From the NCBI GenBank assembly GCA_012845835.1, contig JABAKD010000014.1:6902574-6966573 (forward strand): a stretch of 64,000 bases of DNA. Direction: 5' to 3'. The stretch's first letter is position 1, and the number at the start of each line of letters is the position of its first letter. Below, one piece after another: positions 1-64,000 of the stretch. Source of the stretch: Undaria pinnatifida (taxonomy: Eukaryota > Sar > Phaeophyceae > Laminariales > Alariaceae). The notes beneath the pieces were generated by a model. It was not told where the DNA came from. It was given only the letters and a program-made list of their open reading frames with translations, and did no database searches. Made by a program: the position numbers and the translations under genes.

Positions 1-559
1 AGCGAAAAGCACGAATAAAAAATACGGTCAGTGTTGTGATGTGTGCTCTATGCTATCAATACCACTACTTGTATTAATAGGATAATATATTATTACGTGC
101 TGATTGTTGCTGTTCTGTTGCACGTAGAACTACCGTAAATGATGAGGTATACCACACCCCCGGTGATAATGTTTGGTGCATCCGAAAACTTCCTCCCCTG
201 GTTTATTTTAATCCGGGGCAGGATATATAACATACCCCGGTGATAAAGTGGGTGATTGTTTTGGGATTTGATAAAGCGTACCATCATCACCGGTGTGGTT
301 TTCTGTATGCATGCATTCATTGCACGTATGAAAGATACCGTGGTACTGGAGGTACCTTTGCCGGTCTCAACCCCAAACCATGCCAGGTGGACAGGTGGAT
401 GATGCCTTCACCGACCTCCACCCACAAAAGTAATACGCAGGTACCAGATAAAACACCGAACACATTTAACTTTGTAGACGGCGTTGGGCTGTTTTCTGTG
501 CTCTTGTGCTTTTGTTTTACAAATCTCGAGAGGGCGTAGCTCGAGAGGGCGTTCAACCA
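1..559. other. No gene seen; short CCGGTGATAA motifs
   Basis: I find no convincing coding exon here. The motif CCCCGGTGATAA or close variants occurs at about 160, 237 and 288 and again near 26160, where it faces an inverted copy (ATCACGGGG). This suggests remnants of a small palindromic repeat. Open frames on both strands lack recognisable domains. Confidence 0.4.
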
Positions 560-735
560 GCCCAAATGTAGCCCTTGTTGTTGTTGTTGTTCTCACATTA
601 ACTCGCATAATCAAGTCACTGCTCGCGCCTGGAAAAACCGACTTACACCGCTTGCGACCCAAGAAAGACTACCACGTATATATTGCACGTAGTACCTATC
701 ACTACGCAAACGCACGACAGACGCAAGTCAATTGG
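560..735 (+). repeat. Dispersed repeat, GTT-linked family, copy 1
   Basis: A short GTT run is followed by the phrase CTCACATTAACTC, ATAATCAAGTC, and then the block around AAGAAAGACTACCACG to the AGTCAATTGGAAAA end. The same order recurs at 11210-11560 with an extra insert of about 180 bp, and the first part recurs inverted at 24540-24612 beside a giant AAC array. This is multicopy non-coding DNA whose element class is not recognised. The following 100 bases (735-835) are A/G-rich simple sequence. Confidence 0.65.
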
Positions 736-854
736 AAAAAATGAAACAAAGAAGAGATAAAGAAAGCGAGAAACGAAAAAGGAAAGGGAAGAAAAGAAAA
801 GAAAAGAAAAACAACACTAGCCCACGCTAAGGGTCGGTCCTAACGATACGTACA

Positions 855-1545
855 GCGCTTCAGTTTTTGATGGAATTTCGGCGTTTTACCGAAATCTGCG
901 AAAGGTAAATCTTCACGAGTACGAACCTCAATTGGTTCGCAAAACAATCGTCCACCCGGCACAGAACTGTCACCATAGCAGCAACGCTCGCGGAAGACAC
1001 CCGCGTGGTTGTCCCAGTGAGTTGGCCTTACTCGTAGGCACGTGTCGGTGCCTTGGGGAGTGAAATCCATCCCCAACTCTTCGCACTACCACGCCGACGA
1101 GATAAAAGTTTCAGTTATTGCCGTCAGCGAGCTCGTTCGGTTGGCCGCCTCGGTGCGATCACTTTGTCAAGTCGACGACGCGAGCTCAGAAGCTCACTGC
1201 GCCTTCTGCAATCAGCCATGACCTGCCAATGACCTTGGGAACGACCCTGCTGAGTCTCGTGCGCTCGCGAGTGGTGGCACAACCCGAGCGGTGTCGCTGC
1301 CCAATCCTCTACGCCCTTGTACCTAAATTGTAGTTTTTTCCCTTGAAAGAACTGAAAAACTTAAACGCCAGTTTTGGCGGGGGATGAAAAATGTAGGTTT
1401 TTCCCGAAATTATTTCGTGAAAATCCGAAGCTTTCGGTAAAAAACGAAATGATGGCTTCGTTAGAAACGACCCTAAGGCTCTGACTCGAGGGCAACTTCG
1501 CGGCGCGTTTTGGAAAATCCGCGAAAAATGTGCGGACCACCTCAA
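855..1545 (+). repeat. ~650-bp dispersed repeat, copy 1 of 2
   Basis: This stretch aligns collinearly with 24900-25540. Shared phrases include the GGAATTTCGG start, ACCCGCGTGGTTGTCCCA, CACTTTGTCAAGTCGACGAC, the GACCTTGGGAACGACCCTGCT block and the A/C-rich CCGAAA end. The two copies are about 24 kb apart in direct orientation and have diverged by substitutions and indels. Neither keeps a shared long reading frame, so it is probably non-coding element sequence. A solo LTR is possible but I see no clear TG...CA ends or target duplication. Confidence 0.65.
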
Positions 1546-1634
1546 AACTCGAACTACTCCTGTACATCTGGTGCTTTATCTCGTATAGTATGTGGGTGGA
1601 GAACATGCTGTACATGCTACACAGAGCTCGTTCC

Positions 1635-1675
1635 ATGCACGACCCGACCCGACCCGCGAAAAGCCCTGATTGTCT
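1635..1675 (-). repeat. Short GGGTC-family remnant
   Basis: ACCCGACCCGACCCGCGAAAAGCCCTG matches, in parts, the exit flank of the large GGGTC arrays at 46.6 and 53.8-54.1 kb (CCGCGAAAAGCCCTGGT). It looks like a copy of the same dispersed element with a nearly empty pentanucleotide core. Confidence 0.5.
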
Positions 1676-2439
1676 AAAAACAGCACGAGTGTCGTACAGG
1701 TACTTGCGTTGCAGTTCGGACGCATCCCCTATCCCCTGCTACCCATCGCAAACATTGTGGCACTCCGAACCAAGCCCTCAATGTGTTCGTGCATCGCTCG
1801 CATTCCAGTCCCCCTTCCCCTCTCCCTTCCCATCCACCCTTCTCCCCCCACGCCTTTCCTCTGCCGCTCCCCGCTCCCGCCCCGCCCCCTCCCACACGAA
1901 ACCTCGTCGCTGAAGCCCTTCTACTGCGCTAAGGGAACCTCGGCGTGTTCGGGGCCTGGCGAAACGCCATTGAGTTCAACTCTATCCCTTCCATAAGCGA
2001 CAACGTTCCTGGGGTCTACGCGAAGATGAAGCTAAGGGTGCAGCTCGTCGCTCCGGTGCCCGAGGTGCGCGAACCGTATTCGCTCGTGATCTGTGCATTT
2101 TTTTTGCGGTGGGCGCTGTATTACCTTTTTTAGTGTTGTTTTATATATTTGACAGAAAGCACACGGACGCCGTGCAGCAACACGATAGTCTAGGTTAAAT
2201 ATGTGAATCAAGCGGATTTCGTGCAACAGCAGCAGTAGTACAAGCATCATGATAAGTAGTAGAGGCAGCAGTAGCGGCAGTAAAGTAGACCCTTGAAATG
2301 GCAAAAGCTCGAATTTCAAAGTCCAGCGGTGTGTTCTCCATGCAAGAACCGGTGTCAATAGTTGTTCTTTGATATGTGTTCGATGGTACGGTCTCCTGAA
2401 AACAATATAGATATAAGCTGACATCAGGGACGTCTATAA

Positions 2440-2820
2440 CCTGGTCCCGGTGATAACCCGTGTACCGGTTGTATCCCGAATATTATAACGGATGCCGTTT
2501 GTAACAGGGTTATAGTCGATATCGGTCATAAGCGGTTATTATAACCGATGCCGGTTATTATAACCGACGCCGGTTATAACCGGGCTATGGCCGGTACCGA
2601 GCTCGTCGGCTAGGGCACTCGGGCGACGGTAGTAATGTTTTCGCCTCTCTTATCCTCTGAATAAAAACGCCTCCGCATTCAACGGAACCCCTACGTTTTT
2701 ACCATCACCGGTACCGAACTCGTCGGCTAGGGTATCGGGGCAACTTTGGTTACTTTTCGTCTCCCCTGTCCCCTAAATTCAAACGCCTGCGTATTCAATG
2801 GAACCCCTACATTTTGTTCA
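2440..2820. repeat. TAACCGG palindromic cluster and a ~115-bp tandem duplication
   Basis: Positions 2440-2600 repeat short palindromic phrases such as TATAACCGATGCCGGTTAT. From 2594 to 2815 a unit containing GGTACCGAGCTCGTCGGCTAGGG, then TTCAACGGAACCCCTAC, occurs twice with point differences. No coding potential is evident. Confidence 0.6.
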
Positions 2821-4017
2821 GCAGCAAAGCAGCAGAGCTCGTTATTTGACATCAACTTATTGGCGGACATAACCGCTAGATGCCGGAGAACGCTGATTTC
2901 GGGTTAAAACCCGTAAGTGCCGACCTCAGCACCAGTTTTCAGACACCCCTGGCTAGCATTTCACCTCTTCATTGCACTAATAGCAATCGGTGGTTCTACT
3001 TCTCTGTCTCGTCGTATGTCCTTATCGCGGCGCCCTTCTTTTCGCTCGCACCGCATTCAACAGGAGGGTGTGGACGTGGAGGCGATGAAGAGATTTTTCC
3101 CGTAAGGCCAGCTGTTGCCCGTGGAGTTCCAAGCGGGAGGCATGAGGGCGTTCAGTGGCATCGAATTACCCGAGATGGGAGGTAACGCACTTGGCTAAAG
3201 TAATAAAGGTATTCAGCCAAGTCGAGACGGGGGGTCCCTCTGTTTGTTGCCCCTGTAGCTTCGAAAGTCGCATGCGCTCGAAAGAACAGTTGCCCGCTCT
3301 TGCAGCTTCGTGTTTGTTGAAAAGTAGATGAAAGCGATGGAATTAGTACAGTAGGATTGGGCAGTATAGACCAATGAACCGACTTCTCCTACGAGTACAC
3401 AATGAGAGTTGACTCTGGCTTTGTACTGGTCACTCACTCACACGCGGGATGCTGGGGTGTTGCGTCTCTGTGATTATCAATAGTTGTATCCTGTCCGTTG
3501 GTTGCCTTCTGACTTAAGTGGGGATGGAACCGTTCATTCAGGTAGGCGATACGCCTGCCAGGCAAAACGGGGACAAGAGTGCTATGATAAATCAAAACGC
3601 CGCTACGGGGGAGGGGGGATACCATAGCATTTTTAGCCAGTGAACCATAGGGGCAACCTTTTCTTGGTCTGCAGCACCTTCTGTGTAATGGCTGTCACAT
3701 CGCTCAATCGCCAAACCTTAATTAACCCGTGTACGACCCAAAAATAAATATCCCACGACAATTCCAAGTATTTTGTACTCCATTTTTTTGTCGCAGTTTT
3801 TCAGGGTTATTAGCCTGCTCACTGAGCCATTGCGTTCCCTTTTTCCTTCATTTTTTGTTTTTTTCTTTGCTTCTCATGTAGGGCTGTTTTCGGTTGCGCT
3901 TTGTTTCCCCGGTAGATTGGTTTCTGTGGACGATTTTGTTGGTTAGTGTTCCGCCTCTTCGTGTTGCGCTTTGTAGGCGTTCGATTTGTGGCGGCTGCTT
4001 TCATCGCACGATCCATC
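2821..4017. other. No gene or repeat recognised
   Basis: Open frames up to about 130 codons exist on both strands, but they have no recognisable domain, and the largest overlap the CCTT microsatellite next door. I see nothing supportable. Confidence 0.35.
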
Positions 4018-4625
4018 CATCCTTCCTTCCTTCCTTCGTTCCTTCCTTCCTTCCTTCCTTCCTCCCTCCCGCCGTTGATAGAGGCTTTCCGCTTTTTCTC
4101 CGTCGATTCATCGAAGCAAACAAGCTGAAAAATTATGTGCTGCTGCATCTGTGGTGTTTCACAAGCCATAAGCAGCCGCAGTACGCACTGGCCCGATGTT
4201 TTACCGCCCCCGGTCTCCACTCCCTTGCTTTCCCCTCATCCCCTTGACTCCCCTGCTCCCACCCCCCTTTGACCCCAACCCTCCCCCACCCCTTAGAGTC
4301 ATCCCTCTACCGCCCTCTTATATCCCTCCCTCCACCCCCTCTTGCATCCCCACTCACCCACCCACCCCATGCAGTTCCCTTCCGCCCACCCTTACACCCC
4401 TCCCCCCTTCCCCCCTTGCACCCCTTCCCCCCTTACCTCCCCTTCACCCCTCTCTTTTCACCTCTTTCTCCCCCCCGCCGCCCCGTACCCCCCCCCCGCT
4501 TGAAAAGCGGCTATGGTATACCATACTTCGAAGTATAGCCTTAAGACTACGGCTATGCATGAAATGAGTACCCCCCCCTCCCTCTTCCCGTACCCCCCTC
4601 CCCCCCCTACCCATTGATGGCGCTT
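4018..4625. repeat. CCTT microsatellite and C-rich pyrimidine tract
   Basis: A (CCTT/CCCT)n run at about 4018-4072 is followed from 4205 to 4610 by an almost pure pyrimidine strand rich in C runs. The proline-rich frames reported by simple translation here are products of the composition. Confidence 0.75.
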
Positions 4626-5285
4626 GCAGATGTAGGAGACGACATGATAATCGCGATTAGCTGCGTCACGGGTGGGCTACTGACCCTAACCCGGACCAAA
4701 GGAGCAGCAACATCGGTTGCCACGTGATACATGGCCTTCTGTTAATACTGACTATTGTGATTTTACCTGGTATGCTAAACGAGGGGGGGGGGGGGGGGGT
4801 AGAAGGAGAGAGAGAGAAAGCGAGAGGAGGGGGAGGGGGGAGAGGGAGAAAGACGGAGATGTAGGAAGGGAGGAGGCCCGTGCTATGCTAGAGGTACAGT
4901 ACGTCTTGTTTCATGGCTGATGGGGTTCCTGAATTAGACGAGCAAACTAGCCAACATCGCTGTAATACCATTCGTGTTGTGCAACCTAGTTGGGTGTCGT
5001 TGTGTGTATAGGTATGTTGTAGTATCATGCGGTAACGCCTCTTCATCGGGTTAGGGATGCCATTTTCATTTTTTTCCCGAGTCAGGTTCTGGTGAGGTAT
5101 GTAGCTCCTCTGCTGTATTGTATGTATCTGTGGTGACGCCTCTCATAAAGGGTAGGTGCACCTCTGTCGTTTCATTCCTCAGAGAGGGACAGAGAGGGAC
5201 AGAGGCGGACAGAGACGGACAGGGCAGGAGGGAAGGGGAGGGGAGGGAGAAATATGGGAAAGGAGAAGGAGAGCAAGGGTGAAAG
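4626..5285. other. No gene seen; G-run and GGACAGA repeats
   Basis: The stretch holds a G homopolymer of about 18 at 4781-4798, a purine-rich tract to 4880, and a short tandem (G)GGACAGAGA array at about 5184-5225. No exon is supported. Confidence 0.5.
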
Positions 5286-5880
5286 AAAGGCCAATGTAAA
5301 GACTCCTTTTATTGCCACTCGGTGTGGTTTTTCTTACCTACTACTGATGTTTCCAAGTATATTCTACAGCGGTATCTCGTGGACACAGGCGATTTGGTGC
5401 CGACATGAGGTGGGACGACAAGGGGCTGTGTGATGGTGTCCGATGTTGCCAGGAAGGTGTCAAACGAGCAAAAAAACACAAGTGTGGTATACCTGTCCTG
5501 TTTCTCCTCCTCGGTCCCCATGGCTTGGCTTTTATCGAGCGTATCGCATGCGATGACAATTGAACTAACGAGCAGTGGGTATACCGAACTCTCACGTGCG
5601 ATGAACGGTTCATTGCGAAGGCAACACAAGCACGCTGCTCCATACTCGATATATTTACAGTCCCACTCGTACATACTACAAAAACTGACGGGGGCCACAT
5701 TTGTTTTTTACAACGTTGAGCTTCCGTGCTTTTCGGTTTCAGAATATGCACCGCCACACCAAGGTACCATTGGATTGTATTGTTTGTTGCGCTGTGCCAA
5801 CGAAATATTTGGCATGGACGCGTTTTTGAGCGAGTTATATTGAAGAGAGCAAATCGCGCGAGAGGTCTATACACCATTCA
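5286..5880. other. Overlapping open frames on both strands, unrecognised
   Basis: A 178-codon frame (5877-5341, minus) and a 137-codon frame (5430-5843, plus) overlap. Neither shows a signal peptide, membrane helix, domain motif or biased composition that would choose between them. Either could be a lineage-specific exon, but open frames of this length on opposite strands can arise by chance. Treated as undetermined. Confidence 0.2.
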
Positions 5881-6208
5881 AATAAAGTGAAAACGATGGC
5901 ACCCCCCTTTTTTTCGTCCTTTTTTTTTGCCGTTTTTCGTCTTTATTATCTCACCTTCACTTTTCAATTTGTGGACAAGGTGTGGCCCCCGGTACACGGC
6001 TTCATTATTTTATCGCGCAGAGGCTTCAGCATTCCCACGCCGTAGCCTGAGTGCACTGTTCGTTTTACGTCCGTGACATCGTTTGGTGAAAAGAAAATGG
6101 CTTGTTGTCAAGACTGATGAAGACGACACACATACATGCCAATCAAATAGCGCAGGGTATACACAGCGATCAAGCAGGCGAGAAGAAGTGCCCTTTTCTC
6201 GACGGCCT

Positions 6209-6213
6209 CGAGC

Positions 6214-6274
<61 letters not shown>

Positions 6275-6320
6275 TTAATAGCAATATAGCAACATAGTCA
6301 TAGTAGTATTAGTAGTAGAG
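6209..6320 (+). repeat. AGT trinucleotide microsatellite
   Basis: An (AGT)n tract interrupted by GGT and AGA units runs from about 6209 to 6275, with a shorter echo at 6301-6320. Confidence 0.85.
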
Positions 6321-6884
6321 TATGCGACACGTGCTACGACGGTTATAGTGCAACAATTTCTTTCTGAAGAGGCTGCTCAGGACTGACTTGATATACTACT
6401 CTTTACCTCACACAAAGAAAAAATATTTGGAATTATTTAAGCTGAAAATGGAGCCCGATGACGAAAGCCCATGGCCTAGGCGTAAAAATTATTCACAGAG
6501 TAAGAAACAAGATTGGCCCTCCACCGAATTTGAAATATGGAATCCCGTCATTCAGAAAAGAAAAAAATGCCAAAATTGGCCACCTCCATCCTCGTCATGC
6601 TTAGCTCATGGATGCTGAAGATGATGCCGGCCCTGCGTTGAGTGTGGGATGCACCACCAATTAATCGACACGTACGACAACAACAGCGAGTGATAGTGTG
6701 AATTCGTGTTGGTTTTTTGGTCCAAAAGCGCGAGCGCGAAAACGTCTATAAACCCCTAAGTTCTAACCCGCGCCTCGATACTAGTGGGTAGCACTTTTCG
6801 GCCTACAGTCTAAACATTTTCCAAATGGCGGGGAACCTTGACTCAAAATCGTCGGAAACAAGCTGGTTGTGCTTTGTATTGGAC

Positions 6885-7140
6885 GCATGGTACGGCAGAG
6901 GTATCAGTTTTCGTCTGAAATGAATGGTTTCTCAATGACGGGGCTCCTTATTAACACAAAATCGTCGGAAATAGGCCTTTTTTCTCATTACTCTCGTTAG
7001 TGTACCTTGGCCATGGGACTTCTTCATCCGGTAGCAGTGTTATTTTGCTCCAAATCAGTTTGTGGGGGAGGTTTTAAGCTAGCTCCCAAATTGAGGAATC
7101 TCAGAAGAAAAGTGGTGCACCTTTATCGTAGCACGTGCGC
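6885..7140 (-). mobile_element. MITE-like element, CTACGATA family
   Basis: In reverse orientation this stretch matches 50676-51012: the CACCAC and TCAATTTGGGAG side, the TACACTAACGAGAGTAATGAG core and the GAGCCCCGTCATTGAGAAAC end are all present. One end keeps ATCGTAGCACGTGC, a variant of the family's terminal inverted repeat GACGCGTGCTACGATA; the other end (TACGGCAGAGGTATC) is decayed. Internal short frames are not conserved between copies, so it appears non-coding. Confidence 0.6.
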
Positions 7141-7631
7141 GTCATTGCAAGCCCACGGGGTTGTTGGTCAGATTGCACTTTCAGTTTTTGCTCACGGTTT
7201 CTTCTTCGAGTGTTATCAATATTAGTAGACTAGTCACACATTAAATAAGATATAAGTAAGAAAAATGTTGTTTTATCAATATTTTCATGTTCGTGTTAGA
7301 GTACCCAGTGCGGGGGAAAACATTTTTTTTGGGCCATTTTCCCACTTGATTTAGACTACCCCCCTTGTCTAGGAAAAAATGGGTCGTCACTTTTCACTTG
7401 ATTCTAAAGTACCTCCTCCGTCTAAAATATACGTATCTGCGGAGTATCAACTTGTTTTTTGTGGACAGCACTCTGATTTTTTCACGCAATATTCCAAGTA
7501 AGTGCAATATTCACATTCGAAAAATCTATTTTACGTATGTACAGCTAGGCACAACAACACTAATTCAAAATATTCAAACTCCAGAGCCAAACATATTAAA
7601 ACACACGCCGCGCATACACCACCACACTAGT

Positions 7632-9449
7632 CTACAGCCAGAAGCCCCCCACCGGCATCAACCACTCACCCGCTCGGAACGATGGCTTGTCGATCACCAA
7701 CCCTGCACAGCTGTCACGCATGCCAAAGACCATGTCCATGCCGGTACCACCACCACCACCATCCTCCGTCACAGCGCCCGAATTGCAGGGAACCTTAAAG
7801 GACACCTCCTCCGCGACGACGCTGCAGCTGTTCACCTGTGAGACCGGGGGTGGACGCGACGAAGGGGAAAAACTGCAGATAATTTGAAAAGACGCCCCTC
7901 CCCCGTCCGCGGCGACGCTGCAGCTATTCACGGGTGAGGTCGGGGATGAACGCGATAAGGGCAAAGAACTGTAGGGAACTTCGAACACCACCTCCCCCAC
8001 CTTGGCGGAGGCGCTGCAGCTGCTCACTGGCGACGTCGTGGGTGCACGTGCTGAAGTCGATGCAGTGTCTTGCTGATACACCGCCGCTGATGCTGACGCC
8101 GACGCTGGCGGCATGGATGCTGGTGCTGACGGTGTGGACGATGATGCTGACGGCGATGGCGTGCTGTCAAGGTCCACGACGTCACAAGCACTCGGTGTTG
8201 GCGGCGTACTGCCAAGGTCCTCCACGGTCTTAGCACTCCACGGCACCCTAGCCAGCTCTTCGCACAGGTGCTCAATGACGAGGTCGAGCGAGATGCACTC
8301 ATCATCGAAGTCCTCGAGGTACTCCTTGCGGATCTTGGCGAGCTTACCGATGGAGGGGGCAGCCGCAGTCCGCATAATGCCTCCATCCTCGAAAGGATCG
8401 CCGCCCGCCAGATAGGACTCAATCACCACGCCGCAAATTGCTTTGGCCCCCCACTTGAACACCTTGAGGCCTATCTCACGCTTGTTTGGCGGGCAGAGGC
8501 CTACAGCGGTCGGGAGGTGGGTGAGGCATTCGGTCGGGGTAAGCTCCGGTGGAGGCCCGGCCGGCTCGAGTTCGATCGTAGCGGAGGAGAGGTCGACGAG
8601 CTCGAAGGATACTGCGCTGGCGTCTTTTGGCGCTTCAAAATCTCTCGCGTCGTCGGTTACATAGTAGCACTCGACTTCGTCAACGTCGCTCGAGGAATCG
8701 AACTCGTTCGAGTAGTCGTCGTAGTCGGATTCGTAAACGTCGCTCGAGCCATCGAAGCCGTTTGAGTTGTCGTAGAAGTCGGATTCGTAAACGTCGCTAG
8801 AGCCATCGAAGTCGCTGTCATCATCATTTCGAGAAAATTCGTAGATACCATCATCATTATCACCGTCAAGCACTTCATCATCGCCATCGTAGGAGTCGTA
8901 GGAGATGTCGGAAGCGCACTCATCAAGATCATCATCGCCATCGTCGAAACAAGAGTCGGCGGAGATGTCAGGAGCCCCACCCTCCCAACCCTCACCATGA
9001 TCGCAAGAAGACCCAGCGGAGGTTTCAGAAGCACCACCATCACCAAGATCATCCATGCAAAACGAGTCGCCAGAGATATCGGACGCACGCTCGTCCCAAC
9101 TACTGCCATCATCGAAGGAGGCGTGGTCGGGCTCGAGATCATCATGGCCGTTGGACTCGTAGTCATCGTCGCTGATGGTATACTCATGGTTGATGGAGTC
9201 GTCGGTGATGGTGCTCTCGTGGTCGTCGTTGTCGCTCGAGGTGTCGGATGCGTCCGTGTAGCGTACATCCTCAGCTTCGACAGTGTAGCACTCGTCGTCG
9301 CTGACGATGCTCTCGGCATGGTAGCCATCGCTGATGGTGCACTCGTTGTCGCCGTCAACACCGATGATGTTCTCGTCATGAGAGTCGTTGCTGATCGTGC
9401 TCTCGTCGTCCGAGTCGTCGTTGGAGATGTCGGTATCTCTGTCTCTCTT
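7632..9449 (-). CDS. Very acidic Asp/Ser-rich repeat protein, long exon
   Basis: The minus-strand frame is open for 605 codons and ends at TAG (7634-7632). An in-frame ATG at 9056 would give 474 residues, but the frame stays open for 131 more codons of the same composition up to a good acceptor, CACTGTAG|AAG at 9450/9449, so I infer an upstream exon that I could not locate. Residues about 1-290 (counted from 9449) are almost entirely Asp, Glu, Ser and Asn with imperfect repeats such as DGSSDVYESD. Residues about 305-415 are the only part that looks globular, with motifs LPTAVGLCPPNKREIGLKVF and EYLEDFDDECISLDLVIEHL. The tail is Ser/Pro/Ala-rich and holds three units of about 32 residues marked by S-P-V-x-S-C-S followed by a V-x-F hydrophobic pair. 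I recognise no family; a disordered acidic nuclear or scaffold protein is only a guess. The opposite-strand open frames are its shadows. Confidence 0.6.
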   Translation of the reverse strand, partial: KRDRDTDISNDDSDDESTISNDSHDENIIGVDGDNECTISDGYHAESIVSDDECYTVEAEDVRYTDASDTSSDNDDHESTITDDSINHEYTISDDDYESNGHDDLEPDHASFDDGSSWDERASDISGDSFCMDDLGDGGASETSAGSSCDHGEGWEGGAPDISADSCFDDGDDDLDECASDISYDSYDGDDEVLDGDNDDGIYEFSRNDDDSDFDGSSDVYESDFYDNSNGFDGSSDVYESDYDDYSNEFDSSSDVDEVECYYVTDDARDFEAPKDASAVSFELVDLSSATIELEPAGPPPELTPTECLTHLPTAVGLCPPNKREIGLKVFKWGAKAICGVVIESYLAGGDPFEDGGIMRTAAAPSIGKLAKIRKEYLEDFDDECISLDLVIEHLCEELARVPWSAKTVEDLGSTPPTPSACDVVDLDSTPSPSASSSTPSAPASMPPASASASAAVYQQDTASTSARAPTTSPVSSCSASAKVGEVVFEVPYSSLPLSRSSPTSPVNSCSVAADGGGASFQIICSFSPSSRPPPVSQVNSCSVVAEEVSFKVPCNSGAVTEDGGGGGTGMDMVFGMRDSCAGLVIDKPSFRAGEWLMPVGGFWL

Positions 9450-10960
9450 CTACAGTGAGTACTATTAGCAGTGTTTCTCGTATCATATAATATTATAGGC
9501 CGGCTATTCGTGGTATCAAAGCCTGCATGGGGCATGTCGTCTGCACGTTCCCCTTTACGAACGGCGTGTCTCTCAGAACAACCATTACTGTGTTAGACGC
9601 TGTTGTTCTCGTTTGTTTCGTGACACAACTCATTTATTTTTTTGTTGATTCTTGCTATGTCAAGAGCGCATATAGCTGGGGAGCAGTACCCAACGGCGAG
9701 GACGGTAGAAGCAATAAGATTGAAGACAGATTTCTGTATATCCGAGGATCTAAGGTGAGGCTCGGACATACTTCAGAGAATGTTTGACTGAGACTACTGG
9801 CTGCTGTTTGGTCTGAAGTTTTCCGACTACGGCTCGCCATCACCATCATGATGAGCAGCAGCAGCAGCAGCAGCACACCTCACAACCTTGATTGGTACTG
9901 ACCAGTACATACCATGCGTGCATATACTATGCACCTGGGAGTCGGGTCCCGCTGGGCCTTTAGCAAAGTCTTTGCGTGTCAAGTGCTTCACACAAATGTT
10001 AACAATAACCAGAGTCGATACCACGTATACGACGAGGAGACAGCTGCTTGCCACGTTGTCTCATCTTCGAGCCGATCGTCGATTACTTTCATTGAGCGCC
10101 GATTGCTTGTTCTTCGTCGGGGGCATTACCCGACGTGGCACTCATGCGCGCGATGGGTACGTACTGCTGCCAGCAGCCAGAGCAGAGAGGTATGCGAATC
10201 ATGAACGAACGCACAGTATTGCCCATACAAACCTAATAGGTGGTGGCTGTGATCCTGATGGTATGACGCCTGGAGGCGTATGCAGCACCCCGTGGCAACG
10301 AGAAAGTGAAGGCACCGACTTCAGAATCAGACAACCGTTCCTCCGAGAGATTCCGTCATACTTCGAAGTGTGAATAGTATAACACGCAAGATAGCACACA
10401 CTTCCTCGGTCGATTTCCCAACTTGATTTTTTTCTCGTCAACGGGGAGGGTGCAGCGGCCGAGCGGTGCGCGTACGCAAAAATATCTCAACGGGATCTTT
10501 CCAGAGCCTCCTTCTTCGTCGTGGGCGCTCTCCTAGGTTACGGACCGGAGTCGCCCTTGGTAAAATTGGCCCGTTGACCCTGGCATTATCCAAGGGGGTC
10601 ATTGACTTATACCTTCGAAGAGGAACACATCTGTAAAAACGCGCGGTCGGGGTATCAAGCAGCCTGCAATGATGAGGGGGTACAGGCCGACATGCCGACC
10701 GAAGAAATTGATCATGAACGGTCGAGCATCCGATCCACGAAAAATCTTGCAAAATTCAGTTGACCCACAGGTCCGCGTGTTGTCGTCTTTCGCGTCAAAA
10801 CATTCTTCCTACCCATAATCGACATCCAGCACACCCACATACCGTCCTGCTTTTTCTTTCTCTAGACAGATACGCGCTCTGTAGGCACAGCAGTCATGAA
10901 CAACGTGAACGAGCAAAGCAACGACCTGATCAAAGGGTATCTCCTTCTTTTTGGTATATT
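9450..10960. other. No gene supported; short CAG tract
   Basis: An (AGC)n run lies at about 9853-9875. An upstream exon of the acidic protein gene might lie here on the minus strand, but I could not find an ATG-plus-donor combination that is clearly right. Open frames of 75-160 codons lack recognisable features. Confidence 0.35.
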
Positions 10961-10964
10961 CTTT

Positions 10965-11560
10965 GGACCTCTGATTGTTGTCGTTGTTGTCTCACGTTAA
11001 CTCACTTGTCAAACATGTAGAGTCCTTGGTCACACAAAGGTGCTGGAGCCCTAGGAAGATCCGAAAAACCAAATGAAATCAAAATTCGTCCGGGAAATAC
11101 TACGCTTTTCTGCCTAAAAACGCACGATACGAAGAAGGCGTACGAGTTAAATGGTCCAATGTGCAAACTGAATTCACTTGGCCGCGGGTATCCACTCAAC
11201 TATGGTATGATGTTGTTGCTGTTGTCGTTGTTCTCACATTAACTCAAATAATCAAGTCCGTGGTCACAGGACAGGCTCCAGTCACTGGAGCTGAGGAATA
11301 CATCAGGGAAAAAACACAAGCCGAAGGTGGTAGACGCATATATCACAGCTGACGCAATTCATGCCTCCACCAGAAACATATGAAAGTGAAGTCGGGAGTC
11401 AGCCTACGATGGTCAATACTGGTGCATACGTCTCACAACTCGCGCCTGCAAAAACCGACTATACCGCTTGCCATCCAAGAAAGACTACCACGTATATATT
11501 GCACGTAGTACCTATCTCTACGCATACGCACGACAGACACAAGTCAATTGGAAAAACAAA
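10965..11560 (+). repeat. GTT-linked dispersed repeat, two further copies
   Basis: A partial copy at 10975-11050 (GTTGTTGTCTCACGTTAACTC ... CCTTGGTCACA) and a fuller one at 11210-11560 share the GTT run, CTCACATTAACTC, AATCAAGTC order and the AAGAAAGACTACCACG block with 560-735. The ACAGGACAGGCTCCAGTCA segment here is present inverted at 24555-24585. An A/G-rich simple tract follows to about 11705. Confidence 0.6.
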
Positions 11561-11914
11561 ACAAAGAAAAGAACTGAAGCTAAAGGAACGGAATGAAAAA
11601 GACAAGAAAGCAAAGAAACGGAAAAGGACAGGAAAGAAAAGAAAAAACAGGAAAATCAAGAGAAGACAAGACAAGAAGAGGAAGCAAGGAAAGGAAAAGA
11701 GACAAAATGTCATACTAGCAGACCCTAGGAACTGTCTAAAGACGGCATTGGGCTCATAGAGGGTACATCAAGTGCATCATCAATGGCACTGGGGAGAGAA
11801 CGCAACATGACGAAGAAGTCAGGGCGGTCTTACACTATCTTGTGACGGCCATTGGAAGGCCCACAAATTTCAAGACAATGATGGCCAGACCCAGACTTCA
11901 GTCTCTTGGGCATG

Positions 11915-12075
11915 ACGCCCCCCCTCTCCCCCCCCCCCCCTCCTCCCTTTCCCCCTCCCCCCCCCCCCCCCCTTCCCCCCTCCCCCCTCCCCCCCCCCCC
12001 TTCCCCCTCCTCTCCTTCCCCCTTCCCTCCTTCCCCCTCCCCCCCTTCCTCTTCCCCCCCTTCCCCCTCCCCCCG
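11915..12075. repeat. C-rich pyrimidine tract
   Basis: Nearly uninterrupted C and CT runs, including homopolymers above 12. Proline- or glycine-rich translations across it are compositional. Confidence 0.85.
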
Positions 12076-12700
12076 GCCGCTTAAAGATGCCGACGGTGGA
12101 TGGCGCTGCCGCAGCCTTTGCGCGTCGCTCTGCAGCTTTGCGTCTCTCCGTTTCATGCCAATTCCGCATGAACAACTCGGCTCCCTCCTCTTCTCGTCGA
12201 AACCATCTGCCGGCCTTCTGAGCAGCCTTTCGCCTCCCTTAGAATTTTATTCCAAAAACCGACATATCCTCGTTCAGATGAGCCATCCAGTCCTTCTCTT
12301 GCCCCCCTGAGTAGCCCTTACCCCCAACAAGCTCCCCAAACATCACCCTCTGTGGCAGACGCTCCTCCCCCATACGTGCTGCGAATTCCGCAAACAATAG
12401 ACGTCCTTAATTTTTTTTTTTATAAAATACCAACACCAACCATTATAGTGGAGAAAAACAAAAAAATATAGACTATACATATATATATGCTTTAAACAAA
12501 AGAATAGGACCCCTAAAAATCACCCACAATGTATATTACAAGTACCACCAACGCAGCTTGCAAATATGATTATTGACCCGAAATTCGTCGAACTCACGGC
12601 TGACGTCCTCAAAATACATATATATATATATAAAATCATTCTTTGTTTCAGGGATTCGGTCAGGAGTATTTTTTCGTCTCGGCCTATAAGTATGCGATTC
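12076..12700. other. No gene supported
   Basis: A/T-rich stretches with short TA runs at 12480-12490 and 12618-12632. No exon or recognised repeat. Confidence 0.35.
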
Positions 12701-12739
12701 GCGGAACTGGAATTCTCGGTCAAATAGCTTCGTTCGAGC

Positions 12740-13392
12740 GCCGGTTTCGGGGGGGCAGCTCCAACGCCCCTCGCCCTGCCGTGTCCGTTCCGCACATCGA
12801 CGTGAACGCGGACGGATGCCCAGCGAGACAAGCGAGATGTTGCAAAAACACCGCATGTCAAGGAGGAATTCCGGAGATTTTGGTTGTATCTTAATGTCTG
12901 CAGCGCCTGGATGATTTACAAAATTGGCATCATTCCCAAACGGTAGTTAGTTGCTATTGTAATGTTTTTAATTTTGCGGTGGCATACTCTCCAGCGTTTG
13001 TTTTGCTTGACGTCTGCAGGGCTTGAGCGTCTGTTTGTTTTGCATGACGTCTGCAGGGCTTGAACAAATGAAACACGTAAAAGTCTTCGGGGGGCGGTTC
13101 CAACGGGAAAAAGTCTTCGGGGGGCGGCTCCAATGCCCCTCGTCCTTCCTTATCCGTTGGGCACCTCGACGTGAACGCGGATGGATGCTGAGCGAGACAA
13201 GAGAGAAGTTGTCAAAATATTGTATTTTGATGAGGTAATCTTGCGACTTCGGTTGTATCTTAACGTCTTCAGCGTCTGGATAAATTTCCAAAATTGGCAT
13301 CATTTCCAAACGTTAGGTAGTTGCTAAAGTTTTGAATTTTGCGGTGGTATTCTCTCGAGCGTTGGGTTTGCTTGACGTCTGCAGGGCTTGAC
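12740..13392 (+). repeat. ~365-bp tandem duplication
   Basis: Copy 1 (about 12740-13028) and copy 2 (about 13105-13392) share GGGGGGCGGCTCCAA, TCGACGTGAACGCGGA, GGTTGTATCTTAA, AAAATTGGCATCATT and the TTGCTTGACGTCTGCAGGG end. An extra short copy of the end unit lies at 13037-13066. The copies have diverged by indels and share no long frame. Confidence 0.7.
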
Positions 13393-14280
13393 CGCGTATT
13401 ATAATACCAGTTACACTGATCGTCAATTTTTCATCGAGTGTTGCTTACTTACGCTCTCACGCTATCCGCAAGTCAATTCGTGCACAACAAAACAAAAAAT
13501 TGTACGAGTACGTGTATTAGATATGCTACTTGTCAGTAACCATCAAGTCGTAACTTGATAACACTTAAAAGTCATCTAGTATACGTTGCGAGTTGTTCGT
13601 ACAACAGACAGTCAGAATAAGTCTGTTAGTTGTCGTTTATCGATGCAGTACGTAGCATGCACAAGTCTCAGCAGCAATATCTTGGATACATGATGCACAG
13701 CCGTTTACTGGTTAATCATATCCAAAAGCTGGTACATGTAGTACGTGCGAGCAATGCGGTGTTACCAAATAAATGCGGCGGATTGACGTACCTGGTCTGG
13801 TACGTATAGCAACGTTCATGGAACATGATTTTAGGTTGACTGTCGGGACGTTGACGTAGCTAAGCTCCAAGAAGCAAATCTTAGAACATTGCCATAGGAA
13901 CGGTAGACCACGAGCAAGCCTCAGGAAAGGTTGCCGTAGGTAGATCAGACGACCACCCGTAGAGTACATCTGTCCGTAGATTAAGGCATTGAGCGTCTCG
14001 ATCAGGTGATGATCAGGCCCACCTCGATTACTCCTCTTTGCTCATCATCGGCTCTTATCTGCTGAGCAAATAAATCATCAATCAACATATCGGCCTGGGG
14101 CCGCCGAACAACATCTTCTCTGCTAGAGCTCTCTGCTCTTACAGGCTCAATTAACCGTGGCCTTCGTTTGCCTCAAACCACATATAGTCTAGTCTATAAG
14201 CTTTGTCTTCATCGGGTTATCCGAAAGCGAGCCTACGAGCGTACACCAGCTAAGAGCTGATACACGCCACATGCCACCTC
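13393..14280. other. No gene recognised
   Basis: Unique-looking sequence with short open frames only. Its first 90 bases contain the phrase GTCAATTTTTCATCGAGTGTTG, which is part of the repeat block described at 14280-16375. Confidence 0.35.
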
Positions 14281-16375
14281 AGGATTAATAGTACGCACTC
14301 GGGGGGGTTCGAACTCACGAAGCTGATTTATACGTACCTGTACCAGGCGCGAGGATATAACCTGATACGCCACCGGAGCAGTGAGTGATATAGAGCCGTT
14401 CGCCCCGATGGTCTAGGGGCGTTACATTCGAATATTACTACTATTAATAATAGCGTTGGTCCTTGAGTTATATAACCACCGTTGTGAGCTTTGTTGGCTT
14501 CATTTATTTGCAGAAATAAAAGGGGAAAAAAAGATCAACTAACAACTAACTGCTGAAGCGCACGCATGACTAAACGAGGAGGAGATAATGGTGATTACGA
14601 TTACTGCACCGCCAGGAAAAGCCACGCAGCAAGCAGCATCGCGAGTAGCTGCGTCCCCGGGGCCTCGAGGGTTGTATTATACAAGTTCCTCCTGTTGTTA
14701 AGCTGCGCCACTCGAAGGTGGTGGTAACTAGGCAGTAGAATGGCGTGCTTTGTTGTTGCTGTGGTCCCTGACTCCGTTGCTGTGGTCGTTTGCCGGTCAA
14801 CTGCAAGCGGTCGTGAGTTGGTACGTAACTGACAAATAAGTTTGTGTTGCTTCGTACTTGTCGTGCTCCTTATTTTTGCTTATTGCTGATTGATCACATC
14901 TTCTACGTAGTGGTATTTTTTTTTTGACACACTTCTACTTGTCAGCTTCTGGACATACATGTCGTGGTCACAGGTGTCGTCCTTCCCGCCCCCCCCCCGG
15001 TTATTGCCTTCATTTTTTTTTGGCGCATAGGGTTCAGCACCCACTCATCGTCGATTTTTCATCGAGTGTTGTTAACTCACGCTCTCGCGCTTTCCGCAAG
15101 TCAATTAGAGCACAAGACGACAAATTATACGAGTACGCACTCCGGGGCATTCGAACTCACGAAGCTGACCTATACTAGGCTCGAGGATAGAACCTGATAC
15201 GCCACCGGGGCAGTGAGAGTGATATAGAGCCGGTCGCCCCGGTGGTCTAGTGGGTTACACTCGAATACTACTGCTATTAATACTAGCATTGGTCCTTGAG
15301 TTATATAACCACCAGTTGTGAGCTTTGTTGGCTTTATTTATTTGCAGAAATAAATGGGAACTGGGGCAGTGAGTGATATAGTCTAGAGCCGGTCGCCCCG
15401 GTGGTCTAGTGGGGTTACACTCGAATACTACTGCTATTAATACTAGCATTGGTCCTTGCGTTAAATAACCACCGTTGTGAGCTTTGTTGGCTTCATTTAT
15501 TTGCCGAAATAAATGGGGGGAAAAAAAATCAACTAACTGCTGAAGCGCACGCATGGCTAAACGAGAAGGAGGTAGTAATGATTACGATTACTGCGCCAGG
15601 AAAGGCCACACAGCAAGCAGCATTCATTGCGAGTGGCTGCGTCCCCGGGGCCTCGAGGGTTGTATCATCCAAGTTCCTTCTGTTGTTAAGCTGCGCCACT
15701 CGAAGGTGGTGGTAACTAGGCAGTAGAATGGCGTGCTTTGTTGTTGCTGTGGTCCCTGACTCCGTTGCTGTGGTCGTTTGCCGGTCAAGCGCAGGCGGTC
15801 GTGAGTTGGTACGTAATTGACAAATAAGTTTGTGTTGCTTCGTACTTGACGTGCTCCTTATTGCTGCTTATTGCTGATTGATCATCTCTTCTAGTTTTTT
15901 TTTTGGCACACTTTTACTTTTCAGCTTCTGGACATACAAGTCGTGGTCACAGGTGTCGTCCTTCCCGCCCCCCCCCCGGTTATTGCCTTCATTTTTTTTG
16001 GCGCATAGGTTTCAGCACCCACTCATCGTCGATTTTTCATCGAGTGTTGTTAACTCACGCTCTCGCGCTTTCCGCAAGTCAATTAGTGCACAAGACGACA
16101 AATTATACGCGTACGCATCATTCGGGGGGATTCGAACTCACAAAGCCGGCCAATACCAGGCTCGAGGATAGAACCTGATACGCCACCGGGGCAGTGAGTG
16201 ATATAGGGCCGGTCGCCCCGGTGGCCTAGTGAGGTTGCACTCGAATACTACTACTACTATTAATACTAGCGGTGGTCCTAGAATTAAATAACCACCAGTT
16301 GTGAGCTTTGTTGGCTTTATGATTTTGAAATAAATCGAAAAAAAAAGGATCAACTAACTGCTGAAATCCCCTAGC
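14280..16375 (+). repeat. ~0.99-kb direct duplication carrying tRNA-like SINE heads
   Basis: A block containing CGAATACTACTGCTATTAAT, CACCGTTGTGAGCTTTGTTG, the GGCAGTAGAATGGCGTGCTT segment and the CATCGAGTGTTGTTAACTC segment occurs twice (about 14430-15240 and 15425-16210), offset by about 991 bases. The junctions at about 14385, 15235, 15400 and 16210 carry GTCGCCCCGGTGGTCTAG, which resembles a tRNA A box. On the minus strand, near 16135, GAGTTCGAATCCCCC resembles a B box. The frames in the two copies are not conserved, so this is non-coding element DNA. See the complete SINE copy at 25560-25890. Confidence 0.7.
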
Positions 16376-16585
16376 AGCGTGGGTAGGTACAAATCGACGC
16401 GAATCGACGAGGGAAGTAAACGCTGAATTCTTCTCGCAATAAAACTTAGGGCAGGTACCCTAGTGGGGATGGGGAAGGGGAGCCCGCTATATGACCCCGG
16501 ATCAAAGTTTTACCACTGGGAGGGCGAAAGTAATGCGAGAATCACTCTAAGTGGGATGGGAAAAAGAAAAGAAGTGAAGTGTATT
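16205..16585 (+). mobile_element. tRNA-derived SINE-like element, family 1, copy at end of duplication
   Basis: The head GGTCGCCCCGGTGGCCTAG is followed by the GAGCTTTGTTGGCTTTAT linker and then a body with GTGGGTAGGTACAA, GACGCGAATCGACGAGGGAAG, CCGCTATATGACCCCGGAT and a G/A-rich end. The same order is seen at 25560-25890, and the body alone appears inverted at 20510-20715. Confidence 0.6.
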
Positions 16586-16889
16586 ACTGCTGCTGGAATA
16601 ATACAATACCCAAGCAAGTTGCACCGATCGACTCGATCTGGACTGACTGCTGTTGTATTATGCAATTGGTACATGTACAACTTCTCTAATCACACGCAGC
16701 GGACATGGTCAGTCACCTTACTGGCCCCGGATGCTTGCTTCAGTAAAACTAGAATAAAAAACACACTGGGCACGTTTCGTCGCCAGACTAAAGGGTCAGT
16801 CGGCGTGTGCTCGGATTTATCCGATCAAAATCTGATTAACGAAGGTCGAAATCGGATTCACTCAACAAACGGTAGCTATTAATTATTAT

Positions 16890-18190
16890 AAAAATTAAAA
16901 TACACTCCAGCTGTGAGATCGAATATTTGTCGAAACTCATCTTTGCAAGCTGTGTGTGATACTCCGATCGCGCGTATTACGGATTGTGTGTCCCCATTAA
17001 GGAAATAGGTCGGCGACTTCCCTTGCAACTACAGTGTAGCTATCAGGGTCAACCGGGTGATGTTCGGCAGTCTGTGCGCGGAAACTATAAAACCTGAGGG
17101 GGACCAAACCTGACAGCTGTGGAAGGAAATGCATCAGTTTATCAAGTGAATCCTGTAAGTCGAATAACCGGTGAGGGGAGGGCGGAGTTTTTAAGGACGT
17201 GGGGCCCTGATTTTGATCAAAAGGGGGGCGGGAGGGGGGGAGGGGGGGAGGGACAGGTGGGGCAGATGAATTGCGTGGAAACTATAAATCCTTCTTGTGG
17301 GGGAGGGGGGGGGGGGGAGGGGGGGGGGGGATGTGGGGGGGAAGGGCTTTAGGTCGCATAGATGTAGGGGTTTGCTATACGCCTGGTGCTAGGTCTAGGC
17401 GATGGTGCGGGTGGTGGGGAAGGAGGGGGCGTTGGGGGCGGGGGGGGGGGTGGGAATTGCAGCAGCGGCATGGACGGCTATAAAAAGATAATGAGGTGAT
17501 ACCCAGCGCGTGGAGGTGTTTATTACTCTGGCGGATTTCGATATTAGGTGAGGCGTTTGAGCGAGAGAGAGCGAGGAAAAAAAAAAAAAAAGAGGGGGGG
17601 GGGGAAGGTTTTCAAGGGGTTTAGGTCCCATGCAATATTAAATTTCACTCCAGCTATGAGATCAAGGATTGGCAACATTGTGTGTGATACTCCGAACGCG
17701 CGTATTAATAATATTTGTAGGGGCTTGCTATACGCGCGGTGCTGGGTCTAGGCGATCGTGCGGGGTGTGGGGAAGGAGGGGGGGTTGGAGGGGGGGAGGG
17801 GGGATGAATGAAAAGCTACGTCATGGATGGCTACAAAGATAATGACGTGATATCAATTGCGTACAAGTGTGTATCACTCTGGCCGATTTCGATTATAAGT
17901 GGGGCGTATGAACGAACTGGGCAGGGAACAAAAGGGGGGGGGGGGGGGGGGGGAAGAGGGCGGAGATGAGTTCGAGCTACGGCATCTATGGCTATAGTCT
18001 AAGGATAATGAGATGATATCAGCTGGCTGGTAATGTTTACTACTCTGGTAGATTTTGATTTAAGGTGGAGCATTTGAACAAGAGGGATCGGGGGGGGGGG
18101 AATTTCAATATGTGCGCGGAAACTAAACTATAAACCCTTAAAGGGGACGAATGAATCTGACGGTATTAGCAAGAAGACACCTCTTTTTAT
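16890..18190 (+). repeat. ~1.3-kb dispersed repeat block, copy 1
   Basis: It is collinear with 57500-58800. It starts with the multicopy unit CTCCAGCTGTGAGATCGA ... TACTCCGATCGCGCGTATTA ... GGTCGGCGACTCCC ... CGGAAACTATAAAACC. It continues through GTGAATCCTGTAAGTCG, long G-rich stretches, three similar internal units with GCTATACGCGxGGTGCTxGG and GATTTCGAT, and ends near CACCCGCCTGG. G homopolymers above 15 occur inside. No conserved reading frame links the two copies. Confidence 0.7.
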
Positions 18191-18332
18191 CACCCGCCTG
18201 GTTATGATTGTTAGTCTATATCGAACTCTTGGCATTACCTTACATACTGTACGCGCAGACTACGACGATTGTGTGGCGACTCTTTTACTCTAACTAAGTA
18301 TTGAATCGAACAATTCGAAGTGCTGCCCTGCC

Positions 18333-19370
18333 CTACACGAAGCACGGGTGCCGGCGCCCATGCGAAGCCCTTGTAGTTATATACCAGGTACTCCGGAGTA
18401 CAATATCCTCAGTTTGCGCACTCTTGCCTCTATGCTCTCGGAAGCTGCCCTTGGCAAGCGCGTCGGCGTACGATAGGGTGTGGTCGTCGCGCTTCCGTTT
18501 TCGCCATCCGAGGCATCGGAGGAGCATGGAGTGGTGAACCCGTCGTAGCCTGTCATAGTCAGGTTTGTTCGGGCTCCACGTCATGCAACCGTAAAGCAGT
18601 GTCTCGACCACCTCAGCTTTCAGCAACCACACCTTCGACCGTTAGCGCACACGACACGCGGGCGATCATAGACTTCCATCTTGGTACCGCTGGAAGCACG
18701 CCCAGGCCCTGCTCTGAAGACGCCGAGTTATTTCAATGGTAAGGTCTCTGTCTGCGGTGATAGCCCCGCCCAAGTACACAAACTCATTTGCATGTTTGTA
18801 TACCTGGCCGGCTGCATTGATTGTGAACGACACCTTCCCCCCGCCTTTGGTTTGCAGGCACATAATCTCTGTTTTCGCCTCCGAGACCGTAAGCCCGAAC
18901 GACGAGCACGCCGTCACGATCACCGACATCCTCTCCAGCCCATCTGATGATCGCGATACGATGCCCGCATCGTCCGTGTACAGCATACCCCACAATCTCT
19001 GCACCTCCTCCCCCTCCTCCCCCCTCCGCCCGTCGACTTTGCCTGTGCGTGAAGTGCCCTTCTTCCCGCCTTTCTCCTTTCGTTGGAGCTGCACCATGTT
19101 GTCCGTGATGGCTGCATCAGCAAGGACGCGTTTCTCGGCCACACGCACTGCAGTACCATGAAAAACATGTAACAGCAGTGGCGCGAGAACGCATCCTTGC
19201 CTGAGACCTTGCCCCACGTCGAACTTATCCAAGCACTCTCCATCATCCAACTGCACGCATGCTTGCATGCCGTCGTGGAATTGGCGGATGACGGCGAGCA
19301 TTCTCGGTGGGACGCCAAAACGAGCAAGGACACCGCACAGAAGGGTTCGGTCGGCGGAGTCATATGGCCA
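18333..19370 (-). pseudogene. LINE-type reverse transcriptase, truncated and broken
   Basis: Reading the minus strand from about 19370, the frame shows reverse transcriptase landmarks: [13 protein letters not shown], then [12 protein letters not shown] (the catalytic Y-x-D-D block, here YTDD), [17 protein letters not shown] and [10 protein letters not shown]. The frame is broken near 18665, after which TLLYGCMTWSPNKPDYDRLR and the CLGWRKRKRDDHTLSYAD region of the usual C-terminal domain follow to 18333. The endonuclease and the N-terminal half of the polymerase are absent, so it is a dead 5'-truncated non-LTR retrotransposon copy. It belongs to a different lineage from the LINE at 37.6-39.7 kb. 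The plus-strand frames over it are shadows. Confidence 0.85.
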
Positions 19371-20505
19371 GCTGTGGTGAGGTATGATGTTTGATACTCA
19401 AGTATTTGGTTTTTAGGGAGTTTCCATGTTGATGTTAGGATGTCTTATCCGGGCGTCCGAGTCCCCCCCTCTCACTGTCACAGGCAGGCTGAGCCACAAC
19501 ACAGACGTAAATTGAGATAATACGCTGCGTCTCAAGCATCATATTCGTTGACTGGAAGGGTTGGTGAGGAATTCAACTTCCCGCTCTAGGCATGGAGTAC
19601 ATCGACAGCAGTGCGGGCTTGCTGAGCAGCAGCAGCAGCAGCAATTACTCGTCGGACGACGAGTCTTGGTTTCAAATTTTCTGGGTCTTCGTTCTCTTCG
19701 TCGTCGTCATCTATCTATGTAAGAGCCATGTCTGCTGCAATATGCTCTCTGCGCCGACCCATGTCATATCGATATGTACGAGCACTGCGCGCCCTCTGCG
19801 ACTGTGGATCTCATCGTGCCATAGAGCAGGTAGCAACTGCGTTGGGTAGCCATAGAGGGTAGGACAGGGAAGCGCCACGAAGAGCAGGGGTCGCCTGCTA
19901 TGTCGGCGGAGGAACCTACCCCCAACGAACGCTGTCCGTTTTTCTTTTTCGGTGTTTTCGGTGCGAGCTTTCCGCAATTGTGTGTGTGTTGTGTGCCGTA
20001 TGCTGCCTGCTGTATAATAATACGATACAGATAGTAGTCCCCCCCTGCTGAAACAGAGCTACCGGCGAAGAATCAACGCAGACACTGGTTGTGGTTGATA
20101 TCGGTGGGTACACATCACGCACAGGCAGCAGAGCAGCAGAGCAGTACCAGTGCGAATACTCGTACTCGTACGTATACCAATAATACCCTGGTATTTAACA
20201 GCAGTTAAAACTTGGTTGAAATGCAGAAGTTGTGTCATTTACTGGCCTGCTGGTCGTTTTTGTTGCATTGCACATCAGCACAAGTCCGCAGGCATTGATG
20301 CAAACCGGTACCAAGCAGCAAGCAGCAAGCAGCAATGCAGCATGTTCATATGTCCATCTGTCTTTGTGAGCTTGATGCGGTTGTCAACGAAGGAAAGCGT
20401 CGGAAATAGTAACGTGGACGGGAGCTCCTATGATATGTTGCATAGCTTGAGATATCTCGAAATCGAAACGCTCATCACGAGTACCCGAAACTTTTTTTTT
20501 GCCCA
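19371..20505. other. No firm gene; one Ser-rich ORF
   Basis: A plus-strand frame at 19592-19849 encodes 85 residues with a run of six Ser, an acidic SSDDESW patch and a hydrophobic segment (IFWVFVLFVVVIYLC) that could span a membrane. It may be an exon, but nothing identifies it and flanking splice sites are ambiguous. The rest is unrecognised. Confidence 0.25.
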
Positions 20506-20715
20506 CCCTCGGCTCACCCCTCATCTCTATTATCTTCGCACTTTTCCTTTTTCCCTCCCTAGACGTAACTCAGATCCAGGGTCACGAAGCAGGCTCTTCT
20601 TCCCCCTCCCCCGTACGGCACGCGCCTTCGTTTTTATCACGAGAATACTTCAGCCCTTTCTTCCCTCGTCGACTCGCATCGAATTGGACCTGCCCACACG
20701 CTGCAAGGCGCTCTT
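20506..20715 (-). mobile_element. SINE-like family 1, body fragment
   Basis: In reverse orientation it matches the body of the elements at 16340-16580 and 25690-25890 (the G/A-rich end, the ATCxGAGTTAC and GACCCxGGATC regions, CTCGTCGACTCGCxTCGAATT). The tRNA-like head is missing. The fragment abuts the Harbinger-like element that starts at 20723. Confidence 0.55.
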
Positions 20716-20722
20716 GCCATTA

Positions 20723-21455
20723 GGCCATTTCTTACGCAGTCGGATTTGTCAGTCGAAAATGATCTTTTTCGGCTTAGGCCCAAATTGGGCTTTCTTACAC
20801 AGCATCTTTTTTCGACTGAGTTTACCGACTGGGGGATCCAGTCGAAAAACTCGGTCGAAAAAGTTTTGCACGTTCTTTTAACCTGTCGCATCGCTCATCC
20901 CACCACTAAGCACACCCACACGCCCACACACTCGTACGAGGTACCACACAGCAGTATCATACAAGGCGCTGACGATGGCTTGGCTATCATTGCTGTTGCT
21001 TCTCGCCGCAAGTCAGCGTGGCGCATTCCTAGCTCCCAGCTCCGCTCGCCAGGAGCGTGTATCACACGACGGCAGCAGAGCGCGGTATCGATCCCATATT
21101 GCCAACAACGGCTACGCCTGCTGTAGCTTTGGCGGCTCTCGGCTGAGTGTAACGTAGCTTTGGCGGCTTTCGGCTAAGCCCAAAGCCATCAACTCGCTGG
21201 ACGAAGACTCATCGAGCTCGAGCACGCGTTGCTCGCGGAGAACGCGCGAGTCACAGAGCTGCCAACCGATTTTCGACTGCCATACAGCAGTATGATACTC
21301 CCTCACACCAACCGCCTCTATTAATAGGAAAAGCACAAAAGGTATAAAATCGACTCGAATGACGATAAGAAGGACCAGAAGATTCCAGTCGAAAAAAAGT
21401 CCAGTCGAAGAGGACCGTTTTCGACTGGCGGAATCCGACTGTGTAAGAAATGGCC
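20723..21455 (+). mobile_element. PIF/Harbinger-like non-autonomous element, copy A
   Basis: The element begins GGCCATTTCTTACGCAGTCG and ends in the inverted form CGACTGTGTAAGAAATGGCC. It is flanked on both sides by TTA (20720-20722 and 21456-21458), the three-base target duplication typical of PIF/Harbinger elements. Inside each end are several copies of a motif around CAGTCGAAAA in both orientations. No transposase is present, so it would need one supplied in trans. Copy B at 26437-27233 lies in the opposite orientation. The middle carries a short hydrophobic-start reading frame described separately. Confidence 0.8.
20975..21157 (+). CDS. Small presequence-like ORF inside Harbinger copy A
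   Basis: The ORF starts MAWLSLLLLLAASQRGAFLAP: a short hydrophobic signal-like segment followed by an A-F-L-A-P motif and basic/Ser residues, which resembles stramenopile bipartite plastid presequences (ASAFAP-type). Copy B on the minus strand near 26800-26950 keeps the same peptide through AFLAP but has CTG in place of the ATG. After AFLAP the two copies are in different frames because of a small indel. In the alternative frame copy A would continue with SVYHTTAAERGID and TATPAVALAALG before a stop, as copy B does. It may be a captured exon, a small element-encoded protein or chance, and expression is unknown. Confidence 0.3.
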   Translation: MAWLSLLLLLAASQRGAFLAPSSARQERVSHDGSRARYRSHIANNGYACCSFGGSRLSVT

Positions 21456-21459
21456 TTAG

Positions 21460-23035
21460 CAGGTGATTCCTGTGATTTTTTTTTCTTGCATATAAACTCA
21501 AAAAGTCCGACCCACGTGAAACTCCAAAACGAACTGCTGTACGAAGCAAAGAACATTCAAGGGTAACCACCATTACAGACCACCGGGGCGACCAGTGCCA
21601 TGTTGCCTGTAATTTCACCCTTCCCCCTCGGCTTGCAACTTGAGACAGTAGCGCTGCACGAGTAATATTATATTTGATATTTGTAGTTCGTTCCCCCCAA
21701 GTGTCAACCTTCTTGATTGTTGACAGCGGTGTTCGTTGTTCATGGCATTGGTCGTACCCTTTCTCCTGTTTGCCGCTGTCCTCGGGCTGCTCGCTCCTCG
21801 CCCCCCCCCTCGGGCTTCTCGCCTACCCCCTCGTGGAAGGTGCTGGCGTCCTTTATGGGCAATGCTTTGCACCTTGGACAGGTCAGGTTCCTATCCGTGA
21901 TATATGTCTCAGAGCAGATAGATCCCTGGTCTGTTATGGACTGCATGACCTAGATCATGTTGCCGGGTGGGAGCCCTATGATGTGCATGATTGATGTATG
22001 TAGCACATGGTTTCTGGGTTGGATATGTACTGCACACGTCCTGTCCTACATAGCCGTGCGGCAATCATAACGACAAGTACATTATCGATATTATCTACGG
22101 CAGTAAGTTGTAGATTGTGGTATTTTAGGCGTGTGAAAGGTTCAGTTGGCGACAACGAAAGCTCCCTCACGGACCCCTGCCGTGTACCAGGTAGCACCCA
22201 AAATATATATAGCACGCAAGATACCACAACCCGGAATGAATTTCGGAGAAGGTTTCTTCCGAAACCAAGGTGGGCACACACAACGAAAGGGCGACTTCGG
22301 GGAGAGGTCGTCGAAACGTTACCGTAGACGATTTGCTCGGCGTGTGTGCAGTCCCCCCGCTTTTGAACAAAGTCGGCTGGGGGTCGTTCTCAACGATGCG
22401 TACAATATTTCACCCAAGATAACGGCGAGTTTTGCTTTTTTCAGATTCTGGAACAGAACAAGAAACAATCTGTAGCTTGTTGTGAACGGAGAATTGTGAG
22501 GTTGAAAGTTCTATAATCGAGTGTGTGCGTTAAAATGAATTCAATCTAAAAATTCAAGCAATTAAGCAATTAATCCCGCCGAGCGAACTTTGAAGGAAGA
22601 ATTTGCCAAAAACGGCATGAAAATTCCAATTTGAGTGAACGGTTTAGAGTGTACTACCATCAATAACGGCCAGATCATACGATTGGCCTACGAGGTACCA
22701 AGACTAGGCACAACGGCACAACAATCAGAGGGCACGAGGGCACAACTCACACGGCAGCACACAGCGGACACTGATCGTTGTGGGCTGTGCTTGGCAGCGG
22801 TAGACACAACCCAACATTGATGCGGAGGTACCAAAGAGTAGCTGGGAAAGCATGGCGCGTACGCGCAACCTCAGGGGTCGGTGCTAGTGAGCCAGCGCTC
22901 ATGCGCTCTCTACGATGTGACCTCGTTCTCTGCTGCTGCGTGATGTCGTATTCGGTACTGATTTTGTCAACCACCGTCGCTATCCCACAACGGTGTTGCC
23001 GAAGCCTCCACCGCCACCGCCACCCACCCCGCACG
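21460..23035. other. No gene supported
   Basis: Short open frames only, without conserved features. Part of 22147-22320 encodes a charged frame on the plus strand, but nothing identifies it. Confidence 0.35.
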
Positions 23036-23305
23036 GCCGCCGCCGCCGCTCCTGCTGCTGCTGCTGCTGTGCGGCGGCGGCTGTTGTGCTGCGGCTGCGG
23101 TTTGTGTCTCCTGCGTTTGTTTCTAAAAAAAATAATAAAATACTGGCTGTTCTGCTGTTGTGATGATCGTGATGATCGAGCCAGGCCGAGCTGCGGTGCC
23201 GCAACTCCTCTGGCGGGGCCATCGCCACCGCCACCTCCGCCCCCGCCGCTACTGCTGCTGCTGCCGCTGCGGCTGCGGTGCTGCTACTGCGGTGCTGCTG
23301 TTTGT
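23036..23305. repeat. CTG/CCG triplet-rich cluster
   Basis: Two clusters of CCGCCG and CTGCTG units (about 23038-23110 and 23220-23305) flank a less biased centre. The 236-codon plus-strand frame spanning them is Cys/Leu/Arg-rich because of the triplets and is not a convincing protein. Confidence 0.65.
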
Positions 23306-23559
23306 CTGATGGTGTTGTGCTGGGCCTGCACCTGTCGGGGTCTAGGTGCTACCGCACCGTGTCTAAATTCAATATTTGATGTTACTTCCCCGCTCCCCGC
23401 CTGTGATATGGACGCCTTTTTTGCGATTCGTTCGTTGGAAACACAACCAAAAGCATGCCGGAGTGAATCTGGCCTTCTTCTAGCATGATGGAACAATTTT
23501 TAGTGAAATATTTTAACGCAAACACTCGAATTTTGAAAAAACGGAAGAATGCATTTCAT

Positions 23560-23790
23560 TCAGCTGTGAGATCGACCAAAAAGAAATTTTGATGAAAACT
23601 CAGCTTTGCAAGCTGCGTGTGATACTTCGATCGCGCGTGTTACGGGGTATGTATACCCTCGTGAAGGATGCAGGTCGGTGACTCCCCTGCTAATGCCAGG
23701 GTCAACAGGACTACTAACACGCGTTCAGCCTTGTTCTGCGCATGGAAACTGTATAACCCGCATTGAGGGGGACAAAACCAGACATCTGTG
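23560..23790 (+). repeat. CAGCTGTGAGATCGA multicopy repeat
   Basis: It carries the ordered phrases CAGCTGTGAGATCGA, CTTTGCAAGCTGCGTGTGAT, CTTCGATCGCGCGTGTTACG, CAGGTCGGTGACTCCCCTGC, GGTCAACAGGA and CATGGAAACTGTATAACC. The same order appears at 16905, 27580, 30555, 49965 and 57505 (plus) and 31430-31650 (minus). No open frame is shared. It does not fold into a tRNA or match 5S rRNA that I can recognise. Confidence 0.7.
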
Positions 23791-24539
23791 CAATTCAGTA
23801 TGCGTAAAAATATCATTGTTACTCTTGGAGTGGGCTACTTGAGTCTGCCGGGTTTGTACGCAAGTTCCTGTGTACTCCTTGTATAAGTGGCAGGCCAGCG
23901 GAGGTCCAGCCCATGCCTGATGCTCGTGCTGCTAGTGCTGTCGAGCCATGATGGAACATGCGGTGGACGTCGATCGCTGCTGTTCCGAAGTGATCTCTCT
24001 TCTGCTCTTGATGTAATGCAAAATCACACTCACACGCCTGTATTGATCGAATGAAGACCGACGAGTGAGATCTGGCGTTCTGCATCAGGCGTCAGGTGGT
24101 GCGCACTTGATCCTAAAGCTCTTCGAGCGCCCATCTCGCACACCACCAGGGATTACACAAACTAAAACGTGGATCCAAAACGCCAGACCCCTGCTCTCCC
24201 TACAGATGGAAGCTCTTGCGCTAAAACTATACCAGGTACATGATCAAAAGTGCGTGTCGCCGCAGCCGATTGTTTTTCCTATTCCAGACAGCCTCCTCCA
24301 TGGATATTTGGGTGGAGCAACCGCGGCCATAAATTAGCGCACCTGTAAATTAGATGGTGGGGAAGGTCGGAAGTCATGTCGTGAAAAGCACGGAACGACT
24401 TCCTCCACAATTCTGTGATGAATGTTGATCGGGACTACTTGCTACATACAACAAGCAAGACATTCCGGATGGGTCGATATCTCCGAAGAGTCGACGTGTT
24501 AGAACGGGCACCACAAAAAGCGTGAGCCGTACGTACATG

Positions 24540-24612
24540 GGTATTCCTCAGCTCCAGAGTGACTGGAGCCTGTCCTGTGACCACGGACTTGATTATGCGA
24601 GTTAATGTGAGA
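24540..24612 (-). repeat. GTT-linked dispersed repeat, inverted copy
   Basis: Read on the minus strand it gives CTCACATTAACTCGCATAAT, CAAGTCCGTGGTCACAGGAC and CTGGAGCTGAGGAATAC, matching 11235-11300. It directly abuts the expanded AAC array. Confidence 0.7.
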
Positions 24613-24786
<174 letters not shown>

Positions 24787-24899
24787 TGGCCATCATGATA
24801 GATTATGTCAAGATATAAATACAGGCCGGGGAGGTCACGAGTTTTTCAAGCGAAAATAACAAAACGAAAGATGACACACCCCCTGGCATTTTTTTTTTT

Positions 24900-25540
24900 T
24901 TCAGTTTTTGATGAAATTTCGGAGTTTTGCCGAACTCAAAGAGGGTTGAATCTTATCGAGTACGAGCCTCAGTTGGCTCACCAAAGAATCGTCCACCTGG
25001 CACAGAACCGTTACTGCAGCAGCAACGCTCGCGGAAGTCACCCGCGTGGTTGTCCCACTGGAGTCGGCCTGACTCGTAGGCCGGTGTCGGTGCCTTGCGG
25101 AGTGAAATCCACCACCAACTGGTCGCGCTACAACACCCAACCTGACACAAATCTCAGCTGTTGCCCTCAGCGAGCTCGTTCGGTCGGCGCCTCGGTGCGG
25201 TCACTTTGTCAAGTCGACGACGTGAGCTCAAAAATTCACTGCGCCTTCTGCGAATAGTCATGACCTGCCAAGATTACCTTGGGAACGACCCTGCTCAGTC
25301 TTGTGCGCTCGCGAGTGATGGCACAGCTCGAACGGTGCGGCTGTCCGATCCTGTACCTATACGTATAAGTGTCTGCTTTTCCCGAAGGAAACTGAAAATA
25401 GGTGCCTGGTACTGAAGAGGCGAGTTTTTCCGGGGTCGATTTTGTTCGGGTTTCCGAAAGAATCTCGGGGAAAACCAAAACTTTCTCGAAAACCCGAAAT
25501 AATCTCTTCGTTAATAACAAGCCTAACCGACGAGTGAGTG
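24900..25540 (+). repeat. ~650-bp dispersed repeat, copy 2 of 2
   Basis: It is collinear with 855-1545 (shared GAAATTTCGG, TCGCGGAAGTCACCCGCGTG, TCACTTTGTCAAGTCGACGA and CTTGGGAACGACCCTGCT). The end of the copy is rich in CCGAAA and TTTCTCGAAAACCCG. It lies immediately downstream of the AAC array, while copy 1 also follows a GTT-linked block at 560-735, so the two repeats may belong to one larger element. Confidence 0.65.
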
Positions 25541-25559
25541 CTATATAGTACCAATACAA

Positions 25560-25890
25560 GGCCGGTCGCCCCGGTGGTCTACGTAGTGGTTACCCTCGAA
25601 TACTACAGGCGGTGGTCATTCAGTTCGATTCCGACCGTGCTTAGATTTTGACTTTATTTGCAAAATGCAAAAAAAGTATCAACTGCTGAGGGCGCCTAGC
25701 ATGGTGGGTAGGTACAACTCGACGCGAGTCGACGAGGGAAGAAAATGCTGAACTATTCTCGCGATAAATATGAAGGCACGTACCGTAGTGGGGAGGGGGG
25801 AGTAGAGGACCCGCTATGTGACCCCGGATCTGAGTTACTACTGGGAGGGAGAGCGAGAGTAGTGCGAGGATAAGAAATGGGATGAAGCAA
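25560..25890 (+). mobile_element. tRNA-derived SINE-like element, family 1, best copy
   Basis: The head contains an A-box-like TGGTCT-acgt-AGTGG (25575-25589, with a 4-bp insertion) and a B-box-like GTTCGATTCC (25623-25632) in GGTGGTCATTCAGTTCGATTCCGACC. A TTTATTTGCAAAATGC linker follows, then a body with GTGGGTAGGTACAACTCGAC, CTCGCGATAAATATGAAG, CCGCTATGTGACCCCGGAT and an A/G-rich 3' end. Boxes A and B at tRNA-like spacing suggest an RNA polymerase III promoter. There is no coding capacity. Confidence 0.65.
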
Positions 25891-26036
25891 AAAAACGAAC
25901 AAACAAACATCGAGGGACAATAGCGTGCAGCAGCACGGGTATCAGCGTTTTACACGCATGTCACACGATCGTATAAAGTAGTTCCTATCAGTTCGATTCG
26001 GAGACATCCCCTATTACACCCCCTACAATTTCCGTA

Positions 26037-26300
26037 TACCGTACCCCAGCAGCCCGGGCTGAAACGTGCGTTCGATGCTACTGCTGCAGTCGGCATTTCC
26101 AAAATGTTAAAATGTGAACGATAGCTGTTGAGTCTCGGTCAGCTCCCCGCAGCATGCCAACCCCGGTGATATAAAACCTTAGCCCCAAAAATGTTATCAC
26201 GGGGTGTGTGCTATGCTGCAATATACTGCTGTACCCCGGCAGCCCGGGCTGAAACTTGAAACGTATGTTCGATGCTATAGTCGGCATGCTCACTACTGTT
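26037..26300 (+). repeat. ~60-bp duplicated unit
   Basis: GTACCCC(A/G)GCAGCCCGGGCTGAAAC ... GTTCGATGCTA ... AGTCGGCAT occurs at about 26041-26096 and again at 26232-26288. Between them lies a segment containing the inverted pair CCCCGGTGATA and TTATCACGGGG. Confidence 0.6.
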
Positions 26301-26436
26301 TGTAGGTCAGTGGTTATGGTGTGCATGAACCGAAAAGCACACTCGGGGGTGCGTGTGGCAAGGCCACGGAGGATCTTACCCGCCCCTTGGTCCCCCGGCT
26401 CAATATTTCGACTTTTTTTTTTTAAAATCATAATTA

Positions 26437-27233
26437 GGCCATTTCTTACACAATCGGATTCCGCCTGTCGAAAACGGCCCTTTTCAACTGGACTTTTTTT
26501 CGACTGGATTCGTCTGGTCCTTCTTCTTGTCGTCAGTCGAGTCGATTTTATAGTTTTCGTGCTCTTCCTAGAGGTTGTTGGTGTGAGGGAGTACTGCTGT
26601 CCTGCTCTATGGCAGTCGAAAATCGGTTGACAGCTCTGTGCTTCGCGCGTTCCCCGCGAGCACCGCGTGCTTCGCGCGCGACGAACCCTCGTCCAAGGGG
26701 GTTGGTGGCGTTGCACTTTAGGCGAAAGCCGCCAAAGCTACGTTTGTGGCGTTGCACTCAGCCGAGAGCCGCCAAAGCTACGGCAGGCGTAGCCGTTGCA
26801 GGCAAAGTGGCATCGATACTGCGCGCTGCTGTCGTCGTGTGATACACGCGGCTGGCAAGCGGAGCTAGAAATGCACCACGCTGACTTGCGGCGAGAAGCA
26901 ACAGCAGTGATAGCCAAGCCAGCGTCGGCGCTGTTGTATGATACTGCTGTGTCGTAGCTGGTATGGGTGTGTGGGCGTGTGGGTGTTTTTGGTGGTGGGA
27001 TGAGCGATGCGATGGATTAAAAAAACACGTGTAAAACTTTTCCGACTGGGCTTTTCGACTGGCAGATCCAGTCAAAAAAGTCGAGTTTTTCGACTGGATC
27101 CCCCAGTCGGAAAACTCAGTCGAAAAAAGTTGAGTCCGAAAAGCTCTTTTTTCGACTGTGTAAGAAAGCCATTTGGGCTTGAGTCGAAAAAGGCCGTTTT
27201 CGACTGACAAATCCGACTGTGTAAGAAATGGCC
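26437..27233 (-). mobile_element. PIF/Harbinger-like non-autonomous element, copy B
   Basis: The ends are GGCCATTTCTTACACAATCG and CGACTGTGTAAGAAATGGCC, flanked by TTA at 26434-26436 and 27234-27236. The interior is the reverse of copy A, with similar order and spacing. The right-hand subterminal region (27035-27215) is packed with TTTTCGACTG and CAGTCGAAAA motifs, at least eight in all. The presequence-like frame is present on the minus strand but its ATG is changed to CTG. No transposase is seen. Confidence 0.8.
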
Positions 27234-27579
27234 TTACGACGGTTTCGAAAGACCTAAGACTGCCACTTTCCACCAATCAGTGGCCCCGATATTAATCAAT
27301 ATTAATGGGGTCAGCAAACCCAAGCCATGAGGATCGCAGGCTGACTTGTTGGGATCATCAGGACGGCGCGCTTTGGCGGACACATGGCGGCCCCACAAGT
27401 TAAGGCCACCGATGTCCTCAGTCATGACATCTGTACAAAAATGGGGGCGCTTGACTTCCGTTGTGTCGAGAGCTCCATGACGGCGACTTTTTGTATCCGG
27501 CCAATTCGACAAAGACCGACGCAGCTCCCAGAGAAGCTCCATCCTCAGGCCTTTTTGTTAAAGAAAACCCGGAAAAGTA

Positions 27580-27730
27580 CGCTTCAGCTGTGAGATCGAC
27601 TTTTCTTTTTTCATCGACAGCAATCTCTGCGAGCTGCGTGTGACTGCGTGTGATACTTCGATCGCTCGTGATACGGGGTGTGTATACCCTCGTGAATTTT
27701 ACAGGTTGGTGACTCCCTTGTTGATTCATG
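27580..27730 (+). repeat. CAGCTGTGAGATCGA multicopy repeat, partial
   Basis: CAGCTGTGAGATCGAC, GCGAGCTGCGTGTGA (with GACTGCGTGT duplicated), CTTCGATCGCTCGTGATACG and TTGGTGACTCCC are present. The distal part of the family unit is missing. Confidence 0.65.
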
Positions 27731-28030
27731 GGCCTTTTACTAGTATAGCGTGTGCTTCACAGGACGTACAAGAGACCGAAGACTGAAGGATAGCCGCTAC
27801 GCCGTTGTTAATTGGCCTACGCACATGTCGCCCCGTCCAAAACGTCTTCAATAAAGTTTACTCTGAAGCCAACAAACATATTTTAAGCCTGTTAGCGAAC
27901 GACCTGCAGGGCTTGGCTGGCGTAACCACCCGGTGTAAACCAAGCAACACATGAATGGCACCGCAAACCCCGGCCAGCTGCGAGGTTCATCAGCACCATT
28001 GCCCTGGCGCCATGGCTTATACCACGTTAA

Positions 28031-28415
28031 CCGTTTTTGGCCCCTGCTGTTCGAACTGGATTCGAAACGTATAAAAAAATATTCCCGGTACGACAGGTAA
28101 CTGATGCCGAGAGTCCTCTATCAAGCTCATCCAGGGCCATACAATTCAATGGGGCGATTCGACTTGCTCGAAAACCGCAAATCTAGTATACCACAAAGCC
28201 TCTTTCTTTTACACGCGAACATGAGTTTTTGTGCTAGGAGTCAACAATTACACGCTCTTCACCGCTTTTGGCTGCTGCTGTTCGTTCCGGACTCGAAACG
28301 AACAAAAACGTCTGGTACGGAAGATAGGTAATGTCGAGACGTATCTATCAAAGTCATTGAGGGGCGTTGATTTCAATGGGGGCGACTTGCAATGTTTGAA
28401 AACCGCAAACCTTGA
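28031..28415 (+). repeat. ~235-bp-offset duplicated unit
   Basis: Two units (28031-28192 and 28266-28412) share CTGCTGTTCG, GATTCGAAACG or GACTCGAAACG, the GGTACGxxAGxTAxxxx phrase, CTCTATCAAGCTCAT-like, TTCAATGGGG, CGACTTG and GAAAACCGCAAA. No frame is conserved. Confidence 0.55.
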
Positions 28416-28644
28416 TCGCGCACCTCTCCTCTATTTTATAGTAGCTTAAAAACGTTTTCGCGATTTCTAGAATGCATCCGATGGAAAACAGATTATAGGC
28501 ATAAATTCCGAGTAGACGGGTCTAAACAAGGACACCATTCGTATGCAGTTTCCCGTGCGACCCTCCGTGTCCTCAATCAGCGCTGCCGTTCTACTCGGAC
28601 AGACCGGTATACCCGGACTGCTGTGCTTTTGTCAAATGCGCGCC

Positions 28645-28945
28645 ATAACCCCCCCCCCCCCCCCCCCCCGCCGCCGCCGCCGCCGCCTTCCCGCCGCCCC
28701 CACAATCGCCTACTAGAATACTAGCATCACGCGTGCAGAAAGCTATTCATGTATGCGACCTATCCCCCCTTCACCCCCCCCCGCCCCCCCTTGAGACCCC
28801 CCGCCGCCCTCCCTTCACCGGTCATACGACTACAGAGTATACATAATAAACTGGTACCTTCCACAGCCGTCTGATTTTGCCCCCCTGAAAAAAATTGGTT
28901 TTGTAGTTTCCGTGCACAGCTTGATTAACATCACTCTGTTGACCT
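28645..28945 (-). repeat. C-rich tract plus inverted 3' part of the multicopy repeat
   Basis: Long C runs and a (CCG)n run at 28649-28690 are followed by further C-rich DNA. Positions 28815-28945 match, inverted, the distal part of the CAGCTGTGAGATCGA family (TGGTACCTTCCACAGCCGTC, TCTGATTTTGCCCCCCT, GTAGTTTCCGTGCACAG, AACATCACTCTGTTGAC). Confidence 0.55.
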
Positions 28946-29339
28946 TAGTTCAAGCTTTTCAAAGAAAAATACTTTTGTCCCTCGCGCTGAACGTCGGCCA
29001 GTCGTTCGTCGTTATGGTGCGCAGTTAACATGAAGAAAGCAAGATTTTCCGTCTGAGACCCAAAGGGGTTGTTGGTAGTATGCGCCACTAAGAATTGAAT
29101 AGCGACTGGGGCGGCGGCGTGCCCGCGACGACGCGTGCATGCCTTCTCTCGACTACGCTTATCTCTTGCCGGACCTTCTGCGCTGTTCATGAGTGCATAC
29201 AGTAGTTCACGTGTATGCGTTGAGGTTTCACCAATATGTTTAACCCTTTCCCTGCTGCGACAATCGCCCTACTCTTAAGTCGAAGTATTTTTGTCCGTCC
29301 CGAAAAACAAGGAGTCAGATGTGAAGGGGTTAACTATAA

Positions 29340-29642
29340 TTGGCGACGAAAATTGACCGTTTCGACATCGGCCGCTGGTGGTTAGCGATGATGAAAATTG
29401 TGTTCGAACGACAACAATTCAAAGACTCGTCGTACGGGACGGACGAAGCCAACATGACCCTATTCGTACTGCTGCGCGCGCACGCTACTGGCAGGCACTT
29501 GAAAATATCGCAATCGTCGTTTTCTTTGTCTCTATACTATAATCAAGATATACACGGGCCCCAAACGAAAGAACGCCGTTTCCCTACCATAACCAGTTCC
29601 TTTCGCGTAATACCTGCTACAGGTATTTTTTATGTCTCATGA
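29340..29642 (+). pseudogene. Possible copia-type gag fragment
   Basis: The frame starts MATKIDRFDIGRWWLAMMKI, which resembles the start of Ty1/copia gag proteins (K-x-x-x-F-x-G-x-x-F-x-x-W-x-x-x-M), although the usual gap-spanning residues are missing. It ends after 100 codons, and no zinc knuckle, protease, integrase or reverse transcriptase follows. It could be a truncated gag relic or coincidence. Confidence 0.25.
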
Positions 29643-30317
29643 ATTTGCCTGCATCTACTGTAAAGTGGAAGCAGGAAAACAAAAAAACGGCCCTCTGAAG
29701 TATTGCCCGAACGGCTTGCGGCGCATGCGCAGTGCGAAAAAAAGGCGAACAAACGAAAACCACAAGAGGAGAAAACGCTGACGGATGTCTTCTCTCCTCT
29801 TTGACTTATTTAATGGAGCACACCCACCTTAACTTTTGGGATAATGTATCTTAACCCCTTTGGGCCCCCAAATCCCTTCCTAAACTGAGTTCAAGTAAAC
29901 TTGTCCCCAAAGGGGTTTCCAGTTGTAATCGCGTGAAGGAAATGGACGATTTCGGCATTTGCCAGCCCCGGATGCTGTGGGAACGTACGCGTCCAAAGTG
30001 TAGCACAGGGAGATGTACAACGGACTATGGGCTACGAGTTTGACGATAAGAAAACGATGTGTTCTTACCGTCCTCGCCCATGGGTGTCCAACGCACGCGC
30101 ATCTTGATGGTATTATACGTGTGTCCAAGGACCAATACCCGAATGGGTAGGTTGGACGGTGGACCAAGCCCGTCGGAAGGCTGTTCTCATGGCCGGGGGG
30201 TGTTGTTAGTGGGTGAGCTTGCGCAAGTCCCCCACTACTTGAGAGATGACTTTCCCCGTGGCTATCTTCACCACACGTGATCCCCATGGATCAATTCGGG
30301 TCGACATATTCACGCAT

Positions 30318-30532
30318 ATGTATGCAACGGCAGCTTGCGCTGCTGGAGTAGTAAGGGGGACCGCCGGTAGGGCCAACTCGCGCTGTCGTTACCATGCGAA
30401 CTGAAGGACAGTCACGCCAGCTAGCGCTGGATTGCGAATACAATTGAGTTAAATTGGCACACGACGTGTATGAAAAATACGTGGAAGGTGTGGTGAGCTT
30501 GAGCTTTATTTTTCCCGATCCGCCGGAGACTA
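30318..30532 (+). repeat. ~200-bp dispersed element, copy 1
   Basis: CGGCAGCTTGCGCTGC, GCCAGCTAGCGCTGG, ATTGAGTTAAATTGGCACAC, AATACGTGGAAG, GTGGTGAGCTTGAGCTTTAT and the ATCCGCCGGAGA end match the insertion at 37893-38090, whose limits are defined by a target duplication, and the partial copy at 62470-62632. Confidence 0.7.
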
Positions 30533-30554
30533 AAGAATTTTATGTAAAGTACGA

Positions 30555-31650
30555 ATACGCTCCAGCTGTGAGATCGAAGATTTCTTCGTCGAAACTCATA
30601 TTTGCAAGCTGCGTGTGATACTCCGATCGCGCGTGTTACTGGGTGTGCGTCCTCATTAAGGATATAGGTCGGCGACTCCCATTAGAACTCTAGCGTAGCT
30701 TGTGCCAGGATCAACAGGATGCTGCTACTCAACCTGTGCGCTGAAACCGTAAAACCCCGTTTTTGAGGGGCACAGCATCTGACGGCTGTGGAAGGAGTTG
30801 CACCAGTTTATTATGTATAATCCTGTGTGTATATTGTAGTAAAGATGTACACGCGTGCTCTTGTCAGGCCTTGCCTTTTCAGGGTCGACGTGACTGGATC
30901 CCAAAAGGTTACGTAGACAACACCAATCGTGCCTGTCGTCTCGTCCAGGTGGCGCGGCCATCACGATTATCCCCACTGCAAGCCTGACGGCTGACGTGCT
31001 GAAAATTGCGGTATCCCCCGACTGCTTGCGTGCGAAATTGCCGGTACCTTCCTTCATCATCGCTGGAGTGCTTGCATGCAGAATATGCCGGTGTCCCAAT
31101 CGTCGCCTGACTGCTTGCACGCATGAATTCCCGATACATTAGTGGCTACGATATATGAGACGCCCTCTCCTCAATGGATGTACGACTTACAGGATATGCA
31201 TAATAAACTGGTGCATTCCTTCCAAAAACCGTCAGATTTATCCCCTTGAAGGATTTACAGTTTCCACGCACTTTTTGAGATGCCCCGCCCATCCCCCCCC
31301 CCCCCCCCCCCCGCGCGCTCCCTTATGTTCAAACCCATGCCCCCACGTCCTTAAAAACTCCGCCCTCCCCTCACCGGTTATACGACTTACAGGATACACT
31401 TGATGAACTGATGCATTTCTTTCCACAGCTGTCAGATTTTGTCCCCCTCAAAAACGGGTCTAATAGTTTCCGCGCACAGACTGACTAACATCACCCTGTT
31501 GACCCCGATAGCTACACTGCAGTTCCAAGGGGAGTCGCCGACCTATATCCTTAATGAGGACACACAACCCGTAATACGCGCGATTTGAGTATCACACAGC
31601 TTGCAAACATGAATTTCGACAAAATATTCGATCTCACAGCTGGAGTGTAT
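30555..31650. repeat. Inverted pair of the CAGCTGTGAGATCGA repeat
   Basis: A plus copy (30555-30840: CTCCAGCTGTGAGATCGAAG ... GTCGGCGACTCCC ... CTGTGGAAGGAGTTGCACC) faces minus-strand copies at 31185-31265 (partial) and 31375-31650 (fuller, ending GATCTCACAGCTGGAG). A long C run lies at 31291-31311. The arrangement forms a large imperfect inverted repeat of about 1.1 kb. Confidence 0.7.
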
Positions 31651-33160
31651 TTTTACTTTTATAATATGAGACGGTTCGACAAGCCGAAGTATTTATCTCA
31701 TGTCCGGTTTTCTCTTGCTTCGGTTTAAGAATGTTCTCCTACATCGAAAGCACGATATAAGATAATTTTATCTTATATCGTAGCCGAATTCTTCGGGGCC
31801 ATTTCGAACATTGCTCAAAATCGATGTCAGGGCTCATCGACCCCATTCCGAACTACGTTGACGCCATGCTGCGGATATGCCAGTGCATCGTGTGCACTCA
31901 ATGCACCGTTCGATCTGTTTTTTAATTGGCACATATTCATATCCACTGGAAACAAAAATGAGCTCTGCGTGCTCACGCTTGCTACGCTCTGTGTATACCT
32001 ATGCCCCCCCCCCCCCCGCGAAAGTCAGTCTTCCAAACTTGTTGGACGAATGGACACGAGTGGCTGATGCATATAATGTATGTACCCTTCCTCGTTTAAA
32101 ACTAAAAAACGAAGGCTGCCCGCTGCACAGGGCGTGGCGTTTGGAGGCGTGTGCGTGCGGCACAACTTTTCTGAAAGCTTGATATAGGAGAAAATCTCGG
32201 GAGTAAGACAAAAATGCTCTTATGTATATATCGGGTTTTTTGTGACAAGCCGAAATAGTTCTCTTATATCCGTACTTTCTCTAATATCGATTATGTTATA
32301 TCCTAGCCGTTACGGTACGCCTATTGCCGCCGGTATGTTTTTGCTTGCAGAACATGCGATGCACCTTTAACGACCTTTCACCCACAAAAATCGTACCAGA
32401 TAAAGTACCAAATATGTTTCACTTCATGAGAGGCTTTTAGGCTGTTTCGTGTGTTTTTGTGTATTTCGTTTTTACAAATTGCGAGAGGGCGTCGACCCAA
32501 CCCAACTCTAACCCTGACCCTAACCCAGGCTAAGGCTCTGACCCGACCCCCTAGCCTGACCATGAAACGGTCCGCCGCCTCGACGATCCCCCGGCACCAC
32601 TCGCCACCCTTCTCTTGACTGCTAGGACTGCACCCTCGTAGTTTGCGACAAATCACCTCGAATTAGTGAGGATTAAATTTTGTAGTGTCAAAAGGGCAAC
32701 CCTTCTCCAACCCCTAATGTTTTCGCAGTCTAATTCCAAGCGTTGTGACCCCTTGTCGGGGATGCAGTGCTAAGAGGGCCGTGGGCCGCAAAACCGTGCC
32801 TACTCCGTACACCGATAGGGGACTTTTTTTTTTCCGTAGATGGTTGGCTCGAAGCTGTAAGTTCCAGCTATTAGTTGTAGTGACTGTTGTTTACCCGATG
32901 ATGTCTGCGATTTCTAACCTCTGTTGGGTTGGAAAAAAGTGGAAAATATTATGGAAGGTCATGACCCAAGGTCAAGCAATCCACGAACAAATTGGGTTAG
33001 AAAACTGAATCCAGCACACCAGTACTTGCATGTACCGTGCTCCGACCCCCGGGGTTCCGTTCTCTTATCTAATGCCGTGCCCGCTATTAATAGAATATAC
33101 TTCACGTTTTGGAGTCCCCTCCCGACGCCTACCCCTCCCCCGTCGCGCGAGAAACAGGAA
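31651..33160. other. No gene supported; 28-bp palindrome and telomere-like phrases
   Basis: A perfect 28-base hairpin (CGATATAAGATAA, TT, TTATCTTATATCG) lies at 31753-31780. At about 32505-32530 CTAACCCTGACCCTAACCC is telomere-like but degenerate. GACAAGCCGAA occurs at 31679 and 32244. The missing 5' exons of the exchanger gene would be expected in or before this stretch, but I could not identify them. Confidence 0.4.
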
Positions 33161-33164
33161 GGGG

Positions 33165-33325
33165 ATACGTTAATCATGTTTTTTTGTGATGTATGAAACA
33201 AACGAACTGAGCCCCCCAATGTTGGAGGCGTCTTTATTAGGAGTAGGAACGGTGTTCCGTCTCGAAATGGATGTGTGGTCAAGGGTCAAATTACTAGGGC
33301 ACGTGACAAGTGCGTACGCGCCCCT
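33165..33325 (+). mobile_element. LINE 3'-end fragment (tail of the 39.6-kb LINE family)
   Basis: The frame reads PNVGGVFIRSRNGVPSRNGC and then VVKGQITRA, matching the terminal peptide at 39588-39685 (PNVGGVSMRSMNGASSRKGC, MVNGGMTKA). Upstream, GAAACAGGAAGGGGATA also matches 39519-39535. It is a strongly 5'-truncated copy, as expected from target-primed reverse transcription. It lies just upstream of the first recognised exchanger exon. Confidence 0.75.
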
Positions 33326-33387
33326 GCCTCTTGTGACGGAAGGATCGTTTCTTCGTGCTCGGCCGATCGTACCTACAACTGTTGGTG

Positions 33388-33600
33388 GTGAATGTTGTTG
33401 TTGTTGTTGTTCTTGTTGTTGTTGTTGTTGTTCCATGATTCGTGTGTATATGTGTGGTCGCGTGTATGGGCGTGTCTGTCTGCCTGCCTGCCTGCCTGCC
33501 CGTGTGTGTTGGCGTGCGCGTTTGTGCCGTTTGTCATAACCAGTCTGTGTCTCACAAGCCGCCCTCCCTCCCTCCCTCCCTCCCTCCCCCCCTCCCGGTG
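33388..33600. repeat. GTT, CCTG and CCCT microsatellites
   Basis: (TTG)n at 33393-33432, (CCTG)n at about 33480-33500 and (CCCT)n at about 33561-33590. Confidence 0.85.
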
Positions 33601-33612
33601 TCCATGCCGGTG

Positions 33613-33797
33613 TCCCTTGTGTCCGGTATGATCCTATTCGGAATCGGCACGCTTCCATTCGGAATCGACACCTTCCTATTCGGTGTCGACATCGTTCTAT
33701 TTGACATCGACACCCTCCTCTTCGGCATTGGCATCCTCCTATTTGATACCGACACCCTCCTATTCGGAATCGGCATCCTTCTATTCGGTATCCGAAA
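33613..33797 (+). repeat. 18-bp-based minisatellite (CTATTCGGAATCGGCATC type)
   Basis: About nine to ten imperfect units of roughly 18-21 bases read (C)CTATTCGG(A/T)(A/G)TCG(G/A)CA(C/T)CCTT. Translated, they give a Phe-Gly-Ile-Gly-x-Leu-Leu pattern, but this lies upstream of the exon acceptor and is more likely intronic. The same unit type occurs in reverse orientation at 48838-49195, on the far side of the exchanger gene. Confidence 0.7.
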
Positions 33798-33799
33798 AG

Positions 33800-36700
33800 T
33801 GTGCCACACGGCGGACAACTACTTTTCTCCCGTGTTGGCTGTCATATGCGATCTGGTGAGAGCGAGCGGTGGATGGGAGGATGGAGGGGGGGGGGGGGGG
33901 GCTACTTTGAGGTAACATCGTAGACGGGTGGGCTCCGATCAACAGGGAGTAACAAGAGAGATGCAGATGTGCAGAGCGACATTATGTGGTGGTGTCCCAA
34001 CAGATATCTACGTCGATTGCACGTTGCAATTTTGGTAGCAGCGTTAAGCATGCACGCCTACATTCCAGCAGCAAACCCGCGACGATATCCCAGAGGACGC
34101 CCTGACCACTTTTTAATGAATTCCTCGTGCAACACCCTTCCCTGGTTTGGTCGAGGCTAGTCTTTCGGCCACCTGGGTGTATTTTGGGGACAACCCACTG
34201 AAACACGCAGCGAAAGGAACCGCGCTACCGCCCGTGCCGACCTCGACCCCCCCCTCCCAAGGGTAGAGGTTAAGGAGTAGGGGTGGCAGCGTACTTCGAT
34301 AGAGGCGCACTTATCGTTTTCTGGTGCTACTCGTTTTGAGGAGTTCCATACCGAACCCCACAACGGATTGCGATAAAGTATGAATCTGCAACCCGGTGGA
34401 CAGTTTTCATGGCCTATATATATATATATATATTTTTCAGCTGGACATGCCTCCTCAATACGTGCATGATCTGTTCAGTGCCATGCTAACCTCCGTGTCC
34501 CCAACCCCCCCCCCCCCCGCCTTCCCTTGCACCCTCGGGTTTGCGGTGGTTTCCGTGACGACTTTTCTTGAAAACAACTTGCAGCTGGACATGCCTCCTG
34601 AAGTTGCCGGCGTGACGTTCCTAGCTTTCGGAAACGGTGCTCCCGACGTTTTCGCGGCTATCGTCGCCTTGACTACCGCTACGGACAAGGAGAGCGCTCT
34701 GCTGGTGGGGGTGGCATCGCTACTGGGATCATGTGCGTGCTTGAAATGGAGCTGAGCTAGCGTTGTTACGGTAGAGAAGGTGCTTTGTTTCGTAAGTCTG
34801 TGGGCTGTCTGGAGTCAACGGGTAGTTGTTGGGGGAGGGTAGAGGGAGAGGGGGCGGTGTACTCATTTCATGCGCAGCCGTAGTCGTTCAGACCATTGGC
34901 CGTCGCATCCCTACCCTGCTGGGACGCAACACGTCGGGTTGTCGACGACCAGGCAGAAATCGGGTGCACCAAGCGCGAAGCTCCGTGAGGGGTTCGGTGA
35001 GTCGCATGAAGGGTGAGCTGCATCCTACTAAGAACTCCTTGTGAGGCGGACTTCCTCACCTTGTGCGTAGTTAAATTTCTTGCACATCGGATGACAGCTT
35101 CGAATTTATTTACTTGCTTTCTGGTGTGGCCGCTTGAAGAAACAGCAACGAGGATACTATGAAACTGCCTCGTGGATGCCTTACCATGCCCACATTACGG
35201 GGGGGGGGGGAGGGGGGGGAAGATAACATACGTTCACGTGATTGACGTCTATTTTTCGTCATAATGGGACGCCACCGTGCTCTGTAGACGGGGGCGGGGG
35301 GGGGGCGGGGGAGAGCAAGGCGAGGGAGTGGAAGAAGGAGAGTGGCTCACCCTCACGCCAACCATCACCTCCACTCCCACCCCCCATCCCTACCCCTCCC
35401 CCCCCCCCCCCCCCCCCCCCACCCTTACCCCCACCTCAATCCCACCCCCACCCCCCCGCATTTTTGCCCCACACGCATAGCTATTGTTTTTCGGCGATGA
35501 TGACGGATACAGTGGTGGTGGGTAGTGTTGTTCGCGTTGCTCTCACCCCGCCCCACCCCACCCCACCCCACCCCACCCCACCCCACCCCACCCCACCCCA
35601 CCCCACCCCACCCCACCCCACCCCAACCCATCCAACCTCACCCCACCCCACCCCACCCCACCCCACCCCACCCCACCCCACCCCACCCCACCCCACCCCA
35701 CCCCACCCCACCCCATCCCACCCCAACCTATCCAACCCCACCCCACCCCACCCCACCCAACCCCAACCCATCCAACCGCAACCCACCCCACCCCACATGC
35801 ATGGCTATCGTTTTTTTCAGCGGTGATGACGGTGACAGTGGTGGTGGGTAGCGTTGTTTATGTGGCTTCGACGGTTGCTGCGACCAAGGTGCCCCCGGCG
35901 TCGTTTACTCGGGACGTTGTGTTTCTATTTTTGGCGCTTCTGCTGATGCTGGGCTCGGCCTACGCGGAGAGAATTTCGGTGAGAGGGTTTTTCTTCTGTG
36001 GTTTTCGTGTTGTTTTTTTATTCGCTTTGTTTTATTGTGCGTTCATGTTTGTGTGTGTGTTTTTCTCGTTGTTTGTTCTTGCTATTTTTCTTTTTTTCTT
36101 TTTTTCTTTTGTGTTTTCGTGTTTTTGTGTTTTTTTTTTTTGGGGGGGGGGTTGTTTCCTTGTTTTTGATCCAGCAAAATGTTCTTAGTCTTGTTTGTTG
36201 TTCCTTTTGTATTAATTGTTTTTTATTTGCTGTGTTTTTTCTTGTTTTTCTCGGGTGTTTTTCATCCTTTCTGCTGTGAATAGAACAGGATCGCTGTTAT
36301 TTCCTGTTTTTTTTATATCTTGAGAGGGTTTGCATTATAGTCGGCGGGGGGGGGAGGGGATTTGAACTTTCTTGTTCGTGAAAATGGGGTGATACTTTAG
36401 GGCTCGCGGTGAACACGTTAGAGGTGGGTCGCATGTCTGTTGATGCTATGTGGGGTGGTGTTGGAGTCGGATGTAGAGTGTAGGGTAAGACAGGGAAGGG
36501 TGGGATAACGTGTGGAGCATCGGGGAGGTGTGGTATGGTGTGATTTTGTCCGTTGTAGTAGCGTATAGCGCAGTGTACTGCATTTTAATGCAGTCCCGTG
36601 TAGGGTCGTGCAACATGGGGTTTTTATGGTACCCTTCTTAGACCTTCAATGTGGTGTAGTATGGTGTGGGGTAGTGTTGTTGTTGTGCCGTGCAACGTAA

Positions 36701-39700
36701 TGCATGTTTCGGTGTAGCGCAGCAGCACAGCATAGACCCGCCAGTAAGAAAAGCGCCTATTTATCTCTTATTAAGAAAGCGATGCTCACTCATGTGCTGT
36801 CGCTATTAACCAACATAAGTGGACTGAGAAATCGTGCTCAGCGGCGAGCGCTACACTAAATCATACCTGGTATATAATAAGTCTATGCTCAAGGTTCTTC
36901 AAGGGTGGTGTCACAATAAGAATCTGAGGCTCACTCCGAATAGGAGTTTATTGTGGGGCCAATAGTGTAGTGCAGTAGGCGTAACAGGGAAGGAACGGGG
37001 GGGTCCCGACGGAGCGTCATCGGGCAGTTGTATCATATTTTGTCTCGCGCCCCCTTATTGGCCCTACACCAAGTCAGCTTACTTCGCACGGGGAGGGATC
37101 AAATCACCCCCCCGCCGTAATCCTAATGTAATCTATAAACCCAAGCGCCAGCCCTTCTCAGTTTATAATATTTCACCCTCAATGAAACGCTAGCCCTAAT
37201 CCTCACCTCAATCCTACCTATCCAGAGAACAAACGATTACCGCGCGCTGCTCACCCCACAGCCCCCCACTCCAACCCCAACCCCGGCCCCCACCCTACCC
37301 CCCGTCCTGTGCCATGCGGCGTGCTCAGCTGTGGCTTGCCACCTGCTATCTGGCGTTGTACGGTGTGTATGTGGTGTGTGTATTCAAGGGGCCCGGGGCG
37401 GGGCGCGCTCAGTCTGCCAGTGACAGCCAAGAGGGGTTGGAGGTGGGGGGGCTGGCCAGCTACGGGAGCGATGGCAGTCTTGAAGCTGTGGACAGCAACG
37501 TGGAGCATGCCCGGTGGATGTAAGTGAAGGGGGTAATGCCCCCCCCCCCTCCCTCCCTCCCTCCCTCCCTCCCTCTTTTTCTCTACCCCTCCCTCCTTCT
37601 CCCTCCTCCCCCCCCCTCCCGCCCTACAAATGAATCACCGTAGGCAAAACATCATGTAAGATTTTGAACGATAGAATGGGAACAACGTTCGAGAAGAAGA
37701 ACAATAAAATGAACGAAGGGTAAGCAGGGTTTCTTAGGCCAAACCGTAGCTGCATAGACCATGTGTACACATATAGATAAGATAATTCAAGGGAGGGAAG
37801 ACGCCGGGCTAACGACGTACTGTTTCTTCCTAGATGTACAGAAGGCCTAGGACACAGTATGGAGGAATGGGTCGTGGAAAACGATGTGGGAACGGCAGCT
37901 TGCGCTGCCGGGGTTGTAACGAAGACCACTGATAGGGACAGCTTACGCTATACCTACAACGGGACCCGAAGGGTGCGCCAGCTAGCGTTGGGCTGCGAAA
38001 GCAACTGAGTTAAATCGACACACGACGCGTACGAAAATACGTGAAAGTGTGGTGAGCTAAAGCTTTATTTTTCCCCATCCGCCGGAGGAAGATGTGGGAA
38101 ATTGGGGTTAGAGGAAAGGTGCAGAGAATGATGAAAAATTTGATGGAAGGTGCGAGAAGTGCTGTGATGCTGGACGGGGAATGTCTAAGGAAGTTGATAC
38201 TAGTATTTCACAAGGAGTTGCACAGGGATGTACACCATCACCCAATCTATTCGAGGTGTATGTTGATGACATGATAGTAGCAGTGGAAGCAGCAAAGCCA
38301 GGAATCACGATGGGGGAAGATTCGGTGTCGGGGTTGATGTTTGCGGATGATTTGGTGTTGATATCAGAGACACCCTAAGGGTTGCAGTAACAGATGAGAG
38401 AAATCACTGGAGTACACTAGGAAATGGAGAGCGACAGCGAACGTGAAAAAATGCGCGGTAGTTGTATGTAACGAAGAAGAGAAGAGGTAAATCCGGTAAA
38501 TTTCAAGTGGACGTGGGGAGAAGATGAACTACCGATCGTAGACCAATACACGAACCTTGGCGTAGAGATCTCAAAGGAGCGCTCTCGGGGTACGTACACA
38601 CATACCGACAGTAGTGGGAAAGGGTAAAACGCAAGTAGGCAAGGTGCATGCAATCCTTACAGACTCGCACCTTGACACTAGGATTGAAATATGTATCATG
38701 GTGAATGTGGTTGTACGAAAGCTAGAGTATGCAGGAGAAGTATGGGGAGGGAACGCGAAGTTCGTAAAACAACTGGAAACAGTGCAGATGACAGCAGCTA
38801 AAAAGATACCAGGATGCTCAAGGGCGACGAGCAATTCGATATTAAGAGTGGAACTAGGAAGGTACCCTCTTGAAACTGATAGAGACGTGAGAAAGTTGAA
38901 ATGACAATAGTAAGTAAGGAATATGCCGGAAAAGAGGTTGCCAGCCATAGCTGATAGGGCTGTATGGGGGAAAACGACAAAAGGGCGAAATGGAACGACA
39001 TGGGATAAAATAGTCGAAAAAATATGGAAGGATTTATGAGACCGAGAAAAGGTACTGTCCGTAGAGAAGTTTGGCGGGTACAAGACAGAAGTAAAAGAAA
39101 GGATAGAAGAGAGGGAAAGGCTAGCGCTAAGAAGTAAGGTGAAAGAGGACAAACACTTGAGAGATATACAGGGGGTTGAGGGAAGATATTGGAATGAAAA
39201 CGTATCTGCACGGCCCAATGGACTACACGAAAAGCTGAAATTGCGATTTCGTGTAGGGGACCTGGACCTACCAGACAGAAGAGATATACCAGTAGTCGGG
39301 AGGAGGAGGACGTGGATGTACACATGTGCCCGTGTGGCACAACAATAGAGAGTAGAACTCTTATAAAAGGATAATGTGAAATATACAAGGAGGAACGGAA
39401 AGTGTTAGTGGAGGAGATGAGGAAATTTGACGGATGTGACATGCAAGAGTTTGGTAGACTAGAGAGTAGCGACAAAACGATCGCTATCCTAGGAGATAGA
39501 TGGTGGCCACAGACGGCGAAAACAGGAAGGGGATAGGACAAGCAAACAGTTTCCATGTAATAAATGGAAAAAACGTGATGAGCGCCCCAATGTTGGAGGA
39601 GTCTCTATGAGGAGTATGAACGGTGCTTCGTCTCGAAAGGGATGCATGGTCAATGGTGGAATGACTAAGGCAAGCAACGAATCAGTACGCCCCCCCCCCC

Positions 39701-42700
39701 CTCCCCTCCCCCCCCCCCCCCCCCCCCCCGCCTCCGCTCCCTCCCTACTCCTCCCGCCCCCGCTCTCTCCTCCCCCCCTCCCCCCTCCGCTCCCTCCCTC
39801 CTCCTCCTGCCCCCGCTCTCTCCTCCCCCCCTCCCCCCTCCCTCCTCCCCACCTCCTCCCTCCTTCCCTTCCCTCCTTCCCCTCCCTTGCCCTCCACCTC
39901 GTTTTGTGTTGCTTTGTATGTTTCGTTTGATTTGTTTTTGTTTTTGTTTAGTTAGTTGTAAAGTTACCTGCTAGGTTATTAGTTCTTGTTGCGTGTGCTT
40001 TTTGTCTCCTTTAGTTTTGTTTTGTTTTGTTTTTTTGATGGATTTTTTTTTGTTTTTTTCGGGTTATTTTCTGTGTTTTGTCCGCACACAAGAAACCAAG
40101 CGCCTCGGTGTGCTATACCGACGTTGCGGCTAAACCTGCCCCCCCCCCCCCCCCCCTGCCCCCCTCCCAAACGCCAACCCACGGTGGTCTGCACGCAACA
40201 GTCCCTCCTGGGAGACGCCGTCCAAACCGGGTGGGACGGCGGCGTGTGCAACCCGGGGATCATCCCCGACCACCCCTGATGTGCTCAACGCCACCCAGGG
40301 GTCGACGATTCCACGCGACAAGGCCAGCACTAAAATTAACGCTACCATAGGTGGACAAGACCCGGAGGCTGGAGAGGGGAAGGATGAGTTCTCGAGCTGC
40401 GGACACCGTGTAAAAAACGATTTCTTCGGTGGAGGCGGTGGTGATGACGAGGAGGCGGGGGAGGAGGAAGAGCGGTCACTGCTTGGCCGCAGCGGGAGGG
40501 ATGCCGGAGGGGGCGCGGCTATGGGAGGGGGGCGAGGGTCGACGGGAGGGGAGGAGGCGTGGGGGTTGGGGGGGGACGTTCGCTCTATGGTTCCCGGCAG
40601 CACCGTATCGATGTTCCTTGAGGTGGGTATTGGGAATAGTGCAGGAGGGGGCAGGGTGTAGGGGGTGAATATGTTGGTTGACGGAACTCTTGCCCCTTGA
40701 TGGGCAACCGCCGTCCCCTTGACGTGAAGACGTCGACCCCTTGACGTTCTTGACGGCCAGCCGTCAAAGAAAAATCCGCAGTAAAAATTACAAATAAGAG
40801 GCCTTGAAGAGACGAAACTACAGTAGATCGTCAGCCGGCGGATTTGGTTGGGGGGTTGGCAGGGGGGGTGCTTGTTTCGGCGGAAGAAGCGTTGATCACG
40901 AGTGATCGTTGTTGCATTGCAGCGTGTGCGGCGAGGTCTAGGGCAAAGATGTGGGTTGACCGCGCTGTTGCCCTTTGACGACGGCCGCCAAGGAAGGAAC
41001 TCCACACACTAAAAATTATAGGATTAGTCCAAAGACGCCTTGACGGATCAAAACTAAACCGTCAACCCACCTCTTTGGTCTCGGGCGCCGAGCGGGTCCC
41101 GCTACCTCTACCCACCCCACCCCACACAACACAACACATCACAACACAACATAACACAACGCAACGCAACACAACCCCGCACAACCTGACTCCACCCCTC
41201 CCACTCCCCCCCGGCCCCACGCCACCCCCACCCACCCACCCCCACTTCAATCAACCCAACCCAACCCAACTCCACTGTCTTCCCCCCCCGCCTCCATTCC
41301 CCCTACAGCCCCCTCCACTCCGCTACCACCTCTGCCCCCCCCCCCCCCAGTCCTCTCTCCACCACACCCCACCCCGCCCCACCCCTACCCCCACCCCTAC
41401 CCCCGCGTCGTTCCGCCTTCTTGACTCGACCAAAACGGTGCTCGTTTACAGGAGGACGATTCGGTGGCTAGCTGGCTAGCGCAGCGGCAAATGAGAAGGT
41501 GGGGAGGAGGAGGTCGATTATCTGGGATGAGCGCATACGGAGCCGGCACCGGTCGGGTGGGCGGTGCAATGACGGAACCCCTCCTGGCCGTCGGAGACGG
41601 ATCTCAGATCGGTTCTCAGAAGGATCCTCGGAACGGTTCTCGGAGCGGTTTTTCTGGGAGTGGTTTTTCAACGAACGATTCTAGTTTTTCTTCCCGATGT
41701 AGCCGCCAGGCGGACGACCTGTACGGGGATTCGTTGGAGACTGGCTTCAGCAGACGAAGGTGCGTTAGGGCTAAGGTGGTAAAGTTGCGGCACGAAGTTA
41801 TCCCCGTGAGAACTGTGGTTTCTGTTTTTTTGCGACAAAATGGTTGGAACTTCGTATTGTGTGTGTTTTTTGCTTTTTTTGTTCATATGGCAGCAAAAAG
41901 GGGTATAGAGTAAGATGAGACAGTGGGGGCCGAAAAAACTTGTTTCTATGCAGGTTTTGTGTCTGGTTACTGGTTACGCTTGATCTTTCACTCGTCCTGG
42001 TGTTGTATGTACGGGGATACCATGGCATTAGTTATAACCCACCTTATCGAACAAAACGTATCCAGTTAATAATTGGAAACGAACAGGTTATGGTTTTCCT
42101 CTGGTTGGTCCAAAAACGCGCCCGCCGTAAAAATCAGGCGTTTTTTTTGTGCGACCTGGGAAACTGGATTTGGACCGAATTAATTGTAAAGAATAGCTCT
42201 AAAAATGTTTCGGTAGCCTTTTATTTTAGTCTGTGCCAAAACGAATAAGTCGCTGCGGCGGCGCGCGCACGTGACGACGCATGCCGTCGACCACCCCGGT
42301 TGTTGTCACCTGTTTTCTGTTAGCCTTCTGCGCTGATGGGGTGTCTTTTTTAGTGTCATTATCATATGCCTTTTCCTGGCACTGGTATTATATGTCGTAG
42401 GACTCGAACGCGTTTTTTTCGCCAAGTAAAATCCTACTACTTTTTGTATTTTATGTTGCCTCCCCCGCCCATCTCTCGGCTATACTACATCAACGCTCTG
42501 CCTTCCCGCCCCCCCCAATGGACTGTTACTGTTTCAGGTTCGAGCATGCCTGGGAAAGCATCCAGTGGAAGCAATGGCGATTAAGGCGGCGTTTTCGTCG
42601 CCAGATGGGGAGCATTGCCACGTCAGAATCGCGATGGTATCAGCAGGTGTTTTGTGTCCTTGAGTATCCGTTCATCCTCGTCAGGAACGCTACGATACCC

Positions 42701-44842
42701 CCGGTCGAAGCCGACTCGTGGTCCCAGACCCAAGCCGTGGTGCGTTTTTGTGTGATTTGTCTTTCGTCGTGTTTTTTGTTTGCGTGTTTTTTTCATTCGT
42801 TTTTGCTTCTAGTTTTCTTTTTTTCTTATGGTTGGTCAGGTGCCGGCATTATATATATGTTTTTCTTTTTTTTACGTTTTCTTTTTCTCTGGATGCAATG
42901 GCAATTACGGATGCCTATTTGCCTTTAAATGGACAGCGTTGCCATCCTAGAGTTAATCTGGTATAGCGTTTGTCGTCCTTGAGTATGCCTTCATCCTCAT
43001 GAGTCGTGCGGAACGCTACGACGCCTTCGGTCGAGACCGACCCCTGGTCCCAGACGCAAGCCGATGAGTTCTTATTTTTATTTTTATTGTTCTCACCTTT
43101 TTTTTCTCAGTTTTAGTTTTCTCCTTTTCCTTGTTCTCCTCTTTTTTTTCTCCTTTTTCTCCTTTTTTTATTTTTACCGTCTTGTTTGTTTGTATTGTCA
43201 TGTATAATTTCGTTTCTTTGTGTTCGTTACGGTGGCCTACCCTTGCTTATATGTTCACCACTGGTACCACGTGCTCGTATTTTTTGGGGATCGCGTTCGT
43301 TGAGCGTTGTAGCGTCAGCCGCAAAAGTCTCGTATATATCTTTTTATTGTGATTTTCTGGGTAAGCCCAGTGTATAATCCGATCATATGTTTTTGTTGAG
43401 CTTGCGCTGCTATCCTTCCTCCTATGCCCCTGCACAATCAGGTGGGAACTGCCCTGGCGCCTACCCTCATCGTCTGGGCATTCGGCCTCTGGGGAAGCGG
43501 CTTCCTCGGCGCCCCCGGGGGTTTCTCGTGGGGCGTGGTGGCGTTTTTGGTGGGGATTCCGCTGGGAGTGGCGGTGGCTTTGACGACCCACAAGCGGCGC
43601 ATGCCGCGGGACCGGTTGTATCGACTGGGGTTGGCGCTGGTGGCCTTCGTGTCCTGTGTGGCGTGGATTTATTACCTGGCCAACCTCGCGGTGATGTTGA
43701 TTGAGGTCAGTGAGAGGGGGAGAGGAAGGGGGACGGGGGTGAGGGTAGGGTAGGGGGGAGGGAGGGAGGGAGAGGGGAGGGTTCTCCTTCCCCCTTGTCG
43801 TTGGTTGAGGTCAGGGGAAGGGGCAGAGAGGGGGGTGGGGCGTGCTCATTTGTTTGTTGTCTTGGTCGCTAGACCATTGGACACTCATCCCTTTCGAGAC
43901 GGAGCACCGTTCATACTCCGAATAGAGACACCTCCGACATTTGGGCACTCAGCACGTTTCTTCCATATGTATCGGGGGGGGGGGGGGTTCCGGCCCATGT
44001 CGTTGCTTAAGGTCAGGGGGGGGAAAGGAGGGGAGGGAAGAAGGGGGGGAGGCTGGAGAAGGTGGGAGAAAGGCAGGGGGGAGGAGGGGGGAGGACGGGG
44101 GAGGGGAATGCCCCCCCCTCCCCCCATTCTTTATGGTGATGGATTGCCTTTTCGAGGTAGTTGTTGTTTGGTGTATCCTTGGCAAACTGGCAATGCCCCA
44201 CCCCGCCCTTCCTCCCTATTACGGCGCTCAGGATGTTGGAACCGATGCTAGCCCTGGCATTCCTAGCGCGGGGAACTCCTCTGGTGAACTTGTAACCCAA
44301 CAATGAACATAAAAAACTAAGCTAAACTAACTAAATAAATAATTTACTAATACAAAATAATATAAACTTGAACAACTACACGAAAATATCCCCAACCCCA
44401 TCCCATCCCACCCCATCGTTCTCCCTAAATGGTTTATCAGGACATTGGCGAGGCCACTGGATTGCCCAGCAGCGTGCTAGGCCTGAGTTTCCTAGCATGG
44501 GGCAACTGCGCTGGTGACTGGGTCACCAATCTCGCCGTGGCGAAGGCTGGTTACCCTGGCATGGCCATCGCTGGCTCGTACGGGGGACCTCTCTTCAATC
44601 TGCTCCTTGGCATAGGTCTGCCCATGGTGTGGAACTGCTCGAGAAGTTATCCCGAGCAATCTGTGTTTATCTTGGACGCTCCCACGATGTTTACCCTGTA
44701 CACTGCGATTTTTGTGTTGGTTTTGACTCTGCCTGCGGTGGCGTTATCGGGATTTGGGTTTCCCGAAAAGAGTCCCCTGGCTTTGCTCGGGATCTACGCG
44801 TTGTATATAGTTGTGGCTATAGTGATTACTCTGGCTTGGTAG
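33800..44842 (+). CDS. Na+/Ca2+ exchanger family protein (NCLX/CCX type), nine exons, 5' end missing
   Basis: Exons: 33800-33855, 34585-34732, 35821-35978, 37329-37519, 40202-40622, 41452-41759, 42538-42739, 43442-43705 and 44441-44842 (TAG). Every junction is GT-AG and the phases chain correctly, giving about 715 residues. The protein should exchange Ca2+ for a monovalent cation across an organelle or plasma membrane. Exon 1 gives TADNYFSPVLAVICDL; exon 2 gives the alpha-1 repeat VAGVTFLAFGNGAPDVF. Exons 3 and 4 carry helices (VVFLFLALLLMLGSAYA; LWLATCYLALYGVYVVCVF). Exons 4-6 encode a long hydrophilic, Gly/Glu/Ser-rich loop. Exon 7 has CVLEYPFILVRNATIPPVE, which in this family precedes the second helix bundle. 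Exon 8 is hydrophobic, and exon 9 holds the alpha-2 repeat LSFLAWGNCAGDWVTNLAVA and GGPLFNLLLGIGLP. The key Asn and Asp of both alpha repeats are kept. Exon 5 is the least certain, although its acceptor (GCACGCAACAG) restores frame. The N-terminal exon(s) with helix 1 were not found. Introns contain a LINE and decayed exon copies. Confidence 0.88.
34438..34458 (+). repeat. Duplicate of the alpha-1 exon start, giving an in-frame alternative acceptor
   Basis: CAGCTGGACATGCCTCCT-C-AA here repeats CAGCTGGACATGCCTCCT-G-AA at 34582-34602, the true start of exon 2. The upstream copy follows (TA)n and TTTTTCAG, a strong-looking acceptor, and the frame is open and in phase from 34441 through exon 2. 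Using it would add 144 bases (48 residues, including a Pro run) without changing the frame. Confidence 0.75.
35180..35470. repeat. G-rich then C-rich simple sequence in intron
   Basis: G runs at about 35199-35219 and 35288-35309 and a C run of about 22 at 35399-35420, inside the intron between exchanger exons 2 and 3. Confidence 0.8.
35474..35546 (+). pseudogene. Decayed copy of exchanger exon 3 start
   Basis: CACGCATAGCTATTGTTTTTCGGCGATGATGACGGATACAGTGGTGGTGGGTAGTGTTGTT (written here only to locate it; see 35799-35865) repeats the true intron end and exon start with a few substitutions. The copy has TTTTTCGG where the true exon has TTTTTTTCAG, so it has no acceptor AG and cannot be spliced. 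The CCCCA minisatellite lies between the copy and the original. Confidence 0.8.
35547..35798 (+). repeat. CCCCA pentanucleotide minisatellite
   Basis: Around 50 tandem CCCCA units with a few CCAACC-type interruptions (AACCCATCCAACC recurs about three times, giving a higher-order pattern). Intronic. His/Pro-rich or Trp/Gly-rich translations are artefacts. Confidence 0.95.
35979..37328. other. Intron between exchanger exons 3 and 4
   Basis: A T-rich first third (TTTTTC and TTTGTTT runs, 35990-36330) is followed by G/T-rich DNA with GTGTGG phrases and then unremarkable sequence. C-rich DNA precedes the acceptor GTGCTCAG at 37328. No element is recognised. Confidence 0.6.
37538..37620. repeat. 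CCCT microsatellite in exchanger intron
   Basis: C homopolymer and (CCCT)n just after the donor of exon 4 (GTAAGTG at 37520). Confidence 0.8.
37621..39690 (+). pseudogene. LINE reverse transcriptase, decayed, inside exchanger intron
   Basis: The copy is in the same orientation as the host gene, between exons 4 and 5. Landmarks in order: RPNRSCIDHVYT near 37735, FLDVQKA(stop)DTVW near 37833, MWEIGVRGKVQ at 38092, ISQGVAQGCTPSPNLFEVYV near 38202, GLMFADDLVLIS near 38330 (the catalytic F-A-D-D block), LGVEISKE near 38555, KLEYAGEVWGGNAKF near 38720, and the terminal PNVGGVSMRSMNGASSRKGC near 39590. It has several stops and at least one frameshift (between about 38160 and 38200), and a 198-bp insertion splits it at 37893-38090. 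The 5' half (endonuclease) is absent. The long antisense frames over it are shadows. Confidence 0.88.
37893..38090 (+). mobile_element. 198-bp element inserted in the LINE with 10-bp target duplication
   Basis: GATGTGGGAA flanks it on both sides (37883-37892 and 38091-38100), and the LINE frame resumes across the duplication at the same residues (KTMWE / KMWEIG). The element starts CGGCAGCTTGCGCTGCCGG and ends CATCCGCCGGAGGAA, and matches 30318-30532 and 62470-62632. It has no coding capacity and no clear terminal inverted repeats. The target duplication shows it moved after the LINE had inserted. Confidence 0.85.
39691..39900. repeat. C/T-rich tract after the LINE tail
   Basis: C homopolymers above 15 and CCCTCC/CTCCTC repeats, including two near-identical copies of a roughly 50-base unit containing CCGCTCTCTCCTCC. 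Intronic. Confidence 0.8.
40680..41075. repeat. CCTTGACGG inverted-repeat elements in exchanger intron
   Basis: CCTTGACG or CGTCAAGG-type phrases recur at about 40694, 40717, 40738, 40755, 40972, 41038 and 41058, bracketing A/T-rich segments (AAAAATTACAAATA; AAAAATTATAGGATTAGTCC, then AAAGACGCCTTGACGG). The same phrases are found inverted at 47170-47470. This looks like a small palindromic mobile element family. Confidence 0.55.
41105..41400. repeat. ACAAC/CCCCA-rich simple sequence
   Basis: ACACAACACAACAC repeats at 41128-41175, then C-rich CCCCAC units. Intronic, just before the acceptor TTTACAG at 41451. Confidence 0.8.
42893..43075 (+). pseudogene. Decayed duplicate of exchanger exon 7
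   Basis: From GCAATGGCAATTA through GTCCTTGAGTATGCCTTCATCC to CCTGGTCCCAGACGCAAGCC, this segment follows exon 7 (42538-42739) collinearly with substitutions and small indels. The frame is interrupted, the acceptor side is missing and the donor GTGGTGCG has become GATGAG, so it should not be spliced. It lies about 170 bases downstream of the true exon. Confidence 0.85.
43740..44135. repeat. G-rich intron with echoes of the exon 8 donor
   Basis: The exon 8 end GTTGATTGAGGTCAGTGAG is echoed by TCGTTGGTTGAGGTCAGGGG near 43798 and GTCGTTGCTTAAGGTCAGGGG near 44001. The intervening DNA is G-rich, with runs above 10 at 43976-43987. Confidence 0.55.
43855..43970 (-). mobile_element. LINE 3'-end fragment, antisense in exchanger intron
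   Basis: The minus-strand frame reads ECPNVGGVSIRSMNGAPSRK, the terminal peptide of the LINE family at 39.6 kb. It is a short, 5'-truncated copy in the intron between exons 8 and 9, opposite to the host gene. Confidence 0.75.
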
Positions 44843-44849
44843 AGAGGAT

Positions 44850-45060
44850 GTGGCGTTTTGTGGGTGGGGTCGGGTTTGTTGGATTGGGGTGGGATTTGTT
44901 GGATTGGGGTGGGGTGGCATGATGGGATTGGTTCGGGTGGGGTGGGTGGGATGGTGTGTGGTGGGTTGGGGTGGTGCCGAGAGTTGGTCTGGGGTTGATT
45001 GGTTGGATGATGACTGATTGCTTCATGAGTTGTTGATTAGCTGACTGACTGATTGATCGT

Positions 45061-45098
<38 letters not shown>

Positions 45099-45265
45099 AA
45101 TTGGTTGCTTAATTGGTTGATTGGTTGATTGATGGATTGATTGATTGATTGGTTGATTGATTGATTGACTGGTTATTTGATTGATGGGTTAATTGATTGA
45201 CTGGTTGATTAGTTGATTAGTTAAATGATTGATTGGTTGGTTGGTTGAATCATTGATTAGTTGCT
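44850..45265 (+). repeat. GGGGTGG and TTGATTGA microsatellites
   Basis: Directly downstream of the exchanger stop codon is a G/T-rich stretch (GGATTGGGGTGGG units, 44878-44985), followed by (GATT)n with many variants from about 45030 to 45260. The exchanger's polyadenylation site is probably within or before this, but no clear signal is visible. Confidence 0.8.
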
Positions 45266-46440
45266 CGTTTGATGGCCGATTGTTCGGTCGATTGGTTCGT
45301 TCGTCTTTTCGTTGGTTCGTTGTTGGTTGGCTTTGCGCATACTTCTATGATGGGTTTGTCAGATTGTTTTTTGTGGACTTGGCCGAACGACCAATCAATT
45401 CATCCGTTGATTTCGTTTCGCCTGCTAGTTTCATTGGCCCCATGTATTGTTCTATTTACGATTTTGGAACAGCAGCGGTGACGGTAGCGACAGCAGTGGA
45501 GTTATATTCCCGGCGTCCCCTTTTGTACCACCTTTTAAGACTTGGAGAGAAAAGGTGTCAAAACAACAAATTGTGGTTTCAGTATCGGCCTTTCGAAGCA
45601 GCCGGGTAGCACTTTAGTTCCAAGTCTTGAAAGGTTTCTTAATGTCGATAGCTTCTTAACCCAAAATCGACAGAATTTCGTTTTTTTTCTGCACGATTTT
45701 CGTAACATACCTACAGCAGTAGGCCATGAGGTTGTTCATCCTGTAGCAGTTTTAGTCTTCCTCAAATCAGTTTTGAGGAAAGGTCTAAAGCTCCACAAGT
45801 GGTTATGAGCCTCATTAAAAAAGTGCTGTACCTCTTCCGTGTTGGTAGCATGTGTTCGCTCGAAGCGCGCAAAGGGCGGGGATGCACGGTATGCGCGCAA
45901 CATGCCGATGCCAGTCTGACACTGCTGCACACACTTCCTAGACGATGGATAGTACAGTACTGTTTCTGGCCGCTATACTGCATACAGTAGGGGTCCCCCA
46001 GTAAGGCAATCTGAGTCAAGCGGTATCCCGATAGAAGGCGGTCCAAATCGCTTGGTGTGACTGGGAATTGCACTCATAACCTGGAGTTGATATGGCGGCT
46101 TCCCCTGTAAGGCGGTGGTATTGCTCGCGCGCACCACCGCCTTACACACAGTATTTTCCAGTCAAGTCAACCGGGTTATAACCAGCGGCTCTTCACAAGT
46201 CATGACCCGACCCTACGCGTGGTTCGATAGAGGTAGTTCGGTTTTTGGCAAAAATGGTTTCTGATTTACGGAGCGGAGCGCCTTAACCCCCAAAATCGTC
46301 GTGAATTTCGTATATTGTATCGCGAAAATATGTATACCTTAGGCCATGGATATGGGGTTGTTCATCGGGTTGCGGGTGCAGTCTGCGCTGAATCGGTTTT
46401 GTGCCCTAGGGAAAATGTAGAACTCTCCTCAAGTGTATAG
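45266..46440. other. No gene; old copies of the CTACGATA MITE family
   Basis: 45715-45800 (GCCATGAGGTTGTTCATCCTGTAGCAG ... CAAATCAGTTTTGAGG; ...) and 46205-46400 (TTCGATAGAGGTAG, CCAAAATCGTCG, GCCATGGATATGGGGTTGTTCATC) match internal parts of 6885-7140 and 50676-51404. They are decayed, without intact ends. An inverted pair around CTTGTAAGGCGGTGGTATTG lies at 46100-46150. Confidence 0.45.
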
Positions 46441-46544
46441 CGCGTCAGAAAAAAATGGTGCGAAATCTCCATTGCGTGTTCATGTGTCACCCACGGGTCG
46501 AGTCAGGAATTTTTGAAAATGTCCCGGTTCCAGTCGGGTCGGGT

Positions 46545-46785
46545 CATGAGATGTCTGAAACCTCACGGACCGAGTCGGGTCGGGTCGGGTCGGGTCGGGT
46601 CGGGTCGGGTCGGGTCGGGTCGGGTCGGGTCGGGTCGGGTCGGGTCAGGTCAGGAACTGTCCGAAACCTCACGGGTCGAGTCGGGTCGGGTCGGATCGGA
46701 TCAGGAGGTGTTCATATCTCACGGGTCACCCTGTGACCGATCCGCCCCGCGAAAATAGACACCTGAGCCGCGAAAAGCCCTGGTT
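46545..46785 (+). repeat. GGGTC pentanucleotide array with conserved flanks, copy 1
   Basis: About 14 GGGTC units (46572-46646), a break containing AGGAACTGTCCGAAACCTCA, then a second short array. The entry flank is GAAACCTCACGG and the exit flank is CCCGCGAAAA ... CGCGAAAAGCCCTGG. The same flanks bound the array at 53.76-54.1 kb and the remnant at 1635. Confidence 0.85.
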
Positions 46786-47084
46786 ATATATAACCTTGGC
46801 TCCCTTGAAACTGCACAACGTTTTTGTGGCCACATTGCTTGGAATTGGGTGCGTGGGCTCATGTTTTGCACTAGCTTATCACAGCTGCTGGCGGTTTGTT
46901 TTTCAGGGAACAGACCAGTTGGGATTTTCGGGAGGTAACTTTTGGTTTTTGCGTATGTAGTAACATACAACTGCACCTGCGTGTGGTTTAGGGGAACGTT
47001 TGGTCCTGTGGAATCAGCTTGGGATAGGATACGCTTTGTAGTAGTTGAGCTAGCATAGGTAAACCCTTTTGAGACCCAGGCATA

Positions 47085-47470
47085 GCGACGCAAAAAAAAA
47101 TGACGATACAGTAGTACAGGTATCGTCAAGCGTCTAAGAAGAGCGTGGGGCAGCACGAGCAAATATGTCGATTGACGGTCTAGTTTTGACCCGTCAAGGC
47201 GTCTTTGGACTTACCATACTAGTTTTTAGTATGGATTTCCTTGACGGCTCTTGACGGCTGTCCGTGACGATACAGTACAGGTATCGTCAAGAGTCCAGAA
47301 AGAGCGTGGGGCAGCACGAGCAAATATGTCGGTTGACGGTCTAGTTTTGACCCGTCAAGGCGTCTTTGGACTTATCGTACTAGTTGTTGTCTGTGGATTC
47401 CCTTGACGGCCGTCCGTCAAGGTTCCTTGACGAATTGACGGATGTCCGTCAAGGGGCAAGAGTGCCGCCA
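47085..47470 (+). repeat. Tandem ~175-bp units of the CCTTGACGG element
   Basis: Two units begin near 47102 and 47264 with GACGATACAGTA(GTA)CAGGTATCGTCAAG and share AGAGCGTGGGGCAGCACGAG, TTGACGGTCTAGTTTTGACC, CGTCAAGGCGTCTTTGGACT and the TTCCTTGACGG end. At 47402-47423 CCTTGACGG-CCGT-CCGTCAAGG is a perfect palindrome. The distal part matches the elements at 40.7-41.07 kb in inverted orientation. Confidence 0.7.
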
Positions 47471-47899
47471 CAAACCGACATCTGTGAGCACGGTTATCAC
47501 CGTGCAGGGGTGTCGCCATATGCAGATCCTTACGTTGCAAGCTCGGACACATCCTTTTACCCCAGCGAACCAGGCTCTTTCGTGTGGTTGAACACTGTAA
47601 TACTCGCCTTTTTTTCGTCATCAGATTTTCTTCCGTCCGTTTTTCCCTCCTCTCAAGTTCCGAAATAGTTATGTGAGCTGCACGCGTACACCCCCTGCTG
47701 TGTGTGTTTTTGGGCCACTGTATGTGTTTTGAGGCGATGAACCACTGGAAATTCTGTATGGGATAGGTTCTTGGTGTTGTGAATTACGTTACAATTTCGT
47801 GCACATAATTTGTTGTGTGTGATGTATGTTTTTGCGGTGGTCAAAAGAGGTATAGCCCTTTTTGGGGGAGCCATGTTTGACTAATATTTTCATAGTGTG

Positions 47900-48600
47900 A
47901 GCGCGTAAAACACCATAGTGAGTTTCATGTTGCGCGCGTGCCGAGCAATTCCTGAAGTTGGAGTCCGTCATAACCCCTCCCCTATACAGTGGCTCCGAAT
48001 GGTGCCGTTGTGGTCCAGCCCAATATGCCCGCACTATACAGGGCACCCGGTACTGTCAGAAATAGGGTTATCATTACGGAGAGTTACTATTACTATACCA
48101 GGTACAAAGTTCCAGTTGTTTGAGGCGATTACGCTAGCACTATTGAGGGCGGTGGCGCTGTTCAACGGGCACTATTGGGAGCTCCCCACCGTACCCTATG
48201 TTGCGGGATGCGCGCGGGGGGAGGGGGGGGGGTCTGTACATGTGTTGAAGCTTATTGGTGTAGGTTCCACCGCGTTACCGTAGGTTGGGCCGCATTTCTT
48301 TGTGTAACACATTTACCGGATATCCGCGAGTACGGAGATCGAGGTGGGATATTCTAGCTCAGTTCTGCTGGCTGCCAATAGGGCCGGTATGTGCCAGTGC
48401 AATACGCCGGCACTATTCAGGGCACCGGCACTATCGGGAATAGGCTTGCTACGGAAAGCTACAGTTGATATCGAGATTCCAGTGGTGCCAAGCGATTCCG
48501 GCGGCACTATAGAGGTCAGTGGCACTATTCAACCGGCACTAATGAGGACCCCCCCCCCGTTATTGTCTAGCGATCCGAGTCGTTTCGTGTGGTTGATTCT
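47900..48600 (+). repeat. Duplicated GGCACTAT-rich unit
   Basis: CAGGGCACCGG(T/C)ACT, GGAATAGG, CGGAxAG(C/T)TAC, TTCCAGT(G/T)G and GGCACTATTxxG are shared by 47990-48190 and 48390-48550. No coding frame is conserved. Confidence 0.5.
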
Positions 48601-48837
48601 GTAATCTTTTTCAGTTGTGTTCGTCTTTTTTTTCCTTTTGATTTTCCAAAAGGGTTGTGAGGGACAATGGAGTGTTTAGTTTGTTTTTTTCCGCTCTCGA
48701 GCGCCATTTTCACACGGTCTTGTGTGATTTTGTTTTCGACTGGCGTGCGGTTGTTTCGCTTTTATCCAAGGCCACCTTTGCAGCCCCTTTGGAACTGCAC
48801 CCACGCTTCGAGGAAAAACTCCATGAAATTAGTGTGG

Positions 48838-49195
48838 GCCGATGCCGAATAGGAGGGTGCTGATACCGAACAGAAGGGTGCCAATGCAGCGTGGGAGGGT
48901 GCCGATACTGAATAGGAGGATACCACTACCGAATAAGAGGGAGGATATTCCGAATTGGTGGGTGCCGATACCGAGCAGGAGGGTAGGAGGGTGCCGATTT
49001 CAAGTCGGAGGAAGCCGAAACCGAATGGGAGGATATCGATACCGAATAGGAAGATAACGATACCGAACAGGAAGATGCCGTTACCTAATAGGAGGACACC
49101 GATAGCTAATAGGAGGATAACGAAGTAGAGAATGCCGATGCCGAATAGGAGCACGCCGATTCCGAATAAGCGATAGCGACTAGTAGGGTGCCGAT
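48838..49195 (-). repeat. 18-21-bp minisatellite, inverted relative to 33.6 kb
   Basis: About 16-18 imperfect units of the CCGATACCGAATAGGAGGGTG type. On the minus strand this gives TATTCGGTATCGGCA, the same unit as 33613-33797. It lies about 4 kb beyond the end of the exchanger gene. Confidence 0.8.
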
Positions 49196-49259
49196 TGCGA
49201 ACAGGAAGATACCAAACCCAAGGACAGTGCTGAAGAGGTTGCCGAAAACCATTGATAGG

Positions 49260-49370
49260 TTGAAGAGAGGAGGATGAGAGGGGGGGGGGGGGGGAGAGGG
49301 GAGGGGAGGGGGAAGAGGAGGAGGGGAGAGAGGGAAGGAGGGGAAGGGGGGAGGAAGGGGAGGGGGGGTA
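49260..49370. repeat. G-rich purine tract
   Basis: G homopolymer and GGGGAGG repeats. Confidence 0.8.
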
Positions 49371-49374
49371 ATAG

Positions 49375-49960
49375 TTGCCACGCATCGCATGCGATGGAAT
49401 TCATGGTTTTGTTGAAAACGGTTGTATAGCACTTGGCCCTTTCGGCGGCGTTGACCGAGGGAGGGGTGAGGGGTGAGGTTAGCAGGTTGGCTCAGCCCAC
49501 CTCCTTTCGCCCCCCCACTCTATGTATCGGTTATGTGCGTCATCGTCCTGCACCTTTTGTGGCGGAACGCTTGTCCTGAGCGCTTCCTCATGAACGCCAT
49601 GTACAAGCAAGCTCCAGGTCAGAGAGACAACGATGTCGTGGTGCTGGTCTTTTGTATAGAGGGCATGGTCTGTCCCAAGAGTACTTTCAGTCGTTTTAGT
49701 TTGTTTGGCACGTTGTGGCCCTGTAGAATAAGCCGTTGTTGTTTTTTGTTCCAGCGGTTGTGTGGTTTTGTCGCACCTTATCGTGGCGGGTACGGGCTGT
49801 TCCGAGAGTGCTTTCACTCGTGCCGAGATTCTTATGAGCGTGTGACCCCGTCGGATAGCCCGATTTGATGAAAAGAAGAACGAAAAAAAAGTGGAGCCGG
49901 TTGTCGTAGACAATGGGCGGCCTGATTTTTTTTATTGTACAGTTAAGACCCTTTATTGCG
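49375..49960. other. Unrecognised open frames
   Basis: A 131-codon plus-strand frame (49473-49868) with several Cys and a basic/aromatic composition overlaps a 144-codon minus frame. No motif decides between them. They could be exons of an unknown gene. Confidence 0.2.
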
Positions 49961-49964
49961 AGAT

Positions 49965-50090
49965 CGAGGTTTTCGCCGTAACTGATCTTTCTCTGCAAGC
50001 TGCGTATGATGCTTCGATCAAGCGAGCTACGGGGTGTGCATGTCCTTAAAGAACATGGATAGGTCGGTGACTTCCCCTGAGTACTACTGT
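49965..50090 (+). repeat. CAGCTGTGAGATCGA-family repeat, divergent partial copy
   Basis: CGAGATCGAGG, TCTGCAAGCTGCGTATGATG, CTTCGATCAAGCGAGCTACG and AGGTCGGTGACTTCCCCTG follow the family order. Confidence 0.6.
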
Positions 50091-50118
50091 AGTATTGTCG
50101 TGGTAGAGATTTTGCTCT

Positions 50119-50285
50119 AGGCAGCAACGTCTTGGTGACACGTATCTTGCGTAAGGCAGCAATATCTTGGTGACAAGTATCTTTCTTAAGGCAGCAACGT
50201 CTTGGTGACACGTATCTTGCGTAAGGCAGCAATGTCTTGGTGACAAGTATCTTTCTTAAGGCAGCAACGTCTTGGTGGCACGAAG
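50119..50285 (+). repeat. 35-bp tandem repeat with 70-bp higher order
   Basis: Five units of AAGGCAGCAA(C/T)GTCTTGGTG plus ACACGTATCTTGCGT or ACAAGTATCTTTCTT. The two end types alternate strictly, so the true period is 70 bases. It is not a CRISPR array because there are no unique spacers. Confidence 0.9.
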
Positions 50286-50675
50286 TACGTATCTCGATAC
50301 GCTAAAAAAGTATCACGCGACCTACTGGCTGGTCGTAATCATAGCACACGGGGGTCTTGCACGTCGCAATTCAGCACGGAGTCCTTGCTATGATAAATCC
50401 ACATTAAAACTGCGCTTACGATAACAAGCGTTCCCACGATACAACGCAACACGTTAGGCCAGCCCGATGTAACCCTTGACGCGTGCTACGATAGAAGTAC
50501 TACTTCGAAATATATTAATAGCACTTTTAGCTGGAAGTTTTTCAGAATGACGTGGCCCCTTAACCCAAAATCGTCGAAATTTCGTTTTTTTTTTTTTTTT
50601 TTTTCTGTGATTTTAGTTGAATACCTAGGCCATCGGATTGATTCTTCATCGGGTATATAGCGCTTTTTTATTGTA

Positions 50676-51012
50676 ACGCGTGCTACGATAGAGATGCACC
50701 ACTTTTTTTTTCTGGGGTTCCTCAATTCGGGAGCTTAACGCCTTTACAACCGGAAACCCTTTTGGGGGACAAAAGTACTTGAACTTAGTATGGGGAGGGA
50801 TTTTGGGGCTCTTGAGGGGCTGAGATCTCCCAAGAAAAGTGATTTGGAGTAAAATAGCACTGCTACCGGATGAAAAAATCCCATGGCCAAGGTACACTAA
50901 CGAGAGTAATGAGAAAAAAGGCCTATTTCCGACGATTTTGTGTTAATAAGGAGCCCCGTCATTGAGAAACCATTCATTTCAGACGAAAACTGATACCTCT
51001 GTCGTAGCACGC
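50676..51012 (+). mobile_element. MITE-like element, CTACGATA family, copy 2
   Basis: The left end ACGCGTGCTACGATAGAGAT and right end CTCTGTCGTAGCACG form imperfect terminal inverted repeats. The interior (CTCAATTCGGGAGCTTAACG, AAGGTACACTAACGAGAGTA, GAGCCCCGTCATTGAGAAAC) matches 6885-7140 in reverse. A T-run and a further GACGCGTGCTACGATAGAAG start at 50479 suggest a tandem or nested older copy. Confidence 0.7.
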
Positions 51013-51095
51013 CACTTGTCCCGAAATCCGTTTTTGGGAGAGGAATACAGTGCTCCCTTAACTGAGGAGCGCGCACCAGAAAAAAAAAAGTGTTT

Positions 51096-51404
51096 GACGC
51101 GTGCTACGATAATAGAGGTGTGCACCACTTTTTTACTAATACAACCCCTCAATTTGGGAGCTTGAGACCTCTCTGAGGCGAAAACTGATTTTTGGAGAAA
51201 AATCAAAACTGCTACAAGTACACGGCATGAAAAAAAAATTCATATGATGGCCTAGGGGTACACAACGAGAATCACGGCCAAAAAAAAAAAAAAATGGGGC
51301 CGTTTTTTTTTCGACGATTTTGGGTTAATTAAGGAGCCCCGTCATTGAGAAATCATTTCAGCCAAAAAAGGGTATACCTTGATACATCTATCGTAGCACG
51401 CGTC
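51096..51404 (+). mobile_element. MITE-like element, CTACGATA family, best copy (309 bp)
   Basis: It has perfect 16-base terminal inverted repeats: GACGCGTGCTACGATA (51096-51111) and TATCGTAGCACGCGTC (51389-51404). It is non-coding, with A-runs and T-runs inside. The flanking bases do not give an obvious target duplication. Confidence 0.8.
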
Positions 51405-51624
51405 GGTGCAGAAGCTCTGTTATCGTACCATGCGTCCCTATTGGGAGGGCAGGTCTTGCGATCAATACTGTTATGCTTTTTCTATACCTGGTATATATAT
51501 ATCCTACGGCGGCGGAGATGGGGTAAAATAAACTCACCATACACTTCCAAAATATTTCCATACACATACATGATGTCGCCTGTTTCAAATGAAATGATTT
51601 GCGCACTTTCGCAATCTCCAGCGC

Positions 51625-51710
51625 CAGCTTGCCAGCGCGTGCCCTTCAGTTTCCGTGTGGTGGCTTGCCAGCGCGTGCCCTTCAGTTTCCGTGGTGGTGG
51701 TAGCGCCAGC
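51625..51710 (+). repeat. ~37-bp tandem duplication
   Basis: GCTTGCCAGCGCGTGCCCTT, CAGTTTCCGTG occurs twice back to back (51629 and 51664), followed by CGCCAGCGCCAGC. Confidence 0.85.
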
Positions 51711-51740
51711 GCCAGCCGTCCCTACCGGCGGTCACTGAAT

Positions 51741-52393
51741 TGACTGATTATACGATAGCCCCTCCCCCCCCGAAAAAAATATAGCGATTTTCTTCAACGA
51801 GCGCTTCATGACTGCTCGACACGAGGAAGGGTGCTATGAAAGAAAATATTTCCGTGTGTTTTTTCGTTTGCACAAGACTTGATCAAACGATGACGTCGGG
51901 GTGGCAAGGGGCAACGTATTCCAGGAGATACGGTGCCAGAAGCTGGTTCCAAAAGCGGCGATTTCGTTGTTAAATGGAAGTTGGGGGGAGGGGGGGGGGG
52001 GGTATGTGAATAGCCTGTGAACACAATGGTTGCCCGTAGAACGACTCCGTTACTACTCTATGGCGGTGCAAGCTACAGCAGCCCATTTGTTCTACGAGTA
52101 TGATGGGGTTAGAGAGCTTTTTTTTTGCCATTTTTTTCTTTACTGACTGGGGGAGGAGAGTCGCTCTACGGTGTAGCCCCCCCAACTTTTCTTGAACGAA
52201 AGCGCCGGTTCTGAAACCAGCTCCAACCGGCCGTATCTCCTGTCCAGAATAGGGTGCCATCGCCACCCCGACCGACGCCATCGTTCGACAGTCCTTTTCA
52301 AAAACAGGAGAACATATGTGTGAAGATAGCTTTCCATATTTTCCTCTTCCTCGTTTCGAGCAGCGCCATGAAACGCTCGATAAAGAAAATCGC

Positions 52394-52424
<31 letters not shown>

Positions 52425-52438
52425 TCGTAGAATCGACT
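51741..52438. mobile_element. Head-to-head inverted pair of the TTCTACGATAGCCCC MITE
   Basis: The left arm (51741-52000, plus) and right arm (52150-52438, minus) each match the single element at 63655-63895: GCGATTTTCTTxAACGAGCG, GACGTCGGGGTG, CAGGAGATAC, GAAxCTGGTT. Outer ends are GACTGATTATACGATAGCCC and GTATCGTAGAATCGACTGGT. The arms could form a large hairpin. Confidence 0.7.
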
Positions 52439-52707
52439 GGTCAGGAACTAGTTAAGACGCACGCTACAGCAGAGTAGTGCACCACTTTTTCCGTGAGGCT
52501 TCTTATCTGAGGACCTCCGTAGGTACCGTATGTGACGGTGTATAGCACACCCCCTTGGACGAGTTTCGTATTCCGATTTCTCGACGACCGGTAGAGTCTA
52601 AACGACGAGCGACCTGTCGTCTATGGAAAGATCTGGACGACATCCTCCCAAAGCCGCCACCGTTCTTCTTCGCGCCGCGCTGGTTTCGGAGGAATTGGCT
52701 CAGTATT

Positions 52708-52812
52708 TCATCCCGGGGGGGGATCTTATCCCAGGGGGAATGTTATCCCAGGGAGGGTGTTATCCCAGGGGGGATGTTATCCCAGTGGGGGTGTTATCCC
52801 AGGGGGGGTGGT
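52708..52812 (+). repeat. 18-bp tandem repeat TTATCCCAGGGGGGxTG
   Basis: Six imperfect units, each with TTATCCCAG followed by a G run and TGT. Confidence 0.85.
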
Positions 52813-53289
52813 TACACACTAACGCTAACACTGTCATATGCCGTATATCACTCTCTCAAAAACGGAGTTGGGCGGGGAGAAAAGGCTCTAAGATCCGATG
52901 GGCAATATCATGGCCGAGGTGTATGACAACTAACACTAACATTGCTGAAAAAACAACGAAATTCCGACGAATTTTGGAAAAAGTGAGCCCAGTCGTTCAG
53001 AACACTGCTCAGCCCAAAAGTGGTCTACCTCGACACCTCTATTGTAGCATTCCTAATCTCATTGGCATGCCATGCGTATAGTCCTTCGACGGCCGGCCAC
53101 CATGCGTGTAGTCCTTGGACGGCCGGCCGGTAGCCCGGGGTGTTTCGAGTCGGCCGATGCCGCATGAATACTCACACACCACACCCGCGTAAACTCCACG
53201 CGGGTTTCTCTTAGGGTCGTGACCGGACTCGGGTCGGGCGATAGGCGGGTGTCAAACTCTTGCGAGGGGTCACGTGACGCTTGCTGAAA

Positions 53290-53660
53290 ATAGAGGTACA
53301 GCACTTCATTAGCGATATGTACATATTTTTTTAATTTATGGCGGGGGGCTCCTTAACCCCTTTTAGAGCCTCGAAAACCCCTGTCCCTATCCTAATTCCA
53401 ACTGTTTTTGGTCCCAAAAGCGGGTTCCCAGTCGTAAAGGCGAAAACCCATAATGGCAGAAGAGGACTGATTTTTTTACCTTTGTTTTGCAATAAAAATA
53501 TTATATTCATGTATGTGATATACCTAGGCCATCGGGTATCGTAGCACTTTCCGTTCACTCGAGAAAGTCAGTTTTCTTTGGTGAGGTCAAAAAAAGTTAG
53601 AGTTCACTCACGTACGGAGCTCCTCAGCAAAAAATGTGGTGCACCACACCTCTGCCGTAG
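53290..53660. repeat. Decayed CTACGATA-family MITE
   Basis: It includes GGCGGGGGGCTCCTTAACCCC, CCTAGGCCATCGGGTATCGTAG, and CACCACACCTCTGCCGTAGC near the end, in the order seen in better copies. Ends are not intact. Confidence 0.45.
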
Positions 53661-53667
53661 CATGCAT

Positions 53668-53757
53668 GGAGTAAAAAACAGTAAAAAACAGTAAAAAACA
53701 GTCAAAAACAGTCAAAAACAGCCAAAACAATCAAAAACAGTCAAAAACAGTCATAAA
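53668..53757 (+). repeat. 10-bp tandem repeat (AGTCAAAAAC)
   Basis: About nine units of AGT(A/C)AAAAAC with minor variants. Confidence 0.9.
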
Positions 53758-53761
53758 GAGG

Positions 53762-54095
53762 TATTCGAAATCTCACGGGTCTTGTCGGGTCGGGTCATCA
53801 GGTTTTCCAAATCTCACGGGTCGGGTCGGGTCGGGTCGGATCGGGTCGGGTCGGGTCGGGTCGGGTCGGGTCGGGTCGGGTCGGGTCGGGTCGGGTCGGG
53901 TCGGGTCGGGTCGGGTCGGGTCGGGTCGGGTCGGGTCGGGTCGGGTCGGGTCGGGTCGGGTCGGGTCGGGTCGGGTCGGGTCGGGTCGGGTCGGGTCGGG
54001 TCGGGTCGGGTCGGGTCGGGTCGGGTCGGGTCGGGTCGGGGTCTGATAGTCATCTGACCCAACACGAACCACGAGAAGTGATCCGACCCGTGAAG
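53762..54095 (+). repeat. GGGTC pentanucleotide array with conserved flanks, copy 2
   Basis: About 45 near-perfect GGGTC units (53817-54041). It is entered through AAATCTCACGGGTC (also at 53768) and left through TGATCCGACCCGTGAAGGCCCTGG. The flanks match the array at 46.5-46.8 kb. Open frames of repeated Thr-Arg-Pro-Asp-Pro or Gly-Ser-Gly-Arg-Val are artefacts. Confidence 0.95.
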
Positions 54096-55320
54096 GCCCT
54101 GGTAAAATCAGGTTCGTCACTTTTTCTCATTGTTAAAAGTCGTCCCCCAATTGTTATTTTTTTTTAACTCTCAATCAACTATCAAACGAGAGGCAACTCT
54201 CCTATTGTTGCATTATCGGTGAAGAAAAAAAAACGAATGCCTACCTTATTAGTCAATCTCTATCCTGCATGTCGGCCCAGACCCAACCCGACCCCAACCA
54301 TAACCCTACCCCTAACCTTAACCCCAACCCCTTGGAGGGCTCGAGGTCGACAAGGGCGATCCCATGGCTCCGCCGCGTGTTTCGAAGGCATTTTTCCAAG
54401 AACAATCGGCCGGCTGAAGGGCGGGCATCAACCAAGCAGACACAGTGCGTTGAGCCATTTGTTTTGCGCACCAATAATGCAAATAGGTGGGCTGTCCAAC
54501 CGGGACGGAATACGTTTTTTTGGCTGCTTGACAAAATGGGGTATACCTCGCGTGCGTTTGAACAAAATACGGTACCCTATTTTTCGTGGCGGGGCGCGCC
54601 AGCGTACGCCGGCTAAACGCCTCCAATTCGCGCGTTCTGGCGCCTCCTCCCCACGCGCATGGTGTGTGGGCAGCACGCCAAACCCTTTCCCCGTCCTTCG
54701 ACACCCCAAAGCAGGGTAAATACGGGCGTGAAAAACTCCTCTCCACAGACCACTCCATTCTTCTCGTAAGCTACCGGGGGGTACATACTCCCTTCTCTGG
54801 TAAGAAAAATTGTTGACCGCCCCTTTTTGTTCACAGTAAACCCCTTTTCGCCAAGAACCCCTTTTCGTTCAGTGGACCAGTCCTCATCCGTGGCAGAGAT
54901 GAAAAAGGGCACACCCAAATATCTCCCCAACCGCGCTCGAAAGATCCTGCAATCAGTACTGGTATTCGGCAATCGGTATTCCGCACGCCACGTGCCAGTA
55001 GAGATGCACTACTTTTGTTTCCGTGGCTCCTAACCTATTGAGGAGGTCTATACTGTACGTCATACAAGAACTGAGTTCGGGAGAAAACAACATCAGTGGT
55101 GTACCCATAGTAGATATTAGACCATCCAGTTTAAGACCATAGCAAAGATAAGACCAAGTAAATCGGTCTGTCACGAAGAAGAAACCACTTGGAATTAGTC
55201 ACACAGGATTTTTGTTTGCAGTGGTAAAATATAAGACCACAGCAGAGATAACACCACCTAACTAAGCCCAACTAAGTTGGCTTGTCACGGAGTGGTCTTA
55301 AACCGGGTATATCACTGTAG
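54096..55320. other. No gene supported
   Basis: Several overlapping frames of 90-166 codons occur on both strands between 54219 and 54972 with no domain or consistent bias. Telomere-like CCCTAACC phrases lie at 54300-54330. AAGACCA and AAGACCAC phrases repeat around 55120-55240. Confidence 0.3.
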
Positions 55321-55324
55321 TACT

Positions 55325-55487
55325 ATCCGATGAAAAATCCCACGGCCTACACTATGTGTACGACGAAAAATGATATCTATTTGAAAAAATGGAACTTCTG
55401 ACGATTTTGGGTTAAGGAGCCCTGCCATTCAGAAAACAATTTTGCCTTCAAAAGGCGTACCATATGCCTCTATCGTGGCACGCGTCT
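55325..55487 (+). mobile_element. CTACGATA-family MITE, right-hand fragment
   Basis: CGATGAAAAATCCCACGGCC, TTCTGACGATTTTGGGTTAA, GGAGCCCTGCCATTCAG and GCCTCTATCGTGGCACGCGTC match the right half of 51096-51404. The left half is absent. Confidence 0.65.
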
Positions 55488-55694
55488 GTGTCATGCGACT
55501 GCACTTCTGCTTGCTGCCGGTAACCCGGTGGTCGCTGGCGAGCGTCCGCGCTTGAGACAAAACGACTCGTTCGGCTGCAGTCCTCATCTCTTCGTGGGGC
55601 AGGGGCCAAGAATTCTCCCACCTTCAGGAAATCCACCTGGAGAAACTGTGCGGCAATGCAAATCACAGTTTCGCACTATTAGCATTCGTCTAAT

Positions 55695-55781
55695 TAACTG
55701 CAAGTAGTAGTAACTACTAGTAGTAGCAGCAGTAGTAAAAGTAGCAGCAGCAGTAGTAGTAGGAGTAGTAGTAGAGTAGTG

Positions 55782-55851
<70 letters not shown>

Positions 55852-55890
55852 AAGTAATAGTAGTAGTAGCAGTAGTAGTAGTAAGGAGGG
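55695..55890 (+). repeat. AGT trinucleotide microsatellite
   Basis: (AGT)n with AGC and AGG interruptions. Confidence 0.95.
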
Positions 55891-55954
55891 AGCAGAGCAA
55901 GCACCTTAGGAGATACATTGACAGTAGATGGAAGGAGTAAGGGTGGGATAGATA

Positions 55955-56270
55955 GGCGGAGGGAGGGGGGGGGGGAAGGGGGGGAGGGAGGGAGGGAGGG
56001 AGGGAGGGAGGGAGGGAGGGAGGGAGGGAGGGAGGGAGGGAGGGAGGGAGGGAGGGAGGGAGGGAGGGAGGGAGGGAGGGAGGGAGGGAGGGAGGGAGGG
56101 AGGGAGGGAGGGAGGGAGGGGGGGAGGGAGGGAGGGAGGGGGGGAGGGAGGGAGGGAGGGAGGGGGGGAGGGAGGGGGGGAGGGAGGGAGGGAGGGAGGG
56201 AGGGAGGGAGGGAGGGAGGGAGGGAGGGAAGGAGGGGAAGGAAGCAGAGGGGTGGGGAGGAGGGAGCCAG
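55955..56270 (+). repeat. GGGA tetranucleotide microsatellite
   Basis: About 65-70 GGGA units with GGGG interruptions. Gly/Arg/Glu and Pro/Ser/Leu frames are artefacts. Confidence 0.95.
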
Positions 56271-56334
56271 GGGGGGGGGCGGGGGGGGTGGGGAGGAGGG
56301 AGGCAGAGATAAGGAGGGATGGAGGGTCAACACG

Positions 56335-57240
56335 CTATTACCATACATTATTTATGTAGGTTTTAGGGGGCGGGAAAGGCCTCCCCTTGACTCGATCGGC
56401 CTTTAGTTCTTGCGTCCAACAAGCGTGTTTGTTTTGTGTGCGAAACGAAAATCGTTTGGGGTTTTCTACAAACTCCAGGCCTTTTTTTTTCACCAAATGC
56501 TGGGTATCGACCGTCTCGACTATACCAGGATATATTACATTAGTCGAATTCACAGGTGCGACATATATATTGCGATGACTTTTTTGTGAAGTCGAGGTCC
56601 CTCTACAGTGCTGTGCATTGCCAGACGACAACACCCGCACTAAAGTGGGACCCCGAGCTATCCCGGGTTAGTGCGGTATAGCATAGTACTCTGTAGGACG
56701 AGGTAACCTGTCATGTCACGCCATGTTCACCGCACTAAACTGGGATCTCGCACTAAAGGGTGCAGTACCGCGCTACCGCGGGAGTGCACCTCTTCTTCTG
56801 TGTACCTACGTTGGTTTGCCTTTTCGATTGCTTTCACGGCAAAGAACCAACCAAGCAGTTAGCAGTACTACATATACTGCTGTAGTACCTTTGGATCATC
56901 GTATACTTTCGAAGCAGTACGTAAGTACTTGTCGTGGTTCCTCTATAGCCAGCCCCGATTGAGCAGTGTCGCTCGCCCGCTACTACTACAGCGCCTGTGA
57001 AGCCGGCTGGCAGATATGGGAGTGGCCCACCCAGTGAGTGGCGGAGTCACTCCACGCCTGGGGTGCAGCAGAACTTTCTCGCAGCATCTCCTAATATCAC
57101 ATGATGAGCTCAATAAATGTCTCACGCCCGAAACACGATGACTTCGAGTGCAAGATTCATTCGTTCGCATACCGCGACCAATATTTCTACGTGTGCCACA
57201 AGTAGTAGTAGTGTTCAAACAAAGGAAAATACTCGTAAAA
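56335..57240. other. No gene supported
   Basis: GCACTAAA(C/G)TGGGA is seen at 56638 and 56735. No exon or known element is visible. Confidence 0.35.
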
Positions 57241-57261
57241 TTATCATGCTAATGTTGAGAT

Positions 57262-57485
57262 ATTAATTAGTGGGGTATTTCGTACTCCGTGTGACCTCTT
57301 GCAAAAGGTTAACCCATGGCTTACCCAAACAAAGCCTTATGAACACTCTCCCCCCCTGAAACGGCGGGATACCAGGTCGGCCGGATATACCGGCTGAGCT
57401 GTCAATATATCCAAACCGTTTCATTTCCTGGATATACCAGGGAGAGTACTTGTCAAGTTCAACATGGGGAAAGTCTTGAAATTCT
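57262..57485 (-). mobile_element. SINE-like family 2, copy with 5' part
   Basis: On the minus strand it reads TTGAACTTGACAAGTACTCTC, CAGGAAATGAAACGG, the ATATCCGGCCGACCTGGTATCC segment and CGCCGTTTCAGG, then AAGGCTTTGTTTGGGTAAGC and CTTTTGCAAGAGGTCACACGG. The same order is at 63363-63575 (plus). The tRNA-like B-box end is not present here. Confidence 0.6.
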
Positions 57486-57499
57486 ATTACTATAAAATT

Positions 57500-58800
57500 A
57501 AAATACACTCCAGCTGTGAGATCGAAGATTTTGTCGAAACTCGTCTTTGCAAGCTGTGTGTGATACTCCGATCGCGCGTATTACGGGTTGTGTGTCCTCA
57601 TTAAGGAAATAGGTCGGCGACTCCCCTTGCAACTACAGCGTAGCTATCAGGGTCAACAGGGTGACGTTAGTCAGTCTGTGCGCGGAAACTATAAAACCTG
57701 TTTCTGAGGGGGACAAAATCTGACAGCTGTGGAAGGAAATGTTTCAATTTATCAAGTGAATCCTGTAAGTCGAATAACCGGTGAAGGGAGGGCGGAGTTT
57801 TGAAGGACGTGGGGGCCTGATTTTGATCAAAAGGGGGCGGGAGGGGGGGAAGGGGGGGGAGGGGACGGGTGGGGCAGGTCAATTTGTGCGTGGAAACTAC
57901 AAATCCTTCTTGTTGGGGAGGGGGAGAGAATGTGGCGGGGGGAGCGGGGGGTGGGGGGGGAGGGCTTTAGGTCGCATAGATGTAGGGGTTTGCTATACGC
58001 GTGGTGCTAGGTCTAGGCGATGGTGCGGGTGGTGGGGAAGGAGGGGGCGTTGGGGGCGGGGGGGGTTGGGAATTGCAGCAGCGGCATGGAGGGCTCTAAA
58101 AAGATAATGAGGCGATATCCCGGGCGTGGAAGTGTTTATTACTCTGGCGGATTTCGATATTAGGTGGGGCGTGTAAGCAAGAGAGAGCGAGGAAAAAAAA
58201 AAGGCCGGGGGGGGGAGGGGGGCGGGGGGGGGAAGGGTTTTCAAGAGGTTTAGGTCACATAAAAAAGTACACTCCAGCTATGAGATAAGGATTTGGTCGA
58301 CACTGATCTTCGCAACATTGTGTGTGATCCTCCGATCGCGCGTATTAATAATATAAGTAGGGGCTTGCTATACGCGCGGTGCTGGGTCTAGGCGATCGTG
58401 CGGGGTGTGGGGAAGGAGGGGGAGTTGGGGGGGGGAGGGGGGATGAATGTAAGCTACATCATGGATGGCTAGAAAGACAATGACGTTATATCAATTGCTT
58501 AGAAGTGTTTATTACTCTGGCCGATTTCGATTTTAAGTGGGGATTTTGAACGAACTGGGCGGGGAACGAAAGGGGGGGGAGAGGGCGGAGATGAGTTGGA
58601 GCTGCGGCATGGATGGCTAAATGGATAATTAGATGATATCAGCTGGCTGGTAGTGTTTACTACTCTGGTAGATTTTGATTTCAGGTGGGGCGTTCAAACA
58701 AGAGGGATCAGGGGGGGGGGGGGCATTTCAATATGTGCGCGGAAACTATAAGTTCTTAAAGGGAACAAATCTGACGGTTGTAGCAAGAAGACACCCCTTT
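57500..58800 (+). repeat. ~1.3-kb dispersed repeat block, copy 2
   Basis: It is collinear with 16890-18190: the CAGCTGTGAGATCGA unit, ATCAAGTGAATCCTGTAAGT, CGAATAACCGGTGA, then G-rich units with GTTTGCTATACGCG and GGCGATGGTGCGGGTGGTGG, and the end around ACCCGCCTGGTAATG. The copies are in direct orientation about 40.6 kb apart. Differences are mainly G-run lengths and small indels. Confidence 0.75.
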
Positions 58801-58999
58801 ATATCACCCGCCTGGTAATGTTTATTATTCTAGAAGGTTTGGTGTTACATGTAGTATGCAACCCAGTTCTTAGGTGTAGTAAACAACGTGTTAAAAGCTT
58901 CATAATTTGTTATTGTACATGGATCGAAAGATTTCAATCGATAGGTACAATCTTGCAGATACCATTATTTTCTGACATCGCTAATTATAAGAAATATAT

Positions 59000-59600
59000 A
59001 CATATTGCCAAATACAACAGGCGAGGTGATGTGGTCATGCAATGTCCTCGCCATTGAGAACGAAAAGGAGAAATGCGAATCGCTATTGTTTTGAAAGGAA
59101 CGCTTAGTGCACGCGCGCTCAGTTACGTTACTTCGTTAGTCATACTTCGCTTGGCATAGGTTGGGAGGCGATCATGCAGACGGTATATACGGAATACCCT
59201 ACGTAATAAGTTGGTAGTGCGGTTTACCGTAATTTTAACATGTCTGTCTGTACCTCCTTATCACATTATTATTGTCTCACATATACGATTTTACGATTAT
59301 GGTTTTTACCGTGCCGATGTGGGGCTCTGAGGTCGCCAACTCTAAGACAGAGATACATCTTACAAAGGCTCCAAGCGAGGTGACGTAGGCATGCGATGTC
59401 ACCATTATTGAACGCGAGGGTGACTTTACTTCGTTAGGCATATGCTACTGCGTTTGGTGGAGGTTGTCAGGCGATCATGCAAACCGCCGGAGGCACGAAA
59501 TACTCTGCGTAATAGGTTGGTAGTGTGGTCTACCGCAGTGTTAACATATCTGCCTACTTCTTTTTCACATTGTTATTATCTAGTGTACGATTATACGCCC
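59000..59600 (+). repeat. ~350-bp-offset duplication
   Basis: GCGAGGTGA(T/C)GT, CATGC(A/G)ATGTC, TTACTTCGTTAG, AGGCGATCATGCA, CGTAATA(A/G)GTTGGTAGTG and TTTAACAT-type phrases occur in the same order at 59018-59260 and 59368-59560. Confidence 0.65.
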
Positions 59601-59715
59601 TGTTTTCTCCCCACTGTCGTCGAAGATGTTGTGGTCCTGTAGATGTCGCGTCCATGTTTGGTGCTCTTGTTAGTGGTGCTCATGAAAACATGCCCTAGCG
59701 TGTAGTAGACGATCG

Positions 59716-60060
59716 TTGAGTGGTGTTCCTTTCCTTTACATCAAGCCAGGTAGTATATGTCAACGAAACCGCTTGCTTGAAAACGACAAAATAAAATTCC
59801 TCACGCACCTGATACAGAGGAGACGCGGCCCGAAGCTTGTTCATTATACCGACGGCCAGGAACAGGTTATCGAGCAGCGCACTTCATTTTTACTACCGCT
59901 CCTCATTCCACCTAAAACACTACGGGCATGCGTTGGACCCAGCTCGCTGATGCCCAAAACCAATTGCAAAAGAGGTGATGTGGTGGGCGAATGCTATAAT
60001 GATGGGCGCTGCTACGAATACCCCGTCTCTTTTTCTGTTTGTTCTTGCGTTCTTGATTAA
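59716..60060 (+). other. Open frame, unrecognised (114 codons)
   Basis: A single plus-strand frame with a mixed, protein-like composition and several Cys near the end (C-Y-N-D-G-R-C-Y; C-S-C). No paralogue or domain recognised. It may be an exon, but evidence is thin. Confidence 0.25.
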
Positions 60061-60234
60061 CCTGTTATTTGGCAACGAGCAGTTTCGACGTACTTTAGGT
60101 GTGTGTAAACACTATATGTAGACTATGCGATGTTTCTGAGTCGTAGGGACCTCAATTTGGAATCCAGGGTACATCTGTTCTATCTTTTGACTGGGTTTCG
60201 TATGTAGACGTGTATGTGGTTTAGTGTGTGGGCA

Positions 60235-60810
60235 TTCTTGGTTGATGCCCTAGACTTCGTTATCGTGTCGGTTCAGAGTGGTGTTTTCGAATGCATATTC
60301 TTTTTCGTCCGCGTGGTTATTGCTACACGTGTATGTTTTGGCTGATGTTCTAGACTTCGTTATCGTGTTGTTCCAGAATGGTGTTCTCAAATACATATTA
60401 TTTGTGTCCGCGTGGATGTTGCTACACGTGTATGTTTTAGTTGATGTTCTAGACTTCGTTATCGTGTTGTTTCAGAGTGGTGTTTTTGAACACGTACTTC
60501 GAAGTATTATTTTGTGTCTGCGTGGTTGTTGCTATACGCGTATGTTTTGGGTGATGTTCTAGACTTCGTTATCGTGTTGTTTCAGTATGGTGCTCTCAAA
60601 TACATATTATTTGTGTCCGCGTGGATGTTGCCACACGTGCATGTTTTGGTTGATGTTCTACGCTTCGTTATCGTGTTGTTTCAGAGTGGTGTTTTTGAAC
60701 ACGTATTGTTTTGTGTTCGCGTGGTTGTTGCTGTACGTGTATGTTTTGGTTGATGTTCTAGACTTCGTTATCGCGATGTTTCAGAGTGGTTTATCAAACA
60801 CATATTAGTT
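60235..60810 (+). repeat. ~100-bp tandem array, five to six units
   Basis: Each unit carries GTTCTAGACTTCGTTATCGT, GTT(T/C)CAGA(G/A)TGGTGTT, ACATATT-type, GTGTCCGCGTGG(T/A)TGTTGCTA and CACGTGTATGTTTTGG. Most frames stay open and give a Leu/Val-rich repeat, but unit lengths vary (about 95-115 bases), so the frame shifts between units. Confidence 0.85.
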
Positions 60811-61299
60811 TACAGTGGTTGGGGAGGGTGGCCTGTTGTGCATATCCGCAAAAAGTATTGATGTACGCCGAGAAAACTGCTTCGGGCGGTTTAAAACGAA
60901 GTTGCGAGGCACGTTTGGGAATTTCAACGTTCCCCCTCATGAGTTTTGTCAAGTGTGGTTAAATGCATATTTATCCCTGGAGAGATATAAACATGCAACA
61001 ATCAACCTTGACAACTATGGGTTGTAGTGGTATCATAATACACTTATAATACCGTTATTGTTCATAGTTTGACTATTATTCATTATTTTGCTACACTTTC
61101 TGGGTTGAATAGAAATACTTCGCGAGGCTAGGGTTGAAGCCTTGAAATGAAAGTTTACAAGAAGGTTTCGTATATGTGATTAGCCTGCTTATTGAGTACT
61201 TTCTTGTGGACGAAGTAGTGGGAGGTTTAACGCGACAGATATTGCAGTGTTGTATCATACTTTTCATGTGTGTAAACCTGTGGCATGTTTCTTTGCGGC

Positions 61300-61716
61300 C
61301 AGGGAGGGGGGTGGTGGGGTAGTGGGGGGGGGAGAAAATGAGTTTAAACCTGTGGCATAGTTATGTTCAATCAGCTAGGAAGGGAGGGAGGGGCGCGGGG
61401 GGGGGAAATCCGGTGCTTTGTCTCTTGTCTATCTACTGGTTCCGAATTTCCAACCAATTGAACGGCTACATTAGCCTTGCGTAGCAGTGTGAAGTTTGAT
61501 AACATATTTTTAACCTAAGGTGGGGGGGGGGGGTAAGTGAGTTTGTGGTGAGGGTATACAAGTTCGCAGCATTATACTATACTTCTTGTATGTGTGGACG
61601 CATGTGGCATATTTCTGTTTATTGGGTAGCGAGGGGAAAAAGAGAAAGGGGGAGGCGGGGACCAAGGGGGAGGGGGGAACAAAGGGGGGTAAAAAGGGGG
61701 GGGGGAGGGGCTGGGG

Positions 61717-61758
<42 letters not shown>

Positions 61759-61770
61759 GGAAGCGGGTTT
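61300..61770. repeat. G-rich tracts with very long G homopolymer
   Basis: GGGGAGG-type stretches at 61300-61335 and 61380-61405, then an almost pure G block at 61680-61756 with an uninterrupted run above 30. Confidence 0.9.
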
Positions 61771-61974
61771 TCCCCCGCCTCCCTTTGGGTTGCTTGCCTT
61801 TATCGTTTTCATCTAATAGTTCCGAAACGTCTCACACTTTATTGACTTTTTCAGCCTTTGTAGCATTTCATTTTGTATCATATATAAAACCACTCTTCAT
61901 ACGTCACGATAGTATATCCGTAAGGGACTCGAACAAATTTCAAGGGGGGCATAATAAAGCATACTCGGGTGTAT

Positions 61975-62130
61975 TGTGGATGGTGGGATTCGAACCCACG
62001 ACCCAAAGAAAACATGGTATGTCGACGACGCCATTTGTTAAGGTATTAGCGAGGTGTTAGTTCGTTTGACCACTTGCAAAAGGTTAACCAATAGATAGCT
62101 TACCCAAACTAAGCCTTATAACACGTGTCC
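61975..62130 (-). mobile_element. SINE-like family 2, tRNA-like copy
   Basis: The minus strand has a B-box-like GGGTTCGAATCCC (61997-61985) in TGGGTCGTGGGTTCGAATCC and an A-box-like TGGTCAAACGA (62072-62062), with AAATGGCGTCGTCGAC between them. The box spacing is longer than in a canonical tRNA and no matching 5' acceptor strand is present, so I call it a tRNA-derived SINE rather than a tRNA gene. Confidence 0.65.
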
Positions 62131-62469
62131 TTCAGTTCCACAAGTCTGGGTGGCTAGAGACGCAAGACTGCAGGATATAGGGCCAATATAGTTGGTGTAG
62201 AACCGGCGTTTAGGAGCTCAGATCTTCGTTTTTCACCGGTGTTCGTTAAAATTTTTAGGGGGGGGGCTATCGTGCAAGCACTCAATTTTAAAGTCTTGAG
62301 GGAGTTCAACCGCACTATAGAGGTCGAAACGTCAGAACGTCAGAAACTTTAGTCTGTAAAAGGGCAACCACTACCGGACTATAGAGGGATGTGACTCGAT
62401 GTGACTGTGGCAGCATGCGGACTAGCTCCCCGGTTTCCCCTAGTATAATACGTATAATAGGTATATATT

Positions 62470-62632
62470 AGTGGTACCCGTGCTATAGTGGGAACCGAAG
62501 GACACACCAGCTAGCGCTGGATGGCGCATGCAATTGATTTGAGTTAAATCGACACACGACATGTATGAAAATACGTGGAAGTGTATGGTGAGCTTAAGCT
62601 TTATTGTTCCCAATCCGCCGGAGAATAAAAAT
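62470..62632 (+). repeat. ~200-bp dispersed element, copy 3 (partial)
   Basis: CACCAGCTAGCGCTGGAT, TGAGTTAAATCGACACACGA, GAAAATACGTGGAAGTG, GGTGAGCTTAAGCTTTAT and ATCCGCCGGAGA match 37893-38090. The GGCAGCTTGCG start is missing. Confidence 0.7.
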
Positions 62633-63030
62633 ATTTCAAAATGAATAAAGAAGTAAAAATAAAAGGGTGCCGCCGGCACTTTCGGCTGGCACATACCAAG
62701 CGCTATCTCGTCCTCTTCCTAGCCTTTTCCCTTTCCTGCTGCAAGCTGCACTGCGCATAGAGTATTATTCGGTTAGTTTTGGGAACGGGAGAACTCTATG
62801 CCGTAGTTGAGCGGATACCCGCGGCCATGTGAGTTCAGTTTGCACATATTGGATCATTTCACTTGTGCGCCTTCTGTTAAGATACGGCCTCGAAAGTCGG
62901 GGAATCCAACGTAACGTAGACGAATCTCGAGGCGCGGCCGTGGCTAGTTGACTTCCAAGCCGCCACCGCTCCTCGATAGTTCTTCAACTTTGGGATTATA
63001 AGTTTTGGGTCTTTGTCTTTGGGTTGTGTT
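62633..63030. other. No gene supported
   Basis: No conserved exon is seen. The last 60 bases lead into the SINE-like array. Confidence 0.35.
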
Positions 63031-63575
63031 ATAAGGCTTAGTTTGAGTAAGCTATTGGTTAACCAGTTGCAAGTGGTCAAACGGACTAATACCCCACTAA
63101 TACCTTGACAAATGGCGTCGTCGACAGACCATGGGTTTTTGGGTCGTGGGTTCGATCCCCACCATCCACAATAATAAACTTTTCAAATTTTCCCCATCCA
63201 TAAGGCTTAGTTTGGGTAAGCTATTGGTTAACCAGTTGCAAGTGGTCAAACGGACTAATACCCCACTAATACCTTGACAAATGGCGTCGTCGACAGACCA
63301 TGGGTTTTTGGGTCGTGGGTTCGATCCCCACCATCCACAATAATAAACTTTTCAAATTTTCCCCATCCATGTCGAACTTGAAAGATACTCTCCCTCGCAT
63401 CCCCAGGAAATGGAACGGCTTGGATATTGGCAGAGGTCCGCCGTATATCCGGCTGACCTGCTATCCCGCCGTTTCAGGCGGGGAAAGTGTTATCAGGCTT
63501 AGTTTAGGTAAGCTATTGGTTAACCTTTTGCAAGTGGTCAAACTGACTAATACCCCACTAATACCTTAACAGTTG
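63031..63575 (+). mobile_element. SINE-like family 2, tandem copies
   Basis: Two nearly identical 169-base units start at about 63031 and 63200. Each has ATAAGGCTTAGTTTG, an A-box-like TGGTCAAACGG (63074-63084; 63243-63253), AAATGGCGTCGTCGACAGAC, a B-box-like GTTCGATCC (63150-63158; 63319-63327) and an A/T-rich AATAATAAACTTTTCAAATT tail. A third partial unit (63363-63575) has the upstream GAACTTGAAAGATACTCTCC part and stops after TACCTTAACA. The exact tandem periodicity suggests recent duplication. Confidence 0.75.
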
Positions 63576-63654
63576 TTCGTAGTGTCCTGAGGGTCTTCGT
63601 CGGGTTTTGGGGCGGTTCTTCCATTATTTTTTCTTTCTGTCCTGCCGGAGACTG

Positions 63655-63895
63655 ATTCTACGATAGCCCCCCCTAAAACCAGCGATTTTCTTTAACGGAC
63701 GCTTCGTGGCTGCTCGATACAAGGAAGGATACTGTTGAAGTCAAAGTATCTATATATTTTCTTGGGTGCAAAGGTCTATCGATCGATGACGTCGGGGTGT
63801 CGGGGGACGCCGTGTTTCAGGAGATAGGGCCGGGAGCTGGTTTTGAAACCGGCGATTTCGTTGAAGAAAAGTTGGGGGGGCTATCGTAGAACGAC
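63655..63895 (+). mobile_element. MITE-like element, TTCTACGATAGCCCC family, single copy (~240 bp)
   Basis: The ends TTCTACGATAGCCCCCCC and GGGGGGGCTATCGTAGAA form 18-base inverted repeats. The interior matches both arms at 51741-52438. It is non-coding and no clear target duplication is seen. The last 100 bases of the window are unrecognised. Confidence 0.8.
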
Positions 63896-64000
63896 TCCGG
63901 ACCCCCTGCTCAGTGCCGGGTCAGGATTCGGGTAAAATGTCGCTATCTGAGGCGCAGGGCTGTCGTCTTTTCGTCATTGTTCAATTTCGCCCTGCCGACG

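Follow-up and report, generated by a model that had tools for sequence, protein, structure and literature searches.

A probable PIF/Harbinger MITE family in Undaria pinnatifida and the plastid-presequence-like reading frame in its interior

Two elements, termed A and B, lie in the window, the whole 64,000-nucleotide stretch of Undaria pinnatifida DNA that was analysed. They are very probably copies of an abundant, non-autonomous MITE of the PIF/Harbinger superfamily (Tourist-type), and the hydrophobic peptide that attracted attention to them is a frame in its non-coding interior. The preliminary description had suggested that this peptide may be a captured plastid presequence or the product of a small element gene. 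Judged from the sequences compared here, neither reading appears supported; the plastid-targeting-like peptide most likely arises by chance from DNA that does not code for protein.

Elements A and B

The two elements lie where they had been placed, in opposite orientations, about 5.7 kb apart and flanked by TTA, all of which is seen in the sequence. Both start with GGCCATTTCTTAC and end with its complement, forming terminal inverted repeats of ~24 bp, and their left ends are 5,714 bp apart. A and B are identical at 638 of 718 aligned bases (88.9%), with 13 gaps. The features are as follows.

20723..21455, + strand: element A, probable full-length non-autonomous Harbinger-type MITE, 733 bp
20723..20746, + strand: left terminal inverted repeat of A, complementary to the right end at 23 of 24 positions
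21432..21455, − strand: right terminal inverted repeat of A
20720..20722 and 21456..21458: TTA target-site duplications flanking A on the left and right
26437..27233, − strand: element B, second full-length copy, inverted, 797 bp, with 23 of 24 terminal positions paired
26434..26436 and 27234..27236: TTA target-site duplications flanking B on the left and right
25500..25873, − strand: related copy of the repeat that hosts A, without the insertion (putative empty site); junction alignment imperfect
20975..21154, + strand: 60-codon frame MAWLSLLLLLAASQRGAFLAPS..., noted earlier and judged a chance frame; ATG only in A among 94 copies, no coding constraint

Element A is nested inside another dispersed repeat, of which positions 25500–25873 hold a related copy. 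In the empty-site alignment the junction shows a single T(T/C)A next to a gap of 6 bases; this candidate empty site thus supports the exact duplication at A without proving it. Rfam and ARAGORN searches over the 64-kb window gave no matches. The possibility that a frame of A with a coiled-coil appearance (IELEHALLAENARVTEL) is the remnant of a gene was dropped, as all six changed codons in the ungapped A–B block that spans it alter the residue.

Copies across the genome

The genome search covered 511,146,479 bases in 68 contigs and seems to be without some short scaffolds of the published assembly, which is described as 114 scaffolds with 511,280,173 bases and a GC content of 50.14% (PMC7058681). 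The exact 24-base terminus occurs 298 times (152 forward and 146 reverse), and its reversed control does not occur at all; retrieving copies by their terminal repeats, as had been proposed, thus reveals a high-copy family. A DNA search of the same genome returned at least 121 matching pieces from the best 40 of 2,457 first-look candidates.

A set of 31 copies was assembled from A, B, and 29 others retrieved by DNA likeness to A. These copies are 695–797 bp long with a mean pairwise identity of 91.2%, and their ends pair at a mean of 22.1 of 24 positions. The 3-bp flanks are identical in 18 of the 31, every one of them TTA or TAA, and differ by at most one mismatch in 28; control 3-mers taken one step further out are identical in 2 of 31. 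The motifs GTCGAAAA and TTTTCGAC recur near the ends (mean 8.6 per copy, within 200 bases of the ends). Searches outside the Undaria genome found no element copies in viral contigs with three patterns or in prokaryotic genome contigs with one pattern; with the peptide as query, 41 stretches of viral contigs fit a short pattern and none was confirmed.

Probable assignment to PIF/Harbinger

The earlier placement among Harbinger-like elements fits the terminal inverted repeats, the duplications and the copy number. GGCC-type ends are typical of PIF/Harbinger. The assignment to a Tourist-type MITE of this superfamily appears supported because GGCC termini and TTA/TAA duplications occur together in a family of many copies; it draws on the ends, the target site, and the abundance of the family. 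Pfam searches with the peptide and eight further frame pieces of A and B recognised no transposase; the eight pieces gave three weak matches (E 0.08–0.2), all below the curated cut-offs.

That no transposase has so far been linked to these ends leaves room for a different superfamily of MITE that likewise has a target of 3 bp. This is very unlikely given the GGCC-type ends and the target site: the PIF elements found in rice and maize are described as mostly having TTA/TAA duplications (PMC8903248), and some of the Ectocarpus Harbinger families, part of which are non-autonomous, are reported with TNA targets (PMC12477816). The Undaria family resembles the Ectocarpus Harbinger-N elements, likened here from their published description rather than from sequences, and PIF/Harbinger MITEs generally in its terminal inverted repeats, many copies, lack of a recognised transposase, and 3-bp duplication (TTA/TAA here, TNA in Ectocarpus; PMC12477816). 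It differs from PIF/Harbinger MITEs in a second, partial terminus further inside (TTTCTTACACAG), present in both A and B, and in its size. A length of 695–797 bp is long for a MITE.

The shared frame in A and B

The preliminary description held that the peptide was kept in both elements although one had lost its ATG. B does carry the frame of A as far as AFLAP, and a 7-bp difference between the two follows right behind this motif; the sharing does not go beyond the similarity in DNA expected of two members of a single repeat family. The supposed loss is most likely reversed, since ATG stands at this codon in A alone and CTG in 71 of 94 distinct copies.

Within the 19 codons that follow the ATG, A and B differ at three codons, each time by a silent change. 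If this segment is judged alone, all three changes are silent in 41 of the 1,714 simulations that had three (2.4%). Peptide likeness between two copies nevertheless proves little, because 189 of 500 copies in a neutral simulation contain a 19-codon window in which three or more changes are silent and none alters a residue. The suggestion that composition explains the hydrophobic frame is borne out in part: another conserved hydrophobic frame, on the reverse strand, is also shared by A and B. Compared with Pfam, the peptide gave nothing at E≤0.1, and a comparison with PDB gave one chance match (E 0.65).

The frame in 94 copies

The frame was followed in 94 distinct aligned copies, consisting of the two in the window, 30 found by DNA likeness, 56 by peptide likeness, and six exact-terminus loci. 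As 56 of the 94 were selected by peptide, the sample favours preservation and leans the counts towards the earlier reading. Even so, the start codon is ATG in one copy, A itself, and an ATG lies a few codons further on in two others. The ASAFAP-like motif with F at +1 is not conserved; AFLAP is present in 13 of 94 copies and the looser [AGSC]FxxP in 36. The majority sequence of the 31 copies has CTG at the start codon and reads LAWLSLLLLLAASQRGAFLVPLASSV, with AFLVP, not AFLAP, at the motif.

Two reading frames run through the interior, with small length differences giving rise to the second half of the peptide of A. This follows from a comparison of two samples: the frame of A behind AFLAP is found in 1 of the 31 DNA-sampled copies (A) and in 23 of 30 peptide-selected loci, which were picked for likeness to the whole peptide of A.

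Coding constraint

Constraint was measured in 29 genome copies relative to the majority sequence. Over 22 codons, 56 replacement changes (61.5 expected) and 38 silent changes (32.8 expected) give a ratio of 0.79, and 264 of 871 open 22-codon windows on both strands are as low or lower. The 54-codon consensus frame, from CTG to stop, has a replacement/silent ratio of 1.06. The longer open stretch around the peptide was scored in three sets of copies: the ratio is 0.75 across 86 codons in the full set of 31, 0.84 across 149 codons in 19 members of one subfamily, and 1.07 across 129 codons in eight members of the other. The first two values are below 1, and all three are covered by the spread over all listed stretches (0.53–2.10). 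In these copies no coding constraint is seen over either 22 or 54 codons, which bears out, for the copies compared, one of the refuting points of the preliminary description. At the DNA level the peptide region does not stand out for its conservation; divergence in the three 30-base windows that cover it is 0.033–0.063 per site, compared with 0.024–0.083 in 24 element windows (29 copies).

A small protein encoded by the element and needed by the family would leave the frame open, as it is through codon 22 in 88 of the 94 copies. The majority sequences of the family and subfamilies, however, contain no ATG in the open stretch ahead of the peptide, and an in-frame ATG 21, 72, or 92 codons upstream is present in 3 of 31 copies. 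Further open frames, of comparable length or longer, also occur, with ratios scattered around 1. Together with the ratio of the 54-codon frame and the lack of a Pfam match above the cut-off, these observations make such a protein exceedingly unlikely.

Search for a donor gene

When the genome was searched with the peptide, 150 matches were listed from the best-scored of 3,977 first-look candidates. Fifty of these were examined, comprising 30 retrieved loci and 20 places with long open frames, and all 50 align with the element: 48 reach to within five bases of a terminus, L072 to within 17, and L078 is an interior piece separated by 327 bases from its left part, which lies on the same strand and includes the terminus. 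The 50 include A itself, and L036 and L029 are a single copy. No host donor gene was seen among the 50 examined of the 150 listed matches, which leaves the proposed captured host exon, within this sample, without a host gene that shares the peptide.

Pack-TYPE transposons, which have been sought in the Harbinger-PIF superfamily of rice and maize as well (PMC8903248), resemble the present family in being non-autonomous class II elements. The difference is that the host coding sequence that defines them was not seen in the interior in the 50 examined matches. The peptide of A reads as a hydrophobic core, A-F-L-A-P, and a basic stretch, as in the bipartite presequences with an ASAFAP motif described for algae with secondary plastids (PMC4329603). 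It differs from them in a start codon confined to a single copy, a motif that varies among copies, and a frame that was not seen joined to any protein.

Long ago, the first exon of a host gene for a plastid-targeted protein may have been taken up by a Harbinger MITE, with the presequence since decayed in most copies. Besides the likeness of the peptide, the silent A–B changes behind the ATG fit such a history, as does the downstream frame that A has in common with most of the peptide-selected loci, albeit chosen for that likeness. The capture is nonetheless very improbable, as the downstream frame occurs in A alone of the DNA-sampled copies, the majority has CTG and AFLVP, the ATG is unique to A, constraint is absent from the frame, and every examined peptide match is an element copy. 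By inspection, a signal-peptide cleavage before F would also have R at position −3, which is unfavourable under the −3,−1 rule for signal-peptide cleavage sites. In an extended version, the ancestral MITE captured the 5′ exon of a plastid-targeted gene and now seeds potential presequences throughout the genome, with A as a re-activated copy. In this version most copies (71 of the 94 seen) need a single base change to regain an ATG; it is highly unlikely.

Proposed formation of the frame

For a non-coding MITE interior, the following course may be proposed. A Harbinger transposase made elsewhere in the genome would bind the ends and subterminal motifs and, acting in trans, mobilise the MITE and insert it at TTA or TAA. 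A CTG/TTG-rich stretch of the interior reads as leucines within the hydrophobic peptide. Element A probably gained its ATG by a point change, the 93 other copies having none at that codon, and the 7-bp difference may have set another frame behind its peptide.

The copies describe an abundant Harbinger-type MITE family for Undaria, a genome in which repeats covering 36.1% of the sequence are listed as unknown in the published annotation (PMC7058681). Among the papers searched, none contained the terminus GGCCATTTCTTAC and none combined Harbinger and MITE with brown alga.

When just two copies are seen, a repeat can easily offer a hydrophobic frame that mimics a conserved targeting peptide, and a chance origin of a signal-peptide-like frame is not remote. 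Under a loose definition of our own, a signal-peptide-like frame starting with M and followed by [AGSC]FxxP, three null models gave 16, 17, and 26 matches per 4,000 random 733-base sequences, or about 0.4–0.65% each. The expectation is about 0.35–0.57 per 64 kb, which corresponds to one in about every second or third window. The 64-kb window analysed here gave two matches, the frame of A and another within a Na/Ca-exchanger exon.

Clustering of MITE copies and the repeat around element A

Copies of the MITE, the high-copy family to which elements A and B belong, frequently adjoin or sit inside one another in the Undaria genome (loci L005, L021, L028, L040, L048, L070 and L072, and C61:12020480-12022229). 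At L005, the second copy starts six bases past the first with TAATAA at the junction, as if the TWA flanking one copy had been reused as the insertion target for the other. Both A and B contain a subterminal imperfect palindrome.

20808-20862, palindrome of A, about 55 bp
27038-27127, palindrome of B, about 90 bp

Element A interrupts a dispersed repeat that is possibly a SINE. A tRNA-like stretch was recognized in this repeat by eye (GGTCGCCCCGGTGGTCTACG...GTTCGATTCC); ARAGORN detected no tRNA in the two stretches of the repeat tested.

20530-20720 and 21456-21600, repeat split by A
25500-25873 (-), related copy that A does not interrupt
16370-16533, similar piece
15391-15426, similar piece
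15232-15266, similar piece

Other features of the window

The window also has a reverse transcriptase fragment, which is probably a LINE remnant, a D- and S-rich open frame with no Pfam match at E 0.1, and two exons of a Na/Ca exchanger gene separated by about 10 kb.

18666-19397 (-), fragment of a reverse transcriptase, matching PF00078 at E 6e-09
7635-9449 (-), D- and S-rich frame, 605 codons
34384-34752, Na/Ca exchanger exon (PF01699, E 7e-08)
44429-44839, Na/Ca exchanger exon (PF01699, E 5.5e-21)
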